NCBI GenBank assembly: GCA_021296255.1
Contig: JAGWAU010000005.1
Coordinates: 96,192 to 160,191, forward strand
From: Alphaproteobacteria bacterium
GTDB lineage: Bacteria; Pseudomonadota; Alphaproteobacteria; UBA2966
DNA length: 64,000 nt
Direction of reading: 5' to 3'
The position numbers and the translations under genes are program-made. How positions within the stretch are numbered: the first letter of the stretch is position 1; each line of letters starts with the position of its first letter. The notes beneath the pieces were generated by a model, which searched no databases, was not told the DNA's origin, and saw only the letters and a program-made list of their open reading frames with translations. This document shows, piece by piece, positions 1 to 64,000 of this stretch.

Positions 1-283
1 GCTTTCAAAACCCTTCCTCGATGAGTGGGTGCATGACAATCTCAGCGCCGAAACGCGTGTACGGGATACCCTTGAAGAGGCGGCCGCGACCGTCCGCAGG
101 ATTCCCGACATGCTGGAGAAAGCCCAAATTGCCGCCGACGTCCTCTCACCGGAGGGAGTCCGCCTGCATCCCGACTCCGAGAGAGCGATAGGTTCTAAAT
201 TCAGCGGCCGCCGGAATTTCATACAGTTTGTGTTGATTTTCGCGCTCGTTGTCTTCACGCTGGCTATACTGTTCAAACTCTAA
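1..283 (+). CDS. ubiB: UbiB-type ubiquinone biosynthesis kinase, C-terminal end (partial)
   Basis: The open frame runs in from the left edge (first full codon at base 2) and ends in TAA. The last 93 or so residues show an amphipathic stretch followed by a C-terminal hydrophobic helix (FIQFVLIFALVVFTLAILF), the membrane tail seen in UbiB/ABC1 proteins, which support ubiquinone synthesis at the inner membrane. The kinase-like core lies outside the window. The assignment leans on context: in alphaproteobacteria ubiB is followed by coaBC and dut, exactly as here. A separate ABC1 protein is encoded at 30343-31695. An internal GTG at base 29 is unlikely to be the true start because the frame is open upstream of it. 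Confidence 0.75.
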   Translation, partial: LSKPFLDEWVHDNLSAETRVRDTLEEAAATVRRIPDMLEKAQIAADVLSPEGVRLHPDSERAIGSKFSGRRNFIQFVLIFALVVFTLAILFKL

Positions 284-403
284 CTATAGAGTTGCAAACA
301 ATTTTCTTGCTGCAGCCTCATCCGTCGACGGATGCGCCTTCAAATTCGAGTGGCACCGAGACCGAAGACCGGGCGACATCGTTGATCCGATAAGAGCGGA
401 AAC

Positions 404-1624
404 ATGCTCGACGAGAGACGCATCTTGCTCATCATTTCGGGCGGCATCGCTGCCTATAAATCGCTAGAGTTCATTCGTCGCCTCAAGGACCGCGGATGCC
501 AAGTTCGGTGTATCCTCACGGAGGGTGGGGCACAATTCGTCACGCCACTCTCGGTGGCCGCGCTTTCCGGCGAAAAGACCTATACGGATCTGTTCTCGCT
601 CACCGACGAGGCGGAGATGGGCCACATCCGCCTATCACGCGAAGCGGATCTCGTCGTCGTCGCACCGGCGTCAGCCGACATCCTCGCAAAAATGGCAGGC
701 GGACTGGCCACCGACCTCGCGACGACGGCCCTGCTCGCGACGGACAAGCCGGTGATGGTCGCGCCCGCGATGAACGTTGAAATGTGGGCGCACCCTGCGA
801 CCCGACGAAACATCGCTACCTTGCAATCCGATGGGATCCGAATGATCGGACCCGCGGAGGGGGATCTTGCCTGCGGCGAAACCGGGCCCGGGCGTATGGT
901 CGAAGCCGAGGAGTTGGTTCGAGCCGTGGAACGTCACTTCACGCAAGGCGGGCCGGGCGTCCTTGCGGGGCGCCGGGTTTTGGTGACGTCGGGCCCGACT
1001 CGCGAAGCGATCGACCCTGTGCGCTACATCTCCAATTTCTCGTCGGGAAAACAGGGACACGCAATCGCAGGCGCGTTGGCAAGCCTGGGAGCGGAGACGA
1101 CCCTGGTATCCGGACCGACTCATGAGCCGGACCCTACGGGCGTCACGACGTTTCACGTGGAATCCGCGATGGACATGATGGCGGCCTGCGACGACACACT
1201 GCCGGTTGACGTGGCGGTCTGCGCCGCCGCCGTATCGGACTGGCGGGTCACCACGCGACGCAACCAGAAGATCAAGAAGGACGGCCAATCAGCGCCGGCC
1301 CTCGAACTGACCGAAAATCCCGACATCCTGGCCGCACTTGCCCGACATTCGCGTCACCGTCCGAGCCTTGTCGTGGGCTTCGCGGCCGAAACGGAAAACC
1401 TGATCGACAATGCGAGCGCGAAACGACGCAGGAAGGGTTGCGATTGGATCATCGCCAACGATGTTTCAGCGGAGGCCGGGACTTTCGGCGCGTCGGAGAA
1501 TACCGTCCATCTGATTACCGAGCGTGGCACCGAGGCATGGCCGAAGCTCAGCAAGCTCGACATCGCCAGGCGTCTGGGGGTGGCCATCGCCGAATATCTG
1601 GCCCGAGAAAGGTCGGTGGCGTGA
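404..1624 (+). CDS. coaBC: Bifunctional phosphopantothenoylcysteine decarboxylase / phosphopantothenate-cysteine ligase
   Basis: This cytosolic fusion carries out two consecutive steps of coenzyme A synthesis: CTP-dependent joining of cysteine to 4-phosphopantothenate, then FMN-dependent decarboxylation. The N-terminal CoaC half (about residues 1-185) shows the flavin motif GGIAAYKS, the active-site His in MGHIRLSREADL, the substrate motif APAMNVEMW and the Cys of CGETGPGRM. The CoaB half (from about 190) shows SGPTREAIDPVRYISN, the AAVSDWR motif and the KIKKDG loop. The 406-residue length is normal. The start ATG at 404 is followed directly by the expected ILLIISGGIAAYK strand. Its TGA overlaps the GTG of the next gene by 4 bases, so the two are translationally coupled. 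Confidence 0.96.
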   Translation: MLDERRILLIISGGIAAYKSLEFIRRLKDRGCQVRCILTEGGAQFVTPLSVAALSGEKTYTDLFSLTDEAEMGHIRLSREADLVVVAPASADILAKMAGGLATDLATTALLATDKPVMVAPAMNVEMWAHPATRRNIATLQSDGIRMIGPAEGDLACGETGPGRMVEAEELVRAVERHFTQGGPGVLAGRRVLVTSGPTREAIDPVRYISNFSSGKQGHAIAGALASLGAETTLVSGPTHEPDPTGVTTFHVESAMDMMAACDDTLPVDVAVCAAAVSDWRVTTRRNQKIKKDGQSAPALELTENPDILAALARHSRHRPSLVVGFAAETENLIDNASAKRRRKGCDWIIANDVSAEAGTFGASENTVHLITERGTEAWPKLSKLDIARRLGVAIAEYLARERSVA

Positions 1625-2055
1625 ACGCCGTCACCGTCCCGATCCACCGGCTTCCCCATGCCCAAGACCTCAAACTCACAAAATACGCGACCCAGGGCTC
1701 TGCCGCGCACGAATTGTCCGCGGCCTAGGAGTCTGGCTTCCTCGTTCCCACGGGCGTCCGCATCGCCCTTCCGCCGGGTCTCGAAGCCCAGGTCCGCCCG
1801 AGGTCGGGCCTCGCGCTCGATCACGGTCTTACGCTCCTGAACAGTCCCGGCACGATCGACTCGGACTATCTCGGTGAAATCGGGATCATTCTCGCCAACT
1901 TGGGCAGCGAACCGGTAACCATTCAACGCGGGGATCGAATTGCTCAGCTCGTTATCGCACGTTATCTGACCATAGAATGGCAAGAGTCGGACAGCCTTGG
2001 CGACAGCGACCGGGGTGGCGGAGGATTCGGCTCGACGGGTTCGTCAGGCACTTGA
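1621..2055 (+). pseudogene. dut: dUTPase gene interrupted by an in-frame amber codon and an 8-codon gap
   Basis: A single reading frame from GTG 1621 (overlapping the coaBC stop as GTGA) to TGA 2055 encodes a trimeric dUTPase, which hydrolyses dUTP to dUMP. It is broken by TAG at 1726-1728. After the stop the same frame continues with [13 protein letters not shown], motif 2 (PRSGLAL), motif 3 ([15 protein letters not shown]), motif 4 ([10 protein letters not shown]) and the P-loop-like motif 5 (GGGGFGSTG). Around the stop, only five codons separate the end of motif 1 from LVPTG, where the family normally has about 13. Motif 1 itself reads HEL instead of the usual xDL, so the metal-binding Asp is altered. 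This looks like a damaged gene: a 24-base deletion plus a stop. Assembly error or an unlinked intact copy cannot be excluded. Confidence 0.85.
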
Positions 2056-2205
2056 GATCACCATAGCGGGACACGACGTGCCCGAGACGCCATCGGCCGG
2101 TTGCCTAGCCCACATCACTTCTCGCAATATGGTCGACGGTTGTCCAACGCGTGGATGATCACAACCGTAACTGAAGAGAATTCCTGCGTGCTGGCGAACA
2201 CCGGG

Positions 2206-3000
2206 ATGGAATTCACCGAAGAACAGATCGAACGTTACGCCCGCCACATCGTGCTGCGGGAAGTGGGAGGTATTGGACAAGCGAAGCTCCTGAACGCGCG
2301 CGTCCTGGTCATCGGCGCCGGCGGTTTGGGCTCTCCCTTGCTGATGTATCTCGCGGCTGCCGGCGTTGGCACGATCGGCGTGGTCGACGACGACACGGTC
2401 AGCCTGTCCAACTTGCAGAGGCAGATCGCCCATTCGACGGGACGAATCGGTATTCCAAAAACGGCCAGCGCCAAAAAGACCATTGCCGCGTTGAATCCCG
2501 ACGTGAACGTCGTGCCTTATGAGACCCGGGCGACTGTCGACAACGTTCTCGATCTGGTCACTGACTACGACGTCATCGCCGACGGCAGCGACAATTTCGA
2601 CACGCGGTTCCTGGTCAACGACGCCTGTATGTTCGCCCGTAAGACGCTGGTATCGGCATCATTGCTCCGATTTGACGCGCAGCTCTCCACGTTCAAGGCC
2701 CATCAGGGCGATGGTCATCCGTGTTATCGCTGCATCTACCGTGAACCACCGCCTCCGGGCCTCATCCCCAGTTGCGCGGAGGGAGGCGTGCTCGGGGCGC
2801 TCGCCGGGGCCATGGGTTCGCTCCAGGCAACGGAAGTCGTCAAGGAGCTATTGGGAACGGGAGAGTCCCTGTCCGGCTGGCTGGTCATTTACGATGCACT
2901 CGGAACCAACTGGCGCAAGGTGAAGGTTAAACCCGACCCCGACTGCCCGCTCTGTGGCGACTCGCCGACGATCCACGATCTCTCGGTTCATGTCCGATAA
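2206..3000 (+). CDS. moeB: MoeB/ThiF/HesA-family sulfur-carrier adenylyltransferase
   Basis: A 264-residue E1-like enzyme that adenylates the C-terminal glycine of a small sulfur-carrier protein (MoaD or ThiS type) for molybdopterin or thiamine synthesis. Visible marks: N-terminal ERYARHIVLREVGGIGQ, the nucleotide loop GAGGLGSP, the arginine-bearing NLQRQ, the SDNFDTRFLVND signature and two Cys pairs (CYRC, CPLC) that bind structural zinc. The ATG at 2206 is chosen because the family begins at this point; longer in-frame starts back to 2101 add unmatched sequence. It overlaps the next gene by 11 bases. Whether it serves MoaD, ThiS or another carrier cannot be told, as no carrier gene is in the window. 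Confidence 0.9.
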   Translation: MEFTEEQIERYARHIVLREVGGIGQAKLLNARVLVIGAGGLGSPLLMYLAAAGVGTIGVVDDDTVSLSNLQRQIAHSTGRIGIPKTASAKKTIAALNPDVNVVPYETRATVDNVLDLVTDYDVIADGSDNFDTRFLVNDACMFARKTLVSASLLRFDAQLSTFKAHQGDGHPCYRCIYREPPPPGLIPSCAEGGVLGALAGAMGSLQATEVVKELLGTGESLSGWLVIYDALGTNWRKVKVKPDPDCPLCGDSPTIHDLSVHVR

Positions 3001-3460
3001 GATCCGGTCCAGCCTGAACCCACCGGCGTCGGAACCCGCCGGCCGGCCCCGGAGATTGTCGGTCGTGGTTTATTCGGAAGCGGTCGACAAGGTTCACTAC
3101 GCCCTTGCCATGGCGAGCGCGGCGGTCGCCATCGACATCCCGGCAAACCTTTTCTTTACCATGGGAGCGGTGCATGCCCTTGTCGGCGAATCCGGAACGC
3201 CCGGTTGGGCGACCATGACCGCTGGAGATGGGCGCAGCGGCGCCGAACTCGACGACGATTATCGCGGTCGTGGCGTCGCCACCTTCGAAGAGCTCATCGA
3301 GGCATGTTCAGTCCTCGGTGTCCGCCTCATGGTGTGTGAAATGGGTCTCCGAGCGATGGGGCTGACGCGCGAAGATCTTCGTGACGACCTGAATATCGCC
3401 GAGGGAGGTCTGGTGACGTTCTTCTCCGATGCTGGAGACAGCCCGATTACCTTTCTTTAG
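2990..3460 (+). CDS. DsrE-family protein
   Basis: A 156-residue protein with the DsrE/DsrF-like alpha/beta fold: a first strand RLSVVVYSEAVDKVHYALAM, a helix followed by the nucleotide-free loop FFTMGAVHAL, and a late VLGVRLMVCEMGLRAMG segment with the single Cys typical of DsrE-like relays (VCEMG). Such proteins act in cytosolic sulfur transfer or persulfide handling. The ATG at 2990 lies inside the end of the moeB-like gene, so the two form one transcription unit; this fits a shared role in sulfur-carrier chemistry, which is inference. The TAG stop is followed by the convergent dehydrogenase gene. Confidence 0.82.
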   Translation: MSDKIRSSLNPPASEPAGRPRRLSVVVYSEAVDKVHYALAMASAAVAIDIPANLFFTMGAVHALVGESGTPGWATMTAGDGRSGAELDDDYRGRGVATFEELIEACSVLGVRLMVCEMGLRAMGLTREDLRDDLNIAEGGLVTFFSDAGDSPITFL

Positions 3461-3477
3461 AGCCGTTGTCGGCTGCG

Positions 3478-4467
3478 TTAGTCAAACTCGCCCGGTATGA
3501 CCCGATTAGGAGGTGCGTGACCATCGACAAATGTCTTGATGTTGATGATCACGAGTTCGCCCATCTCCATTCGTCCCTCGATGGTCGCGGACGCCATGTG
3601 CGGCAACAAGACCACGTTGTCGAGTTCGAGAAGCTTGGGATTGACGGCGGGCTCGTGTTCGAAAACATCTAGCCCGGCGCCTGCGATCTGGCCCGAGCGG
3701 AGGGCCCGCGTCAGCGCGTCTTCGTTGATGACCTCGCCACGCGACGTGTTGACGATGTAGGCGCGCGGCTGCATGAGCTTGAGCCGCCGCTCAGACACGA
3801 GGTGGAAGGTCGCCGGCGTGTGAGGACAGTTCACGGAGACGATGTCCATCCGGGCAAGCATCTGATCCAGACTTTCCCAGTAGGTCGCCTCCAATTCGTT
3901 CTCAATGTCTTCGTGCAGACGATTCCGATTGTGATAGTGGATCGATAGTCCAAACCCCCGGGCCCGACGGGCAACCGCCTGACCTATTCGGCCCATGCCC
4001 ACGATACCCAGCCGTTTGCCCCATATCCTGTGGCCCAGCATCCAGGTCGGGGACCAACCCTTCCAATCACCGTGTCGGACGGCGCGCTCGCCTTCCGCCA
4101 GCCGCCGCGGGACTGCGAGAATCAGCGCCATCGCCATGTCGGCGGTATCTTCAGTGAGAACACCCGGCGTATTGGTAACCGTGATGCCGCGTTGCTCCGC
4201 CGCACGCAGATCGACATTGTCAACACCGGTCGAGAAGCTTGCGATCAATCGCAATTTCTCACCCGATTGGTTGAGAACATTGGCGTCCAGCCTATCCGTG
4301 ACCGTGGGCACCAAGACGTCGGCCCGACCCACGGCGTCGACGAGCTCCTCGCGACTAAAGGGATGGTCATCCAGATTGAGATCAACCTCGAACAACTCCA
4401 TCATCCGCGTTTCGATCGCGTCGGGGAGTTTTCGCGTGACGACGACGGTCGGGCTGTTTTGGACCAT
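3478..4467 (-). CDS. D-isomer 2-hydroxyacid dehydrogenase, glyoxylate/hydroxypyruvate reductase-like
   Basis: A 329-residue NAD(P)H-dependent reductase of 2-oxoacids such as glyoxylate or hydroxypyruvate, cytosolic. The Rossmann loop reads GIVGMGRIGQAVARRA, the substrate loop STGVDNVD, and the catalytic trio appears as Arg in NTSRGEVINED, Glu in DVFEHEP and His in LLPHMAS. Arg follows the Rossmann second strand region (YHNRNR), which favours NADPH. The ATG at 4467 gives full family length. It converges on the DsrE gene with only 17 bases between the stops. The gene upstream in typical relatives would be the SH3 protein found here about 5.7 kb away at 10171, so an insertion may have split the pair. 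Confidence 0.92.
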   Translation of the reverse strand: MVQNSPTVVVTRKLPDAIETRMMELFEVDLNLDDHPFSREELVDAVGRADVLVPTVTDRLDANVLNQSGEKLRLIASFSTGVDNVDLRAAEQRGITVTNTPGVLTEDTADMAMALILAVPRRLAEGERAVRHGDWKGWSPTWMLGHRIWGKRLGIVGMGRIGQAVARRARGFGLSIHYHNRNRLHEDIENELEATYWESLDQMLARMDIVSVNCPHTPATFHLVSERRLKLMQPRAYIVNTSRGEVINEDALTRALRSGQIAGAGLDVFEHEPAVNPKLLELDNVVLLPHMASATIEGRMEMGELVIINIKTFVDGHAPPNRVIPGEFD

Positions 4468-4615
4468 GAAGGACGCGGTGGAGAGGACACAGAGGCCTTT
4501 CGGAGAACTCTCTTCTCTCTAGCAAATGTGTCGAGGTCACACAATCAAGGGTGACGAGGCTTCGTGACACACATCGAGAAATCCCTGTGGCTGATCCTGG
4601 TCAGCGCGAGCTTGG

Positions 4616-6583
4616 CTACTCTGGTCGCGCGAAGGCGACGAGCGCGGCGTCCGACCCGGCGCCCGTCGAGATGACGATGAACTGCCGCCCCGATCGCGCG
4701 CGGTAGGTCATCGGGTTGGCGTAAGTTCGAAACGGCGTCGCGCCACGCCAGACCTCAACGCCCGTCGCCTTGTCGAATGCATGCAGGTACGGGGCGCCGC
4801 CGCCGAGGAACACCAACCCCCCCTTGGTCACCATCGGGCCGGAGTTGCCTCGCGTGCCCAGCCGCTCTGGCAGCTCCACGCCGCGCAGCAGCGGGTGCTC
4901 GCGCATCTCGCGACTCCCCTCCCCGAACGGCACCTTCCACACGATCTCGCCCGCATTGAGGTCGATCGCTACCAAGTGCGCGTACGGCGGCTTGATGAGC
5001 AGAATCGGGCCGAGCTTGCTCTCGGGCGTCTGCGCGGCGCCCGGCCCGCCGGCCTCTCGGAACATCAGGAGCGTCGCCCCGTAGGGACAGTTGTTGCTGT
5101 ACGCGACGTCGACCTCCGGATCGTTATCCGCATTCACGCACACTTGGTTCGTGTCGGCGTCTTCCGATGTCCGCACGTACGGGAGCCCGGTTTCGGGGTC
5201 GAATGCCGCCCCGCCCCAGTTCGCGCCGCCGCTCGCGCCCGGGCGCTGGAGCGTCCCCTGAAGGCTCGGCGGCGTGAACAGAAGACCGAGCCGGAACTTC
5301 CGCATCTCCTCAAGCGCGAGCGCACGGATCTCCGGCGTCAGGTCGTTCGCGTCCTCCAGCGACACCCCCTGGCTGCTGAATGGCGGTGGCCTGGTCGGGA
5401 ACGGCTGCGTCGGATACAGCACCTCGCCCGGCGCGTCCGTCGTGGTGTCCACCGCAGGCTCCTCGATGGGCCACACCGGCTCGCCCGTCACCCGGTCGAA
5501 CACATATGTGAAGCCGTGCTTCGACACCTGCGCCACCGCGTCGATCTCGCGTCCATCCACCGTGATCGTCACGAGGTTGGGCGCAGCAGCCAGGTCGTAG
5601 TCCCACACCCCGTGGTGTACCGCCTGGAAGTGCCACTGCCGCTCGCCCGTGCGCGCATCCAGGCACACCAGCGCCTCGGCGAAGAAGTTCGCCCCCACCC
5701 GGCGGCTACCCCAGTAGTCGCTACTCGGCGTGCTCGTCGGCACGTACATAAACCCGCGCTCGACGTCGAGCGACATCAGCCCCCACACGTTGGCGTGGCC
5801 GGTATAGCGCCACGACTCATCCTCCCAGGTGTCCGCGCCGAAGTCGTCGCTCGATTGCGGGATGGTGAAGAAGACCCAGCGGCGCTTGCCCGTGCGGGCG
5901 TCGAACGCCTGCACGGTTCCGGGCGGGTCGAACTTTCGTTGTAGCCGGTCGGGTATGTGGCTTCCCACGATCACCAGGTCCTCGAACACCACCGGCGGCG
6001 AGGTCTGATCGAACTCGTAGCGGGTCACCGGGCGGCCATGGCCCTCGGTCAGCAGAACGCTCCCGCTCTCGCCGAAGCCCGTGTCCAGCTCACCGGTCGC
6101 GGCGTCGATCGCGTACAGCCGATCGCGGCTGTTGAGGAAAATGCGCGCGTCGTCCCCGTCGCTCCAGTAGGCAATGCCCCGGTGCTTGAAGCCGCGCGGC
6201 CCCATCCCCTTGAGTCCGCCTTCGTAAGCCTTGGGATCGAATGTCCACAGCTCCACGCCCGTCTCCGCGTCGAGAGGCGCCACGCGCGTGTACATGGTGG
6301 AGAGGTAGAGGACGTTGCCGATCATGATCGGCGTTGCCTGGAATGGGCCCGGCCGCGTGCCGTATTCCTCCAGAGGCGTCTCGTTCGGCTCCCATCGCCA
6401 GACGATCTCCAGCTCGCCGACATTGGCAGCGGTGATCTCGTCAGCGGCCGAGTACTTGGTGTGCGCCTGGCCGGAGCCGACAAACGGCCATTCGATCATG
6501 GCAGCCGGCTCCCGGGCCCTCGCGAACACGGTGGATGCGAGGGCCGCAGCCAGGAGGGCGGCGATCACAACGAATGGTTTCAT
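4616..6583 (-). CDS. Secreted PQQ-dependent dehydrogenase (quinoprotein glucose dehydrogenase-like beta-propeller)
   Basis: A 655-residue protein with an N-terminal signal peptide (MKPFVVIAALLAAALAS, cleavage near FARA) followed by a beta-propeller of repeated Trp-docking strands (EIVWRWEPNE, GVELWTFDP, GKRRWVFF, GERQWHFQ, GEPVWPIEE, GEIVWKVPF, GVEVWRG). GGANWGGAAFDPETGLPYV is characteristic of the membrane-glucose-dehydrogenase branch, but the N-terminal membrane helices of Gcd are missing and no CxxCH haem site is present. It should therefore be a soluble periplasmic oxidase of a sugar or alcohol that hands electrons to ubiquinone or a separate cytochrome. No PQQ synthesis genes are nearby. 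Codon choice looks more GC-biased than the flanking core genes. The substrate is unknown. It ends in TAG. Confidence 0.9.
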   Translation of the reverse strand: MKPFVVIAALLAAALASTVFARAREPAAMIEWPFVGSGQAHTKYSAADEITAANVGELEIVWRWEPNETPLEEYGTRPGPFQATPIMIGNVLYLSTMYTRVAPLDAETGVELWTFDPKAYEGGLKGMGPRGFKHRGIAYWSDGDDARIFLNSRDRLYAIDAATGELDTGFGESGSVLLTEGHGRPVTRYEFDQTSPPVVFEDLVIVGSHIPDRLQRKFDPPGTVQAFDARTGKRRWVFFTIPQSSDDFGADTWEDESWRYTGHANVWGLMSLDVERGFMYVPTSTPSSDYWGSRRVGANFFAEALVCLDARTGERQWHFQAVHHGVWDYDLAAAPNLVTITVDGREIDAVAQVSKHGFTYVFDRVTGEPVWPIEEPAVDTTTDAPGEVLYPTQPFPTRPPPFSSQGVSLEDANDLTPEIRALALEEMRKFRLGLLFTPPSLQGTLQRPGASGGANWGGAAFDPETGLPYVRTSEDADTNQVCVNADNDPEVDVAYSNNCPYGATLLMFREAGGPGAAQTPESKLGPILLIKPPYAHLVAIDLNAGEIVWKVPFGEGSREMREHPLLRGVELPERLGTRGNSGPMVTKGGLVFLGGGAPYLHAFDKATGVEVWRGATPFRTYANPMTYRARSGRQFIVISTGAGSDAALVAFARPE

Positions 6584-6851
6584 GGAGGGAACCCGGCTGG
6601 GAACTCAAACCTGCTTTTCGCGGCGTATTCTAAGTAGCGAGGATCACGAGGCCCCGTGATTCTGCCATCACCACTCTGAAGGAGTAGCAAATCGGCAGGA
6701 GTGAAAGTGCCGTTTCCTTCGAGAAGTCATTGAAGACTACCTTCCTTGTCGCGTCCTGGTGGACCGTGTGGTCGCGCGGGGCGCCCCATCATCGCCGATG
6801 GGAGGCCGAGGACCGACGCATGTTCGAAGGCAGCAGTCAAGCGGTCTGCAG

Positions 6852-9047
6852 TCAGCCGCCCCCCGGCCCGGTCTCGAAACGTCCGGCGAGCAGGTATCGG
6901 TAGAGCTTGAGGGCAAGCCGCTCTTCATGCTCCTCCAGCCAGCTCCGGACAGCCGGAGTCAGCCCCATCGCCTCGCAGGGTTCGTCGGCGGTCACGGAGG
7001 GTGCTTTCTCGTCCGAAGGGTCGGCCGGCCAGATCGCGTCGCCGGGTCCGTACTGACGGAACCGCGTGCCCGCCGCCCCATGGGCGGAAGCCCGGCCCGA
7101 TGTCAGCAGTTGCAGGCCTTTGCTCGGCGCACCCGGCCCCGAGAGGGCTTCGCCGGCGGAATACTCGCGGGACTCCAACCAGTCGCGAAGTTCCTTCACC
7201 AAGTCCTCAAACTGAACCTGCCGATCCAAGTGGCGTTCGAGGTCGTCGGCGGCGTGCTCCAGCAAGGCCGCGCGCCGGCTGTCCGAGGCGGCCGCATCCG
7301 TCCTCCACGCCGCGATGACGATGTCCTCGCCGAGTTCCAGCCCGCGATCCGCATTCTGCTCGAGACGCAACGCCGAGAAGTCCGAGGGGGGAAGGTTGCG
7401 CTCCATTCCAGCCCTCAGCTGTTCGGACACTGCGCTCAGGACGACTTGAATGCCGGCCCGGTTCGCCGATTGCAGGAATCTCGCAAGAACGTTCACCGCC
7501 GAGAAGTCGAAGCCGGAGACGGCCGAGAAGTCCAGCATCAGGCAGGCGGGACGCGAGGCGCCACCGAGGGACTTCCTGAGATGATCGGCCAGAGGACCGA
7601 CGCTGCCGAAGAAGATATAACCGCGCAGCCGGTACGCCACCAACCGCTCGCCTTCCTCCAGCAGGATGGCGCGATCCGGAACGGGACGCGACTTGGTGCT
7701 CCGGCGCTCGCGCCCGGTGAAACGCGATTCGATGGGGTCCACGCGGCTCAGGCGCACGGCGAAGAACACGAGGGTGGCCAGCATCCCGGCGCCCACCCCC
7801 TCGAACAGGCCGAAGGCGATGATGACGACGAAGATCAGCACGATGATGCCGTACTCCAACCACGGCAACCGCCGACGGCTTCTCACGAGCCCTTCGTCCA
7901 GCATCCCGAGACCGGCGAAGAACAGAATGCCCCCGACGAGCGAGACCGGCACCAGCTCCAGCATCCCGTCGCCCATGAACAATGCGCACCCGATGACAAG
8001 GGCGGCGGCGACACCGGTCAGGCGGGTGGCGGCCCCGAACAGCTTGCTGCGCAGCGAGGCGGGCACGATCAGGCTCGCGACCGTACCGCCGCCCAGGCCA
8101 GCGACCACGCTCGCCAGACCGCTCGCCCTGAACTCGCGGTCCCAGTCCAGATCCTGGTTCGCCGCCATCTCGAGGCCCGCGATGTTCATGATCACGACGA
8201 TAAGCGCGACCAGCACCAGCGTCAGCATGCTCGGGACCTGTGTGGCCATCGCAGTCCAATCCACATTCACCAGGTCGGCAGGCTGCAACGACGGCCACAG
8301 GCTGCCTTCCGAGGTGCTCTTCAGCAACAGCCCCGCCGTCCGCGCCTCGTGACCTGAGATGTCGAGGGAGGCGAGGGCCAGATAGTAGGCACCGACGAAG
8401 AGCGCGACGCTCACCGGCAGAATGAGCGGGTTGCCCCAGCGCTTCATTGCGGCGTAGAGCGCAATTCCGTAGACCGCGCCCGGGATCCACCTCCAGAGCA
8501 CCGAGGGCTCCGCAAGCGCCGGTATCGCACGCCAGTCCGGATCTGCTCCCATCAGGGACATTGCTGCGAGACATACGGCACCCCCGATCCCGGACACGAA
8601 CCCCGCAGCGACCGGGTAAGGAATGAAGCGCACTAGGTTGGCGAGACGGAAACGCCCGATCATGAGACAGAACAGGCCGGTGGCGACCGCGCCGATCATG
8701 AGTGCGCCTGAGGTAGTGACGAACAGCGCGTCGCCTTCGGCGTCCATGGTGGAGCCGATCAGGGCCATCACGATCACCAGGGCGGGAGACAGCCCTGCGA
8801 TCGCCCCGCGAAAGCCGCCCGCAAGCGCGATGACAAGGCAGGCGGCGAAGTTTCCGAACAGCACCAAGCCGACGCCCTGGGAGGAATAGGGCGCCAACGC
8901 GCCGGAGAATATGAAGCTCCCGAAGGCCACTTGGGCGACGAGCAGCCCGAGGCCGGAGGTGAACCCGGCCGACAACGCCGGAACCGTCTTCGCCGACAGG
9001 ATGTCCGCGCGAAGCTCGGACGCGAGTTCCCGGAGTGAAGACGTCAC
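6852..9047 (-). CDS. SulP-family anion transporter with STAS domain and C-terminal extension
   Basis: A 731-residue inner-membrane protein. Residues about 20-420 hold the 12-14 hydrophobic segments of the SulP/SLC26 fold, beginning with TVPALSAGFTSGLGLLVAQV and including an Asn/Ala/Gly-rich core (GNFAACLVIALAGGFRGAIAGLSPALVIV). A cytoplasmic STAS domain follows (about 450-560, with LMLDFSAVSGFDFSAVNVLA). The last 130 residues (EYSAGEALSGPGAPSKGLQLL) resemble the start of a cyclic-nucleotide-binding beta-roll, as in some bacterial SulP proteins, suggesting ligand-gated transport; this is inference. The substrate could be sulfate, bicarbonate or another anion. It lies upstream of the PQQ dehydrogenase on the same strand with a 268-base gap. 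Confidence 0.88.
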   Translation of the reverse strand: MTSSLRELASELRADILSAKTVPALSAGFTSGLGLLVAQVAFGSFIFSGALAPYSSQGVGLVLFGNFAACLVIALAGGFRGAIAGLSPALVIVMALIGSTMDAEGDALFVTTSGALMIGAVATGLFCLMIGRFRLANLVRFIPYPVAAGFVSGIGGAVCLAAMSLMGADPDWRAIPALAEPSVLWRWIPGAVYGIALYAAMKRWGNPLILPVSVALFVGAYYLALASLDISGHEARTAGLLLKSTSEGSLWPSLQPADLVNVDWTAMATQVPSMLTLVLVALIVVIMNIAGLEMAANQDLDWDREFRASGLASVVAGLGGGTVASLIVPASLRSKLFGAATRLTGVAAALVIGCALFMGDGMLELVPVSLVGGILFFAGLGMLDEGLVRSRRRLPWLEYGIIVLIFVVIIAFGLFEGVGAGMLATLVFFAVRLSRVDPIESRFTGRERRSTKSRPVPDRAILLEEGERLVAYRLRGYIFFGSVGPLADHLRKSLGGASRPACLMLDFSAVSGFDFSAVNVLARFLQSANRAGIQVVLSAVSEQLRAGMERNLPPSDFSALRLEQNADRGLELGEDIVIAAWRTDAAASDSRRAALLEHAADDLERHLDRQVQFEDLVKELRDWLESREYSAGEALSGPGAPSKGLQLLTSGRASAHGAAGTRFRQYGPGDAIWPADPSDEKAPSVTADEPCEAMGLTPAVRSWLEEHEERLALKLYRYLLAGRFETGPGGG

Positions 9048-9649
9048 ACGAATGACCTATTGCGAGTTCGGAGAGCCTCGGTAGCCGAACGGACTACGGG
9101 TAGTGTACGCAATCGAGGGCTGCTCGCCCGCATTTCTTTCCAGGCCTGAACCGGTCATTCTCGGCACGTTCGCTGTGCCATGGCACGGCAATCCGTCACG
9201 AGCTCGACCAGAGAAGCCTCGGCGGAACCAAAACGGAGTAATCCATATACCTTGGCGGTCGTGCTCGGGGTCTGGCTTGTAATGCCGCTCAAGCTCCTTC
9301 AGGCGCCTGGCCACGGCCACTAACTGCCTCGCCCGCCGCCGGCTATGCTCGAGCGGCCGGCGGAGCTGGGGCGGGAGATCCGTCCGGCTCAGTGCCTTTT
9401 TCGTCCACGCCAGATTCTTTTCCACGAGCTCGAGCCTGCATGATTGGGAAACTGGCGATGCCTCCCCCTCGGCCGACGGGGCGCGGGCCTTCGAGGCCAA
9501 GAAGGCCCGGAGCGAGGAGGAAGCGCTGGCATCGCTCGAAGCATACCGCCCCGGCCGGTATGGGTGGCGGTCGGGACGCGGCCCGCTTGTGCGACCCGAG
9601 TCCCGTAGCCGGATGGGCGGCCTATTGAGAGATCACGGCTAGGCAGAAA
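9048..9649 (-). other. Stretch without a confident gene; one weak 147-codon frame at 9057-9500
   Basis: An open frame on the minus strand (9057-9500) would encode a basic peptide with an Arg/Leu-rich helical part (PLEHSRRRARQLVAVARRLKE) and a Trp/Phe-rich end, but its C-terminal third looks non-coding and no family is recognised. No ribosome-binding site stands out. The region may be decayed sequence at the edge of the inserted PQQ/SulP block. No repeat or RNA is visible in it. Confidence 0.3.
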
Positions 9650-9937
9650 TCATTTCGGTAGTCGGGAAGAACACGCGCCGTACATCTTCCAGCCGCCAGC
9701 AGAAGACCTGAGTTTGTCTACATGTTTGATGAGTTGACCAAGATCGCTGCATACGCGCTTCTCACAAACGGTTCTGCAGCCCTCGTCGGCGGTTCGGCGA
9801 AGATGAACGCATGAAGCATGATGGAGGATGTTGTCGCCGCTGCTGCGGCCTCCGAAATGATTGAACACGAAGCCCCACGGATTCCTCGAAAGCCATCTCT
9901 CGTACCCAATCTCGTCGTTGCTAAACGTTATGATCAT
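9650..9937 (-). CDS. Small Cys-containing protein with NPxGFVxN / LHxAxC-type motif, function unknown
   Basis: A 95-residue protein starting MIITFSNDEIGYERWLSRN. The ATG at 9937 is preceded by AAGGTGAG at good spacing; an ATG six codons upstream (9955) is an alternative. It has the order: acidic start, YERWL, NPWGFVFN, a glycine-rich turn, ILHHASCVHL, a Cys near 56, CEKRVCSD, then a helix (LGQLIKHVDKL) and a late YGACSS. This pattern (NP-GFV-N, LHxAxC, K-CS, C near the end) recurs, from memory, in small bacterial proteins of unknown role, some attached to restriction or defence contexts; that recollection is not verified. Four or five Cys and a His cluster suggest metal binding. It is divergent from the SH3 gene at 10171. 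Confidence 0.55.
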   Translation of the reverse strand: MIITFSNDEIGYERWLSRNPWGFVFNHFGGRSSGDNILHHASCVHLRRTADEGCRTVCEKRVCSDLGQLIKHVDKLRSSAGGWKMYGACSSRLPK

Positions 9938-10170
9938 CTCACCTTGTTCTCTCATGATGCCCAATAGGGTAGTTCCGTCCGCACGATGAAGACGATACTG
10001 GTTGCCGTTGCCGCCGCGCCGCTGGTGGCGGCCGGCGGCGCTGTGACCCTTCGACTCGGGATTCGCATAGAGTGTGCATGCCTCCGGCCCTATTCGCGCG
10101 TAACTTCCGCTCTTCTGAGATGTCACATGCGGGCGGGCGGGTACGCGTAGTTGCGGCTCCCCATTGAGCA

Positions 10171-10647
10171 ATGGCGCAGGTTCGTGCAGGTTTTCTGATC
10201 CTCTGCTTCCTGATGGGAACGGCGCTGCCGACACTTGTGGCAGCCCAAACCGATGTGCCTCGATTCGCATCGTTGCGGTCGGAACGCGTCAACGTCCGCT
10301 CGGGTCCAGGCGTGCGGTATCCGATCTCCTGGGTCTTCATGCGACGAGGCCTGCCCATCAAAATCACCGCCGAGTTCGAGTTCTGGCGGAAAATTCGAGA
10401 CCGCGACGGCAGCGAAGGTTGGATACATCAAAGCCTGATCAGCGGGAGGCGCACGGCCGTCGTCACCGGCGCAGTGCGCTCTCTGCATCACGAAGCGTCG
10501 GCCTCCTCTTCGGTCATCCTCTTCGCGGAACCCGGTGTCCAGGGCGACGTATTGTCGTGTCAGGAATCGTGGTGCGAGATGCGAATCGCCGGACAAGTCG
10601 GCTGGATGCCCAAAGATTATCTGTGGGGCGTTCGGGCCGAGGAATGA
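10171..10647 (+). CDS. Exported SH3-domain protein
   Basis: A 158-residue protein with a signal peptide (GFLILCFLMGTALPTLVAAQ, likely cleavage after AAQ) and two bacterial SH3-like repeats. The first carries the classic RVNVRSGPGVRYPISW, then WRKIRDRDGSEGWIHQSLI; the second is a diverged copy ending WCEMRIAGQVGWMPKDYLWG. Such periplasmic proteins bind peptidoglycan or help protein contacts in the envelope. The ATG at 10171 gives the signal peptide. In related genomes a gene of this kind often sits divergently next to the 2-hydroxyacid dehydrogenase gene; here 5.7 kb lies between them. Confidence 0.88.
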   Translation: MAQVRAGFLILCFLMGTALPTLVAAQTDVPRFASLRSERVNVRSGPGVRYPISWVFMRRGLPIKITAEFEFWRKIRDRDGSEGWIHQSLISGRRTAVVTGAVRSLHHEASASSSVILFAEPGVQGDVLSCQESWCEMRIAGQVGWMPKDYLWGVRAEE

Positions 10648-10706
10648 GTCGAGCAGCCATCGACTCAACCGAACATTCATGCCGCCCCGGATTTGCGAGA
10701 ATTTAC

Positions 10707-10731
10707 GGGATCGGACCTCGGATCTGATCCC
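10707..10731. repeat. REP-like hairpin, copy 1
   Basis: A 25-base imperfect palindrome 60 bases after the SH3 gene. The outer arms GGGATC (10707-10712) and GATCCC (10726-10731) pair perfectly, with three more pairs inside (one of them G-T). It aligns base for base with a second 25-base hairpin at 29903-29927, sharing the central GACCTCGG and differing mainly at positions where the partner base also changes. It may also act as a transcription terminator for the SH3 gene. Confidence 0.5.
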
Positions 10732-10794
10732 ACCCCAAAAAATCGTGGAATGCTCGTTCGTGGCCCGGCCGTGAGCACAAAAAACCTGGAAATA

Positions 10795-10843
10795 ACGACA
10801 TAATTAGATATATAGTCTTTTTAGTATCTGAGGACATATCGTT
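10795..10843 (+). promoter_or_regulatory. AT-rich promoter/operator region of the arsR-permease unit
   Basis: The bases just before the ArsR-type gene are markedly AT-rich compared with the surroundings and hold a small inverted repeat, AGATA at 10806-10810 and TATCT at 10825-10829, followed by GAGGA before the ATG. ArsR-family repressors usually bind imperfect AT-rich dyads over their own promoter, so autoregulation is likely. The repeat is short and could be chance. Confidence 0.4.
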
Positions 10844-11158
10844 ATGTATGAGAAACAAGCCGCCGACTGTCTCGCCGCGCTAGGCAACGTAACCCGGTTG
10901 CGCCTGTACCGCCTGCTCGTGCGGACGGGAAGTGCTGGCCTCAATGTCGGTGAACAGCAGGAAAGGCTGGGCGTTCCGGCATCGACTCTGGCGCACCACC
11001 TGACATCGCTGGTTCGCGCAGGCTTGGTCGAACAGGAACGACGCGGACGGGAAATCGTCTCCCGTGCGGATTACGCCGCCATGGATGGACTCGTCGAATT
11101 TCTCACGGCGGAGTGCTGCAGCGGTGTGGCTCCGGCGGAAAAGATCGACGCCGCCTGA
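10844..11158 (+). CDS. ArsR-family winged-helix metalloregulator
   Basis: A 104-residue repressor. The winged-helix DNA-binding core shows LAALGNVTRLRLYRLLV, the recognition helix VPASTLAHHLTSLVRAGLVEQERRGR and the wing VSRADY. The C-terminal tail has adjacent cysteines (ECCSG), a likely site for arsenite or another thiol-reactive metal; the classic ELCVCDL motif in the recognition helix is absent, so sensing is probably through these terminal Cys. The ATG at 10844 has GAGGA upstream. It lies 46 bases before the permease gene on the same strand, forming a typical repressor-efflux pair. Confidence 0.9.
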   Translation: MYEKQAADCLAALGNVTRLRLYRLLVRTGSAGLNVGEQQERLGVPASTLAHHLTSLVRAGLVEQERRGREIVSRADYAAMDGLVEFLTAECCSGVAPAEKIDAA

Positions 11159-11204
11159 AGAGATATTTCCACGAATGCAGCCGGTAATCTGAGGACATGG
11201 TCGC

Positions 11205-12239
11205 ATGAGTGTCGACATTATGGAGCGTACGCAGCGGTTCAGACGGCTCGCCCAGGTGGACCGCGTGTGGTTGGTGACCGCCGGCGTCCTCGTGGGGACC
11301 TCTGCGCTCAGCGCCGTACAAGGCCTGGAGAGCTTGATTTTCACGGGCGAAAGCCTGTGGAGCATCCTGCCGTTCCTGCTCGCGTCGGTCGGCGCCGCCG
11401 CCTATGCGCAGGCCACCGGCGCCGATTCCCTGATCGCCCGGGCCTTTCAGGGCCGGACAATCGAAATGATCGTGCTCGCCGCGCTGTTCGGCACCGTGTC
11501 ACCGTTCTGCTCCTGTGGTGTGATCCCATTGATTGCCGCCTTGCTCGCCATGGGGGTACCGCTGGCCCCGGTGATGGCGTTCTGGCTGGCCTCCCCCATC
11601 ATGGACCCGTCGATGTTCGTTCTCACCGCGGGAGTCCTCGGCCTTCCCTTCGCCATCGGAAAGACGGCGGCCGCATTCGGCATCGGATTGCTCGGCGGGT
11701 TCGGTGTCCACGCGCTGCAAAAGGGCAACCTCTTTCGAAACCCTCTGCGCGACGGTGTCGGCGATGGCGGCTGCGGCGGTGCCATGGTGCGGAACTCGAG
11801 AGAGATCGAGTGGAAGTTCTGGAATGAGAGTTCCCGCCGTCGGACGTTCATCAGGGACGCCCGCAAGAACCTGCTGTTTCTCGGCAAATGGCTGATACTG
11901 GCGTTCGTGCTTGAAAGCCTCATGTTGGCCTATGTCCCGGCCAATCTGGTTGCAACCATTGTCGGCGAAGGGGGCTGGCTGCCGGTGCTCACCGCCACCA
12001 TCGTCGGTGTTCCAGCATACCTCAACGGATTCGCGGCGCTTCCTTTGGTCGGCGGCCTGATCACGCAGGGGATGGCGCCCGACGCGGCCATGGCCTTCCT
12101 CCTAGCCGGCGGCGTGACCAGCATTCCGGCCGCCATCGCCGTCTTCGCCCTGGCGCGGGTTCCGGTGTTCCTGTCCTACCTCGTTTTCGCCTTCACGGGC
12201 GCCGTGGTCGGTGGACTTCTCTACGGAACGATCGCCTGA
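11205..12239 (+). CDS. ArsP/DUF318-type efflux permease
   Basis: A 344-residue inner-membrane permease with about eight helices. The family signature SPFCSCGVIPLIAALLAMGVP is complete except for length limits, followed by FWLASPIMDPSMF. Characterised relatives export trivalent organoarsenicals, and others are annotated as copper/zinc efflux proteins. A central soluble loop (about 175-225) contains a Gly/Cys-rich segment GDGGCGGAMV. The second half repeats the fold (ANLVATIVGEGGWLPVLTAT, GVPAYLNGFAALPLVGGL). It follows its probable ArsR regulator and precedes a Rieske oxygenase by 90 bases; whether that enzyme belongs to the same unit is unclear. Confidence 0.87.
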   Translation: MSVDIMERTQRFRRLAQVDRVWLVTAGVLVGTSALSAVQGLESLIFTGESLWSILPFLLASVGAAAYAQATGADSLIARAFQGRTIEMIVLAALFGTVSPFCSCGVIPLIAALLAMGVPLAPVMAFWLASPIMDPSMFVLTAGVLGLPFAIGKTAAAFGIGLLGGFGVHALQKGNLFRNPLRDGVGDGGCGGAMVRNSREIEWKFWNESSRRRTFIRDARKNLLFLGKWLILAFVLESLMLAYVPANLVATIVGEGGWLPVLTATIVGVPAYLNGFAALPLVGGLITQGMAPDAAMAFLLAGGVTSIPAAIAVFALARVPVFLSYLVFAFTGAVVGGLLYGTIA

Positions 12240-12329
12240 TATCCCGACCCCTTGGCGCGGAACGGTATTCCCCGCTACTCTTGGTATCTGGTTTGTGGCG
12301 TCGAACACGAACGAACGGAGGAGCAGGAC

Positions 12330-13721
12330 ATGAGCGTCGCCGAGGATTTGAGGGCGCACGGAATCGTCGTTCCGACAGGGAAGTATCAAGGATACGCGAA
12401 GAATCGGCGGCCCAATCCCGACCCCGAGCTGACTTTGACGGGGCCGGGAACGCCTTGCGGTGAATACCTGCGCCGCTATTGGCAACCCGTCTGCATGGCC
12501 TCGGAAATCCTCGACGACCGCCCCCTGCGGCTGCGAATCATGAGCGAGGATCTGGTCGCGTTTCGTGACAAATCAGGCCGCTACGGCCTCCTCGCCGCAA
12601 ATTGTAGTCACCGGAACACCTCGCTCGAATTCGGCATCGTCGAGGAGGACGGCATCCGCTGCTGCTATCACGGCTGGCGTTACGACATCGACGGCACGAT
12701 TCTCGAAGCGCCCGGAGAGCCCGAAGGAACAAAGATTACCGAGCGCGTGAAGCACGGCGCCTATCCGGTCTTCGAGTACAAAGGTCTCGTCTTCGCCTAC
12801 ATGGGACCAGCGGACGAGCAACCGGAATTTCCGGTCTATGACATCCAAGAGCAGCCCAACGACGCCATGGTGCCATACTCCATCACCTATCCCTGCAACT
12901 GGCTGCAGGTGATGGAGAACACGGTCGACCCCATTCATACGGTATTTCTGCATACCCGAATCACGGAAGTGCAGTTCTCGAATTCGTGGGGCGCGATGCC
13001 GGTCGTGAAGTGGTACACGCCGGACAATCACATCGTCACGACCTCAACCTACCGCTGGGGCGACCATGTCTGGCTGCGAGCCCAGGATGTCTGCCTGCCG
13101 AATCACGCACGTATCGGGGCTTTTCTCTACGAGGCGGATGAGCCTCGATATTTCTGGCGCTCGGCCCTCACCAAGTGGACTGTGCCCCGCGACGATACGG
13201 AATGCATGATCCTTTCGTGGCGCCACTATGGCCCCGACATCGACCCGGAAAACCTGGGAATTCCCGACGATGTCGGAAAGGAGAAGGTCGACTTCATTGG
13301 CCAGACCATGTTCCGAGATTACAGGGAGCGGCAGATCGAGCCGGGTGACTATGAGGCCCAGGTCTCACAGGGCCCCACCAACGTGCACGCGGCGGAGAAT
13401 CTCGGTACGACCGACATCGGCGTTGCGACGCTAAGGAAGCGCCTGCGTGAGCAAGTCCGCGGCCTTGCCGACGGCACGCGGGAACCGGCACGCCCGTCTC
13501 GGTACGGCGATCTGTACTACGGCTATGTCCAGGACACCGTGTTTCCCATTCCGCCGCGCAGCACCGACGAGAAGGAGGATGAGGAGCTCCGGAGCCAGAT
13601 CTCCGACGTGGCCATGGAGATCGTCCTGGAGGCCGATAGCCTGCCGACGACAGATCAGCGGACCGCCCGGATCAAGGAACGCTTCGCCAAGCTGCACGAA
13701 GACCCGCGATTCAGTACCTGA
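12330..13721 (+). CDS. Rieske non-haem iron oxygenase, aromatic-ring-hydroxylating alpha-subunit type (copy 1)
   Basis: A 463-residue oxygenase. The Rieske [2Fe-2S] ligands are Cys92 and His94 (NCSHRNTS) and Cys111 and His114 (RCCYHGW). The mononuclear iron site is Asp200, His203 and His208 (VDPIHTVFLH). Such enzymes use electrons from a reductase to hydroxylate or demethylate aromatic or related substrates; no ferredoxin or reductase gene is adjacent. The ATG at 12330 follows GGAGGAG and gives the MSVAEDL start; longer frames to 12252 have no site. It is a clear paralogue of 45788-47137, sharing the N-terminal LTGPGTPxGEYLRRYWQP region and the C-terminal half. The true substrate is unknown. 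Confidence 0.92.
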   Translation: MSVAEDLRAHGIVVPTGKYQGYAKNRRPNPDPELTLTGPGTPCGEYLRRYWQPVCMASEILDDRPLRLRIMSEDLVAFRDKSGRYGLLAANCSHRNTSLEFGIVEEDGIRCCYHGWRYDIDGTILEAPGEPEGTKITERVKHGAYPVFEYKGLVFAYMGPADEQPEFPVYDIQEQPNDAMVPYSITYPCNWLQVMENTVDPIHTVFLHTRITEVQFSNSWGAMPVVKWYTPDNHIVTTSTYRWGDHVWLRAQDVCLPNHARIGAFLYEADEPRYFWRSALTKWTVPRDDTECMILSWRHYGPDIDPENLGIPDDVGKEKVDFIGQTMFRDYRERQIEPGDYEAQVSQGPTNVHAAENLGTTDIGVATLRKRLREQVRGLADGTREPARPSRYGDLYYGYVQDTVFPIPPRSTDEKEDEELRSQISDVAMEIVLEADSLPTTDQRTARIKERFAKLHEDPRFST

Positions 13722-13859
13722 GATTTCCGAATCCCTTTTTAGGGACTTCCGGCCTGGCACCTCGGATCAGGCAAAGTCCCCCGCCAAGGCGGATCGAACC
13801 GGCTCCAGCAGACGCGCCATGTGAGCGTAGTGGAAGTGTCCGATGCAGTTAACGGTGGC

Positions 13860-13909
13860 CCGATAACGCTCCACAGATAGCGACGATTTGCCTGCGACTC
13901 GCCCGCCAA
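13860..13909 (-). pseudogene. Possible rubrerythrin/MbfA remnant
   Basis: On the minus strand from 13909 the frame reads LAGESQANRRYLW, which matches the strongly conserved N-terminal iron-ligand segment of rubrerythrin-family proteins (GESQANRRYL). The match ends within a few codons, there is no good start codon, and the next in-frame sequence is unrelated. An ICE-like palindrome lies directly upstream (13923-13939). Membrane-bound ferritin-like genes under Irr control are known in alphaproteobacteria, so a decayed member would fit; with 13 residues this stays tentative. Confidence 0.3.
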
Positions 13910-13922
13910 CAGGAGGTGATAG

Positions 13923-13939
13923 TTTAGAATAATTCTTAG
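13923..13939. promoter_or_regulatory. ICE-like palindrome (possible Irr operator)
   Basis: TTTAGAATAATTCTTAG has a perfect 11-base core, AGAAT-A-ATTCT, and differs from the perfect 17-base palindrome in front of dps (41030-41046) at only a few positions. Irr binds iron-control elements of this form. It sits just past the end of the irr gene on the minus strand and before the possible rubrerythrin remnant, so it may have controlled that lost gene. Confidence 0.5.
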
Positions 13940-13969
13940 AGAAGTATTCTTTTATGATGCTGTCATACG

Positions 13970-14398
13970 TCAGCCGGACCGGCCTGTATCGCGGACACGG
14001 ATGATCACGTCCACCCGGCTGATCGACGTTCCCGACGGCGGTGACGGAACGCCCTGCAGCGAGACGAACTCGCCCGGAATGTCCTGCAGCATTCCACCGT
14101 CTTCGAAGAAGAAATGATGGTGATCCGAGGAGTTGGTGTCGAAATAGGACCGTTCGGGTTCGACCACGACCTCACGCAAGAGGCCAGTCGACGTAAACTG
14201 ATGCAAGGTGTTGTAAACGGTCGCGAGCGACACCCGCACATCGGCAGCCCGGGCCTCAGCGTGAAGCCCTTCGGCCTTTACGTGGCGGTCCTCACCTTCA
14301 AGAAGCAGCTTCGCCAGGGCCAGACGCTAACGCGTCGTCCTCAGACCGACCGCCTTGAGGCGAGAGAGTACGTCGGAAAACCGCCATTGCTGCGTCAT
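13970..14398 (-). pseudogene. irr: Irr (Fur-family iron response regulator) interrupted by an amber codon
   Basis: From ATG 14398 the frame encodes MTQQWRFSDVLSRLKAVGLR and then TTR, TAG (14327-14329), RLALAKLL, and continues in frame to TGA at 13970 for 142 codons, the normal Irr length. The stop replaces codon 24, where Irr proteins have Gln (TRQR motif), so it is a single CAG-to-TAG change. The rest is intact: SLATVYNTLHQFTSTGLLREV of the DNA-binding domain, FDTN and the SDHHHFF metal/haem site with His93-95, then SRVDVIIRV. A protein starting after the stop would lack helix 1 and part of the winged helix; GTG at 14239 is the only downstream start of note. Irr controls iron storage and haem genes; a matching operator remains before dps. 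Confidence 0.85.
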
Positions 14399-14548
14399 GC
14401 GATCATCACCCGGTACAGCTTGCCCGGTTACTCGGACTCCCATCAAGTATAGGTCGACTGGACGAAATTAATGGACCATTCCTCAATGAGGTAGCTCATT
14501 CCTTGGAAATGTTCGAAATCAGGGAATAGCGCGGCCGATCCCCGGTGC

Positions 14549-15946
14549 TCAATCACCGCTGACGATCCGTTCGAAAAGCTGACGCACGGTCGGCACGAAC
14601 CCACCGGCATAAAACGGGTCTTTGGCAAACCGATACGCCCCGTGACCCGCAAACATCAGATTCGTGTCGGTGCGCGCGGAATGCACGACGTCTTGCAGCG
14701 TCTTTTGGATGCAGTAGCTGCGGGGATCCGCCTTGCGGCCAGAAGAATGGCCCTCGTTCTCCGCCCAGTTCGAGAACAAGCATTGACTGAGGCACCCCAT
14801 GCACTCGCTCTGATCCTTGCGAATCTGGTTCATCTTCCCGGTCGTTACGAAAATCAGCGTGGACGACGGCGTCCGAAGAGCTTCCGTATATCCCTCCTCG
14901 ATCCAGCCTTCAGCAACCCGACGATCCGCCTCGGTGACATAGACCTCGCGCTTACGCGCGCCGGTCGGGAAAGGTACGTTGTGCTCGCCCACGGCCTCAT
15001 CGGTGTACGCGATCTGTCGGGCATTCCGCTGCTCGAGCTCATCAATGAAGTCGTTGCGAACGGCGGACGACCAGAAGCCGGTCGGACTGAACCGATTGAG
15101 AAGAACATCCCCTTCCTTGAGCGACAGGAGCCGCTTTTTCCAGGCATCGGGGATGGGGCTTTCCTTGGTGAGCAATGCCCGGGTCCCGAACTGGAATGAG
15201 ACGGGCCCCAGTTCAGGATTGTCGATCCAATCTTCCCATTCCCTCAGGAACCAGACTCCGCCTGCCATGACGATCGGCACCTGATCGAGCCCGAATTCCC
15301 GCATCTGTTTGCGCAATGCCACCACGCGCGGATAGGGCGGTTCCGGATTGTGGGGGTCTTCGGAGTTACTGAGCCCGTTGTGTCCCCCGGCGCGCCAGGG
15401 ATCCTCATATACCACCGCGCCGAGGAACTCGGAGAACTTGTGATAGGCCCGCTTCCACAGGGCCCTGAACGCCCGCCCCGAGGAGACGATGGGATAATAG
15501 TAAATGCCGTAGTTCGCCGCGACCTCCGCCAGACGATAGGGCATTCCAGCACCACACGTGACACCGTGAATGAGCCCTCTGGCACCTTCGAGCACCCCTT
15601 GAAGCACCCGCTGCGCCGCACCCATTTCCCACAGGATATTTACGTGGATGCGGCCCAGACCGTTGGCCGTCTCGTGGGCGATCCGGGCCTGGGCTACGGC
15701 ACCCTGAATCGCGTAATCGACGAGTTCTTCGTGCCGGTCCTTGCGGGTTCGTCCCCGGTATAGCTGTGGGATGACATTTCCCCGCTCATCGTAGGAATCG
15801 GCATTGACCCCAGAAAATGTGCCGATCCCACTACACGCGGCCCAGGCTCCTGAGCTCTGGCCATTCGTCGCCGAAATGCCCTTTCCGCCTTCCACGAGCG
15901 GAAGTACTTCGGCACCGGACATCAGTATCGAGTTGAGAGCCTTCAC
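14549..15946 (-). CDS. Nitronate monooxygenase-family flavoprotein
   Basis: A 465-residue FMN TIM-barrel protein of the 2-nitropropane dioxygenase family. The N-terminus has GKGISATNGQSSGAWAAC, the middle GVTCGAGMP and PIVSSGRAF, then AGGHNG and PIVMAGGVW, which together form the flavin phosphate pocket. The C-terminal part carries a Cys group (SECMGCLSQC) not found in the short fungal enzymes and possibly a metal or disulfide site. The GTG at 15946 is preferred because GAAGG lies 5 bases upstream; an ATG at 15988 would add 14 basic residues. Members oxidise alkyl nitronates, but this long subclass has no firm substrate. It is downstream of pnp on the same strand. Confidence 0.85.
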   Translation of the reverse strand: MKALNSILMSGAEVLPLVEGGKGISATNGQSSGAWAACSGIGTFSGVNADSYDERGNVIPQLYRGRTRKDRHEELVDYAIQGAVAQARIAHETANGLGRIHVNILWEMGAAQRVLQGVLEGARGLIHGVTCGAGMPYRLAEVAANYGIYYYPIVSSGRAFRALWKRAYHKFSEFLGAVVYEDPWRAGGHNGLSNSEDPHNPEPPYPRVVALRKQMREFGLDQVPIVMAGGVWFLREWEDWIDNPELGPVSFQFGTRALLTKESPIPDAWKKRLLSLKEGDVLLNRFSPTGFWSSAVRNDFIDELEQRNARQIAYTDEAVGEHNVPFPTGARKREVYVTEADRRVAEGWIEEGYTEALRTPSSTLIFVTTGKMNQIRKDQSECMGCLSQCLFSNWAENEGHSSGRKADPRSYCIQKTLQDVVHSARTDTNLMFAGHGAYRFAKDPFYAGGFVPTVRQLFERIVSGD

Positions 15947-16103
15947 CGGACCTTCTCGCCGTCCTCCCCTCCGTTCGGGGCGACGCAAGCGCCGCCCGAG
16001 GTGGTATCAAGGTCCTGCCACTTGGCAATTTACGGCCACCTTACCAAGCATATAACGCAAATACGTCAAGAACCCAATGCCTTAGAAAAACGGGCGCGAC
16101 GGG

Positions 16104-18227
16104 TTAGCTCGCCTCCGCCGGCTGATCTCGAGGCAGTTCCTCACCGGTTTCCTGGTCCACAACCCGCATCGACAAACGGACCTTGCCGCGGTCATCGATA
16201 CCGAGCACTTTGACATAGACTTCGTCACCCTCCTGCACCACATCGGTGACGCGGCCCACTCGCCGCTTCACAAGTTCGCTGATATGAACGAGACCGTCAC
16301 GGCTGCCGATAAAGTTCACGAAAGCTCCAAAGTCGACCGTCTTCACGACTTTGCCATGATAGATTTCGCCAACTTCGGGTTCGGCAACGATGTTGCGGAT
16401 CATTTCGAGCGCCTTGTCGGCCGATGGCGTCGAGGTCGCGGCAACCTTAATCGTCCCGTCGTCCTCGATATCGATCTTGGCCCCCGAAACTTCGCAGATT
16501 TCGCGAATCACCGAACCACCCGTACCGATCACGTCCCGAATCTTCTCCTTGGGAATCGTCATCGTCGTAATGCGAGGCGCGTGCTCTCCGACGTCGGAAC
16601 GTGCCTCACTGATGGCGTTTGCCATCTGCTCCAGGATATGTGCACGCCCATCCTTGGCCTGGGCGAGCGCCGTTTTCATGATTTCGGCGGTGATGCCTGC
16701 CACCTTAATATCCATTTGAAGCGAGGTTACGCCGTCTTCCGTTCCAGCAACCTTGAAGTCCATGTCGCCGAGGTGATCTTCGTCTCCAAGGATGTCCGAA
16801 AGAACCGCGTAGTCGTCGCCCTCAAGAATGAGCCCCATGGCGATGCCGGCCACGGGCTTCGGCAGGGGCACGCCCGCATCCATCAGCGACAGAGATGATC
16901 CGCAAACCGTTGCCATCGAAGAGGACCCGTTCGACTCGGTGATTTCCGAGACGATTCGGACGGTGTAGGGAAAGGTCTCGTTGGACGGCATGAGCGGATG
17001 GATAGCCCGCCACGCAAGCTTGCCGTGGCCGATTTCACGGCGGCCCGGGCCGAGTCGGAACGACGTTTCACCGACCGAATACGGCGGGAAGTTGTAGTGC
17101 AGCATGAACGCTTCGCGATATTCGCCTTCCAAGGCATCCATGATCTGTTCGTCCTGTCCGGTACCTAGGGTCGTGGCCACCAGCGCCTGAGTTTCACCCC
17201 GCGTAAATAGCGCCGAACCATGGGCCCGCGGAAGAACGCCGACTTCACACGATACGGCACGTATGTCGGACGTCGACCGGCCGTCAATTCTTGAACCGGC
17301 CTCGAGAATCGCCTTACGGACGATGTTCTTCTCAAGGTCTTTCAGACAATTCGAGATGGCTTGGACTTCATCCTCTTCGGATGCCAACCCATCCATCACG
17401 CGCGTTTTTGCGGCCTCAACCTTTTCGATCCGCGTTTGCTTCACTTGCTCCGTGTAAGCAGCGCGCAGCTCAGCCTCCGCCAAGTCGGCAACACGAGACC
17501 GCAATTCGACGTTGTCCTCTTCCTCGGGCAGCGTCCAGGGCTCCTTGGCCGCGGCTTCGGCAAGCTCCACAATCGCGTCGATGACGGGATCCCACGCCTC
17601 AAGACCGAACATCACCGCGCTCAACATGACTTCTTCGGAAAGTTCGTGCGCCTCCGATTCCACCATCAGGACGTGCTCCCGCGTTCCCGCGACAACCAAA
17701 TCCAACTGCGAGCTCGGCAATTCATCGAGCTGGGGATTCAACACGTACTGACCGTCTATGTAGCCGACGCGCGCGGCCCCGACCGGACCGAGGAAGGGAA
17801 GTCCCGAAATCGTCAACGCTGCCGACGATCCGATCAGGGATACGATATCTGGATCATTCTCGAGATCATGGGACAGGACGGTGCAAATCACCTGAGTTTC
17901 GTTGCGAAACGCTTTATGGAAGAGAGGGCGAATCGGACGGTCGATGAGGCGTGACGTCAATGTCTCTTTTTCAGACGGGCGCCCTTCCCGCTTGAAGAAT
18001 CCGCCGGGAATCTTACCGGCCGCGAACGTTTTCTCTTGGTAGTTGACGGTGAGGGGAAAGAAGTCGACATCGGGCCGCGCAGACGATTCGGCAACGGCAG
18101 TGCAAAGCACGGTGGTGCCGCCGTAGGTCGCCATTACGGCGCCGTTCGCCTGTCGGGCGATCTTGCCCGTTTCGAGCACGAGCGTCCGTCCGCCCCATTC
18201 GATTTCTTTTCGCTGAATATCAAACAT
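16104..18227 (-). CDS. pnp: Polynucleotide phosphorylase
   Basis: A 707-residue phosphorolytic 3'-5' exoribonuclease, core of the RNA degradosome. Two RNase PH-like domains are seen (N-terminal [21 protein letters not shown]; second with [20 protein letters not shown] and [13 protein letters not shown]), followed by a KH domain ([19 protein letters not shown]) and a C-terminal S1 domain ([21 protein letters not shown]). The ATG at 18227 ([11 protein letters not shown]) is the family start; a longer frame to 18269 adds an unmatched leader and overlaps a hairpin. It lies downstream of rpsO in the standard order. Confidence 0.97.
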
Positions 18228-18249
18228 CTCTATTTCCTTACTTACGAGA

Positions 18250-18270
18250 CACGCTGCACCATGCAGCATG
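18250..18270 (-). promoter_or_regulatory. Leader hairpin upstream of pnp
   Basis: About 25 bases before the pnp start, GCTGCA (18253-18258) and TGCAGC (18262-18267) form a tight stem with three-base loop, extended by weaker pairs on both sides. Hairpins between rpsO and pnp are processing sites for RNase III and autocontrol of pnp in other proteobacteria; that role here is inferred from position only. Confidence 0.4.
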
Positions 18271-18358
18271 CCTTACGCCAGAGTCCTCACGACTTCCGAC
18301 GAGTTACGTGCGCCTGCCACTGATGGGAACATCCGCGAGCCCACGGAAGGTCCGACAA

Positions 18359-18628
18359 CTACCGGCGCAATCCGAGCTCCTGGATCAGTGACTGATAACG
18401 TGCCTGATCCGTGCGCTTGAGGTAGTCGAGCAAACTCCGACGCTGATTGACCATTTTGATGAGGCCGCGCCGCGAATGAAGATCCTTCTTGTGAGTCTTG
18501 AAATGCTCGGTGAGATTGGTGATCCGTTCCGTCAGGATAGCAACCTGCACTTCGGGAGAGCCGGTATCATCCTTGGTGGTCGAGAACTTGCCGATGAGTT
18601 CCTGCTTTCGTTCTTGCGTAACCGACAT
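18359..18628 (-). CDS. rpsO: 30S ribosomal protein S15
   Basis: An 89-residue primary 16S rRNA-binding protein. All marks are present: [57 protein letters not shown] and [23 protein letters not shown]. The ATG at 18628 gives the exact family length; further upstream starts belong to the tail of the truB-rpsO spacer. It is followed by pnp after 131 bases, as in most proteobacteria. Confidence 0.97.
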
Positions 18629-18638
18629 CGTGTCTCCG

Positions 18639-19553
18639 TCATTTGAGGTGAAAGACCCGCAACGGCCGAACTTCGCTGTCTTTGGCCTCGGCCAAAGCCA
18701 CAAGACGTTCTGCCGATCGTGCGCAGTAGACGCCATCCGTGGCATTCGACACGCGGACCATTTGTCCGCTTCTCAGGCGTTCGGCCTGCGGGCCGGTCAA
18801 GGCCAGCGCCGGGATGTCGTCCAGCACGGTCTCCACCGGAAGAATCGCTTCACAGAGCGCCGCACTATGGCCGAGTTGGGCAAGATTATCCAGAGAAAAT
18901 ACGGAGTCCTCGTCGAACGGCCCGACGCGCGTCCGTCTCATTCGAGCCACGTGTCCACATGTTCCGAGCGCGACCGCCAGATCGCGGGCGAGGGCTCGCA
19001 CGTACGTGCCCTTGCCGCAGTCGACCTCGAACTCTGAATGATTGTTGTCGCGACGCGATATCAGCACGAATCGCGTGATCCGGGCCGACCTTGGTGCGAG
19101 TTCAACGGAATGTCCCTTGCGGGCAAGATCGTAAGCCCGCTGTCCCCCTATCTTGATCGCGGAATAGGTTGGAGGTATCTGCTGGATATCGCCGTGGAAC
19201 TTGGGGAGCGCCGCCTCTATGTCGGGGGCCACGGGTCGCACCGAACTCGTTTCCGTTACTTCGCCCTCTTCGTCGTCCGTGGTACGAGCCTCTCCCCATT
19301 TTACGGTGAATCGATAGGTCTTTGATCGCTCCATCAGGTAAGGCACCGTTTTCGTGGCCTCCCCCAGGGCGATCGGCAACACACCCGTAGCCAAGGGATC
19401 CAGGGTACCGCCGTGCCCCGCCTTGGCTGCCTGCGTCCGTCGTTTAACCTCCGCAACCACTCCGGCGGATGTCACGCTGGAGGGCTTGTCGATGACGAGC
19501 CAGCCATTCAGAGGCCTGCCACGTTGTCTTCGAGAGGAGCCGCGATGCGCCAC
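18639..19553 (-). CDS. truB: tRNA pseudouridine-55 synthase
   Basis: A 304-residue enzyme that makes pseudouridine at position 55 in the T loop of tRNAs. Motifs: [14 protein letters not shown], the catalytic Asp in [23 protein letters not shown], and [10 protein letters not shown]-like [13 protein letters not shown] near the C-terminal PUA-like part. The start at 19553 adds a short basic leader ([13 protein letters not shown]) before the conserved core. The stop lies 10 bases before rpsO and the start 3 bases after the rbfA stop, so this is one operon. Confidence 0.96.
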
Positions 19554-19556
19554 GCG

Positions 19557-19991
19557 TTAGACCGTTCCGGATTCCTGATCCTTGTCGGGGAGAGGCTGAT
19601 CTCCTCCCTCTACTCTCAGGTCCCGGGTAACTTCAGGAGATCGCAAGATGGAGTCGATCTTGTCAACACGATCAAAAGAATCATCCAACACGAAATTTAA
19701 ACGCGGAGCGAACTTCAGGTGCACGCGCTTGGACACCTCCCTGGTCAGGAAGGGTGCGCACCGGCGCAGAGCTTCAAGCAGGTCGATCGAATCGCCCCCG
19801 CCGAGCGGTATGACGAACGCCGTGGCGTTTCTCAGATCCGGACTGGGTCGAACCTCGGTCACTGTGATGGATCGGTCGACGATTGCCGGATCTCTCAGGA
19901 TTCCCCGGCCAAAAACGTCCGCGAGCGCGTGGCGTAGTTCTTCTCCCACTCGGAGCTGGCGCTGGCTTGCTTCGCTTGAACGACGCTTCAT
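19557..19991 (-). CDS. rbfA: 30S ribosome-binding factor A
   Basis: A 144-residue KH-fold assembly factor for the small ribosomal subunit. It has the expected N-terminus (SQRQLRVGEELRHALADVF), the strand SITVTEVRPSPDLRNATAFV, and the C-terminal helices (LRRCAPFLTREVSKRVHLKFAPRL, with FVLDDSFDR). It lies between infB and truB on the same strand, with short spacers, as in most bacteria. Confidence 0.96.
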   Translation of the reverse strand: MKRRSSEASQRQLRVGEELRHALADVFGRGILRDPAIVDRSITVTEVRPSPDLRNATAFVIPLGGGDSIDLLEALRRCAPFLTREVSKRVHLKFAPRLNFVLDDSFDRVDKIDSILRSPEVTRDLRVEGGDQPLPDKDQESGTV

Positions 19992-20043
19992 CGGCTTCGT
20001 GAGCGCCTCAACGGCGCCGACTCGCTATGGAGGTTCAACGCGG

Positions 20044-22626
20044 CTACAGGGTCCGCGCGATTTCCTCCACCTCGAAGACTTCAATAATGTCGCCCACCTT
20101 AATGTCTTGGTAGTTCTCGATGGACATACCGCATTCCTGCCCGGAGCGGACTTCTCTGACGTCGTCCTGGAAGTGCTTCAATGATGCAAGCTTGCCTTCA
20201 TGAACGACCACATCATCACGCAGCAACCGCACTCCCGCTCCCCGGCGTATCGTTCCATCCGTGACTAGGCAACCGGCGATCTTGCCGATCTTCGAAACCC
20301 CGAATACCTCACGGATTTCTGCGTTGCCCAGGAAGTTCTCCTGACGAGCGGGCGCCAGCATGCCAGAAAGGATCTGCTTGACCGTATCCGTGATCTCGTA
20401 AATGACCGAGTAGTACATGATCTCCACGCCTTCCCGGCGCGCGAGCTCCCGTGCCTGTGGATCAGCCCGCACGTTGAAGGCGATCACGATGGCTTCCGAC
20501 GCGTTGGCGAGCGTCACGTCAGATTCGCTAATGCCACCCACCGCTGAATGCAGCACGTTGACCTTCACTTCATCCGTCCCGAGCCCCTCCAATGCACCTT
20601 CTATGGCCTCGATAGAGCCTTGCACGTCGGCCTTGATGATCACCGGCAGCTCGTCCGCCACGCCATCGCGCGCGTGCGCCAGCATCTGGTCGAGCGTCGT
20701 GCGCGCTATAACCGTGGTGCGCTCCGTGCGATGGCGACGTTCACGAAATTCCGCAATTTCCCGTGCCCGGGCTTCGTTCTCGACGACCACGAACTCGTCC
20801 CCCGCTTCGGGCGGTCCATTGAGACCGAGAATTTCAACCGGCTGTGACGGAACTGCTTGCTCCACGTTCCGTCCATGATCATCCACCAGTGCGCGGACAC
20901 GCCCCCAAGCACTGCCTGCAACAAACGCATCGCTGACCCGCAAGGTGCCGCGGCTGACCAATACCGTCGCAACCGGGCCGCGTCCCCGGTCAATCTTTGC
21001 TTCGACCACGACCCCCTCAGCAGCGCGATCAGGATTGGCGCGCAGCTCCATGACCTCCGCCTGGAGGAGGATGGCCTCTTCCAGTTTGTCGAGGTGCTGC
21101 TTCGCCTTGGCCGAAACTTCGACTGCCAAGACATCGCCCCCATGATCTTCCAGAACGAGCTCGTAGTTGAGGAGTTCCTGGCGTACACGGGCAGGATCGG
21201 CGTCAGGAACGTCGATCTTGTTGATGGCAACCACGATGGGCGCTTCCGCCGCCTTGGCGTGACGGATCGCCTCGATGGTCTGCGGCATGACTCCATCGTC
21301 AGCAGCAACCACCAAGACGACGATGTCGGTTACGCTCGCACCGCGCGCCCGCATCGCCGTAAATGCCTCATGCCCCGGTGTATCGAGAAACGTAATACGA
21401 TCGCCAGAGTCGAGCTCGACCTGATAGGCCCCGATGTGCTGAGTGATTCCACCGGCCTCGCCCGTGACGACGTCGGTTTCACGAAGCGCGTCGAGCAGTG
21501 ACGTCTTACCATGATCGACGTGGCCCATCACGGTAACGACGGGCGGACGCAGCTTCAGAGTCTCGTCGGGGTCGTCCTCGCCCTTTAGTCCGATTTCCAC
21601 ATCGTCCTCGGCGACGCGTCGTATGCGGTGGCCGAACTCCGTGACGACCAGTTCCGCCGTATCGGCGTCGATCGATTGATTGACCGTCGCCATCACGCCC
21701 ATTTTCATGAGTTCTTTGATGACGTCGACGGCACGCTCAGCCATTCTGTTGGCAAGCTCCTGAACCGTGATGGTTTCAGGCACCACGACTTCGCGAATCA
21801 CTTTCCTGGGCGGACTCAGCTCTTCTTGGTCGCGAGCAGCACGCTTCTCACGCTCACGGGCGCGCCGAACAGACGCTAACGAGCGCTGCCGTTCCTCGCG
21901 TCCCGAAAGCGCCTGCGTCACCGTCATCTTTCCGGGACGACGCCGATTCGAGTCACGGCGCTCCGCGGGCGGGCGACGAGGCTCAGACCGTCCGCGCCGC
22001 GCGCGTGGCCGTCCATCGTCCTCGTCAACGACAGCGCGCTCGCCAACCTCCGTTGGCTGATCTTCCTCACCCAACGAATGGCGCGCCTGCTCTTCGGCCT
22101 TGCGCCGCGCTTCTTCCTCGGATTCCTTTCGGCGCTCTTCCTCGGCTTTGCGGCGTTCCGCTTCCGCCTGCTCTCGAGCCCGGCGTGCTTCTTCCAGGGC
22201 CTGACGCCGCGCTTCTTCCTCTGCCCGGCGGCGCGCCTCTTCGTCTGCCTTACGCGCACCTTCCAGTGCTTTGGCCCGCGCCGCCTTCTCGTCTTCCGTC
22301 AGAGATTTGAGAACGACCCGGGCCCGCGTATCACCGCCCTCGCCGGTCGCTTCAACGGCAGAATCCAGCTCCGGAGGTGGAGCGGTTGCCTCGGTCCTCG
22401 TTGGTTCGGCAACTTCCTTGGGCTCGGGAGCAAACCCGCTCTTTGATACTTGACGGTTCCGACCGACGGAGCGCTTCTTGACGCGCTCGACGGCCACTGC
22501 CTTGGTTCGGCCACGAGAAAAACTTTGGCGAACCTGGCCGTACTCGACCGACTTCTTGAGCTCAAGCCGCCCAGGTTTGGACAGGCTAAGCGATTTCTTC
22601 TCGTCGGTTTCTTTCGTGTCGCTCAT
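20044..22626 (-). CDS. infB: Translation initiation factor IF-2
   Basis: An 860-residue GTPase that places initiator tRNA on the ribosome. The N-terminal third is a charged Ala/Glu/Arg-rich region (about 100-200) and an Arg-rich segment (200-260), common in alphaproteobacterial IF-2. The conserved N-domain starts near residue 280 ([20 protein letters not shown]). The G1 loop GHVDHGKT is at 368-375, G3 as DTPGHEAF, G4 as NKID. The remainder holds the usual domains II-IV, ending [10 protein letters not shown]. The expected upstream partners nusA and rimP are missing and only a broken ylxR remains, so its promoter must be new or distant. Confidence 0.97.
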
Positions 22627-22635
22627 ATCCGCAAG

Positions 22636-23045
22636 TCAGTCCGCCACATTGGATCGGACGTACCACAATTCATCCGTCGTTTGACCGTTGGATGTACGAA
22701 CTCCTTCCAGACGCGACACTTCGCGAAGGACACGATCCGTAAATCCACATACAGCCACGGCAGCATGTACCATACTTTCGCGCCCGAGCGCCAAATTCAA
22801 TTCCGCCTCCTTGAACAACGTCACCACCGAATGCCACCTCTCGCGGACGCCAAACGTTCGCGTCCGCGCTTCGAACCGCTGCGGGCATGGAACACGATCG
22901 CCACCCGACCCGAGCGCAGTCAGACGTCCCGACCGGACAGCTTCTCCGCAATATCCGGAACGACCCAGCCTTCAGGATCCACGACCAATCGAAAGGCCTT
23001 GCTTATCAGCTCACCCCGCCGGTGAGGCATTAACCCCACTCTTGG
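22636..23045 (-). pseudogene. Wrecked YlxR / L7Ae-like RNA-binding protein gene
   Basis: Two pieces of the protein normally encoded between nusA and infB are visible in different frames. The N-terminal piece (23030 to TGA at 22920) reads SKAFRLVVDPEGWVVPDIAE followed by KLSGR, the YlxR (DUF448) core; just before it CLTGGV in another frame echoes the RCIVTG motif. The C-terminal piece (stop 22636) reads VVTLFKEAELNLALGRESMV then HAAVAVCGF, TDRVLREVSRLEG, the end of the attached L7Ae-like domain. The 90 or so bases between them match neither part, so about 100 codons are lost and at least two frameshifts have occurred. It is one of the clearest decayed genes of the window. Confidence 0.75.
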
Positions 23046-23322
23046 ATATGACGCCCCCTACCCGAGCGCCAGTGGGGTTCGAACCCACCCAATCCGGATG
23101 CTGCTCAGCACATCCTACGGACATGTCCGCCGCCGTGACGTCCGGGCCTGTTATCCCGTGCGGGGGAAAGGTCCGATGCGTCCGTCGCTTTTTCCCAATC
23201 CGCCGTCGGCCTTCTCCTGATCCCAGGAGGGTCGGCTGCTAGCAATCCGGAATCGACAGTTGTTGCACGGTGTTCGCACCCGCGAGGAAAACGCGCCTTT
23301 CCGTGGCACACTGAAACAAGAT
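23046..23322. other. Rearrangement junction with tRNA-arm-like hairpins, no gene
   Basis: No convincing protein is encoded here. On the minus strand a hairpin at 23115-23096 (stem GGATG/CATCC) is followed 7 bases later by a perfect T-arm look-alike at 23088-23072: stem GTGGG, loop TTCGAAC, stem CCCAC. This order resembles the long variable arm and T arm of a class II tRNA, but no matching acceptor, D or anticodon arms were found. nusA and rimP would be expected in this place, so it probably marks a break in gene order. Confidence 0.35.
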
Positions 23323-24039
23323 CTAGAAGCGTTCGACCCAGGGTCGAAGATCGACTTCAAAGGTCCAGGCGCTACGGTGCTGAGAATAGAGGTCGAAATA
23401 GGTCTGAGCGACAGCGTCCGCGGATAGCAGATCGTCTGGACCCCCGGTCGTCTGATCGCGATCGTCGACGGCTATGACACCGTCGCCGATGACGTGGGCC
23501 ACATGGATTCCTTCGGGGCCGAGTTCACGGGCCATGCTTTGGGCCAAAGCTCGCAGGCCGAACTTGCCGACCGCAAGATTGACGAAATTGGCGCTTCCCC
23601 GGAGCGCGGCAGTGGCGCCAGTGACGAGGATGGTCCCATGTCTGCGGGGAAGCATGCGCCGTACCGCCTCACGCGCCACGAGAAAGCCTCCGAAGCAGCC
23701 AACTTTCCAGCAGTCCAAGAAAACCTCGGCTGAGGTCTCGATCACCGGCGACCGGGTGAAAGCCCCGGCGTTGTAAACCACAACATCGATCTGACCCAAA
23801 TCGCTTTCGACTCGATCGAACAAGTCGATGACGGCATCCTCATCGGTGGCATCGGCGGCATAGGCTTTGGCAATTCCTCCGGCACCGTTGATCTTCGATG
23901 CGACGGCAGCAACCGTTCTTTGGGTCCTAGTGGACACCGCCACAGGCATCCCTGCGTCGGCGAACCTTCGCGCGACCGCAGATCCCAATCCCGGACCGGC
24001 ACCCACGACAAGTGCAGCTCCTGCCTCAACCATGCGCAT
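23323..24039 (-). CDS. Short-chain dehydrogenase-like protein without the catalytic Tyr
   Basis: A 238-residue Rossmann protein of the SDR superfamily: nucleotide loop VVGAGPGLGSAVARRF, second-strand STRTQ (phosphate recognition, suggesting NADPH), NAG in VVVYNAGAF, and the strand ILVTGATAALRGSANF. At the active site the usual Tyr-x-x-x-Lys reads LAVGK, so Lys is kept but Tyr is not, and the Ser is replaced by Thr/Gly. A subgroup of SDRs with this change exists and may bind rather than reduce substrates. It lies 26 bases after the large oxidoreductase gene on the same strand, so they are probably cotranscribed. Confidence 0.82.
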   Translation of the reverse strand: MRMVEAGAALVVGAGPGLGSAVARRFADAGMPVAVSTRTQRTVAAVASKINGAGGIAKAYAADATDEDAVIDLFDRVESDLGQIDVVVYNAGAFTRSPVIETSAEVFLDCWKVGCFGGFLVAREAVRRMLPRRHGTILVTGATAALRGSANFVNLAVGKFGLRALAQSMARELGPEGIHVAHVIGDGVIAVDDRDQTTGGPDDLLSADAVAQTYFDLYSQHRSAWTFEVDLRPWVERF

Positions 24040-24065
24040 GTTCTCTTGGACGGTCGCAGATCAAT

Positions 24066-27000
24066 CTATTCGGCGGCTCGTGCGTGTGGCGTCGGGTTCC
24101 GGAAGAGAGACAACAGGTGCTGTTCTTGTGCCTTCGTCGCATCGACATTTCGTTCCTTTACGTGCCCGTATCCCCGGACCTGCGAAGGCAGGGCGGCGAT
24201 TTCGGTCGCCAGCGCGTGATTGTCCGCGGTGAGGCCTTCGATGAGTTCGCCGATCACACCCTCGTATTCCGTAATGAGTCTTCGTTCCATGCGGCGTTCC
24301 TTGGTATGCCCGAAGATGTCGAACACGGTGCCACGGAGCCTTTTGAATTTGGCAAGAGTCCGAAAAACGGTCAGAACCCAAGGACCGAATTCACGTTTTT
24401 GCAGTTCATCCGTCTGCGGATCGCGGCGGGATCCGATGGGCGGCGCGAGATGGAACCTGAGCGTGAAGTCTCCTTCGAATTGGTTGTTTAGAGCCGACAA
24501 GAAGCTCTCGTCCGCATACAGGCGGGCGACCTCGTACTCATCCTTGTACGCCAACAGCTTGAAGTAACAGCGAGCAACAGCTTCGCCGAGACCCGTCATT
24601 CCACCGGCCTTGTTCCGCTCGGCGGTCGTCACGCGATCGACGAGTTCACGGTAACGCTGCGCGTAGGCCGCGTCCTGATAGGCGGTGAGCTCAGCCTCCC
24701 GGATTGCCACGATGTCTTCCGAGTCCGTGGCAATAGATGCCGCTCCTTGAAACGTCGGTTCGGCCGCCGCCTCGACACGGGCGATATCATGGGCGGCGGC
24801 GCGCCCCCAATTGAACGCCCGTATGTTGCCTTCCACCGCGATGCCATTGAGTTCGATGGCGCGCTCGATCGCTTCGGCCGAGACCGGGATGAGGCCCCGC
24901 TGGTAGGCGTAGCCGGTCAGGAACAAGTTGGTCGCGATGGCATCTCCGATCAGAGCGGTCGCCAGTCCCGTGGCATCCACGAAATCCGTCAAGTTGTCGC
25001 CAGCGGTGGCACGGATGACTTGACGCATGTGTTCTTCGTGGAAATCGATATCCGGATCAAGCGTGAAGTGGGAGGTGGGCGTCATGCGGCTGTTGATCAC
25101 CGCATGCGTGGCCCCCTTGCGCATGCGCATCAGGGCTTCCCTATCCGCCGCTACGACCATGTCACAGCCCAGAACGACGTCCGCGGCGCCGGTGCCCAGG
25201 CGCACGGCGTGAAGCCTGTCCCGGGTCTCAGCGAGTCGCACATGAGAGATCACGGCCCCGCCTTTCTGGGCGAGTCCCGTCATGTCGAGAATCGTGCAAC
25301 TTTTTCCTTCAAGATGCGCCGCCATCCCGAGCAGCGCGCCGACGGTGACGACACCCGTGCCGCCCACGCCCGTCACCACGATTCCATAGGGCGAGTCGAT
25401 CTTGGGGAGTTCCGGCTCCGGCAGTCTCGTGAAGACCGCCGCCGCGTCGGCGCCTGATCGGAGCCGTCGGACCCCACCACCATGTACCGTCACGAAGCTC
25501 GGGCAAAAACCGTCGACACAGGAATAGTCTTTGTTACAGGAGGACTGATTGATCACGCGTTTACGGCCGAACTCGGTCTCCAGCGGCTCGATGGAAACGC
25601 AGTTCGCCTTCACCGAACAGTCGCCGCATCCCTCGCAAACGCGATGATTGATGAAGGCTCGCTTGGCGGGGTCGGGGAAGAGGCCGCGTTTGCGACGCCG
25701 ACGCTTCTCCGCCGCGCAAGTTTGATCATGGATCAGTACCGTGACACCGGGGGTGTCGCGGAGACTCCTTTGAACCTCCATCAGTTCATCGCGATGATGG
25801 ATTGTCGTTCCCGGGGGGAAGTCGGTACCGATCGGATATTTGTCGGGCTCATCCGACGTCACGGCGACCTTCTTGACGCCCTCTGCATGCACCTGCCAAG
25901 CGATCTCAGGAACCGTCAACTGGCCCTCGATCGGTTGCCCGCCCGTCATGGCGACCGCATCGTTGAAGAGAATCTTGTAGGTTATGTTGGTGTTGGCGGC
26001 GACGTTGGCCCGTACGGCCATCAACCCCGAATGGTAGAACGTCCCGTCTCCCATGTTCTGGAACAAATGCGGCGTGCCCGTGAAAGGCGCCAAGCCGATC
26101 CAGTTTGCGCCTTCGCCACCCATTTGCGTGTATGTGATGGTATTGCGGTCCATATACAGAGCCATCCAGTGACAGCCGATTCCGCCGTTGGCGACCGAAC
26201 CGTGAGGCACTTTGGTGCCCGTGTTATGGGGGCATCCCGAGCAGAAGTAGGGAGTGCGCTGGTCTCGGGGATCGAGGGACGTGATGTCGGCGTCCTTGGA
26301 GTCCAAAAACGCGAGGTGCTCTGTAATCCGGTCGGTCGTATGAAATGGAGAGATACGATTTGCGATGGCCCGGGCAACGAGCGACGCGCCCAGTTCGCCG
26401 GCCACCGGAATTAAGGGGGTCCCGTTTTCGCCAGACTTACCGACGATCCTGGGACGCTCACCGTCGGGCAGATGGTAGAGCAGGTCCTTCAGTTGGTCCT
26501 CGACGATACCCCGTTTTTCCTCGACGACTAGAATCTCGTCGAGACCCCGGGCGAAGGCCATCACTCCTTCCGGCTCCAGGGGCCAGACCATACCGACTTT
26601 GTAGACCGCGATACCGAGTTCGCGCGTGGCGTTGTCGTCGATACCCAGATCGTCGAGGGCTTGCCGCACATCGAGATAGGCCTTGCCCGTCGTCACGATG
26701 CCGAACCGGCGCCGGGGTCCTGACAACACGGCCTGATTCAGAGAATTGGCACGGCAGAAGGCGAGCGCAGCCGGAACCTTGTATTCGTGAAGTCGAATCT
26801 CCTGCTCGAATCTGTCGTCGGGCCAACGCAGGCTCAAACCGTCTGCCGGCAACTCGAAGTCGTCGGGCGTGACGATGTCGAGCCGAGTCGGATCGATATT
26901 GACGATGGCCGTGCTTTCGGCGTTGTCCGAAAGTGTCTTAAGTCCGACCCACAGGCCGGAAAAGCGCGACAAGGCGAATCCGTACAATCCGAAGTCGATG

Positions 27001-27536
27001 AACTCCTGTACATCCGCTGGGACCAGCACCGGCATCGACGCACCGATGAAGGTGTGTTCGGTCTGATGGGGCGAGGTCGAGGATTTCGCCGCCGGATCAT
27101 CCCCTGCGATCGCGAGGATGCCGCCATGCTTGGCGGTCCCGTGCCCGTTGCCCTGCTTGAAGACGTCTCCGGAACGGTCGACGCCGGGACCCTTGCCGTA
27201 CCAGATCGCGAAGACGCCGTCATACTTGGCATCGGGGTAAAGGTGCAGTTGTTGCGAACCCCAGGCTGAAGTCAGCGCCAAGTCCTCGTTCACGCCGGGA
27301 ACGAACCTGACGTGGTGTTCATTCAAGTATCCGCTGGCCTGCCACAGTGCTTGGTCGTAGCCGCCCAGGGGCGAGCCCCGATAGCCCGATATGAAGCCGG
27401 CCGTGTTAAGTCCCGCCGCAAGGTCCCGGTCGCGCTGGAGCAGAGGCAGACGGACGAGTGCCTGCATCCCCGTCATGAACAGGCGGCCGCTGGATGCCGT
27501 GTACTTGTCCTCAAGCGTGACGGCGGCAAGGCTCAT
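24066..27536 (-). CDS. Indolepyruvate ferredoxin oxidoreductase family protein (fused IorA-IorB type)
   Basis: A 1156-residue cytosolic iron-sulfur and thiamine-diphosphate enzyme that oxidatively decarboxylates aryl- or alkyl-pyruvates to acyl-CoA. The N-terminal pyrimidine-type domain has GFISGYRGSPLGGYD; the TPP-binding region has PYFCSGCPHNTGTK and MGGEGANWIG with FNDAVAMTGGQ. A Cys cluster (CEGCGDCSVKANC, then CNKDYSCVDGFC) holds the iron-sulfur site. The gamma-like domain begins at GVGGTGVVTVGALLGMAA. The ATG at 27536 (MSLAAVTLEDKY) is chosen because GGAGAG lies 7 bases upstream; an in-frame frame extends to 27584. Ferredoxin itself is not encoded nearby. It probably feeds amino-acid catabolism with the following SDR. 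Confidence 0.9.
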   Translation of the reverse strand: MSLAAVTLEDKYTASSGRLFMTGMQALVRLPLLQRDRDLAAGLNTAGFISGYRGSPLGGYDQALWQASGYLNEHHVRFVPGVNEDLALTSAWGSQQLHLYPDAKYDGVFAIWYGKGPGVDRSGDVFKQGNGHGTAKHGGILAIAGDDPAAKSSTSPHQTEHTFIGASMPVLVPADVQEFIDFGLYGFALSRFSGLWVGLKTLSDNAESTAIVNIDPTRLDIVTPDDFELPADGLSLRWPDDRFEQEIRLHEYKVPAALAFCRANSLNQAVLSGPRRRFGIVTTGKAYLDVRQALDDLGIDDNATRELGIAVYKVGMVWPLEPEGVMAFARGLDEILVVEEKRGIVEDQLKDLLYHLPDGERPRIVGKSGENGTPLIPVAGELGASLVARAIANRISPFHTTDRITEHLAFLDSKDADITSLDPRDQRTPYFCSGCPHNTGTKVPHGSVANGGIGCHWMALYMDRNTITYTQMGGEGANWIGLAPFTGTPHLFQNMGDGTFYHSGLMAVRANVAANTNITYKILFNDAVAMTGGQPIEGQLTVPEIAWQVHAEGVKKVAVTSDEPDKYPIGTDFPPGTTIHHRDELMEVQRSLRDTPGVTVLIHDQTCAAEKRRRRKRGLFPDPAKRAFINHRVCEGCGDCSVKANCVSIEPLETEFGRKRVINQSSCNKDYSCVDGFCPSFVTVHGGGVRRLRSGADAAAVFTRLPEPELPKIDSPYGIVVTGVGGTGVVTVGALLGMAAHLEGKSCTILDMTGLAQKGGAVISHVRLAETRDRLHAVRLGTGAADVVLGCDMVVAADREALMRMRKGATHAVINSRMTPTSHFTLDPDIDFHEEHMRQVIRATAGDNLTDFVDATGLATALIGDAIATNLFLTGYAYQRGLIPVSAEAIERAIELNGIAVEGNIRAFNWGRAAAHDIARVEAAAEPTFQGAASIATDSEDIVAIREAELTAYQDAAYAQRYRELVDRVTTAERNKAGGMTGLGEAVARCYFKLLAYKDEYEVARLYADESFLSALNNQFEGDFTLRFHLAPPIGSRRDPQTDELQKREFGPWVLTVFRTLAKFKRLRGTVFDIFGHTKERRMERRLITEYEGVIGELIEGLTADNHALATEIAALPSQVRGYGHVKERNVDATKAQEQHLLSLFRNPTPHARAAE

Positions 27537-27658
27537 TTGCATCTCTCCGGAATTCGACGGCCATCGAAAGTGGTAGCGCACCAAGCAGGCAGTGGCAATT
27601 CCCCGGTAGGCAGCAGCAATTCCATGTATCGCCGTCGTTCTTGATTCACGATTACCGA

Positions 27659-27865
27659 TCAGAATCGAAGCTTGAATTCGTCTGCTTCAGGCCCGAAAAC
27701 CCGCACGTTGCGGTACAGGATGGAGCGCTGAGGGGCACCCACGACGACCCACCGATCACCGGTGGTGGATTTGTATAGAGTATAGCGGAGCGTCGAGGAG
27801 TTGTCCTGTTCAGGGCATTCTTGAATGACTCGGCGCGACGGTAATGGGACCGCGAATCTCTGTAA
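27659..27865 (-). CDS. Small unassigned reading frame without a clear start
   Basis: In the 414-base space between the oxidoreductase and epimerase genes, a minus-strand frame open from 27865 to TGA at 27659 ends in a protein-like sequence: TLYKSTTGDRWVVVGAPQRS followed by ILYRNVRVFGPEADEFKLRF. The alternation of hydrophobic and charged residues suggests a small beta-rich domain. No ATG, GTG or TTG occurs in the frame, so the gene has either lost its start, has a frameshift upstream, or starts at a rare codon such as ATT. No family is recognised. The rest of the space holds the divergent promoters. Confidence 0.35.
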   Translation of the reverse strand, partial: LQRFAVPLPSRRVIQECPEQDNSSTLRYTLYKSTTGDRWVVVGAPQRSILYRNVRVFGPEADEFKLRF

Positions 27866-27950
27866 TTAGCGTGATTTCGACGATAAGCCGTTCTATGTTG
27901 GCGCCCTCCAACGCGAGCCAACACGCCAGTCCTTAGAGTATCGCCCACAC

Positions 27951-28931
27951 ATGACCATTTTGGTAACCGGTGCGGCCGGCTTCATAGGCTACAGCGTCGC
28001 TTTCTCATTGCTTGAGCGCGGAGACCGGGTCGTCGGCGTCGACAATGTCAACAATTACTACGAGGTGCAGTTGAAAGAGGCCCGGCTGGCTAGACTCAAC
28101 CAGCACGACGATTTCCGATTCGTCCGAGCCGATGTCGGTGATCCGTCCGCGATGCGGGATATCGCTGCCGAGTTCGGACCGTTCAAGCGGATCGTGCATC
28201 TCGCGGCTCAAGCGGGAGTCAGATACTCCCTCGAAAATCCGATGGCTTACATAGAGAGCAACTTGGTCGGTCACGCATGCGTTCTCGAACTCTGCCGTCA
28301 TACCGAAGGTTTCGAACACTTGGTCTACGGGAGTTCCAGCTCCGTCTATGGCGGGAATGCCAACGTGCCGTTTTCAACGGAGCACCGCGTCGACCGGCCC
28401 ATTTCGCTTTATGCCGCGACCAAAGCGGCAGACGAATTGATGAGTCATGCTTATAGCCATTTGTACGACGTGCCGCAGACGGGTCTTCGGTACTTCACCG
28501 TCTACGGACCTTGGGGCCGGCCCGACATGGCGCTGTTTCGGTTCACGGACGCCATTCTGAACGATCGCCCCATCCGTGTATTCAATTACGGCGATATGCG
28601 ACGAGACTTCACGTATATCGATGACGTCGTCGACGGAACTTTGCGTGCCCTGGACCGCCCCCTGTTCCGATCGAACCGGCATCCGCCGCACAGGGTCTTC
28701 AATTTGGGCAACAACCGGGCGGAATCATTGCTTGACGTCATCGACGTGCTGGAAGAGACGCTGGGCAGGAAGGCGGAGAAACGACTCGAGCCCATCCAAC
28801 CCGGTGACGTCCCGGAGACCTACGCGGATATATCGGCCGCGGCTCGGGAGATCGGGTATGCGCCCAAAACCACGGTCAAAGAGGGTATTCCGCGGTTCGT
28901 GGACTGGTTTCGCGAATATCACGGGTGTTGA
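27951..28931 (+). CDS. NAD-dependent sugar-nucleotide epimerase, UDP-glucuronate 4-epimerase-like
   Basis: A 326-residue extended SDR. It begins with the nucleotide motif TGAAGFIGYSVAFSLLERG, has VDNVNNYYEVQLK typical of UDP-glucuronate/glucose epimerases, the catalytic Ser/Tyr/Lys in YGSSSSVYG and LYAATKAADE, and RRDFTYIDDVV in the sugar-nucleotide region. It would interconvert UDP-glucuronate and UDP-galacturonate or a similar pair for polysaccharide synthesis. Its TGA shares one base with the ATG of the next gene, so it is coupled to two thioesterase genes, an unusual partnership. No glycosyltransferases are nearby. Confidence 0.9.
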   Translation: MTILVTGAAGFIGYSVAFSLLERGDRVVGVDNVNNYYEVQLKEARLARLNQHDDFRFVRADVGDPSAMRDIAAEFGPFKRIVHLAAQAGVRYSLENPMAYIESNLVGHACVLELCRHTEGFEHLVYGSSSSVYGGNANVPFSTEHRVDRPISLYAATKAADELMSHAYSHLYDVPQTGLRYFTVYGPWGRPDMALFRFTDAILNDRPIRVFNYGDMRRDFTYIDDVVDGTLRALDRPLFRSNRHPPHRVFNLGNNRAESLLDVIDVLEETLGRKAEKRLEPIQPGDVPETYADISAAAREIGYAPKTTVKEGIPRFVDWFREYHGC

Positions 28932-29431
28932 TGTCGAGTTTCGACCCCGCTGAGTCGCACAATCCTATCGCCGCGGATTTGGACGCCGCGCAGAAGTTTG
29001 CCGACTCCATCCCCCACGGGCGAGAACTCGGCATTCGCGTCGAGGCGATCGCGCCGGGGCGTACCCAACTGGTCCTGCCCTATCAGAAACGATTGATCGG
29101 CAATCCCGAAACGGGAGTTTTGCACGGCGGCGTCATCACCACGTTGATCGATACGGCGTCCGGATGTGCTGTGTTCTCGGCGCTACCCGACTTGATCTCC
29201 ATTGCCACCTTGGATCTGCGTATCGACTACCTCAAGCCGGCGACGCCCCGTGAACCGCTTCGTGCCGACGCCCGATGCTACCGTCTCACCCGCAATATCG
29301 GTTTTACGCGGGCGGTCGCGTATCACGGCGATCCAGACGACCCCGTAGCCAACAGCGTCGGCACATTCATGATGAACTCCTCCGACGCTGTCTTCGGCCT
29401 CGAAGAATTGGCCGGCGATACCTCAACGTGA
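28931..29431 (+). CDS. PaaI-family hotdog thioesterase 1
   Basis: A 166-residue hotdog-fold acyl-CoA thioesterase. The marks are the G-V-L-H-G-G turn (TGVLHGGVITTLIDTASGCA), the central strand SIATLDLRIDYLKPA and the substrate-side LRADARCYRLTRNIGF. The ATG at 28931 overlaps the epimerase TGA; GTG and TTG codons just upstream (28925) are weaker alternatives. It overlaps the second thioesterase by four bases. The substrate is unknown; PaaI proteins usually act on aromatic or medium-chain acyl-CoA. Confidence 0.87.
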   Translation: MSSFDPAESHNPIAADLDAAQKFADSIPHGRELGIRVEAIAPGRTQLVLPYQKRLIGNPETGVLHGGVITTLIDTASGCAVFSALPDLISIATLDLRIDYLKPATPREPLRADARCYRLTRNIGFTRAVAYHGDPDDPVANSVGTFMMNSSDAVFGLEELAGDTST

Positions 29432-29862
29432 CTCTGACGAACATCATCGGGGCCGCCAAGGCTGCGGGCGAACCGAACGCCATCACGAAGGCCATTCCCT
29501 ACGCGAATTTCATCGGGATCGACGCATACCTCGACGGTGAGGCGGTGATCTGCACGCTGGCCGGCAGCGACCTGATCATCGGGAACCCGATCCTTCCCGC
29601 GATCCACGGAGGGGTGATCGGTGCGTTCCTCGAGCACGTGGCCTTGATGCAGTTGATGTGGGATTTGGCACCGGGGCAGCTACCCAAAACGGTCAACATG
29701 TCGGTCGACTACTTGCGCAGCGGCAGACTCGAACAAACGCATGCCCGGGGTCTGGTAACTCGCCGGGGACGCCGTGTGGCCAATGTCAGGGTCGAGGCTT
29801 GGCAGTCGGGGTCAGAACTGCCGATCGCTGCGGCACACGGGCATTTCCTTATCATCGGCTAG
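29428..29862 (+). CDS. PaaI-family hotdog thioesterase 2
   Basis: A 144-residue hotdog protein, paralogue-like partner of the previous gene: IPYANFIGIDAYLDGEAVIC, then LPAIHGGVIGAFLEHVALMQ with the catalytic-loop glycines, NMSVDYLRSGR, and a C-terminal strand ANVRVEAWQ. The GTG at 29428 forms a GTGA overlap with the preceding stop. Tandem thioesterase pairs of this kind may form a heteromeric hotdog enzyme; this is inference. A GC-rich hairpin follows the stop within five bases and may end the transcript. Confidence 0.85.
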   Translation: MTLTNIIGAAKAAGEPNAITKAIPYANFIGIDAYLDGEAVICTLAGSDLIIGNPILPAIHGGVIGAFLEHVALMQLMWDLAPGQLPKTVNMSVDYLRSGRLEQTHARGLVTRRGRRVANVRVEAWQSGSELPIAAAHGHFLIIG

Positions 29863-29902
29863 AGAGGTTCGGCTGGAACCGTTCCGGCGTTCTGCAACGT
29901 GC

Positions 29903-29927
29903 GGGGTCAGACCTCGGGTCCGGCCCC
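29903..29927. repeat. REP-like hairpin, copy 2
   Basis: A 25-base hairpin with arms GGGGTC/GGCCCC outside and GACC/GGTC inside, a three-base loop TCG and one A-C mismatch. It aligns with the hairpin at 10707-10731: about 18 of 25 bases are the same, and most differences are paired changes that keep the stem. The region 29863-30105 around it holds no gene; a short weaker inverted repeat GGTTC/GAACC lies at 29866-29880. Confidence 0.5.
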
Positions 29928-30105
29928 AATGTTCCATCCGGAATGCACTCACGGGCCGTCCACGGTTCCGGCACGATCCCATCGTGCTGTACGATCGCCA
30001 GATCGACCGTCATTTCGCCGTGAGACGCGCCGTGCTCGCCGTCCTCGCCCACACCGCGCAGACCGTCCCGGAGCATGGCCTCGCCCCGTACGGCGTGTCG
30101 CGCTG

Positions 30106-30337
30106 ATGGGTGCCTGCGCACTCGGAGAATGCCTGGTAAATTCGCTGTACGCAGTCTATCTGGACTCCCATGAAGGATTCCGAGAGGTATTTTGAGATGC
30201 TTCAAGCGGGTGGCGCGTTGCACCACGAGGGACTCTTCGCGCCACTTGGGCTCGATGCATCCGATCCCCGGTTTCGGGACAACGGGCTGTCGATGGTCTC
30301 CGGTTTCGGTTTCATCGGCGAACTCGAAGCCACCTGA
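30106..30337 (+). pseudogene. C-terminal remnant of an M3-family oligoendopeptidase (PepF type) with frameshift
   Basis: Two overlapping frames encode the very end of an M3 oligoendopeptidase. The first (to TGA 30195) reads LGECLVNSLYAVYLDSHEGF; one base out of phase the second (30170-30337) continues RYFEMLQAGGALHHEGLFAP, then LGLDASDPRF and DNGLSMVSGF. In the family these are one continuous segment (YxDSHEGFRExYFEML), so a single-base change broke the frame. The catalytic HEXXH part and the rest of the roughly 600-residue protein are absent upstream. Only about 75 codons remain. M3 peptidase genes often precede an ABC1 kinase gene, as the remnant does here. Confidence 0.7.
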
Positions 30338-30342
30338 ATCGC

Positions 30343-31695
30343 ATGTCTCGTGGCGACGAAAGGGATTCCCTTACCGGGCGCATGAAACGTTACGCTCGGG
30401 TGTCGAGCACGGTCGGCAGCTTGGCGGCGCGATTGGCAGGCGAACGGGTCTTCGGCCTGCCTCTTGATCGTACCGAGCACGCGGCTGAACTGAGAAAAGC
30501 GTTGGGCGGCCTGAAGGGTCCACTCATGAAGGTGGCGCAGTTGATGTCGACGATTCCGGAAGCACTGCCGAAGGAGTACGTCGCCGAACTTGCCCAGCTC
30601 CAGTCCAACGCGCCTCCGATGGGATGGCCCTTTGTGCGCCGCCGGATGGCGGCGGAACTCGGAGCCGACTGGCAGTCCAAGTTCAAGTCCTTTGGTCACG
30701 AAGCCGCAGCGGCCGCATCATTGGGACAGGTTCACCGGGTTGTGTCCCACGACGGCCGGGAGCTTGCCTGCAAACTGCAGTATCCGGACATGACCTCGGT
30801 CGTCGAGGCCGATCTGAGGCAATTGAAACTCGCGTTCGCGATTTACGCTCGGTACGACCCCAGCGTCGACACCAGAGAAATCCACGAGGAGATTGCGGAA
30901 CGCTTGCGCGAAGAACTCGACTATGAGCTTGAAGCTCGGCACGTGAAGCTCTATGCCGAACTGTTGAAGAGCGAAGCGAATGTCCACGTGCCCGACGTCG
31001 TTCCCCAGCTCTCGACCGGACGGCTTCTGACCATGAGTTGGCTGGAGGGGCGGCGCTTGCTCGATTTCATCGACGCACCACTTGCAGTACGGAACAAGAT
31101 CGCTCATGCGTTATTCCGAGCCTGGTACGTGCCCTTCTACAACGGCGGCGTCATCCATGCCGACCCGCACTTGGGCAATTACTCGGCAACCGAAGACCTG
31201 TCCCTCAATCTCCTCGATTTTGGCTGCATCCGAATCTTCAAACCAAGCTTCGTCCGGGGCGTCATCGACCTTTACTGGGCCATCGCGAACGATGATCACG
31301 ACCTCGCGGTGCAGGCCTACAAGACCTGGGGATTTGAAGATCTTTCGGACGAGATCATCGACACCCTGAACCTGTGGGCTGCCTTCGTGTACGCGCCACT
31401 ACTCGAGAATCGTCCACGACGAATTCAGGAGTTCGAGTCCACCGGTGTGTATGGTCACGAGGTCGCGGCGAAGGTGCATCAGCGTCTTCGGGAGCAAGGG
31501 GGCGTGCGACCGCCGCGCGAATTCGTATTCATGGACCGTGCCGCAATCGGTCTGGGTGGCGTGTTTCTCCATCTTGATGCCGAGATCAATTGGTTTGAAA
31601 TTTTTCACGACCTCATCCGAGATTTCGACGAGACCCGACTGAAGCGAAATCAGACACGCTTGCTCAAAAAAATCGGCTTGCCGCTCCCGGAATGA
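30343..31695 (+). CDS. ABC1/UbiB-family atypical kinase (AarF-type)
   Basis: A 450-residue protein of the UbiB/Coq8 atypical kinase family. It has the extended-helix motif LKGPLMKVAQLMSTIPEALP (the KxGQ-like region), the Ala-rich loop AAAASLGQVHRVV that replaces the kinase P loop, the lysine in LACKLQYP, the HADPHLGNYSA catalytic segment and LLDFGCIR (the DFG equivalent). No C-terminal membrane helix is seen, unlike UbiB. Such proteins bind ATP and help lipid or quinone metabolism by an unclear mechanism. The gene lies directly after the decayed peptidase gene. Confidence 0.88.
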   Translation: MSRGDERDSLTGRMKRYARVSSTVGSLAARLAGERVFGLPLDRTEHAAELRKALGGLKGPLMKVAQLMSTIPEALPKEYVAELAQLQSNAPPMGWPFVRRRMAAELGADWQSKFKSFGHEAAAAASLGQVHRVVSHDGRELACKLQYPDMTSVVEADLRQLKLAFAIYARYDPSVDTREIHEEIAERLREELDYELEARHVKLYAELLKSEANVHVPDVVPQLSTGRLLTMSWLEGRRLLDFIDAPLAVRNKIAHALFRAWYVPFYNGGVIHADPHLGNYSATEDLSLNLLDFGCIRIFKPSFVRGVIDLYWAIANDDHDLAVQAYKTWGFEDLSDEIIDTLNLWAAFVYAPLLENRPRRIQEFESTGVYGHEVAAKVHQRLREQGGVRPPREFVFMDRAAIGLGGVFLHLDAEINWFEIFHDLIRDFDETRLKRNQTRLLKKIGLPLPE

Positions 31696-31859
31696 TCGGT
31701 CCGAGACGGACAACTGGCGGCAAATCGGATGCATCACTGGGGAGCTCATCGAATGAATACCGTTCACCATCCCTTGAGCGGCACCAATATTGATCACCGC
31801 CCGTCGTTTGATATATTGCCACGCATTGACGGCTCAGTAGTTCAAGGAGAACTCCTCCA

Positions 31860-31988
31860 ATGGCCGACAGTGATATGGACATAGCTCAACAGCAAGAAAC
31901 TTGGCGTGATTTCTGCCGGCTTACGTTGTGGAGCTGCATCGGGATCGCTGCACTATTGATCATTTTGGCGGCTACCCTCGTTTGGTAA
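31860..31988 (+). CDS. Tiny cox-IV-like membrane protein
   Basis: A 42-residue protein, MADSDMDIAQQQETWRDFCR followed by LTLWSCIGIAALLIILAATL and VW. The pattern MDIxxQxxTWxxF plus one membrane helix is that of the alphaproteobacterial aa3-type cytochrome oxidase subunit IV family, short single-helix proteins of the inner membrane. The ATG at 31860 follows GGAG. It lies 146 bases before pntAA on the same strand, a common neighbour position in Rhodospirillales and relatives. Whether it serves the oxidase or the transhydrogenase is unknown. Confidence 0.75.
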   Translation: MADSDMDIAQQQETWRDFCRLTLWSCIGIAALLIILAATLVW

Positions 31989-32134
31989 GGACGCCGACAC
32001 ACCAAGAATTTAACTGGTTGTCCTTCATGACCGGCGTGCTGGTTTTGGTTGGTCGATAGGCACTTCGTGATGGTGCCCTGCCCTGTTCGCTTCATCGATC
32101 CGGGACGACCCGATCTCGAAAAACCGGGTGACGC

Positions 32135-33289
32135 ATGAAGGTCGCCGTTCCCAAGGAACGGCGGGAACATGAGCGTCGCGTTGCGGCAACCCCTTACACG
32201 GCCAAGAAGTTCTCGGATCTCGGCGCGCATGTCGTCGTCGAGCACGATGCCGGATTGCAATCGAACTTCGTGGATCAGCTCTACCGGGACGCGGGTGCGG
32301 AGATCGCCGATTCGGAGGTCGAAACGCTGAGCGGCGCCGACGTGGTCTTGAAGGTTCAGAGCCCCATTACAGGCAACGAGGGCGATGCGGACGAGCTCGA
32401 TATGATCCAGGAAGGCGCGGTTCTCGTCGGACTTCTCGCGCCCTTCGATCAGCGGTCAAAAATCGACGAGTATGCTGAGCACGGTATCAGGGCATTCGCC
32501 ATGGAGCTGATACCGCGAATCACGCGGGCGCAGAGCATGGATGCGCTGTCCTCACAGTCCAACCTCGCGGGCTATCGGGCCGTTCTCGACGCCGCCGCGG
32601 AGTTCCATCGGGCATTGCCCATGATGATGACCGCGGCAGGGACTGTCGCGCCGGCCCGGGTTTTCGTTTTGGGGGCGGGGGTCGCCGGACTGCAGGCCAT
32701 CGCTACGGCGCGCCGGTTGGGCGCGATCGTCTCGGCGACCGACGTACGGCTGATCGCGAAGGAGCAGGTGGAGTCGCTCGGCGCCAGTTTCGTGATGGTC
32801 GAGGATAAGGAATCTGCGTCGGCGGAAACGGAAGGCGGCTACGCAAAGGAAATGAGCGAGGACTACCAGCACAAGCAGGCGGAACTCGTTCGTGCCCACA
32901 TCGCGCACCAGGACATCGTCGTCGCGACGGCGCTCATTCCCGGACACCCGGCGCCGACACTCATCGACGACGACATGGTGCTCAGCATGAGTTCAGGGTC
33001 CGTGATCGTCGATCTGGCGGTGGAGGCGGGTGGCAACTGCACCTTGTCTCGGCCGGGTGAAATCGTCCAGGTGAACGGCGTGAAGGTCATCGCCTTCCGC
33101 AACGTGCCCAGCCGAGTCGCCGAGGACGCTTCGGCACTTTACGCCCGGAATCTGTTCAATTTTCTCATGCCGTTGATCGACGCCGAGACCCACTGTCTGA
33201 AGATCGACTGGAACGACGAGATCGTCGCGGGCACCGCTCTGACCCGTGATGGCGCCGTCGTTCATCCGCTTCTCGCAAATCGGGGCTGA
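32135..33289 (+). CDS. pntAA: Proton-translocating NAD(P) transhydrogenase, subunit alpha part 1
   Basis: A 384-residue soluble NAD(H)-binding domain I. It has [20 protein letters not shown], the hinge [20 protein letters not shown], the Rossmann loop [20 protein letters not shown] and the mobile-loop region [14 protein letters not shown]. Together with the next two genes it makes the inner-membrane pump that reduces NADP+ with NADH using the proton gradient. The split into three genes is the alphaproteobacterial form, as in Rhodospirillum rubrum. The stop is 5 bases before pntAB. Confidence 0.96.
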
Positions 33290-33294
33290 TAGGC

Positions 33295-33585
33295 ATGGAA
33301 ACGGTCGATCCGTTCGTCTTCCAACTCACCATCTTCGTCCTCGCGATATTTGTCGGTTACTACGTCGTGTGGAGCGTGACTCCCGCGTTGCATACGCCGT
33401 TGATGTCGGTGACCAACGCGGTCTCCAGCGTCATCATCGTGGGGGCGCTGATCGCCGCCGGGCCTGATGAACTGAGCACGGCCAAGATCCTGGGGTTCAT
33501 CGCCATGACGCTCGCGGCCATCAATATTTTTGGCGGCTTCACCGTCACGCAGCGCATGCTGGGTATGTTTCGAAGAAAGAAATAG
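33295..33585 (+). CDS. pntAB: Proton-translocating NAD(P) transhydrogenase, subunit alpha part 2
   Basis: A 96-residue membrane subunit with three hydrophobic segments ([53 protein letters not shown]) and the family end [13 protein letters not shown]. It supplies the first helices of the proton channel (domain II). It is tightly packed between pntAA and pntB, 3 bases from the latter. Confidence 0.95.
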
Positions 33586-33588
33586 GCG

Positions 33589-34983
33589 ATGGCCATTTCG
33601 GGCAATCTGACGGCAATCGCGTATCTCGTCGCCTCGGTCTTGTTTATCCTTGCTCTGCGCGGCCTATCGTCTCCCGAGACGGCGAGGGCCGGGAATCTCT
33701 ACGGCATCGCCGGAATGGCGATCGCCATACTGACCACGGTGATCGATCCCGAGGTCGCGTCCTACGGTTGGATTCTCGCCGCGTTTGCGATCGGCGGTCT
33801 CATCGGCATGACGGTGGCTCTGAAGATCCAGATGGCGGCGATGCCCCAACTGGTCGCCGCATTTCACAGTCTTGTCGGAATGGCGGCGGTCCTCGTCGCC
33901 GGCGCTGCCCTGGACAATCCGCAGGCGTACGGTATCACCGACGCGGCTGGTGCCATCCTCCTGTCAAGCCGCATCGAAATGGGATTGGGCGCTGCGATCG
34001 GTGCGATCACCTTCTCGGGATCGATCGTTGCCTTCACCAAGCTGCAGGGGCTGGTTTCGGGGAACCCCATCGTGTTTTCCGGTCAACACTGGCTCAATCT
34101 GCTGCTCGGAATCGTCACTATTGTGCTCCTGGCCTATTTCACGCTGGAGCAGTCGCCCGAACTGTTCTGGGCAATGACCGCCCTCAGTTTCCTCATCGGG
34201 ATTCTGATCATCATTCCGATCGGCGGTGCCGACATGCCGGTCGTCATCTCGATGCTCAATTCATACTCCGGCTGGGCAGCGGCGGGCATCGGGTTCACAT
34301 TGCAAAACTCGGCGTTGATCGTCACGGGTGCTCTCGTCGGTTCTTCCGGTGCTATCCTCAGCTACATCATGTGCCGGGCCATGAACCGCTCGTTCTTCAG
34401 CGTGATCCTCGGTGGATTTGGAGGCGACCCCACAGCTGCGAACACCGCAGCCGGTGACAAGTCCACCAAGTCTGGAAGCGCCGAGGATGCCGCGTTCGTC
34501 ATGAAGAATGCCGGTTCCGTGATTATCGTGCCAGGATACGGAATGGCTGTTGCCCAGGCCCAACATGCCCTTCGGGAAATGGCCGACAAGTTGAAAGAGG
34601 CGGGCGTCCGTGTCCGCTATGCCATCCATCCCGTGGCCGGCCGCATGCCGGGGCACATGAACGTGCTGTTGGCGGAGGCTAACGTTCCCTACGATGAAGT
34701 GGCCGAACTGGAAGAGATCAATTCGGATTTCGCGAGTACGGACGTCGCATTCGTGATCGGTGCCAACGATGTAACCAACCCGGCAGCCCGGGACGATCCG
34801 GGTAGCCCCATCTATGGCATGCCCATTCTGGACGTGGACAAGGCACGGACCGTGTTGTTCGTGAAGCGGTCGCTGTCGCCGGGGTACGCGGGCATCGACA
34901 ACGATCTCTTCTACCGGGACAACACCATGATGCTGTTCGCCGACGCGAAACAACTCACGGAAGGTGTGGTGAAGGCGTTATAG
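33589..34983 (+). CDS. pntB: Proton-translocating NAD(P) transhydrogenase, subunit beta
   Basis: A 464-residue protein. The N-terminal part (about 1-270) has eight or nine helices with the conserved MPQLVAAFHSLVGMAAVLVA (channel His) and GGADMPVVISMLNSYSGWAA. The soluble NADP(H)-binding domain III starts around 290 with SVIIVPGYGMAVAQAQHALR, HPVAGRMPGHMNVLLAEANV, VIGANDVTNPAAR and the C-terminal KRSLSPGYAGIDN. Full length, intact. It ends the pnt operon. Confidence 0.97.
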   Translation: MAISGNLTAIAYLVASVLFILALRGLSSPETARAGNLYGIAGMAIAILTTVIDPEVASYGWILAAFAIGGLIGMTVALKIQMAAMPQLVAAFHSLVGMAAVLVAGAALDNPQAYGITDAAGAILLSSRIEMGLGAAIGAITFSGSIVAFTKLQGLVSGNPIVFSGQHWLNLLLGIVTIVLLAYFTLEQSPELFWAMTALSFLIGILIIIPIGGADMPVVISMLNSYSGWAAAGIGFTLQNSALIVTGALVGSSGAILSYIMCRAMNRSFFSVILGGFGGDPTAANTAAGDKSTKSGSAEDAAFVMKNAGSVIIVPGYGMAVAQAQHALREMADKLKEAGVRVRYAIHPVAGRMPGHMNVLLAEANVPYDEVAELEEINSDFASTDVAFVIGANDVTNPAARDDPGSPIYGMPILDVDKARTVLFVKRSLSPGYAGIDNDLFYRDNTMMLFADAKQLTEGVVKAL

Positions 34984-35063
34984 GCCCGCCTGCCCCATCA
35001 CCGGGGTCGGTGTTGAAACTTCTGGAATGTTGTCAGGTTGCCGGTTGAACCGGGGATCACGCG

Positions 35064-35273
35064 TCAGTTGTTCCCCTCGCGCTGGGCTCTCTTGCGGGCC
35101 AGCTTACGGGCACGCCGGATAGCCTCGGCCTTTTCGCGGGCCCGTTTCTCTGACGGCTTTTCGTAGTGGTTCCGAAGCTTCATTTCGCGGAAAATCCCCT
35201 CGCGCTGCATCTTCTTTTTCAAGGCGCGCAAGGCCTGATCGATATTGTTGTCTCTGACGATGACTTGAACCAG
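35064..35273 (-). CDS. rpsU: 30S ribosomal protein S21 with a CTG start codon
   Basis: A 69-residue S21. The frame reads [60 protein letters not shown] and ends RAQREGNN before TGA at 35064. Where the family has ATG directly before VQV, this gene has CTG (35273-35271). GGAGG lies 8 bases upstream of it, as a proper ribosome-binding site, and no ATG, GTG or TTG is available in frame upstream. So CTG must serve as the start, or the base is a mutation or sequencing error. S21 helps translation initiation on the 30S subunit. Confidence 0.85.
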
Positions 35274-35471
35274 TTTTCGTTCCTCCGTTCGGCAGAGCTT
35301 CCGGAACCATTCCCGTTGCCCGATCCGCCCACGGTAACGGGCGGTGAAGGGTGGGCCGCGCTCTTTAACACAGGCTGAAAGCGCCTGTCCACCTTCTCAC
35401 AGAGGCCGGGTCCGGCGCATCGTTGTGTCTGTGGCCTTTACCTTGCCCCTGCCTCCCCACATATTAGGCCC

Positions 35472-36059
35472 ATGGCCATACTTAAGATCGCGCGCATGGG
35501 ACACCCGGTCTTGATGCGTCGGGCGGAGGAGGTCGCAGACCCCGATGCGCCGGAAATCAGCTATCTCGTCCACAACATGATCGAGACCATGGCGGATGCC
35601 CAAGGCCTAGGTCTGGCCGCGCCACAAGTTCACGTGCCCAAGCGCGTCGTCATATTTCACGCGCCCACCGGCGATTCCGATCGGGAACCCGACGACCCGC
35701 CCGAGCGGGATTTGACTGTCCTGTTCAATCCAGTGATTGAGCCGCTCTCCGATGAGCTGGTGTACGGATGGGAGGGCTGTCTTTCGGTTCCCGGACTGCG
35801 GGGACAGGTTCCCCGTCATGCCTCTATACGCTATCGCGGCCTGACACTGAACGGCGGAAAGATCGACCGTACGGTTCACGGCATCCACGCCCGGGTGGTC
35901 CAACACGAATGCGACCATCTCGATGGTATCCTGTACCCGATGCGAATGACTGACCTTACGAAACTCGTCTTCGAATCGGAGTTCCATCGCACGATGGAGG
36001 AGACCGAGGAGGTGGCGGCCAAGTCCAGTCATGTCGAAGCGGAGATGTCCGATGGCTAA
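35472..36059 (+). CDS. def: Peptide deformylase
   Basis: A 195-residue metal hydrolase that removes the N-formyl group from new proteins. Motif 1 is GLGLAAPQ, motif 2 is WEGCLSVPGL (Cys ligand), motif 3 is QHECDHLDG (His ligands and catalytic Glu). An insertion (TGDSDREPDDPPERD) follows motif 1, and an acidic tail follows the last helix; both are common in this group. The stop overlaps the next ATG (ATGGCTAA). The more frequent neighbour fmt is not here; instead def is coupled to COQ9. Confidence 0.95.
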   Translation: MAILKIARMGHPVLMRRAEEVADPDAPEISYLVHNMIETMADAQGLGLAAPQVHVPKRVVIFHAPTGDSDREPDDPPERDLTVLFNPVIEPLSDELVYGWEGCLSVPGLRGQVPRHASIRYRGLTLNGGKIDRTVHGIHARVVQHECDHLDGILYPMRMTDLTKLVFESEFHRTMEETEEVAAKSSHVEAEMSDG

Positions 36060-36708
36060 ACGCGGGAATGAGATTCGTCGACGCTATCTGCCCGCCCTCC
36101 TGAGACATGTGTCCTTCGACGGCTGGAGCCGGCGGGCTCTCAAGCACGCGGCAAAGGATCTGGGTGAGGACTTCGAGTTGGTTCGGCGGGCGTTTCCGGG
36201 AGGTGCCGCTGGCATGGTCGGCGCGTTCATCAAGTCCGCCGACGAAGACATGGTCGAGGCGTTGGCGGAGCAAGACCTCGAAACGCTCAGAATCCGGGAG
36301 CGCATCGCGCTCGCGATCCGCCTCAGGATCGAAGCCGTGGCACCACATCGTGAAGCGGTCCGCCGGGCCGTTGCCGTGCACGCCCTTCCGTTCAACGCAC
36401 CCCGTGCCCTCCGCAGTCTCTACGGAACGGTTGACGCCATATGGACGGGTATCGGTGATACGTCGACCGACTTCAATTTCTACACAAAGCGCGCCTTGCT
36501 CGCGGGAGTGTACTCATCCACGCTGCTTTATTGGTTGGACGATCATTCGGACGGTTTTACCGACACGTGGGCGTTCCTCGAGCGCCGTATCGAGGATGTC
36601 ATGCGGATACAAAAGGCGCGCGGACGTGTCGACGGCTTGACGGCAAGATTGACCAAACTCGCAGCGCGTGGAGCGAGATTTTCACCCTTGCGCTGTCGTC
36701 CCGCCTGA
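36052..36708 (+). CDS. COQ9-family protein
   Basis: A 218-residue protein of the COQ9 family, a TetR-like helical fold that binds lipids and helps ubiquinone hydroxylation at the membrane. The marks are LPALLRHVSFDGWSRRALKH, LVRRAFPGGAAGMV, the LRIEAVAPHREAVRRAVAVH helix and WTGIGDTSTDFNFYTKRALL then AGVYSSTLLYWLDDHSD. The ATG at 36052 lies within the def stop region, so the genes are coupled. It converges on purE with 13 bases between. Confidence 0.9.
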   Translation: MAKRGNEIRRRYLPALLRHVSFDGWSRRALKHAAKDLGEDFELVRRAFPGGAAGMVGAFIKSADEDMVEALAEQDLETLRIRERIALAIRLRIEAVAPHREAVRRAVAVHALPFNAPRALRSLYGTVDAIWTGIGDTSTDFNFYTKRALLAGVYSSTLLYWLDDHSDGFTDTWAFLERRIEDVMRIQKARGRVDGLTARLTKLAARGARFSPLRCRPA

Positions 36709-36721
36709 TTCCGGGTACCGT

Positions 36722-37210
36722 TTAGTCCTTGGGCAGTTCTACGGTTGCCGCCGATTGTTCGGTGCGGAAATCCTTCAGCGCTTTGGCGATCGTCCCGTCA
36801 CTCAGGGCGAGGATCGCCGCGGTGAACAGCGCCGCGTTCACCGCGCCCGCGCGCCCGACCGCCAGCGTGCCGACGGGAACGCCCGCAGGCATCTGCGTCA
36901 TCGATAGCAGGCTGTCGAGACCGTTGAGCTTGCTCTCCATGGGCACGCCGAGAACCGGCAGTGGTGTCTTCGCGGCGATCACCCCCGGTAGCGCGGCTGC
37001 CATACCCGCGCCCCCGATGATGACCTTGAGACCCCGCTCCTGGGCCGTCGCACAATAATCATCGAGCCGGTCTGGATTCCGGTGGGCAGAAATCACCTGG
37101 GCTTCGTATGGAATTCCGAGCTTTTCCAATGTATCGGCAGCGTTTTTCATCGTCGCCCAATCTGACTGGCTGCCCATCAGAATGCCGACGATCGGATCAC
37201 CTTGTGCCAT
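36722..37210 (-). CDS. purE: N5-carboxyaminoimidazole ribonucleotide mutase
   Basis: A 162-residue class I PurE, which moves the carboxylate of N5-CAIR to make CAIR in purine synthesis. Motifs: [13 protein letters not shown] (phosphate loop), [12 protein letters not shown] with the catalytic His, [20 protein letters not shown] and [19 protein letters not shown]. purK, which usually follows and provides the substrate, is absent; the COQ9 gene lies there in the opposite direction. It must be elsewhere in the genome. Confidence 0.96.
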
Positions 37211-37395
37211 TCATCTCTCCCTGCATTGCGCGTGCGGAATGTAGCGGGGTACCCCGAAACGGCGCAAGAATGTGACGCCGGTCAGAGGATATCGGCTTCA
37301 GACAGTCCCGGATAATCCGGTCTGGGGGTCGTCACGTGAGCCTTGCGTACGAGTCGCTTGGGCAGGTGCGAACAGGACCTCTTGCTCGAGGACGC

Positions 37396-37602
37396 TCAGG
37401 CGATAATGTCAGGTACCAGCGCGTTTTCGAGGCGTGCTATGTCGTCCTTGAGCGCCAGTTTCCGTTTTTTCAGTCTCTGCAGTTGTAGCTGATCGCGGCT
37501 TCCCGCTTTGATGAGCGCCTCGATGCTGTCGTCGAGGTCGCGGTGTGCCGTCCGCAAGTCTTCCAGCTTGTGCTTGAGTTCGGCGAAGTCCTGGTCGTCC
37601 AT
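37396..37602 (-). CDS. YdcH/DUF465-family small protein 1
   Basis: A 68-residue helical protein: MDDQDFAELKHKLEDLRTAH, the RDLDDSIEALIKAG turn and LQLQRLKKRKLALKDDIARL, which is the DUF465 signature. It is predicted to form a two-helix coiled coil in the cytosol; function unknown. It lies upstream of purE on the same strand with a 185-base gap that shows no further gene. A second member is at 38354-38524. Confidence 0.85.
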   Translation of the reverse strand: MDDQDFAELKHKLEDLRTAHRDLDDSIEALIKAGSRDQLQLQRLKKRKLALKDDIARLENALVPDIIA

Positions 37603-37703
37603 TCCCGCTCCATCGGACCAGGAGACGTTATTCCACGTTAGAATAGCAGAAATTGGAGTTCGGTCGCGTTCCCGAGGATGGGCGCCGAACGGAAGAGTTG
37701 GGG

Positions 37704-38267
37704 GTGGATTTGTCGTTTCCCGACAATCCGTTCTGGGATTTCTCCATACATACTTACGCCAAGGCGGGCGTCGCCGAAGCTTGTCTCGCGCTTCAGGAGC
37801 GCCACGGCGCCGACGTGAACGTTCTGCTCTATTGCTTGTGGATTGCTCAGCGGAGGGGCGGGCGTCTCACACGAGCCCGCCTTGCCGAGCTTTTGGAACA
37901 GATATCCTCATGGCGCGATCAGGTCATCTTGCCGCTCCGCGGACTTCGGGATCTGCTGAAGGAATGGACGCCTCCGGTATCCAAGAACCATGCCGAACTC
38001 GTGCGCGCGACCATTAAGCGGGCGGAACTTGACGCCGAGCACGCTGAACAGTTGTTTCTGGCGGACGGTGTTCCCGTGGAAGACGATCGGAGCATGCTAT
38101 CGGAAGCTGCAGCCATGGACGCCGCCGAGAATTTGGCTCAATACCTGTCCCTTCTCAAGGTAAGATCGTCGGCGGAGGAGCAGGCATGGGCCGCGACACT
38201 GCTTTCGGCTGCCTATCCTGACGTCCCTGCGGATAAGATCGCGATCCTGTCCCGCTTCGAAACCTGA
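37704..38267 (+). CDS. TIGR02444/DUF2390-family protein
   Basis: A 187-residue protein beginning at GTG 37704 with DLSFPDNPFWDFSIHTYAKA. The pattern (PFWDFSxxxYxxxGVAEACL, QERHGADVNVLLYCLWIAQR, ISSWRDQVILPLRGLRDLLK) is that of the TIGR02444 family, mostly helical proteins of unknown role found beside small DUF465 genes in alphaproteobacteria. The frame opens from TTG 37653, but those extra 17 residues do not fit the family. Confidence 0.85.
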   Translation: MDLSFPDNPFWDFSIHTYAKAGVAEACLALQERHGADVNVLLYCLWIAQRRGGRLTRARLAELLEQISSWRDQVILPLRGLRDLLKEWTPPVSKNHAELVRATIKRAELDAEHAEQLFLADGVPVEDDRSMLSEAAAMDAAENLAQYLSLLKVRSSAEEQAWAATLLSAAYPDVPADKIAILSRFET

Positions 38268-38353
38268 TCATTCCGAAGTTCAACCCGTCGCTGACGCCGG
38301 ACCCTGCCTATGCTTAAATGCTGGCCATTGGTCACGCTAGGAGGGCATGCCAT

Positions 38354-38524
38354 ATGAATGTCGAAGCGCGTATGGAGTCGCTACGGCAAATGCACCACGA
38401 CCTTGAAGAAGCCATCAAGGAAGAGAACCGGCGACCCATGCCTGACTCGGCGGTGTTGTCGGATCTCAAGCGCCAAAAGCTCCGGATCAAGGACGAGATC
38501 GCACGGCTCGACGCGGAGCACTGA
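38354..38524 (+). CDS. YdcH/DUF465-family small protein 2
   Basis: A 56-residue protein, MNVEARMESLRQMHHDLEEA, IKEENRRPMPDSAVLSDL, KRQKLRIKDEIARLDAEH: two helices with a Pro-rich turn, as in DUF465. ATG 38354 is preceded by AGGAGG at nine bases. It is shorter and more diverged than the copy at 37396. It lies after the TIGR02444 gene, and a strong palindrome follows. Confidence 0.85.
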   Translation: MNVEARMESLRQMHHDLEEAIKEENRRPMPDSAVLSDLKRQKLRIKDEIARLDAEH

Positions 38525-38533
38525 AGACTCTTG

Positions 38534-38559
38534 GGCCGTCCCGCCGCGGCGGGACGGCC
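38534..38559. terminator. Perfect GC-rich palindrome between convergent genes
   Basis: Arms GGCCGTCCCGCC (38534-38545) and GGCGGGACGGCC (38548-38559) are perfectly complementary around a central GC, giving 26 bases with full dyad symmetry. It sits 10 bases after the small YdcH gene and 25 bases before the stop of the convergent acyl-CoA synthetase gene, the position of a bidirectional terminator. There is no T run on either side. Confidence 0.6.
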
Positions 38560-38583
38560 GCCCGGGTTGTCGCCGCATCCGGG

Positions 38584-40218
38584 TCAAATGAACTTCGCGT
38601 TCTCGCGGAGGATGAACTTCTGAATCTTTCCGGTCGAGGTCTTCGGCAATTCCCCGAAAACCACATACCGTGGGCATTTGAAGTGGGCGAGATTGTCCCG
38701 GCAGAAGGCGATGATGTCGCCTTCGGTGACCGTGTCCGGGTCCCTTTTCAGCTCGACGAAGGCGCACGGCGTCTCCCCCCATTTATCGTCGAGTTTGGCC
38801 ACCACCGCGACATTCAATACCGCTGGGTGCCGGAAGATCGTGTCTTCGACCTCGATGGATGAGATGTTTTCGCCCCCGGAAATGATGATGTCTTTGGAGC
38901 GGTCTTTGAGCTGAATGTAGCCGTCCGGGTACCGCACGCCGAGGTCGCCCGAATGGAACCACCCGTCTCCCAGAGCCTCTTCGGTGGCCGTTGGATTCTT
39001 GAGATACCCTTTCATGACGATATTCCCCCGGAACATCACCTCGCCCATCGTCTCGCCATCGGCAGGAACTTCGGTCATGGTCGCGGGATCCATGACGGTG
39101 AGGTCCTGGAGCACAGGATAGCGAACGCCCTGGCGCGATTTGCGCTCGGCTTGCTCGACGGCTCCGAGCGCGTTCCACTCCTCGTGCCAGTCACAGACGA
39201 CGGCCGGACCATAAGTCTCGGTCAAGCCATAAACGTGCGTCACGTCAAATCCGATCTCCTGCATGGACTCGAGGAGCGCGGCCGGAGGCGGTGCGCCCGC
39301 GGTCATCATGTTGACTTGGTGATCGAACGATCGGCGCTCATGGTCGGTGGCGTTGACGATGAAGTTCATCACGATGGGCGCGCCGCAGAGGTGGGTCACG
39401 CCGTGATCGGCGATCGCGGCGTATATGTCGGCGGCCGTGACCCGGCGAGAACAGACGCTCGTGCCGGCCATGGCTGCGAGGGTCCAGGGGAAACACCAGC
39501 CGTTGCAATGGAACATCGGCAGTGTCCAAAGGTATACCGGGTGACGCGGCATGGACCATGCTAGAACGTTCCCCAACGCGTTCAGGTAGGCGCCTCGGTG
39601 ATGATAGACGACGCCCTTGGGATTGCCCGTCGTTCCAGACGTGTAGTTGAGGCAGATCGCTTGCCATTCGTCGGCGGGCAGCTGCCAATCGAAATCCCCA
39701 TCCCCTATCTCGAGCAGTGCCTCGTAGTCCATCTCGGCCAACCGATCCCCGGCAGTTTCCGCCAGTGCATCGGCGATATCGACGACGATGGGGCGAGCCT
39801 TGGTCTTGGCCAGTGCCTGTTTGATTGTGTCAGAGAACTCCGAATCGGTGATCAATACCTTGGCTTCGCCGTGATCGAGAATAAAGGCGATGGTATCGGC
39901 ATCCAAACGCACGTTGAGAGCATTGAGGACGGCGCCAACGGCCGGCACGCCAAAGTGGCATTCGTAGAGCTCTGGCGTGTTGGCACCCATGACGGCGACG
40001 GTGTCCGCACGACCGATTCCCCACTTCGACAGCGCGGAGGCGAGCCTGCGGCAGCGCGCAAAAGTCTCCGCCCACGTGCGGCGCGCGTCTCCGTGAATCA
40101 TGGCGATCCGATCCGGATAGACGGCAGCAGTGCGCTCGATGAAGCTCAACGGCGATAGCGCTTGATGGTTGGCGGACGACTGATCCAGATGCGCCTCGTA
40201 GATCGACTTCGCGGTCAT
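38584..40218 (-). CDS. AMP-dependent acyl-CoA synthetase
   Basis: A 544-residue adenylate-forming ligase that activates a carboxylic acid to its CoA ester with ATP. It shows the P loop YTSGTTGNPKGV, the adenine-binding YGLTETYGPAV, DGWFHSGDLGVRYPDGYIQL, the hinge KDIIISGGENISSIEVED and the catalytic Lys in KTSTGKIQKF. The sequence resembles the long-chain and 3-(methylthio)propionyl-CoA ligase (DmdB-like) group common in marine alphaproteobacteria; the substrate is not certain. ATG 40218 (MTAKSIYEAHL) fits the family; the frame runs to 40335 but the extra part is Arg-rich and unmatched. Confidence 0.9.
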   Translation of the reverse strand: MTAKSIYEAHLDQSSANHQALSPLSFIERTAAVYPDRIAMIHGDARRTWAETFARCRRLASALSKWGIGRADTVAVMGANTPELYECHFGVPAVGAVLNALNVRLDADTIAFILDHGEAKVLITDSEFSDTIKQALAKTKARPIVVDIADALAETAGDRLAEMDYEALLEIGDGDFDWQLPADEWQAICLNYTSGTTGNPKGVVYHHRGAYLNALGNVLAWSMPRHPVYLWTLPMFHCNGWCFPWTLAAMAGTSVCSRRVTAADIYAAIADHGVTHLCGAPIVMNFIVNATDHERRSFDHQVNMMTAGAPPPAALLESMQEIGFDVTHVYGLTETYGPAVVCDWHEEWNALGAVEQAERKSRQGVRYPVLQDLTVMDPATMTEVPADGETMGEVMFRGNIVMKGYLKNPTATEEALGDGWFHSGDLGVRYPDGYIQLKDRSKDIIISGGENISSIEVEDTIFRHPAVLNVAVVAKLDDKWGETPCAFVELKRDPDTVTEGDIIAFCRDNLAHFKCPRYVVFGELPKTSTGKIQKFILRENAKFI

Positions 40219-40516
40219 GGTTCCGTTCCCTGAAACAAGATACCGTCGGGATGCATCGAGTCTTAGGTCATCGAAGCTCAATCGATCAATGCCGTGAGAC
40301 CGAGGCCGTCGTGAAGCAGCCCCCGCGCCGAGCATTGGATGCTGACGCAGGGGGCTTAGCCCAACTTCCGCAACTCCGGGGTCAGGAGGATGTTAACCCA
40401 TTGCTTTTCCGCATCTGAGATTCCAAAGATCGGCACTACAAAGCGCCGGACGGCGGGGCGGTCGGTGGTCGGGACAGACGGGACGGTTGGTCGGATTTCA
40501 AGACGGACATCCCGGC

Positions 40517-41011
40517 TCAGTGCACCGCCTGGGCGTGTGCCTCGACCAGCCACAGGTTCTTGTCGATATCGCGGGAAACGCCAACAAACAGGTCCTCGGT
40601 GTTCGCGTCGCCGACCTCTCCGGCCTCCGCGATGGCTTCACGAACATTCTTGCCGAAGGCCGCCAGGGCAGTACTTACCGCTTCCACATGTTCGCTGCCG
40701 GCGTGTATATCCAGCGGATAGGCTGGAAGAACCGAAGCGGCCGCCGCCACGGCTGCGGTGCCCCGTGCCGTACCGCCCAGCGCGGCAATACGCTCCGCGA
40801 TATCGTCAATATGACCCTGAACGGCATCATGGATGTTGTCGAACAACTCGTGCAGCGCGATGAACGCCGGTCCTTTGACATTCCAGTGAGCCTGTTTCAT
40901 CTGGCTTGCCAGATCTATTGAATCGGCCAGCCGTGCATTGAGGATGTCGATCATCACGGAGCGCGTGTTATCGGCGATGTCGATCTTCGTGGGGTGCAAC
41001 GTCTGCGACAT
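40517..41011 (-). CDS. dps: Dps-family ferritin-like DNA protection protein
   Basis: A 164-residue four-helix protein forming 12-subunit cages that oxidise and store iron and protect DNA. The ferroxidase-site residues lie between two subunits: His in QMKQAHWNVKG, His and Asp in HELFDNIHDAV and Asp and Glu in HIDDIAERIAALGG. The N-terminus is short and lacks a long Lys-rich DNA-binding tail. The start has GGAGG 7 bases upstream. A perfect ICE-type palindrome lies 19-35 bases before the start, which fits iron-dependent control by Irr, although irr itself is broken in this window. Confidence 0.95.
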   Translation of the reverse strand: MSQTLHPTKIDIADNTRSVMIDILNARLADSIDLASQMKQAHWNVKGPAFIALHELFDNIHDAVQGHIDDIAERIAALGGTARGTAAVAAAASVLPAYPLDIHAGSEHVEAVSTALAAFGKNVREAIAEAGEVGDANTEDLFVGVSRDIDKNLWLVEAHAQAVH

Positions 41012-41029
41012 TGTGGAGTCCTCCTTACT

Positions 41030-41046
41030 TTTAGAATTATTCTAAA
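41030..41046. promoter_or_regulatory. Perfect ICE-box palindrome, Irr operator candidate, in front of dps
   Basis: TTTAGAATTATTCTAAA is a 17-base palindrome with no mismatch around its central T. It matches the iron-control-element form bound by Irr in alphaproteobacteria. It is 19 bases upstream of the dps ATG, close enough to cover the promoter and block transcription when iron is low. The other strand leads to the propionyl-CoA synthetase gene, 262 bases away. Confidence 0.75.
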
Positions 41047-41307
41047 TATGAGGGCGGGCCCGACGGATTCAAGAGAAGGATCTTTCGAGGCATTCGCGAT
41101 GCCGGCCGACCTACCCACTGCAAGCCGGTTCGTGAGTTTGGTGCCGACCGCCGCCAGTTCCAAGACTTTGCAGCGTCCGTAACGCGCCGCGTCTCATATC
41201 TGTCTGAACTCGGTCAGGCACCGACACCACCGCCTCTCGACTCGGCGCGATTGAATGCGCATCCTTTGACTCGACACGCAACCGTCAAGCGCAAGAGAGG
41301 ACCACCG

Positions 41308-43218
41308 ATGACCAGCAGGTACGATGAAGTCTATGCGGAATGGCAGTCCGATCCCGAAGGATTCTGGGCCGCAGCGGCGGAAGCTGTGCATTGGTACAAG
41401 AAGTGGGACATCGTCCTCGATTCCTCGAACGAGCCCTTTTACCGCTGGTTTGTCGGGGGTGAGACCAACACCTGTTACAACTGCATCGACCGCCATGTGG
41501 AGAATGGGCGCGGCGATCAACCAGCGCTCATCTACGACAGCCCCATTACGGACTCGAAGAGAGTTTTCACCTACGCCGAGCTTCAGAACGAAATCGCCCG
41601 CTTCGCCGGTGTTCTCCGCCGACACGGAATCGAGAAGGGCGATCGCGTCATCATCTACATGTCCATGGTGCCGCAGGCCGCAGTCGCCATGCTGGCGTGC
41701 GCACGGATCGGCGCCGTGCACTCCGTCGTATTCGGTGGATTCGCCGCGAACGAGTTGGCAACGCGCATCGACGACGCCAAGCCGAAAATGATCGTCGCCA
41801 CGAGTTGCGGTGTCGAGCCCGGCCGGATCGTCGAATACAAACCCATGGTCGACGAAGCCATCGAAATCGCGCGGCATAAGCCCGACACCTGTATCATCTT
41901 GCAGCGCAAGCAACATGCCACGGACCTCATTCCGGGGCGCGACATCGATTGGAAGGAGGCGATGGATGAGGCGGAACCAGTGGATTGCGTGCCGGTCCGA
42001 GCGACTGACCCTCTGTACATTCTCTACACGTCCGGCACGACCGGCGTGCCCAAGGGAGTGGTGCGCGACAACGGCGGACACCTCGTGGCGTTGGCCTGGA
42101 GCATGCCGAACGTCTACGGGGTCGAGCCCGGCGAGGTGTACTGGGCCGCCTCCGACCTCGGTTGGACCGTCGGCCACTCGTACATCGTTTACGCGCCGCT
42201 GATCCACGGCTGCGCCTCCATCCTCTTCGAGGGGAAGCCCGTGGGCACGCCCGACGCGGGCGTCTACTGGCGCACTATTTCCGAGCACAAGTGTTCGGTG
42301 CTGTTCACGGCGCCGACGGCGTTCCGGGCGATCAAGCGCGACGATCCGGACGGCAAGCTGATCGGCAAATATGATCTCGGTAGTTTCCGGACGTTGTTCC
42401 TGGCTGGGGAAAGATCCGATGCCGACACCTTGGAATGGGCCGAGAACCGGCTTGGAGTCCCCGTCGTCGATCATTGGTGGCAGACGGAGACCGGGTGGAT
42501 GATCGGCGGAAACTATGCGGGTCTCGGCCTGTTGCCGGTGAAGCACGGTTCGGTGTCGAAACCGGCGCCCGGTTACAACGTGCGCGTCGTGGACGACGGC
42601 GCCAAGGAGGTTGCGGCAGGCGCGACCGGCGCGATCGTCATCAAGCTGCCGATGCCGCCCGGCTGCCTGCCGACCCTCTGGAACAACGACGAGGGGTATC
42701 TGTCTTCCTATCTCGAGGACTTTCCCGGCTACTACAAGACGGGAGACGCGGGCTACCAGGACGAGGATGGTTACCTCTACATCATGAGCCGCACGGATGA
42801 CATCATCAACGTGGCCGGCCATCGCCTGTCCACGGGCGGCATGGAAGAAGTGCTGGCAAGTCACCAGGATGTCGCCGAGTGCGCGGTGGTCGGTGTTCAC
42901 GATAAGCTCAAGGGTCAGATTCCCGTCGGTCTTCTCGTGCTCAAGGCGGGTGTCAACCGGCCGCACGAGGAGATTGTCGTCGAAGTCGTTCAGCTTATCC
43001 GCGATCGTATCGGGCCGGTGGCGTCGTTCAAGGAGGCCACCGTCGTCGAGCGCCTGCCCAAGACGCGGTCGGGTAAGATTCTCCGGGGAACGATGCGCCG
43101 GATTGCGGACGGAGAGGAATATAAGATGCCGGCCACGATCGACGACCCCGCCATCCTCGGGGAAATTGAAGAAGCGCTGCGGGGAATCGGTTACACCCGT
43201 CACGGCGCGTCTTCCTGA
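41308..43218 (+). CDS. prpE: Propionyl-CoA synthetase-type acyl-CoA ligase
   Basis: A 636-residue acetyl/propionyl-CoA synthetase family enzyme. It has the ATP loop YTSGTTGVPKGVVRDNGGH, the long WAASDLGWTVGHSYIVYAPL, the WWQTETG adenine motif and a C-terminal TRSGKILRGTMRRIADG with the catalytic (acetylatable) Lys. The RWFVGGETNTCYNCIDRHVE start is the PrpE/ACSS3 type. ATG 41308 follows GAGAGGACC; earlier in-frame starts lack support. It heads a run of five genes on the same strand (three SDRs and a Rieske oxygenase), so it may activate the acid product of that pathway. Confidence 0.9.
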   Translation: MTSRYDEVYAEWQSDPEGFWAAAAEAVHWYKKWDIVLDSSNEPFYRWFVGGETNTCYNCIDRHVENGRGDQPALIYDSPITDSKRVFTYAELQNEIARFAGVLRRHGIEKGDRVIIYMSMVPQAAVAMLACARIGAVHSVVFGGFAANELATRIDDAKPKMIVATSCGVEPGRIVEYKPMVDEAIEIARHKPDTCIILQRKQHATDLIPGRDIDWKEAMDEAEPVDCVPVRATDPLYILYTSGTTGVPKGVVRDNGGHLVALAWSMPNVYGVEPGEVYWAASDLGWTVGHSYIVYAPLIHGCASILFEGKPVGTPDAGVYWRTISEHKCSVLFTAPTAFRAIKRDDPDGKLIGKYDLGSFRTLFLAGERSDADTLEWAENRLGVPVVDHWWQTETGWMIGGNYAGLGLLPVKHGSVSKPAPGYNVRVVDDGAKEVAAGATGAIVIKLPMPPGCLPTLWNNDEGYLSSYLEDFPGYYKTGDAGYQDEDGYLYIMSRTDDIINVAGHRLSTGGMEEVLASHQDVAECAVVGVHDKLKGQIPVGLLVLKAGVNRPHEEIVVEVVQLIRDRIGPVASFKEATVVERLPKTRSGKILRGTMRRIADGEEYKMPATIDDPAILGEIEEALRGIGYTRHGASS

Positions 43219-43311
43219 CGCGGGAGACGATCTGGCACTCGTTTCGGTAACCGGCCGATCGATCCGCGACGTCGGTTGCGATGCTCTGGTGGCTTGGAGA
43301 AAGGAAAGGTC

Positions 43312-44103
43312 ATGCGATTGGAAGGAAAACGGGCGCTGATCACCGGAGGCGGGCGGGGCATCGGTCTCGCCAGCGCCCGGCGGTTCGTGGCCGAAGGCGC
43401 GGTTGTCGTGCTCGGAGACATTCTCGTTGACGAAGGACAAGCCGCCGCTCGAGAGCTTACAGATACTGGTGGGAAGGCTTCCTTTGTCGAGTGTGATGTC
43501 ACCGACATTGGCCAGGTCAACAACTTCATTGCCGCGGGCGTCGACTTCATGGGCGGTGTCGATATCCTGTTCAACAACGCGGGTGTCATCGGGCCCGGGA
43601 CAGCCTTCCTCGAGATGACCGAGGAAGAGATGCGCACCATCATGGATATCAATGTCTTCGGGGCATTTCGCATGGCCCAGGCCACGGCGCGCCACATGGT
43701 GGACCAGGGCATCGCCGGCAGCATTGTCAACACGGCGTCGATGCTGTCGACACTCGCCAATCCCGATCAGGCAGCCTACGTGTCATCCAAGCACGGCATT
43801 CATGGTCTGACGAAGGCTATGGCCTTGGCGCTCGCGGAGCACGGCATTCGGGTCAATGCGATCGGACCCGGCACCATCAAGACCGCGGTCGCCGAGGCCG
43901 TTCTGGTCAACGAATCCGCCTATCGCCGCGTGCTGTCGCGTATTCCGTTGGGGTACATCGGTGAACCCGAGGATGTCGCGGGATCGGTGGTGTTCCTGGC
44001 GAGCGACGAATCCTCCTACATGACAGGACAGATCATCTATCCCGACGGTGGCCGGCTGGCGTTGAACCACGTAATGCCGGTCGACGAACTCCCGGCCGCA
44101 TGA
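43312..44103 (+). CDS. SDR-family oxidoreductase 1 of 3
   Basis: A 263-residue classical short-chain dehydrogenase: TGGGRGIGLASARRF (cofactor), an acidic residue after the second strand (LGDILVDE, so NAD is likely), NNAG in ILFNNAGVIG, and the catalytic Ser/Tyr/Lys in IVNTASMLS and YVSSKHGIHG. The end GGRLALNHVMPVDELPAA is shared almost exactly with SDR 3. The ATG at 43312 follows GGAAAGG. It lies between the acyl-CoA synthetase and SDR 2, in one operon. Confidence 0.92.
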   Translation: MRLEGKRALITGGGRGIGLASARRFVAEGAVVVLGDILVDEGQAAARELTDTGGKASFVECDVTDIGQVNNFIAAGVDFMGGVDILFNNAGVIGPGTAFLEMTEEEMRTIMDINVFGAFRMAQATARHMVDQGIAGSIVNTASMLSTLANPDQAAYVSSKHGIHGLTKAMALALAEHGIRVNAIGPGTIKTAVAEAVLVNESAYRRVLSRIPLGYIGEPEDVAGSVVFLASDESSYMTGQIIYPDGGRLALNHVMPVDELPAA

Positions 44104-44140
44104 CTTTACGTTCAACGCAAAGATCGGAGGTGGCGGACCC

Positions 44141-44926
44141 ATGAGGTTCGAGAACGCGACAGTGATCGTGACGGGTGGTGGCCGTGGAATCGGCTTCGCG
44201 ACCGCGAAGCGGTTCGCCGAGGAAGGCGCCTCCGTCGCCGTCGGAGAGATCGATGCGAAGCTCGGAGAAAGAGCGGTTAGGGACCTTCAGGCCGCGGGGC
44301 ATCGCGCCGCGTTCGTGCAGGCCGACATTGGCGATCCCGCGGAGGCGGAGCACCTCGTTGCGTCGGTAGTGGAGCAGTTCGGCGGTGTTGATGTTCTCGT
44401 CAACAACGCCGGAATCATCCGCAACGAAAGATTCCTCGAGACGGATATTGCATCCTTCGATCAGGTGTTGCGCGTCAATCTACGAGGTGTGTTCCTGATG
44501 ACTCAAGCCGCCGCTCGCCGCATGGTCGCGGCCGGCACCAAAGGATCCGTCGTCAACATCTGCTCGGTCACGGCGATGGTCGGCATGCCCGATCAGGTGA
44601 GTTACTGCACGTCGAAGGCCGGGGTCTTTCAGATGACCCGAAGCATCGGTCTTGCATTGGCGGACAAGGGCATTCGAGTGAATGCGGTGGGGCCGGGAAC
44701 GGTCCGGACGGAGCTTTCCGAGTCGGCGCTCGGATATGACGGCGGAAGCGCCGCGATGAAGCGCGTATTGGCGCGAACGCCGCTTGGACGGCTGGCCGAG
44801 CCGGAAGAGATCGCCGACGCGGCGCTGTTCCTGGCCAGCGACGACGCCGCCTATCTCACGGGGCACACGATGTTCGTTGACGGCGGGCGGTTGATCCAGA
44901 ACATCGTTTTGCCGTTCGATGAATAG
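44141..44926 (+). CDS. SDR-family oxidoreductase 2 of 3
   Basis: A 261-residue short-chain dehydrogenase with GGGRGIGFATAKRF, an acidic EID after strand 2 (NAD), VNNAGIIRNE, and active-site INICSVTAMVG and SYCTSKAGV. Its C-terminus reads GGRLIQNIVLPFDE, similar in form to SDR 1 and 3 but more diverged. GGAGG lies 9 bases before the ATG at 44141. TAG stop. Confidence 0.92.
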   Translation: MRFENATVIVTGGGRGIGFATAKRFAEEGASVAVGEIDAKLGERAVRDLQAAGHRAAFVQADIGDPAEAEHLVASVVEQFGGVDVLVNNAGIIRNERFLETDIASFDQVLRVNLRGVFLMTQAAARRMVAAGTKGSVVNICSVTAMVGMPDQVSYCTSKAGVFQMTRSIGLALADKGIRVNAVGPGTVRTELSESALGYDGGSAAMKRVLARTPLGRLAEPEEIADAALFLASDDAAYLTGHTMFVDGGRLIQNIVLPFDE

Positions 44927-44965
44927 GTCCACCGAAACTCGGACCGATCCGGGAGAGGCACGGGC

Positions 44966-45745
44966 ATGAGACTCCAGGGAAAAGTTGCGATCATCACGGG
45001 TGCCAGCAAGGGGATCGGCCGGGGCTGTGCCAAACGGTTCGCCGCCGAGGGCGCGGCGGTGGTGATCGCGGATGTCATCGACGATCAAGGAACCGCTGTC
45101 GCCGCGGAAATCGAGTCGGATGGCGGCAGAGCCCTGTACAAACGCACGGACATCGGGGATCCGCAGCAGGTGACTGCCTTAGTACAAGCCGCCGTCGACA
45201 CCTACGGTGGGCTCGACGTTTCCCTGAATTGCGCCGGCGTCATCCCAATCGACGGTTCGGACGTGCTTGAAACGGAGGAGTCCGAGTGGGACCGGGTCGT
45301 CGGCATCAACCTCAAAGGTGCGTTCTTCGTGTGTCAGGCGGCGGCTCGGGAAATGGTAAAGCGGGGAGCCGGCAGTATCATCAATATCGCATCAGTGACG
45401 GCCGTCATGGCAATCGGCAATCAAGCGGCCTACGTCGCCTCGAAGGCGGGTGTCAACGGTCTCACCAAATCCATGGCCATCGGCTTGGCTCATCGGGGGG
45501 TGCGGGTCAACGCCATCGGACCCGGATCGATCGAAACCGACATGGCGGCGGTGGTCCTCTCCGATGAAGAGTCCTTTGCCCGGGTGATGTCGCGAACGCC
45601 GCTGCACCGCATGGGTCAACCTGAGGATATTGCGGGCACGGCGCTGTTTCTGGCGAGCGACGATTCGAGCTACATCACGGGTCAGACCATCTATGTGGAG
45701 GGAGGACGGCTGGCCCTCAACCACGTCATGCCATCCAAAGCGTAA
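44966..45745 (+). CDS. SDR-family oxidoreductase 3 of 3
   Basis: A 259-residue short-chain dehydrogenase: TGASKGIGRGCAKRF, DVID after strand 2 (NAD), LNCAGVIP in place of NNAG, IINIASVTAVM and AYVASKAGVNG. The end GGRLALNHVMPSKA matches SDR 1, so the two are probably a duplication and may act on related alcohols or stereoisomers. It is 42 bases before the Rieske oxygenase gene. Confidence 0.92.
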   Translation: MRLQGKVAIITGASKGIGRGCAKRFAAEGAAVVIADVIDDQGTAVAAEIESDGGRALYKRTDIGDPQQVTALVQAAVDTYGGLDVSLNCAGVIPIDGSDVLETEESEWDRVVGINLKGAFFVCQAAAREMVKRGAGSIINIASVTAVMAIGNQAAYVASKAGVNGLTKSMAIGLAHRGVRVNAIGPGSIETDMAAVVLSDEESFARVMSRTPLHRMGQPEDIAGTALFLASDDSSYITGQTIYVEGGRLALNHVMPSKA

Positions 45746-45787
45746 TGTATTCGCCGCGGTCGTAACCTTCGGCGAACGGCTGGACCG

Positions 45788-47137
45788 ATGACCGAAGCCG
45801 CATCCATTCGGACGCCCTACGGCGCCTACTTCATGGGCGACGTTCCGGCTCATGACTCGGAGCTCACGGAAACCGGACCGGGAACACCCATGGGCGAGCT
45901 CATGCGTAAGTTCTGGCAACCGGTCTGCCTTTCTCGGGAGTTGAACGACCTGCCCAAGGCGATTCGCGTCATGGGAGAGGATCTCGTGGCATTTCGCGAC
46001 CGAACGGGTCGCATCGGACTTCTCCATCGGCACTGCAGCCATCGGGGCACGTCGCTGGAATATGGCATCGTGTCGAAGCGGGGCATTCGTTGCTGTTATC
46101 ACGGCTGGCTCTTCGATACTGACGGCACGATTCTCGAGACTCCTGGCGAGCCTTCCGACTCGCGCCTCAAGGACTCGTTTCGTCATGGCGCCTATCCGGC
46201 ACGCGAGCACGACGGCCTCGTCTTTGCCTATCTGGGTCCACCCGAAGACCTGCCGCCGTTCCCCATATACGACTGTTACGTCGAGCCTGCAGGCAACCGG
46301 CTGGTACCGTACTCAATTTGGCATCCCTGCAACTGGTTGCAGGTCCATGACAATGTCATGGATCCGGTTCACGCGGCCTTCTTGCATACTCGGATGAGCA
46401 ACGTTCAGCTCACCGAGTCTTATGGAGCCGTCCCCGTGCTCGACTTTGCGGATGTGCCGAACGGCATGGTGTACATCGGCAGCCGGCGGATCGGAAATCT
46501 AGTGTGGATCAAGGGCAATCACACGATGCTTCCCAACTTCGGGCAAACGACGGCGCTTTGGGAAACGGCGGAGAAGGTGAAGTACTTCACGGGCGTGAGC
46601 CTCAGCAAATGGATCGTGCCGGTGGACGATACCCACTGCTGGATGTTCGGTTTCCGACATTTCAACGGTGAAGTCGATCCACAGGGATTGGGCCGCGAAG
46701 ACCAGTGCGGCGTCGACACGGTCGATTTTTTCGGCCAGACGGGTCATCGAAGCCACGAGGCAATGCAACGCGAGCCCGGAGACTGGGAAGCACAGGTATC
46801 GCAGCGCCCCATTGCCATTCATGCGCTCGAACATCTCGGTACGACCGATCGGGGTGTCGCGACGCTCCGCCGTATGCTACGCCGGTCCGTCCGAGGGGAA
46901 TACGACCCGCGTACGGAGCTGACGCGTCAGTGCGAGTCTCGCAAGCCCATCCACACGCATTGCTACGACACGGTTCTCGGAATACCCCCACGGAGCAACG
47001 GCGACGACCGCGATTTCTTGCGCGAACTCGGGCAGCAGGTCGTTGGCGCCGTGATGGACGCCGATGCCTACGACGGGGAGGAGCGCCGTGAATACCTTCG
47101 GCGGCGCATGCGGGAGCTGGAAACGATCCACCGGTAG
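45788..47137 (+). CDS. Rieske non-haem iron oxygenase, aromatic-ring-hydroxylating alpha-subunit type (copy 2)
   Basis: A 449-residue oxygenase, paralogue of 12330-13721. Rieske ligands: Cys83 and His85 (HCSHRGTS), Cys102 and His105 (CCYHGW). Iron site: Asp192, His195 and His200 (MDPVHAAFLH). Shared features with copy 1 include TGPGTPMGELMRKFWQPVC and EPGDWEAQVSQRP with LEHLGTTDRGVATLRR. It ends the acyl-CoA synthetase/SDR operon. It probably hydroxylates or demethylates a substrate whose alcohol is then handled by the SDRs; this order is inference. No reductase gene is present. Confidence 0.92.
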   Translation: MTEAASIRTPYGAYFMGDVPAHDSELTETGPGTPMGELMRKFWQPVCLSRELNDLPKAIRVMGEDLVAFRDRTGRIGLLHRHCSHRGTSLEYGIVSKRGIRCCYHGWLFDTDGTILETPGEPSDSRLKDSFRHGAYPAREHDGLVFAYLGPPEDLPPFPIYDCYVEPAGNRLVPYSIWHPCNWLQVHDNVMDPVHAAFLHTRMSNVQLTESYGAVPVLDFADVPNGMVYIGSRRIGNLVWIKGNHTMLPNFGQTTALWETAEKVKYFTGVSLSKWIVPVDDTHCWMFGFRHFNGEVDPQGLGREDQCGVDTVDFFGQTGHRSHEAMQREPGDWEAQVSQRPIAIHALEHLGTTDRGVATLRRMLRRSVRGEYDPRTELTRQCESRKPIHTHCYDTVLGIPPRSNGDDRDFLRELGQQVVGAVMDADAYDGEERREYLRRRMRELETIHR

Positions 47138-47228
47138 CCGATCACGCCTCACTGCGGTTTCGCAGAGGGGAACACCCTGACGGGTCGAGCACGCGGCGCG
47201 CCCGAGCTCATTGGGGCCGCACCCCATG

Positions 47229-47245
47229 TTCCAGTCAAACTGGAA
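47229..47245. repeat. Palindromic repeat, copy A
   Basis: TTCCAGT-CAA-ACTGGAA is a perfect seven-pair hairpin 92 bases after the Rieske gene, followed by ACCGCTCTAA. It is related to the hairpin at 51024-51042, which is also followed by CGCTC. The G-to-A changes in the stem and loop are matched on the other arm. It may end the oxygenase operon transcript. Confidence 0.5.
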
Positions 47246-47255
47246 ACCGCTCTAA

Positions 47256-47378
47256 CAGGTTGCTGAAAAACTCGGCCGAGAGTCCGCCTCGCGAAACAAA
47301 CGAATCAACGGATGGGCGTTCGCGAAAACGAAACAAAACTGCCGGGATGATCGCTCCGAATCGTTTTTCAGCAGCCTG
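47256..47378. mobile_element. 123-bp MITE with 15-bp inverted ends and CTAA target duplication
   Basis: The left end CAGGTTGCTGAAAAA (47256-47270) and the right end TTTTTCAGCAGCCTG (47364-47378) are inverted repeats with one mismatch. The element is flanked on both sides by CTAA (47252-47255 and 47379-47382), a 4-base target-site duplication. It contains no open frame and has a short palindrome CTCGGCCGAG just inside the left end. Such ends are typical of DDE-type insertion sequences; the parent element is not in the window. The right-hand duplication contains the stop codon of the neighbouring trcR-like gene. Confidence 0.8.
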
Positions 47379-48248
47379 CTAAGTCGCGGGCTCTGCCTCC
47401 TCGGGAGGAGATCCATCACCACGCCGCAGCGGAGCCGATGACTCCGAATCCGACGGTTCCGAGGTCCCGAACACCGCAGACGTTATCGGTTCAGGCTCGG
47501 AGGGCGCCGGTTCCGGTGCGGCACCGAAAACGCTCTCCACGCTATGAACCGACTGCTCAGCGGGTGATTCCGGTGCCGCCCCCTCTGGGTCCGGCACGAT
47601 TTTCACGGGGATCGCCGGACCTTCCAAAGGCGCTGCAGCGGGAGATTTGACGGCGGCCGTCGTCGGTCCCGCCGCCTCGCCCTCCATGCGCGCGTGTTCC
47701 CGCGTTTCTCGGCGCTCACGCGACCGCAGCCTCGCGTGAGCCTTGGTCACCGCTTCATCAAGCTCAACTTGCGAGCACATTCCCAGGGACACCGGGTCGA
47801 TCGGCTTGAGGTTTGCCATATTCCAGTGGGTGCGCTCACGCACCGAATTGATGGTTGGCTTGGTGGTACCGACAAGCCGGCAAATCTGAGCATCGGACAA
47901 CTCAGAATGATAACGGAGCAACCACATGATGGCGTTGGGACGGTCCTGGCGCTTGGTGACCGGCGTGTACTTGGGGCCGCTCGTCCGCGCCTTTGGCCGG
48001 GGAATATCGGATGTCGCCATATTCAGCCGTGCGCTCGGGTCGGCCACGCACCGTTCGATCTCTTCACGCGTCAATTCGCCGTCCGGAACCGGGTCGCGGC
48101 CTTGGATGCCGATCGCCACCTCGCCGTCCGCGATGCCCTTCACTTCAAGCGGATGCAGACCGCAAAACTCGGCAATCTGGTCAAACGTCAGTGATGTGTT
48201 GTCGATCAGCCAAACAGCGGTCGCCTTGGGCATCAACGGCAGCGGCAT
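47379..48248 (-). CDS. trcR: TrcR/DUF1013-family cell-cycle transcriptional regulator
   Basis: A 289-residue protein. The DUF1013 core (about 1-170) starts MPLPLMPKATAVWLIDNTSL followed by TFDQIAEFCGLHPLEVKGIA and later NAIMWLLRYHSELSDAQICR, LVGTTKPTINSVRERTHWN; the latter is a helix-turn-helix-like part. NCBI names this family the TrcR cell-cycle regulator of alphaproteobacteria; that link is from memory. The C-terminal 110 residues are Pro/Ala/Glu-rich, probably disordered. ATG 48248 follows AGGAG. The TAG stop lies in the duplicated target of the MITE, so the insertion occurred right at the gene end without cutting it. Confidence 0.85.
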   Translation of the reverse strand: MPLPLMPKATAVWLIDNTSLTFDQIAEFCGLHPLEVKGIADGEVAIGIQGRDPVPDGELTREEIERCVADPSARLNMATSDIPRPKARTSGPKYTPVTKRQDRPNAIMWLLRYHSELSDAQICRLVGTTKPTINSVRERTHWNMANLKPIDPVSLGMCSQVELDEAVTKAHARLRSRERRETREHARMEGEAAGPTTAAVKSPAAAPLEGPAIPVKIVPDPEGAAPESPAEQSVHSVESVFGAAPEPAPSEPEPITSAVFGTSEPSDSESSAPLRRGDGSPPEEAEPAT

Positions 48249-48474
48249 GAAAGGGCTCCTCTTGCGGTTGGCCGCAGTGAACTTCCGGCACCATGTCCAT
48301 TTCGGGCCTCCCGCACAAGCGAATTCGTCCATTTGCGCAGATGTGCCCCGGGTGCCGGCCCCCGATCATATGGACCGACGCCGGCGGCCTTGCAAGGGCC
48401 GTTGAGCCATTGTCCGACGATCACGTACAGTAGTACACCGCCTCGAGAGGAACGTCGCCGAGCGGGGAGGAGCC

Positions 48475-48660
48475 ATGACCATGGATGATCTCGACGGTTT
48501 ACCGGTCAAGCAGCCGGAACCGATCAAGCTCGAGACGTTGGGGATCGATGAACTGGAGAACAGAATCTCGGAACTCGAAGAGGAAATCGTCCGTATTCGC
48601 GACGTCATCGCCTCGAAAAAAGCCGTGCGGGGAGACGCGGAATCGCTGTTCAAGAAGTAG
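48475..48660 (+). CDS. DUF1192-family small protein
   Basis: A 61-residue protein with the family pattern DDLDGLPVKQPEPIKLETLG followed by IDELENRISELEEEIVRIRD, a single amphipathic helix, and ending SLFKK. It is a widespread alphaproteobacterial gene of unknown role. GGGGAGGAG lies upstream; ATG 48475 and ATG 48481 are both possible starts. Confidence 0.85.
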   Translation: MTMDDLDGLPVKQPEPIKLETLGIDELENRISELEEEIVRIRDVIASKKAVRGDAESLFKK

Positions 48661-48839
48661 TGCTGGACCCCGGCCCCGACGGTTCGCCGGTTTCGTCGAA
48701 CTATCTTCATCCGGCCGGTCGCCTTTCCCCACCAAACCATTCGTTGACGCCTCCCAACCCAATGCCGCGTCATACGTCAAGTGCGCTGGACGCGCGCCGG
48801 AGTGCCGGATAGGTTGCGCTCTTCCGAAGGGACGGACGT

Positions 48840-50132
48840 ATGGCCAAGTCTAACTCCCCGAGATTTGACACACTGAGCCTGCACGCGGGTCAGCATCCCG
48901 ATCCGGCGACCGGGTCACGCGCGGTTCCCGTGTATCAGACGACATCTTATGTGTTTCAGGACGTCGATCACGCCGCCTCGCTGTTCAACCTCGAGCGGGC
49001 AGGTCATATCTATTCGCGGATCTCCAATCCGACTACGGCGGTGCTGGAGGAACGAATCTCGAGCCTCGAAGGGGGCGTCGGCGCCGTATGTACCGCGAGC
49101 GGTCAGGCGGCGCTTCATCTCGCCGTCGCGACCATCCTCGACGCCGGACATCACATCGTTTCGTCCGGTTCGATTTACGGCGGGTCGCACAACTTGTTCA
49201 CCCACACGCTCCCCAGGTTCGGAATCGAAACCACCTTCGTCGATCCGCGCGACCCGCAGGCGTTCAAAGACGCCATTCGGCCGGAAACGCGTTTGCTATT
49301 CGGTGAAACGCTGGGGAATCCAGGGTTGGAAATACTCGATATCCCCGCTGTGGCGGAAATCGCGCACGAGGCGGGTTTGCCGCTTCTCATCGACTCCACC
49401 TTCGCGACTCCCTATCTCTTCCGGCCGCTTGAATGGGGCGCCGATCTGATCATGCATTCGGCAACCAAGTTCTTGGGAGGCCACGGGGTCGCCATTGGCG
49501 GCGTTGTCGTAGACGGAGGGACGTTCGATTGGGAAGCGTCGGGTAAGTTTCCTACGCTCACCGAGCCCTACGCCGGCTATCACGGCCTTGATTTCGTCGA
49601 GGAATTTGGACCCCAAGCTTATGTGATGCGGGCGCGGTCGGAAGGACTGCGGGATTTCGGGGCCTGCATGAGTCCCGCCAATGCGTTTCACATCATCCAA
49701 GGCGTTGAGACTCTCCCGTTGCGCATGACACGGCACGTCGACAACACGCGCCGCCTCGTCGCATTTCTGGACGATCACGAGGCCGTTGCCTGGGTCGGTT
49801 ATCCCGAATTGCCGAGCCATCGGGATCATGAGCTCGCCAAGGCTCGGTTTCCGAAAGGGTGTGGCGCGGTCTTCAGCTTCGGGATCAAGGGCGGCCGCGA
49901 GGCGGGGCGGAAGTTCATCGAGGCAACCGGCCTGTTCTCTCACTTGGCGAACGTTGGTGATGCGAAGTCACTCGTGATTCATCCCGCGACCACGACGCAT
50001 CAGCAGATGGACGCTGACGCGCTCGAGGCCGCGGGAATTTCCGAGGATCTCGTTCGCCTTTCCGTGGGACTGGAGGATCCGCAGGATCTCATCGACGATC
50101 TCGACCGCGGCCTGCACGTCTCGCAGCGGTAA
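48840..50132 (+). CDS. metY: O-acetylhomoserine aminocarboxypropyltransferase / sulfhydrylase
   Basis: A 430-residue PLP enzyme of the Cys/Met metabolism family that makes homocysteine from O-acetylhomoserine and sulfide. It has [21 protein letters not shown]-like start ([17 protein letters not shown]), [10 protein letters not shown], the [16 protein letters not shown] substrate motif, the aspartate in [12 protein letters not shown] and the PLP Lys in [12 protein letters not shown]. The length and the insertions ([14 protein letters not shown]) fit MetY rather than MetB/MetC. It is close to the hydrolase gene (21 bases). Confidence 0.94.
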
Positions 50133-50153
50133 CTCGGGTTAGGGAACGCAATC

Positions 50154-50942
50154 TTGGAACTTCAGGTCGATGGCAAGCGCGCGTTCGCCACAACCGGTGG
50201 GCGGTCGCATGAACCGGGGCAAGAGGCCGTGGTCCTCGTGCACGGAGCAGGCATGAATCGCACCGTCTGGGTGTTGCAGACGCGGTATTTTGCGCACCAC
50301 GGGCGCAATGTGCTGGCTGTCGATCTCCCGGGACATGGGCGTTCCGAAGGTCCGCTGCTGACCTCGGTCGGCGACATGGCGGATTGGCTCTCGAGACTCA
50401 TGGATGCTGCGGACATCGAGGCTGCGTCGGTCGTGGGTCACAGTATGGGATCTCTCATTGCGCTAGAGTTGTGCGCCCGCTTTCCCAAACGCGTCGTCGC
50501 GGCCGCGCTGCTTTCAACCGCGTACCCCATGGTGGTGAGCGAAGAGCTTCTTTCATCTGCAAAGGCGAATGACCACCAAGCCATCGACATGATCAAGGTA
50601 TGGGGCCACGGTCGGGGCGCTCACCTCGGCGGGCACAAGGCTCCGGGTCTGTGGATGACGGGAGGCGCCGAACGCCTGCTCGAAATGGCGAGCGACGACG
50701 TGCTCTACACGGACCTCTGTGCTTGCAATGGTTATCGAGACGGCTTGGATGCCGCGTCACGCGTTCGCTGTCCCGTCCTTCTGGTGCTGGGGCGGGAAGA
50801 TCGGATGACTCCGCCCCGTGCCGTACGGGATCTGGCAGACACGATTCCGTCCGTTCGGACGGTTTTCCTCGATGCCTGCGGGCACATGTCGATGATCGAG
50901 AGGCCGGATCAGGTGCTCGATGCGCTCAGGGAAGCGATCTAG
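50154..50942 (+). CDS. Alpha/beta hydrolase
   Basis: A 262-residue alpha/beta-fold hydrolase. VVLVHGAGMNRTVWVLQTRY holds the oxyanion loop HGAG, the nucleophile elbow is VVGHSMGSLIAL, the acid is in VLLVLGREDRMTPP and the His in ACGHMSMIERPDQ. The start is a TTG at 50154 with AGGGA upstream; no ATG is available nearby. It is downstream of metY in the same direction, where a homoserine acetyltransferase would make sense, but it lacks MetX features and should be read as a general esterase or hydrolase. Confidence 0.85.
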   Translation: MELQVDGKRAFATTGGRSHEPGQEAVVLVHGAGMNRTVWVLQTRYFAHHGRNVLAVDLPGHGRSEGPLLTSVGDMADWLSRLMDAADIEAASVVGHSMGSLIALELCARFPKRVVAAALLSTAYPMVVSEELLSSAKANDHQAIDMIKVWGHGRGAHLGGHKAPGLWMTGGAERLLEMASDDVLYTDLCACNGYRDGLDAASRVRCPVLLVLGREDRMTPPRAVRDLADTIPSVRTVFLDACGHMSMIERPDQVLDALREAI

Positions 50943-51023
50943 CGGCGTCTGCACCGCGAGTGGAAACCATCCCCGCGATGGCCGTCGCGAGGCCACGTCG
51001 CATTTGAAAAGAGCACTGTCGCA

Positions 51024-51042
51024 GTTCCGGTCGAACCGGAAC
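51024..51042. repeat. Palindromic repeat, copy B
   Basis: GTTCCGGT-CGA-ACCGGAAC is a perfect eight-pair hairpin followed by CGCTC, with a matching GAGC 5' to it (51011-51014), so that a longer interrupted stem can form. It is a sister of the hairpin at 47229-47245 and sits between the hydrolase gene and the convergent rpmE gene. A degenerate third copy may be GGTTC...GAACCGTTCC at 29866-29885. Confidence 0.5.
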
Positions 51043-51105
51043 CGCTCCAGAATCAAATAGTTCATCTCGAAGGACGCGTTACCGAAGATGGCTACGGGAA
51101 CGAAA

Positions 51106-51333
51106 TTAGGACTTCAGACCAAATTCGCTGAACCTCTTGTTGAACTTGGCGACTTGGCCGCCCGTATCGACCAAGCGACCTGCGCCGCCGGTCCAGGCCG
51201 GATGCGACTTGGGATCGATATCGAGGGTCAGCGTGTCTCCTTCGCTGCCCCAGGTCGAGCGTGTCTCGAAGCTGGTACCGTCCGTCATGACGACGGTGAT
51301 CGTATGATAATCTGGATGAATGTCCTTTTTCAT
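51106..51333 (-). CDS. rpmE: 50S ribosomal protein L31
   Basis: A 75-residue L31. It has [20 protein letters not shown], the core [20 protein letters not shown] and HPAWTGGAG, and ends [12 protein letters not shown]. It has no Cys, so it is the zinc-free (C-minus) type typical of alphaproteobacteria. Its promoter region is shared with the divergent ABC transporter gene at 51467, 133 bases away. Confidence 0.96.
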
Positions 51334-51466
51334 CGCGACGCTCCCGAGAACGATCTTCTGGGGTCAGGCAGCGGGTTATATCGTACGAGTCCTTGTTCCG
51401 GCAAGGTGAACCGACCTGCACCGAGTTCCACGGTCTTCAAGAATCTAGAATCTTCAGAATCGTGGC

Positions 51467-53272
51467 GTGAGTAGAAAACCGCTCATCGAAGACAGGCCGA
51501 AAGGCGACAGCGTCAACGTCCTCCGGCACATTGCCGGATTCCTTCGGCCATATCGGCTTCGCATCGTTTCGGCGCTGGTCTCTCTCATAGTCGCCGCCGG
51601 GGCCGTCCTTGCGATCGGTCAGGCACTTCGCCGCGTCGTCGATTTCGGATTCAGCGCCGACAGTACGGTTCTCGATCAATACTTCCTCGCGCTGCTCGGA
51701 GTTGTCGCGTTGCTCGCCGTGGCGACGTACGGCCGGTACTACGCCGTATCGTCCCTGGGTGAGCGGGTCGTCGCGGATATACGCCACAAGGTCTACCAGC
51801 ATGTTGTCGGCCTCAGCCCCGAGTTCTTCGAGTCGACGCGTACGGGAGAGATCCTCTCCCGACTGACGACGGATACGACGCTCATTCAGTCCGTCGTGGG
51901 ATCGAGCGCATCCGTGGCCCTGCGTAACATGATGATCTTCGCCGGCGGCTCTATTCTGCTGATCGTCAGTAGCCCCAAGCTGACGGGTCTCGTCTTCCTG
52001 ATCGTCCTCCTGGTCGTATTGCCCATCGTGTTTTTTGGCCGCCGCGTCCGGCGGCTTTCCCGCGAGAGTCAGGACAGGCTGGCGGATGTCGGCACATTCG
52101 CCGGCGAGTCTCTTGATGCAGTGCAGACGATACAGGCGTTTGGCCGAGAGGACGCCAACCGCCGGAGATTTGGCGGGATCGTCGAGGCCGCCTACACGAC
52201 GGCCCTCCGCCAGATCAAGTCCCGCGCCCTGCTCACCGGCATCGTCATCCTGTTCGTGTTTGGTGCGGTTGACATCGTTCTTTGGATCGGTGCGCGCGAT
52301 GTGATCTCCGGTGCTATGACCGGCGGTCAACTCGCCGCGTTCGTCTTCTATGCGGTCATGGTGGCCGGCTCCGTTGGATCGCTGTCGGAAGTGTACGGCG
52401 ACTTTCAGCGCGCCGCCGGGGCGACCGAACGCTTGATGGAACTTCTGGGGACGAGTTCCAGGATCTCCGCCCCGGAATCGCCCGTCAGCTTGCCGCGGCC
52501 CGCGCGCGGCGCGATTCGTTTCGACCGGGTCACCTTCCGGTACCCGGCCCGACCCGGATATCGCGCGTTGGCCTCGTACTCTCTTTCGGTCTCGCCGGGT
52601 GAGCGGCTGGCGCTCGTCGGCCCTTCAGGTGCGGGAAAGACAACCGTGTTCCAGCTTCTTCTTCGGTTCTATGACCCGGAGTCGGGGCGGGTTTCCATCG
52701 ACGGCACCGACCTGCGGGATGCTAGGCCCGAAGACGTGCGTCAGCACATCGGTTTGGTGCCCCAAGACCCCGTCATTTTCGCCGATGACGTCTGGAGCAA
52801 TATCCGCTACGGACGTCCCGAAGCGACCGACAGGGAAGTCCGTGCCGCGGCGGAGGCCGCCGCCGCGGCCGAGTTCGTCAAGCGGCTGCCGGACGGATAC
52901 GGGACTTTTTTGGGTGATCGTGGCACCCAACTGTCAGGCGGCCAGCGCCAGAGAATCTCCATCGCCCGCGCGATTCTCCGCAATCCCACGATACTTCTCC
53001 TCGATGAGGCGACCAGCGCGCTTGATGCGGAAAACGAACGGGTGGTTCAGCGGGCGCTCGAGACGCTCATGGAAGGCAGAACGACGCTCGTCATCGCCCA
53101 CAGCCTGGCGACCGTGCTGAAGGCCGACCGGATCGTCGTGATGGATGCCGGTGACGTGGTGGCCAACGGAACCCACGCAGAGTTGATGGCACAGGGCGGG
53201 TTGTACGCGCGATTGGCTCAGCTGCAGTTCGAAACGTCCGAGGACGCGGATACGGTCGCGGCGGCGCAGTAG
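51467..53272 (+). CDS. ABC exporter, fused membrane and ATP-binding domains
   Basis: A 601-residue half-transporter. The first 320 residues carry six membrane helices (e.g. IVSALVSLIVAAGAVLAIGQ, YFLALLGVVALLAVATYGRY). The ATPase has Walker A GPSGAGKTT, Q loop VPQDPVIF, signature LSGGQRQRISIARA, Walker B ILLLDEATSALD and H loop VIAHSLAT. It works as a dimer in the inner membrane; the sequence resembles the MsbA/lipid-exporter and multidrug group that sits beside rpmE in many alphaproteobacteria. The substrate is unknown. The start codon is GTG or TTG type at 51467 (context gtgagtag). Confidence 0.92.
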   Translation: MSRKPLIEDRPKGDSVNVLRHIAGFLRPYRLRIVSALVSLIVAAGAVLAIGQALRRVVDFGFSADSTVLDQYFLALLGVVALLAVATYGRYYAVSSLGERVVADIRHKVYQHVVGLSPEFFESTRTGEILSRLTTDTTLIQSVVGSSASVALRNMMIFAGGSILLIVSSPKLTGLVFLIVLLVVLPIVFFGRRVRRLSRESQDRLADVGTFAGESLDAVQTIQAFGREDANRRRFGGIVEAAYTTALRQIKSRALLTGIVILFVFGAVDIVLWIGARDVISGAMTGGQLAAFVFYAVMVAGSVGSLSEVYGDFQRAAGATERLMELLGTSSRISAPESPVSLPRPARGAIRFDRVTFRYPARPGYRALASYSLSVSPGERLALVGPSGAGKTTVFQLLLRFYDPESGRVSIDGTDLRDARPEDVRQHIGLVPQDPVIFADDVWSNIRYGRPEATDREVRAAAEAAAAAEFVKRLPDGYGTFLGDRGTQLSGGQRQRISIARAILRNPTILLLDEATSALDAENERVVQRALETLMEGRTTLVIAHSLATVLKADRIVVMDAGDVVANGTHAELMAQGGLYARLAQLQFETSEDADTVAAAQ

Positions 53273-53308
53273 TCTGTAGGAATCTATTGGTGCAGTTCCG
53301 ATCTCTTG

Positions 53309-54646
53309 TCAGCGCTCCGTCAATTTCAGTTCGATGCGCCGATTGCGGCGATGGCCGATCTCGTCGGCGCGCGCGTCCAGAGGCTGGAATTCGCCGAAAC
53401 CCGCCGCCGCCAAACGCGCCGGCGGTATGCCTTGATCGACGAGGAACTTGACCACGGAAACAGCCCGGGCCGTGGAAAGCTCCCAGTTTGAAGGAAATCT
53501 GGGGGTGGAGATCGGGATGACATCGGTGTGGCCGTCCACACGCAGCACCCAGGAGATCTCCGGTGGTATCGATTTCGCGATCTCCATCAGGGTCCTCGCA
53601 AGATGGGCGAGTTGCTGTTGTCCGCTGATACCGATTTCCGCGGAGCCCGACGCGAACAGAACTTCCGACTGGAAGACGAACCGGTCGCCGACCACGCGAA
53701 TGTCTCTTCTGTCTCCCAGCACTTCGCGCAGGCGTCCGAAGAATTCCGACCGATAGCGCGAGAGCTCCTCGACCTTTTGGGCAAGCGCCACGTTAAGCCG
53801 CTTGCCGAGATCGGCGATGACGGCCTCTTGCTCCTCGTCTTTCGCTTCGGCCGCCTCCAAGGCGGCATTGAGACGCACCAGTTGCTGGCGCACGGCACTG
53901 AGCTGTTGGTTCAGGAGCGCAACTTGAGCGCGGGCCTCGGCGGACAGATCCTTCTCCCTGCTCAAGGAGTCCGTATTCTCATTGTACAGACGCTGGAGCT
54001 CCGCAAGCCGCAGTTCACGATCTTCCAGATCCCGTTGGGCCAACAGGGTCCGTTCCCGTTCGTCCGCGAGGCGTGCTTCAAGCGCCTTGCTTTCGTCGCG
54101 AAGCCGTGCGGCGAGCGCGTTGCTTTCTTCGCGGAGCCGTGTGGCGAGCGCCTCGGAGTCGTCGAGGGACTCGGCGAGTTCGCCCACTTGTTGCTCCAGA
54201 TCATTTCGCACGGACGTCAGCGCAGCGATGTCACGTTTGAGACGCTCAATCTCGCCGAGCTGCGCCTCGATGGTTTCGCGATCCGCGGCAACTGTCTCCA
54301 CCGCAGCAGCCCGCCTGGATTCCGCCTCATCCAGATCGAGGGCGAGTTGATCGCGTTCACGTGTCGATTTCTGCAGCGACGCCGACAACTGGGCGACGTT
54401 GAGGCGCAAGTCCTCGTTAGATCGGCGTTCCAAAGCGAGCAGTTCGGAGATTTCCGCCAGCTGTCTGTTCAGTCGCTGGAGCGCCTCGTCCCGCCCCGTC
54501 AGAGCTTGACTGAGGAGAAAATGCGTAATCATGAAGACGGCGAGAACGAAGATGATGACCAGCAGCAAGGTCGCGAGCGCATCGACGAACCCCGGCCAGA
54601 TGTTGTCGCTGCGCCGCATTCTTCCTCGACTGACGAGCGCGGGCAC
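53309..54646 (-). CDS. MotB/OmpA-like peptidoglycan-binding protein with long coiled coil
   Basis: A 445-residue inner-membrane protein. The N-terminal helix WPGFVDALATLLLVIIFVLA has an Asp near its start, in the place of the proton-binding Asp of MotB. Residues about 55-300 are a long coiled coil rich in Leu/Glu/Arg. The C-terminal OmpA domain (about 320-445) has FVFQSEVLFASGSAEIG, WVLRVDGHTDVIPI, NWELSTARAVSVVKFLVDQG and RNRRIELKL, the peptidoglycan-binding set. It is encoded just after a MotA/ExbB-like channel gene, so the two probably form a stator-like proton-driven unit across the envelope. There are no flagellar genes here. Confidence 0.88.
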   Translation of the reverse strand: MPALVSRGRMRRSDNIWPGFVDALATLLLVIIFVLAVFMITHFLLSQALTGRDEALQRLNRQLAEISELLALERRSNEDLRLNVAQLSASLQKSTRERDQLALDLDEAESRRAAAVETVAADRETIEAQLGEIERLKRDIAALTSVRNDLEQQVGELAESLDDSEALATRLREESNALAARLRDESKALEARLADERERTLLAQRDLEDRELRLAELQRLYNENTDSLSREKDLSAEARAQVALLNQQLSAVRQQLVRLNAALEAAEAKDEEQEAVIADLGKRLNVALAQKVEELSRYRSEFFGRLREVLGDRRDIRVVGDRFVFQSEVLFASGSAEIGISGQQQLAHLARTLMEIAKSIPPEISWVLRVDGHTDVIPISTPRFPSNWELSTARAVSVVKFLVDQGIPPARLAAAGFGEFQPLDARADEIGHRRNRRIELKLTER

Positions 54647-54664
54647 GGCGTCGTTCCTTTGCCG

Positions 54665-55807
54665 TTATCTTGAGTCGCGACCGAGCGCCGCTATCGTCCG
54701 GGCGAGCAACTTTATCTCGCTGCGAAACTCCTGAATGAGATGCTCACGGGCAGGACCGGACTCCTCGAGAAAGCGCTTGACGTACACGTCGAGGTTGCGC
54801 AGATGCGCGCGGCTCGCCTCATCCAGGGAGATCGCCGTTTCTGCCGATGCGGCTTCCGTCAGTCGTTCCAAGACCGGCCGCATTTCCATCTGGCTTTGGG
54901 CAAGCCTGACCATGAGGTCCTGTTCCGATTTCATTTGATCGGTAAGGCTTGCCAAGCGATCGGACAGGGACAGGAGGGTGGAGTTTGCCGATGCACTGTC
55001 ATTCGCGCTGCGGGCGATCGTGCGTTGCAACGTATCCAGGCTTTCGGCCGTTTGCTCCAGCAGCGCGCTCACGTACGCCGGCACGGATTGCTCGCCATCC
55101 CCGACACCGATGCCCGAGGAGAGTCGGGTGATGCTGGAAAGCCATTCTTCCAACTCGTTGTAGAAACGGTTCTGCGCTTGACCTGCCTGGAGCTCCAGGA
55201 ATCCAAGGACGAGGGATCCGGCGAGACCAAACAGAGACGACGAAAACGCCGTCCCCATTCCGGCAAGCGGAGCCTCCAGTCCCGCCTTCAACGACCCGAA
55301 CAGGCCGGCAGGATCGTCCACTTCCACCGTGAGATCACGGATCGTATCGCCGACCGCCGTTACGGTTTGAAGAAGGCCCCAGAAAGTGCCCAAAAGGCCT
55401 AGAAAGATCAGAAGGCCGATCAGATACCGGGCCATTTCTCGGGATTCGTCAAGCCGTGACGCAATGCCATCAAGCAAGGAGCGCATCGACAACGTCGAAA
55501 GCCAGCGATGGCTGGGTTGATCACCGAGCATCGTCGCCATCGGGGCCAGGAGAGTCGGGGGTCGATGCACCGTCACGCCGGAGTCGCGATGGCGAAAGCG
55601 TTCGGCCCACTCGACCTCGGGTCCCAGAACCAGGACCTGTCGGAATACGTAGACGATACCGAGCAACAGAACACCGAGAATCAGCCCGTTGAGGCCGGGG
55701 TTGGCCATGAACGAGCGTTCCAGCTGCTCGGCGAGGAATGCCGCTGCGCCGATGACGGCCACGACGAAAAGGCTCATCCGCATCAGAAAACCCTGGGGAC
55801 GAGTCAT
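54665..55807 (-). CDS. MotA/TolQ/ExbB-type proton channel protein
   Basis: A 380-residue membrane protein. Two N-terminal helices (LFVVAVIGAAAFLAEQL, GLILGVLLLGIVYVFRQVLV) are followed by a soluble part and two helices of the TolQ/ExbB/MotA fold (LLIFLGLLGTFWGLLQTVTA and GMGTAFSSSLFGLAGSLVLG). The last 170 residues are helical, with conserved Ser/Leu heptads. ATG 55807 has AGG 7 bases upstream; a GTG at 55888 would overlap the previous stop as GTGA and add 27 Arg/Pro-rich residues. It is the channel partner for the MotB-like protein encoded 18 bases later. Confidence 0.85.
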   Translation of the reverse strand: MTRPQGFLMRMSLFVVAVIGAAAFLAEQLERSFMANPGLNGLILGVLLLGIVYVFRQVLVLGPEVEWAERFRHRDSGVTVHRPPTLLAPMATMLGDQPSHRWLSTLSMRSLLDGIASRLDESREMARYLIGLLIFLGLLGTFWGLLQTVTAVGDTIRDLTVEVDDPAGLFGSLKAGLEAPLAGMGTAFSSSLFGLAGSLVLGFLELQAGQAQNRFYNELEEWLSSITRLSSGIGVGDGEQSVPAYVSALLEQTAESLDTLQRTIARSANDSASANSTLLSLSDRLASLTDQMKSEQDLMVRLAQSQMEMRPVLERLTEAASAETAISLDEASRAHLRNLDVYVKRFLEESGPAREHLIQEFRSEIKLLARTIAALGRDSR

Positions 55808-55884
55808 TCGAACACCTGGAGCGACGTCCGAGCGGGGGCGCCTTTCGCCCGCTCTTGGTCGGTCGCCTCTGGGGTCGGCTGCGG

Positions 55885-56946
55885 TCACTGGGTCAGGAGG
55901 ACGATGTCAACGCGTTCAGGCGGCCCGTCGTCTTCCGCGCGTCCCAGCGCTCGAACATCGATCCGTGTGCTTCGTATTCCCTGTTCGATAAGGAATGAAC
56001 GTACCGCCAGTGCACGTGACAACGAGAGGCGTCGCGCCGAGCTGAGGGTTTCGACCGTCCCGCCCGCGTACGCTTTCAACTGCAGACGGCCGTCGCTCTC
56101 CATCATCGTTACGGCCAGGGACCCCAATCTTCGTTCGGCGTCCGGTGTCAGCCGCGTACTTGCGCCGAGGAAATCGATGCGAAGAATTCGTCCGCCATCC
56201 GGTGGCAACGGAACCCGGGGCAGCGCGGCGACCCGACGCTCCGTACGACTGGGCTGTACCGCCGGTGGCGACGATTTGGGTTGTACTACGGCGTTGCGGA
56301 CGGGTGCCTGCTCAGCCTTGGCGGGCGGCGCTTTCGGAGTCGGCGGCGGCGCCTCAGCAACCGGCGATAGTGGAGCCACCAATTTCGGGACCTTGGCTGG
56401 TGGCGTGGATCCGGGCGCGATCTGCCGCGACGCGACCGCTTTGGCCGGAGCAAGCGCCGCCGCTTTGGGAGCGGGCGGAGGTGCCTTCGGTACGGGCTTG
56501 AACGCAGGAGCTACCGCTCGAACCGGCGGCTGGACAGCGCGTTGCGTTACCTTCGAAAGGGGCAAGGCGGGCATAGGTCCGGCGGCTTGCCGCTCCGCTC
56601 GAGATCGGGGTGCGGAGACGGGACGCTGCAAGGTCGGACGTGATGCTGCCGGTGTGGAAGAGTCCCCCACCACGGAACCGGGAAAGCGCAGTCGCACGGC
56701 TTCCGTCCCCCGCTCACCCGGCATAAGAAGTCGCCGGCCCGTACTGAAGAATTGGCCTCGTGGCCGATCGAGCGCGTCGAGATTCACCTCCACCGCAGGC
56801 CTTCCGCCGCCGCCGATGACCACAGTGGACTGTGCCAGAGACTCCGCTGTCAGCCACGAAGAAAGTGCCAGTGCCCCCAACATGGTGGCGGCGGAACGAA
56901 ACCTTGTGCATTGGGCGGCCTGCGCCGACGACACGCAAAACGACAT
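55885..56946 (-). CDS. Exported OmpA-family protein with Pro/Ala-rich linker
   Basis: A 353-residue protein. After a signal sequence (SAATMLGALALSSWLTAESLAQ) comes an N-terminal part (VNLDALDRPRGQFFSTGRRL), a Pro/Ala/Lys-rich linker of about 150 residues (APKAAALAPAKAVAS etc.), which could span the periplasm, and a C-terminal OmpA-like domain (ILRIDFLGASTRLTPDAERR, LKAYAGG, LSLSRALAVRSFLIEQGIRS, ERVDIVLLTQ). It is the first gene of the trio. ATG 56946 is chosen; the open frame continues to 57174 through the suhB end, with another ATG at 56964. Confidence 0.8.
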   Translation of the reverse strand: MSFCVSSAQAAQCTRFRSAATMLGALALSSWLTAESLAQSTVVIGGGGRPAVEVNLDALDRPRGQFFSTGRRLLMPGERGTEAVRLRFPGSVVGDSSTPAASRPTLQRPVSAPRSRAERQAAGPMPALPLSKVTQRAVQPPVRAVAPAFKPVPKAPPPAPKAAALAPAKAVASRQIAPGSTPPAKVPKLVAPLSPVAEAPPPTPKAPPAKAEQAPVRNAVVQPKSSPPAVQPSRTERRVAALPRVPLPPDGGRILRIDFLGASTRLTPDAERRLGSLAVTMMESDGRLQLKAYAGGTVETLSSARRLSLSRALAVRSFLIEQGIRSTRIDVRALGRAEDDGPPERVDIVLLTQ

Positions 56947-57055
56947 GACCTGATCTGACTCCATTATGTGTCTTGCGGCCATCCCCCTCGCCCACTCAGC
57001 GGTCAGGCACAATAGCTCAGGGGGTATAACCCGACAACAGGTTAGCCAAGGTGTC

Positions 57056-57077
57056 GCCCACGGGAATTCCCGTGGGC
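57056..57077. terminator. Perfect 22-base palindrome between suhB and the OmpA gene
   Basis: Arms GCCCACGGGAA (57056-57066) and TTCCCGTGGGC (57067-57077) are exactly complementary, with an EcoRI-like GAATTC at the centre. It lies 36 bases after the suhB stop on the minus strand and before the OmpA gene. Without a T run it may be a processing or Rho-linked stop rather than a classical terminator. Confidence 0.5.
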
Positions 57078-57112
57078 CTTCGTCTGCTGCACCGAGGCCG
57101 CAAGAGGCGTCG

Positions 57113-57919
57113 TCACTGCCCTTCGCTCGCCGCGCTTCGAAGCGTCTCCCCGATCGCGTCGAACAGGCGGTCATTCGCCGCGATGACGTCGCCGGTATTC
57201 ATCATGTCGCTCCCGCCGCCCATCTCTCCCACAAATCCCCCGGCTTCTCGGACCAGCACGATCCCGGCCGCCAGATCCCAAGGACCAAGCCCCTTTTCCC
57301 AGAACCCGTCGAGCCGGCCTGCGGCGACGTAGGCGAGATCGAGCGCCGCGGACCCCAAACGCCGAATCCCGGCGGTTTTCGGCGTCATGGCGGATACCTC
57401 CGCGGCAAAGCCGCGATGATTCCGCCGCTGCCGTGGTGGAAGACCCGTTGCCAGGACCGCCGTCTCCAAACGTTCGCGGGTAGAGACTCGCAGGCGATTG
57501 CGATTGAGGTATGCGCCGGCGCCTCTCTCCGCCCAGAACATCTCGTCGCGCAGAGGATCGTACGTGACGCCGGCAATGATCTCGCCGTCGCGTTCGACCG
57601 CGATGTTGAGGCAGAAGTGCGGAATTCCGTGGAGAAAGTTCAGTGTCCCGTCGAGGGGGTCCACAATCCAGCGATTCGACGTGTCCTTCCCTTGGATCTC
57701 ACCTGATTCCTCCAAGAGCGCGCCGTAACGGGGGCGGGCTGACGTGAGTTCCGCGAGGAGTATCTGTTCCGCACGTCTGTCCGCGGCGGACACGAAATCC
57801 GCGGGCCCCTTCATCGAAACCTGGAGCTGTTCGACCTCGCCGAAATCGTGAACGAGGGTCCGCGCGGCCTTGCGGGCGGCGCCCGTCATGACGTTGATCA
57901 ACGCGGATCGGAGTGCCAT
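57113..57919 (-). CDS. suhB: Inositol monophosphatase family protein
   Basis: A 268-residue Mg-dependent sugar or inositol phosphatase. Metal ligands appear as EESGEI (Glu), DPLDGTLNFLHGIPH (Asp residues) and GPWDLAAGIVLVREAGG (third Asp). The N-terminus INVMTGAARKAARTLVHDFG is that of SuhB/inositol monophosphatase. ATG 57919 (MALRSALINVM) fits the family; an extra in-frame leader to 58018 overlaps efp. It follows efp by 31 bases in the same direction, a conserved alphaproteobacterial pair. Confidence 0.93.
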   Translation of the reverse strand: MALRSALINVMTGAARKAARTLVHDFGEVEQLQVSMKGPADFVSAADRRAEQILLAELTSARPRYGALLEESGEIQGKDTSNRWIVDPLDGTLNFLHGIPHFCLNIAVERDGEIIAGVTYDPLRDEMFWAERGAGAYLNRNRLRVSTRERLETAVLATGLPPRQRRNHRGFAAEVSAMTPKTAGIRRLGSAALDLAYVAAGRLDGFWEKGLGPWDLAAGIVLVREAGGFVGEMGGGSDMMNTGDVIAANDRLFDAIGETLRSAASEGQ

Positions 57920-57950
57920 GCTCGGCCTTCCCGGTACTGGGCAAGAAGAC

Positions 57951-58517
57951 TCAGGCTTCAGCCCGTTTGGCGTAACTTCCGTCAGCCGTGTTGACCACGA
58001 TCCGGTCGCTGACCTCAATGAACGGCGGCACCATGGTGCGTACGCCGTTTTCCAGGATGGCGGGTTTGTACGAGGCAGCCGCCGTTTGTCCCCGGACCGT
58101 GGGCTCGGTCTCGGTTACCGCCATGGTCACGGTCTCGGGAAGTTCGACTCGGATGGGAGTGCCTTCGTAGCTCTCGATCATCACGATCATGCCGTCTTGT
58201 AGAAACACGGCAGGCTCGCCGACGAGATCCGAAGGGAGTTGAGTCTGATCATAAGTCTCCGTGTTCATGAACGTGAACATTTCGCCATCCGCGTACAGGA
58301 ACTGATGCTCCTTTTGATCGAGCCGAACGCGCTCGACCGATTCGGATGAACGGAACCGCTCGTTGAGCTTCGATCCGTTTTTCAGGTTCTTGAGCTCGAC
58401 CTGAAGGTAGGCGCCCCCCTTGCCCGGCTGCGTATGCTGGATTTTGACCGCAGTCCACAATTCACCGTTGTGCTCGATCACCATTCCCGGCCGGATTGCA
58501 TTGCCGTTTATTCGCAT
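57951..58517 (-). CDS. efp: Translation elongation factor P
   Basis: A 188-residue EF-P that relieves ribosome stalling at proline runs. The modified-lysine loop is [17 protein letters not shown] with Lys at residue 34. Domains II and III show [20 protein letters not shown] and the C-terminal signature [14 protein letters not shown]. No insertion or break. The modifying enzyme genes (epmA/B or similar) are not in the window. Confidence 0.97.
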
Positions 58518-58613
58518 GATCTTGGTTTGAGGTCTGGGTCCGGGTCCCGGTCAAATCTACCCGGAGGCGCGGAACCTAACAGCTTGTCCATACCTGTTCA
58601 ATTGATCGAACCG

Positions 58614-59279
58614 TCATTGAACCGAGTCGCCGGGATCCCGGTCCAATGTATGCGCGATCGCATCGTTGAAGGCACGGACTCCGGCCGTCGGTCCATGTTC
58701 GTGGTCCCATACGGCCGAGATGACGGCCAGAAAATCCGCGCCCGCTCGAATCAGAGGAGGACAATTCAGTGGTGTGATGCCACCGATGGCAACGGTCGGA
58801 GTCGGCATGATGTCCGCGACCCATTTCAAGATATCGGGCGCGGCCCGCGTCTTGGCGGACTTCGTGCCGGTCCGATAGAACGCGCCAAACGCCACGTAAT
58901 CGGCTCCGCTCTCCGCGGCGGTGATGGCGAGGTCGCGCGAGTCGTGACATGTCACGCCGATGATCTTGTCAGGTCCCAGAAGCTCCCGGGACTCCTCGAA
59001 GGTCGCATCTTCCTGACCGATATGCACACCGTCCGAGTCGCTGGCCGCGGCGAGATCCGGACGATCATTGATGAGCAACGGGGCATCATACCGGTGGCAG
59101 ATGGGTGCCAGAAGTTCCGCCGCGCGCAAAACTTCGGCGTCGTCGCGGTCCTTCAACCGCAACTGGAGGCAGGCGACGTCGCCGCCGTCGAACGCGGCCT
59201 TGAGCTGTTCGGAAAAGCGCAGCCCGTCGACCTTGGGCGGCGATACCAAATAGAGGCGGCATCCGGTCGAAGCCATCAT
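58614..59279 (-). CDS. thiE: Thiamine phosphate synthase
   Basis: A 221-residue TIM-barrel enzyme that couples the pyrimidine and thiazole phosphates to make thiamine monophosphate. LYLVSPP start, the strand LLINDRPDLAAASDSDGVHI with GQEDA, the pyrophosphate-site YVAFGAFYRTGTKS and the PTVAIGGITPLN end are visible. The family motif GxGxxFxTxTK is present as AFGAFYRTGTK. ATG at 59279 (or the next codon). In relatives the genes upstream on this strand would be tkt-gap-pgk-fba; none is present here. Confidence 0.92.
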   Translation of the reverse strand: MMASTGCRLYLVSPPKVDGLRFSEQLKAAFDGGDVACLQLRLKDRDDAEVLRAAELLAPICHRYDAPLLINDRPDLAAASDSDGVHIGQEDATFEESRELLGPDKIIGVTCHDSRDLAITAAESGADYVAFGAFYRTGTKSAKTRAAPDILKWVADIMPTPTVAIGGITPLNCPPLIRAGADFLAVISAVWDHEHGPTAGVRAFNDAIAHTLDRDPGDSVQ

Positions 59280-59866
59280 GGAAGTCTACCCTCACGTTCA
59301 CGACGTTGTCAGGCTAATGTCCTAGTTCAGGACGACGACAAGATCGCTGAACATCGACTACGGCGACGACGTCGCGCCCGCCCTGAACTGGACCCCGGAG
59401 GAGTTCCGAGAAGGGGCAAAATCCCCATCGCGGTCAAGTTCTACGAGATGAGGCGGTTGTCCACCGGCTCGGCGCCGCCATTTACCGGAAGGTTCTCGGC
59501 CTGACCGACGAAAAGTCGTGAGTATCGCGCCGACGCAAGCGGCAAACTCGACCTCGGCCAAACGGCGCGCCTCGAAGCGGAGCCGCACCGCCGTAGGCCC
59601 CGGCACGGATGGAGCCCTCCGGACGCAACCCCGAAACTGCGGCATGCTTCATAAAGGATGACCACATTGGAAGCGCCCGGTTTGGGGTTTGGCGAGGGTC
59701 GGGACGGTCGCTCAAGTATCGCTCAGGTTTCGATCCCTCACGGTGCACGCGGTTGACGGCGCTTCGAAACCAAGCCTATGCTGCCTGCCAAGGTCATCAG
59801 ATAACCCCTTTGGATAAAATAATAAATCATTTGTTGACCGATCTCCGGGCGGGGAGGACGAAGGTC
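59280..59866. other. Gene-poor stretch between thiE and the zapA locus
   Basis: No full gene is seen. On the plus strand a short protein-like piece reads LNIDYGDDVAPALNWTPEEF (around 59348-59407) and another EAVVHRLGAAIYRKVLGLTD (around 59450-59510, ending DEKS and TGA); they are in different frames and match no family with certainty. They could be scraps of one gone gene. Class I aldolase, phosphoglycerate kinase, glyceraldehyde-phosphate dehydrogenase and transketolase genes, which often lie between thiE and zapA in alphaproteobacteria, leave no recognisable trace. Confidence 0.4.
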
Positions 59867-60166
59867 ATGAATGAAGAGGTTTTGGCCACCGACCGCTTGG
59901 AACGATCGGCCGGCCGGCTCGAACAGGCAATCGCGGATCGAATTTCGGCGGTTGAGAAGTCCGCCGCCAAGCGGGTCGAATCGCTCGAATCTGAAGTAAA
60001 TTCCCTGAAATCCCGGCTGAATTCGTTGCAGGCGGAGAAGAATGCCCTTGCGACTGCATTGGAAGACGCGCAAGTCGAGTATCGCGTCCTGGAAAACGTG
60101 ACGGACACTGTTCGGGATCGGCTGGATGAGACGATCGGCCGGCTCCGCGAAGCGCTCAGTGCCTGA
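59867..60166 (+). CDS. Coiled-coil protein of DUF4164 type next to zapA
   Basis: A 99-residue, almost wholly helical protein: LERSAGRLEQAIADRISAVE, SLESEVNSLKSRLNSLQAEK, and ETIGRLREALSA at the end. It matches in size, position and composition the DUF4164 proteins encoded before zapA in alphaproteobacteria, thought to be ZapB-like partners of the division ring. ATG 59867 has GAAGG upstream. It is followed by zapA with only one base between. Confidence 0.8.
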   Translation: MNEEVLATDRLERSAGRLEQAIADRISAVEKSAAKRVESLESEVNSLKSRLNSLQAEKNALATALEDAQVEYRVLENVTDTVRDRLDETIGRLREALSA

Positions 60167-60167
60167 C

Positions 60168-60518
60168 ATGGCCCAGGTTGCGGTGACGGTCAACGGCCGG
60201 GAATACCTCGTTGCCTGCGAGGATGGCGAAGAGGAGCATCTGCTTGAGCTCGGGGACCATTTGAACCGCAACGTCACGGAATTGGTGCGATCGATCGGCC
60301 AGGTCGGAGAAGCGCGTCTCATGCTCATGGCCGGACTGCTCATCGCGGATGAGTTGTTCGATTCTCGCAATGCCATTGCCCGCCTCGAGTCGGACATCGC
60401 CGACATGAAACTGGTCGGCGACAAGGCCGCAGGCGAGGTCGTCAAAGCGGCAAACACCGCGATCGACCGGGTTGCGGGGCGTCTCGACGATATTGCCGAT
60501 CGATTGCAGAGCACCTAA
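60168..60518 (+). CDS. zapA: Cell division protein ZapA
   Basis: A 116-residue protein that bundles FtsZ filaments. The N-terminal part VAVTVNGREYLVACEDGEEE and HLLELGDHLNRNV are the ZapA head; VGEARLMLMAGLLIADELFD is the conserved helix, followed by a coiled-coil tail (IARLESDIADMKLVGDKAAG). ATG 60168 lies one base after the stop of the coiled-coil gene. A probable 6S RNA follows. Confidence 0.93.
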   Translation: MAQVAVTVNGREYLVACEDGEEEHLLELGDHLNRNVTELVRSIGQVGEARLMLMAGLLIADELFDSRNAIARLESDIADMKLVGDKAAGEVVKAANTAIDRVAGRLDDIADRLQST

Positions 60519-60534
60519 TTTGGAGGGACGGCGG

Positions 60535-60690
60535 GTTCTGCCCGGCGCGTCGACGGTATCGTCCCTGGGGTCAAACCGATCTATCGGGAGCCGTCTCTGC
60601 CGGGATTGCGGTCTCGGTACGCGGCGCCCACCTGCACATGCAGGCCACAGAGGATCGGCTCCGTCGACGGCTGCGGCGGTCCCGCCGGCC
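60535..60690 (+). ncRNA. ssrS: Probable 6S RNA
   Basis: The roughly 190 non-coding bases between zapA and fau are where 6S RNA lies in most proteobacteria. The sequence fits its layout: a CCCTGGGGT near 60566, a GC-rich central part that would be the open promoter-like bubble, GCGCCCACCTGCACATGCAG near 60628 and CAGAGGATC near 60650, then complementary GC-rich ends (GGCGGG/CCCGCC). 6S RNA binds the main RNA polymerase holoenzyme in stationary phase. Exact ends are estimates. Confidence 0.6.
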
Positions 60691-60769
60691 GCATTTCCCG
60701 CTATCCATCATGAACTTGCCGGTCGACCGCGCGAACGAATGCGGCACGGCATCGCGTATTCTTGATGTT

Positions 60770-61348
60770 ATGGACGAGGTCTCTGCCAAGGCGTCTCTGC
60801 GAGAGGTCGCCCGGATACGGCGCCTGAAATTACGCGAATCGGCGCTGCGGAATGCCGCGGAACTCGCGGCCGGCAATTTTCTCGATCGAATAGGGGGGGC
60901 GGGGTCGCGCGTCGTGGCTGGTTACTGGCCGATCCAAGGCGAACTGGATCCGCGGCCGTTGCTGACGGAACTGAGAAGGCGGGGCGCGCGCTGCGCCCTT
61001 CCGGCCGTTCCGGGGCGCGAACGTCCCCTGGAGTTTCGCGAATGGGCCCCCGACGATTCACTGGTGAGGGGTGAATTCGGGACCAGCGAACCCCCTCCCG
61101 ACGCGCAGGTTATCGTACCGGAGGTGCTGATCGTGCCGCTGTTGGCGTTTGACAAGTACGGGTTCAGATTGGGATACGGGGGCGGCTACTACGACCGCAC
61201 GATCCGTTCGCTGCGTCGAGACGCGAAATACTGCCTTGCGGTCGGATTCGCTTACGCCGGCCAGGAGGTCGATGCCGTTCCGCATGACGAAACGGACGAA
61301 CGCCTGGACTGGGTCGTCACCGAAGTCTTTGCGAGGACATTCGCATGA
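60770..61348 (+). CDS. 5-formyltetrahydrofolate cyclo-ligase
   Basis: A 192-residue enzyme that turns 5-formyl-THF into 5,10-methenyl-THF with ATP. It has KASLREVARIRRLKLRESAL, YWPIQGELDPRPLLTELRRR, the ATP-site PLLAFDKYGFRLGYGGGYYD with R, and HDETDERLDWVVTE. ATG 60770 is preferred as the family starts there; ATG 60710 is an alternative with a 20-residue leader. The zapA-6S-fau arrangement is conserved. Its stop overlaps the next ATG by four bases. Confidence 0.93.
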   Translation: MDEVSAKASLREVARIRRLKLRESALRNAAELAAGNFLDRIGGAGSRVVAGYWPIQGELDPRPLLTELRRRGARCALPAVPGRERPLEFREWAPDDSLVRGEFGTSEPPPDAQVIVPEVLIVPLLAFDKYGFRLGYGGGYYDRTIRSLRRDAKYCLAVGFAYAGQEVDAVPHDETDERLDWVVTEVFARTFA

Positions 61349-62157
61349 AACTGCTGTTCGTAGGCGATGTGGTCGGCCGCTCGGGACGGAAAGCCGTCTG
61401 CGAACACGTTCCGGCCTTGCGGGAGCGGTTGAATGTCGACTTCGTGATCGCCAACGGGGAGAACGCGGCTGGCGGATTTGGAATCACTCCCAAGATCTGT
61501 GACGAGTTCTTCGATGCCGGCGTGGATGTGATCACGACCGGAAATCACGTCTGGGATCGGAAGGAGATATTCACCTTCATCGACAATGAGGAACGCCTGT
61601 TGCGGCCGTGCAACTATCCTTCGGGTACGCCCGGCCGCGGCGTCGGGCTCTACGAATTGCCGGGAGACCGAAAGGTCGTCGTCGTTCAAGTGATGGGCCG
61701 GGTGTTCATGGATCCGCTTGATGATCCCTTTGCGCGCATCGACGACGAACTCGCTCCCCTCCGACTGGGGCGCGAGGCCGACGCCATCGTCGTCGACGTG
61801 CACGGAGAGGCGACGAGCGAGAAGAATGCCATGGGTCATTATGTCGACGGACGGGCCTCCATGGCCGTGGGAACGCACTCTCACGTGCCGACGGCGGATG
61901 CCCGCATCCTTGCAGGCGGGACCGCTTACCAAACCGATCTCGGGATGTGCGGTGACTATGACTCGATAATCGGGATGGAGAAGGAAGAGCCGATCAACAG
62001 GTTCGTGAAAAAGATCCCTGGTGGACGGTTCACGCCAGCGTTAGGCAACGCCACGCTATGCGGCGTCTGCGTCGAAACCGATGATTCGAGCGGATTCGCC
62101 ACGTCCATAGCCCCCATCCGCATCGGCGGGCACCTCATACCCGCTGGGCCTGCTTAG
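61345..62157 (+). CDS. TIGR00282/YmdB-family metallophosphoesterase
   Basis: A 270-residue calcineurin-like phosphoesterase. All metal-site motifs are seen: GDVVGRSGRKAV, NGENAAGGFGI, TTGNHVWDRKE, DVHGEATSEKNAMGHYVDGR and VGTHSHVPTADARIL. The Bacillus homologue YmdB hydrolyses 2'3'-cAMP; the role in alphaproteobacteria is not settled. It is translationally coupled to the fau-like gene (ATGA). Confidence 0.92.
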   Translation: MKLLFVGDVVGRSGRKAVCEHVPALRERLNVDFVIANGENAAGGFGITPKICDEFFDAGVDVITTGNHVWDRKEIFTFIDNEERLLRPCNYPSGTPGRGVGLYELPGDRKVVVVQVMGRVFMDPLDDPFARIDDELAPLRLGREADAIVVDVHGEATSEKNAMGHYVDGRASMAVGTHSHVPTADARILAGGTAYQTDLGMCGDYDSIIGMEKEEPINRFVKKIPGGRFTPALGNATLCGVCVETDDSSGFATSIAPIRIGGHLIPAGPA

Positions 62158-62319
62158 GCGCGGAGCAGTCAAAAATCCGCCACATTGCTCTCATAAATCG
62201 ACGATTGTCGTCTCGTCCGACCGGTGGCGCATCTTCGGACCATCCCGGGAAATCCTGCTCCCTCCCACAATATTTGGTATATTTCCTGAAATTACCAACC
62301 AAATACATGACGTGAATCG

Positions 62320-63069
62320 ATGGCAGGCCATTCACAATTCAAGAACATCATGTACCGCAAGGGCGCACAGGACGCTAGACGGTCCAAGCTGTTCTCCAAG
62401 CTGGCGCGGGAGATTCAGGTCGCCGCGCGAACGGGAATGGCAGACCCGGAAATGAACTCCCGGCTTCGCGCGGCCGTCGCGGCCGCGCGGGCGGCCAACA
62501 TGCCGAAGGACAATATCGAGCGGGCGATCAAGCGGGGTTCGACTGGTGAAGACGATGCGAATTACGAAGAGGTCCGATACGAGGGGTACGGGCCCGCGGG
62601 CGTGGCCCTCATTGTCGAAGCCTTGACGGACAACCGCAACCGCACCGCGGCCGACGTGCGCTCGGCCTTCGGCAAATTCGGCGGAGTTCTGGGCGAAACG
62701 GGAAGCGTCTCATTCATGTTCGATCGCGTGGGTTCGATCAACTACTTGCCAGAAGCGGCTTCCGAGGAGGAAATGCTTGAAGCCGCCATTGAAGCCGGTG
62801 CAGGTGATTGCGAGACGACGGAGGATGGTCACGAGATCAATTGCGATCCCGACGACTTGAACGAGGTTCGGGACGCCTTGGAACGGCAGTTCGGGGCATC
62901 GCAAAACGCGGGTTTGACGTGGAAGCCTCAGACGACGATCCCGGTCGACGAGTCTCAGGCGGGCTCGCTGATCAAGCTTCTCGAGACGCTCGAAGACAAC
63001 GACGACGTTCAGCGAGTGTCTGCGAATTTCGATATTCCCAAGGACGTTCTCGATCAGCTCGATGCCTGA
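62320..63069 (+). CDS. yebC: YebC/PmpR-family protein
   Basis: A 249-residue three-domain protein that begins [20 protein letters not shown] and has [57 protein letters not shown] and [20 protein letters not shown]. Long annotated as a transcription regulator; recent work links YebC proteins to relief of ribosome stalling. It precedes ruvC, as in most proteobacteria, so it is likely the first gene of the ruv operon. A GC-poor 160-base leader lies upstream. Confidence 0.95.
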
Positions 63070-63099
63070 GGGGATGTACGGTCCGATCAGGGTTGCCCG

Positions 63100-63657
63100 A
63101 TGAGAATCATCGGAATCGATCCTGGATTGAGGCGCTCGGGCTGGGGCGTGATCGATGCGTCCGGCAATCAGCTGCGGCATGTCGCGAACGGTGTCGTGAC
63201 GTCGAGATCGGACGCCGAATTCTCGCAGCGGCTGCGCCAGCTGTTTGAAGGCATCACCACTGTCCTGGCGAGGTTTGAGCCTCGGGAAGCAGCGGTGGAA
63301 GAGACGTTCGTCAATCGCAATCCCGTCTCGACACTCAAGCTGGGGCAGGCCCGCGGTGTGACCTTGCTGGCACCGGCGATGCGCGGATTGCCCGTCGCCG
63401 AGTACCCGGCAAATCTCATAAAGAAGTCTATCGTCGGCGTGGGTCACGCCGCGAAGCAACAGATGCATATGATGGTGCGGACCTTGCTCGGTGGCGTCGC
63501 CATCGACAATTCCGATGCCGCCGATGCCCTGGCGGTAGCGATCTGCCACGCCCATCACCGCTCGACCCGGCAACGATGGATGCCATCGCCGCCGAAGCGA
63601 GCGTCGGGACGCCGGACTAGGGCGCGAACCGCGCCGGTCGTCGGGGGAGGCCCGTGA
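63100..63657 (+). CDS. ruvC: Holliday junction resolvase RuvC
   Basis: A 185-residue endonuclease that cuts Holliday junctions. Acid residues are visible: Asp7 in [15 protein letters not shown], Glu in [12 protein letters not shown] and the Asp pair in [25 protein letters not shown] and [22 protein letters not shown] follow the RuvC pattern. An Arg-rich tail of 30 residues ([17 protein letters not shown]) extends beyond the usual end. The stop is two bases before the ruvA ATG. Confidence 0.95.
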
Positions 63658-63658
63658 G

Positions 63659-64000
63659 ATGATCGCATGGCTTCATGGCGTCCTGCGCCTGGCGGGAGAC
63701 GATCACGTTGTCGTCGACGTCGGCGGCGTCGGTTATCAGGTGTTCTGCTCGAGCCGGACCAGGAACGCCATGCCCCGCATCGGCGATTCCGTAACTCTCG
63801 AGATCGAAACGCATGTCCGCGAGGATCACATCCATTTGTTCGGGTTCTCCGAGACCTCCGAGCGTGACTGGTTTCGAAGACTTCAGACCGTGCAGGGGAT
63901 CGGTGCCCGGGTCGCTCTTGGAGTCCTGTCGGTGCTTTCCCCGGCGGATCTGTTCCGCGCGGTTGCCGCGCAAGACGACGTGCCGCTCACTCAGGCACCG
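63659..64000 (+). CDS. ruvA: Holliday junction helicase subunit RuvA (partial, runs off the right edge)
   Basis: The first 114 codons are present. The OB domain shows MIAWLHGVLRLAGDDHVVVD, VGGVGYQVFCSS and HVREDHIHLFGFSETSERDW, followed by the first helix-hairpin-helix, LQTVQGIGARVALGVLSVLS. The second HhH and the C-terminal domain lie beyond the window. RuvA holds the four-way junction while RuvB drives branch migration. The usual IGxLRG motif near the start reads AWLHGVL. Confidence 0.93.
   Translation, partial: MIAWLHGVLRLAGDDHVVVDVGGVGYQVFCSSRTRNAMPRIGDSVTLEIETHVREDHIHLFGFSETSERDWFRRLQTVQGIGARVALGVLSVLSPADLFRAVAAQDDVPLTQAP

Follow-up and report, generated by a model that had tools for sequence, protein, structure and literature searches.

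A 123-bp MITE of IS5 type at the stop codon of trcR, and the placement of related insertions at stop codons

In the genome of an alphaproteobacterium (assembly GCA_021296255.1), a trcR-type gene terminates in the target-site duplication of a 123-bp element. This element is a MITE of IS5 type and, taken by itself, an ordinary, routine insertion. We consider it very likely (probability about 0.9) that it is non-autonomous and was inserted in trans by an IS5_4-type DDE transposase, at a YTAR sequence that was the trcR stop codon. This reading builds on the ends of the element and its duplication, a congener whose trcR stops at the same place without the element, related IS, and the enrichment of such insertions at stop codons. 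That pattern, and not the single element, is the interesting part.

Structure of the element and the trcR stop codon

Read directly in the sequence, positions 47252-47382 of the window (the whole stretch of 64,000 nucleotides that was analyzed) consist of CTAA, the 123-bp element (47256-47378) and a second CTAA, with the two target-site duplications at 47252-47255 and 47379-47382; none of these three features has a strand. The terminal inverted repeats, as delimited by repeat comparison, are 15 bp each, the left one at 47256-47270 (plus strand) and the right one at 47364-47378 (minus strand). They read CAGGTTGCTGAAAAA and, reversed, CAGGCTGCTGAAAAA, and pair at 14 of 15 positions, while a repeat finder, counting duplication bases as well, gave arms of 19 nt that are 89% complementary. 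The initial annotation had described a 123-bp element with 15-bp inverted ends between CTAA duplications, and direct reading bears this out, with the one mismatch. In the ORF list of the window, nothing of at least 60 aa overlaps the element, and lowering the limit to 20 aa adds three (33, 40 and 56 aa). Based on the ends, the duplications and the ORF list, the element is a non-coding MITE of IS5 type; its earlier identification as a MITE is further supported by IS with matching ends, described below.

The trcR-type gene (47379-48332, minus strand, 317 aa; Pfam PF06242 TrcR, E 6e-63) terminates in the right duplication, which reads TTAG on the minus strand. Direct reading, the ORF and a congener agree that its TAG, the complement of CTA at 47379-47381, is the trcR stop codon, as had been proposed. 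Because the gene-side copy of the 4-bp duplication retains the stop, the TrcR protein is unchanged, and the earlier claim that the insertion left it untouched likewise stands. Across the element from trcR lies a convergent gene of Rieske oxygenase type (45788-47137, plus strand; PF00355, E 2.7e-17). In the window, this gene sits between an SDR gene (44966-45745) and trcR; in the two congeners G001 and G002, trcR is instead faced directly by a gene that looks SDR-like by eye.

Among the loci of six relatives, the end of trcR was readable in these two congeners. In G002, whose trcR shows 76% identity in the matched part, the gene ends in ACTTAG at the same place, with a single TTAG and no element, which is the outcome that the initial annotation had anticipated for an empty site; in G001 it ends in TGA, and the element is likewise absent. 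As trcR of G002 ends at the same place without the element, the stop codon was most likely there before the insertion. Past trcR, both congeners have a different gene (the SDR-like one), so that the far flank cannot be aligned.

Copies of the element and related IS

The genome assembly (4.25 Mb in 136 contigs, 97% complete) contains one full-length copy. The right 51 bp of the element (47328-47378, no strand), located by similarity search, recur at 100% identity in two further places, on contigs C60 and C41. The C41 copy is truncated by the contig start, and no second end was found for the C60 copy, which looks like a solo end. By its ORFs, this solo end (locus L042, 2454-2527), which is at a stop codon, also lies between convergent genes; another end, at C60:49404, is by eye a remnant of an IS of the C68 type described below. 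The left half of the MITE had no match longer than 23 bases elsewhere in its own genome and none longer than 22 bases in the other end-bearing loci compared, and no parent element with this left half was found there. In a search of 96 genomes, the full element was present in its own genome only: three genomes matched at E ≤0.001, own genome included, and the other two matches cover just 27 and 21 bases.

The ends themselves are more widespread. The exact pattern YTARCAGGYTGCTGAAAAA occurs five times in the own genome and its backwards control not at all, while the ends searched without YTAR and with up to two mismatches hit 23 places versus 10 for the control and are thus not specific. Among 61 genomes, the exact end-plus-YTAR pattern was found in five and the backwards control in none. 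In the own genome, C68 carries a 2.68-kb element with such ends, CTAG on both sides and part of a DUF772 transposase. This element (L044, 1252-3930) is of IS5 type and holds a piece of a transposase gene that Pfam assigns to the IS110-type family, in other words a nested IS pair. G015, a genome of the same class, has an intact IS of roughly 1.5 kb whose ends match exactly and are flanked on either side by CTAG. Its transposase, 386 aa long, matches Pfam DDE_Tnp_1 and scores 276 bits against NF033581 (IS5_4; cut-off 140) and 199 bits against the IS1182 model, under its cut-off of 270. Over 15 bp, the right end of the MITE is identical to both ends of the G015 IS and to one end of the C68 IS, and its left end differs from the ends of these IS by one base.

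With the G015 transposase as query, the own genome yielded three pieces, all within the C68 element around the IS110-type insert, and the IS5_4 model of NCBIfam gave two matches, both in C68, of 136.6 and 74.4 bits (cut-off 140). Of the earlier proposal that an active transposase with the same ends resides elsewhere in the genome, the matching IS was thus found, at C68, whereas the active transposase was not, the one present being in three pieces. No intact matching transposase was found in the own assembly beyond this broken copy, although IS present in several copies can drop out of a draft in 136 contigs. A second intact transposase of IS5_4 type lies beside such an end in G029. An IS5_4 transposase alone does not predict the ends, since the congener G001 has such transposases above the cut-off yet none of the exact ends. 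Related MITEs occur as well: three copies of 149 bp, with ends of this kind and CTAG duplications, were found in G058, and G004 has one of 306 bp. Of the G058 copies (L079, L082 and L085), one follows the stop of a DctM gene, and for the remaining two no stop was called. Two pairs of such ends, separated by about 7 kb and each MITE-sized by position, occur on a contig that is listed as viral (L230).

Taken together, we propose that the element probably originated from an IS with CAGG(C/T)TGCTGAAAAA ends by internal deletion, and that an IS5_4-type DDE transposase would act on it in trans. Its target would have been a YTAR that already served as the trcR stop codon, and the 4-bp duplication would have kept a stop on the gene side, leaving TrcR as before.

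Insertions at stop codons

Two other insertions in the own genome also start at stop codons: the one on C60 at the TAG of a galactarate/altronate dehydratase-type gene, and the one on C68 at the TAG of a polyketide cyclase-type gene. In G001, where no element is present, the counterpart of the C60 gene (94% identical) shares the final residues and the TAG, in the context ATAG, which is not YTAR. Without the element, the C68 gene ends in ATAG at about the same place in G002, and in TGA in G001. All three readable insertions of the own genome are therefore at a stop, for which chance gives 0.003 over all YTAR sites and 0.03 over those that cut no gene, both being after-the-fact figures. In G004 and G058, DctM genes terminate in the CTAG duplication of MITEs that share these ends. 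Apart from the two duplications, the window has 95 YTAR sites, 13 at stops and 54 within called genes, at a density of 0.96 per kb inside called genes versus 3.7 outside. We reason that insertions at stops are common because YTAR holds TAA or TAG, is scarcer in genes, and is duplicated without harm to the protein.

For a wider count, we used at least 118 public loci with these ends from a one-genome-per-species scan, a non-random sample to which some genomes contribute several loci. Genes were called crudely, longest ORF first, and alike for insertions and background; the caller placed C68 inside a gene, although inspection shows an insertion at a stop codon. Ten flanks shorter than 600 bases were left out of the flank count, and nine elements with a flank under 300 bases were left out of the count per element. 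Among the matches listed, 31 of 127 flanks end at the stop of an ORF of at least 300 bp, compared with 95 of 2413 background YTAR flanks (Fisher 7e-15), while 20 of 127 are within genes, compared with 1143 of 2413; an ORF limit of 180 bp gives 33 of 127 flanks at stops versus 120 of 2413. Complete elements behave similarly: among the matches listed, 16 of 36 have a stop at one of their two flanks (background, 98 of 1194 sites), eight are in a gene (773 of 1194), and 32 are at most 400 bp long. These pairs of ends were allowed at most four mismatches in total, and one pair is only 43 bp. Thirty of the 31 ORFs at stops were scanned against Pfam, and among the matches listed 23 had a hit, including FtsW/RodA, ribosomal S6, Lon and PBP transpeptidase.

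Alternative explanations

The excess at stops could mean that the transposase actively seeks out stop codons or the ends of genes as an evolved safe harbor, over and above YTAR and selection, which we regard as unlikely. This would fit the count restricted to flanks that leave genes intact: with strata for duplication and GC, 31 were at stops where 15.1 were expected, a Mantel-Haenszel odds ratio of 3.3 (z 5.0) among the matches listed, or 2.6 (z 4.0) with the 180-bp limit. It would also fit the duplication-weighted ratio of observed to expected insertions, which among the matches listed is 4.8 at stops (31 vs 6.5), compared with about 2.4 at 1-100 bp downstream (23 vs 9.7). The resulting excess of stops over the near-downstream bins together is nominally about twofold among the matches listed. 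Against such a preference, the first 20 bp upstream of genes are enriched even more, at 6.8 (6 vs 0.9), and 21-50 bp downstream reach 3.6 among the matches listed, so that proximity to genes explains much of the signal. The remaining bins, again among the matches listed, are 2.5 (1-20 bp), 1.6 (51-100 bp), 0.75 (101-200 bp) and 0.5 (beyond) downstream, and 1.4 (21-50 bp), 1.8 (51-100 bp), 1.5 (101-200 bp) and 0.6 (beyond) upstream, with 0.34 inside genes. A wider target preference does exist, with C at position -6 in 69 of 137 cases versus 654 of 2413 among the matches listed (p 2.6e-8, an optimistic value, as flanks of one element are non-independent), but this is a short sequence bias and no reader of stop codons. 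Natural copies have, in addition, already been filtered by selection. Because the bins near genes are enriched too, most of the excess at stops is what tolerance near genes would give, and we infer that such tolerance accounts for most of the stop bias.

Alternatively, the element at trcR might be kept as a two-way 3' end, be it a hairpin, a terminator or an RNase target, shared by the convergent trcR and Rieske genes between which it lies. With its duplications, it folds better than 200 of 200 shuffles on both strands (z -4.07 and -3.76); however, the long hairpin of both strands is imposed by the inverted ends, no terminator-like or promoter-like (sigma-70-like) consensus was found in 47100-47500, and both congeners readable at trcR do without the element. 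We therefore consider such a role improbable. That the sequence arose as a palindrome by chance or is an old repeat between genes, and no transposon at all, would agree with the single full-length copy, but is extremely improbable given the YTAR duplication, the empty site of the congener, the fact that the ends are found again in IS and MITEs, and the absence of matches for the backwards control with YTAR. Insertion in trans of an IS5-type MITE at a YTAR that was also the trcR stop thus remains our preferred explanation.

Discussion

Insertions of this kind leave the protein untouched, but they may add a structured 3' end to the transcript; a change at the 3' end of the trcR mRNA is what the initial annotation had considered possible. 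More speculatively, widespread MITEs and IS of IS5_4 type may use YTAR as a built-in safe harbor, their preference having been shaped towards stop sites; we hold this idea tentatively and think it rather doubtful. If the idea is true, landing on the last codon would come without protein cost, since the duplicated target doubles as a stop codon, and the insertions seen here at FtsW/RodA-, ribosomal S6-, Lon- and PBP transpeptidase-type genes would be cases in point. Some of the genes with insertions at their stops belong to types that are usually essential. The wider count leads to a simple explanation, open to test, for the persistence of such elements, and the insertions at stops form a set of natural 3'-end changes to study.

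Comparison with known systems

MITEAba12 of Acinetobacter is, like the element described here, a MITE (about 113 bp) that is thought to be mobilized by a resident IS, but according to the available part of the source it has 9-bp duplications and ends of ISAba12 type (PMC6382973). Another such element is MITEPsy1 of Pseudomonas syringae, which in the accessible text measures 100 bp, has ends akin to those of the IS5-family ISPsy2 that contain CTGAAAAA, as here, and duplicates CTAG or YTAA; it differs in its outer end bases, in having several copies, and in having been captured in an entrapment plasmid (PMC3189936). The same portion of that paper mentions stop codons solely for broken transposase genes (PMC3189936). 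In the accessible parts of the open-licence literature, we found no report of a stop-codon insertion pattern for IS5-type elements. For IS5 itself, the available excerpts describe a 4-bp PyTAPu duplication in E. coli, mostly CTAG (PMC5493358), a YTAR target for the family (PMC10359306), and an intergenic bias (PMC11677980). The element shares with the IS5 family the 4-bp YTAR duplication and, through the matching IS, a transposase above the NCBIfam IS5_4 cut-off; it differs in lacking a transposase, and its family placement is made via the NCBIfam transposase model of that IS. The safe harbor of Tn7 lies downstream of glmS. At attTn7, Tn7 inserts, as here, just beyond the end of a gene, as stated in the accessible part of the source (PMC2918618). 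The difference is that Tn7 relies on a dedicated target protein and a single site, whereas here a 4-bp target is present at many stop codons.
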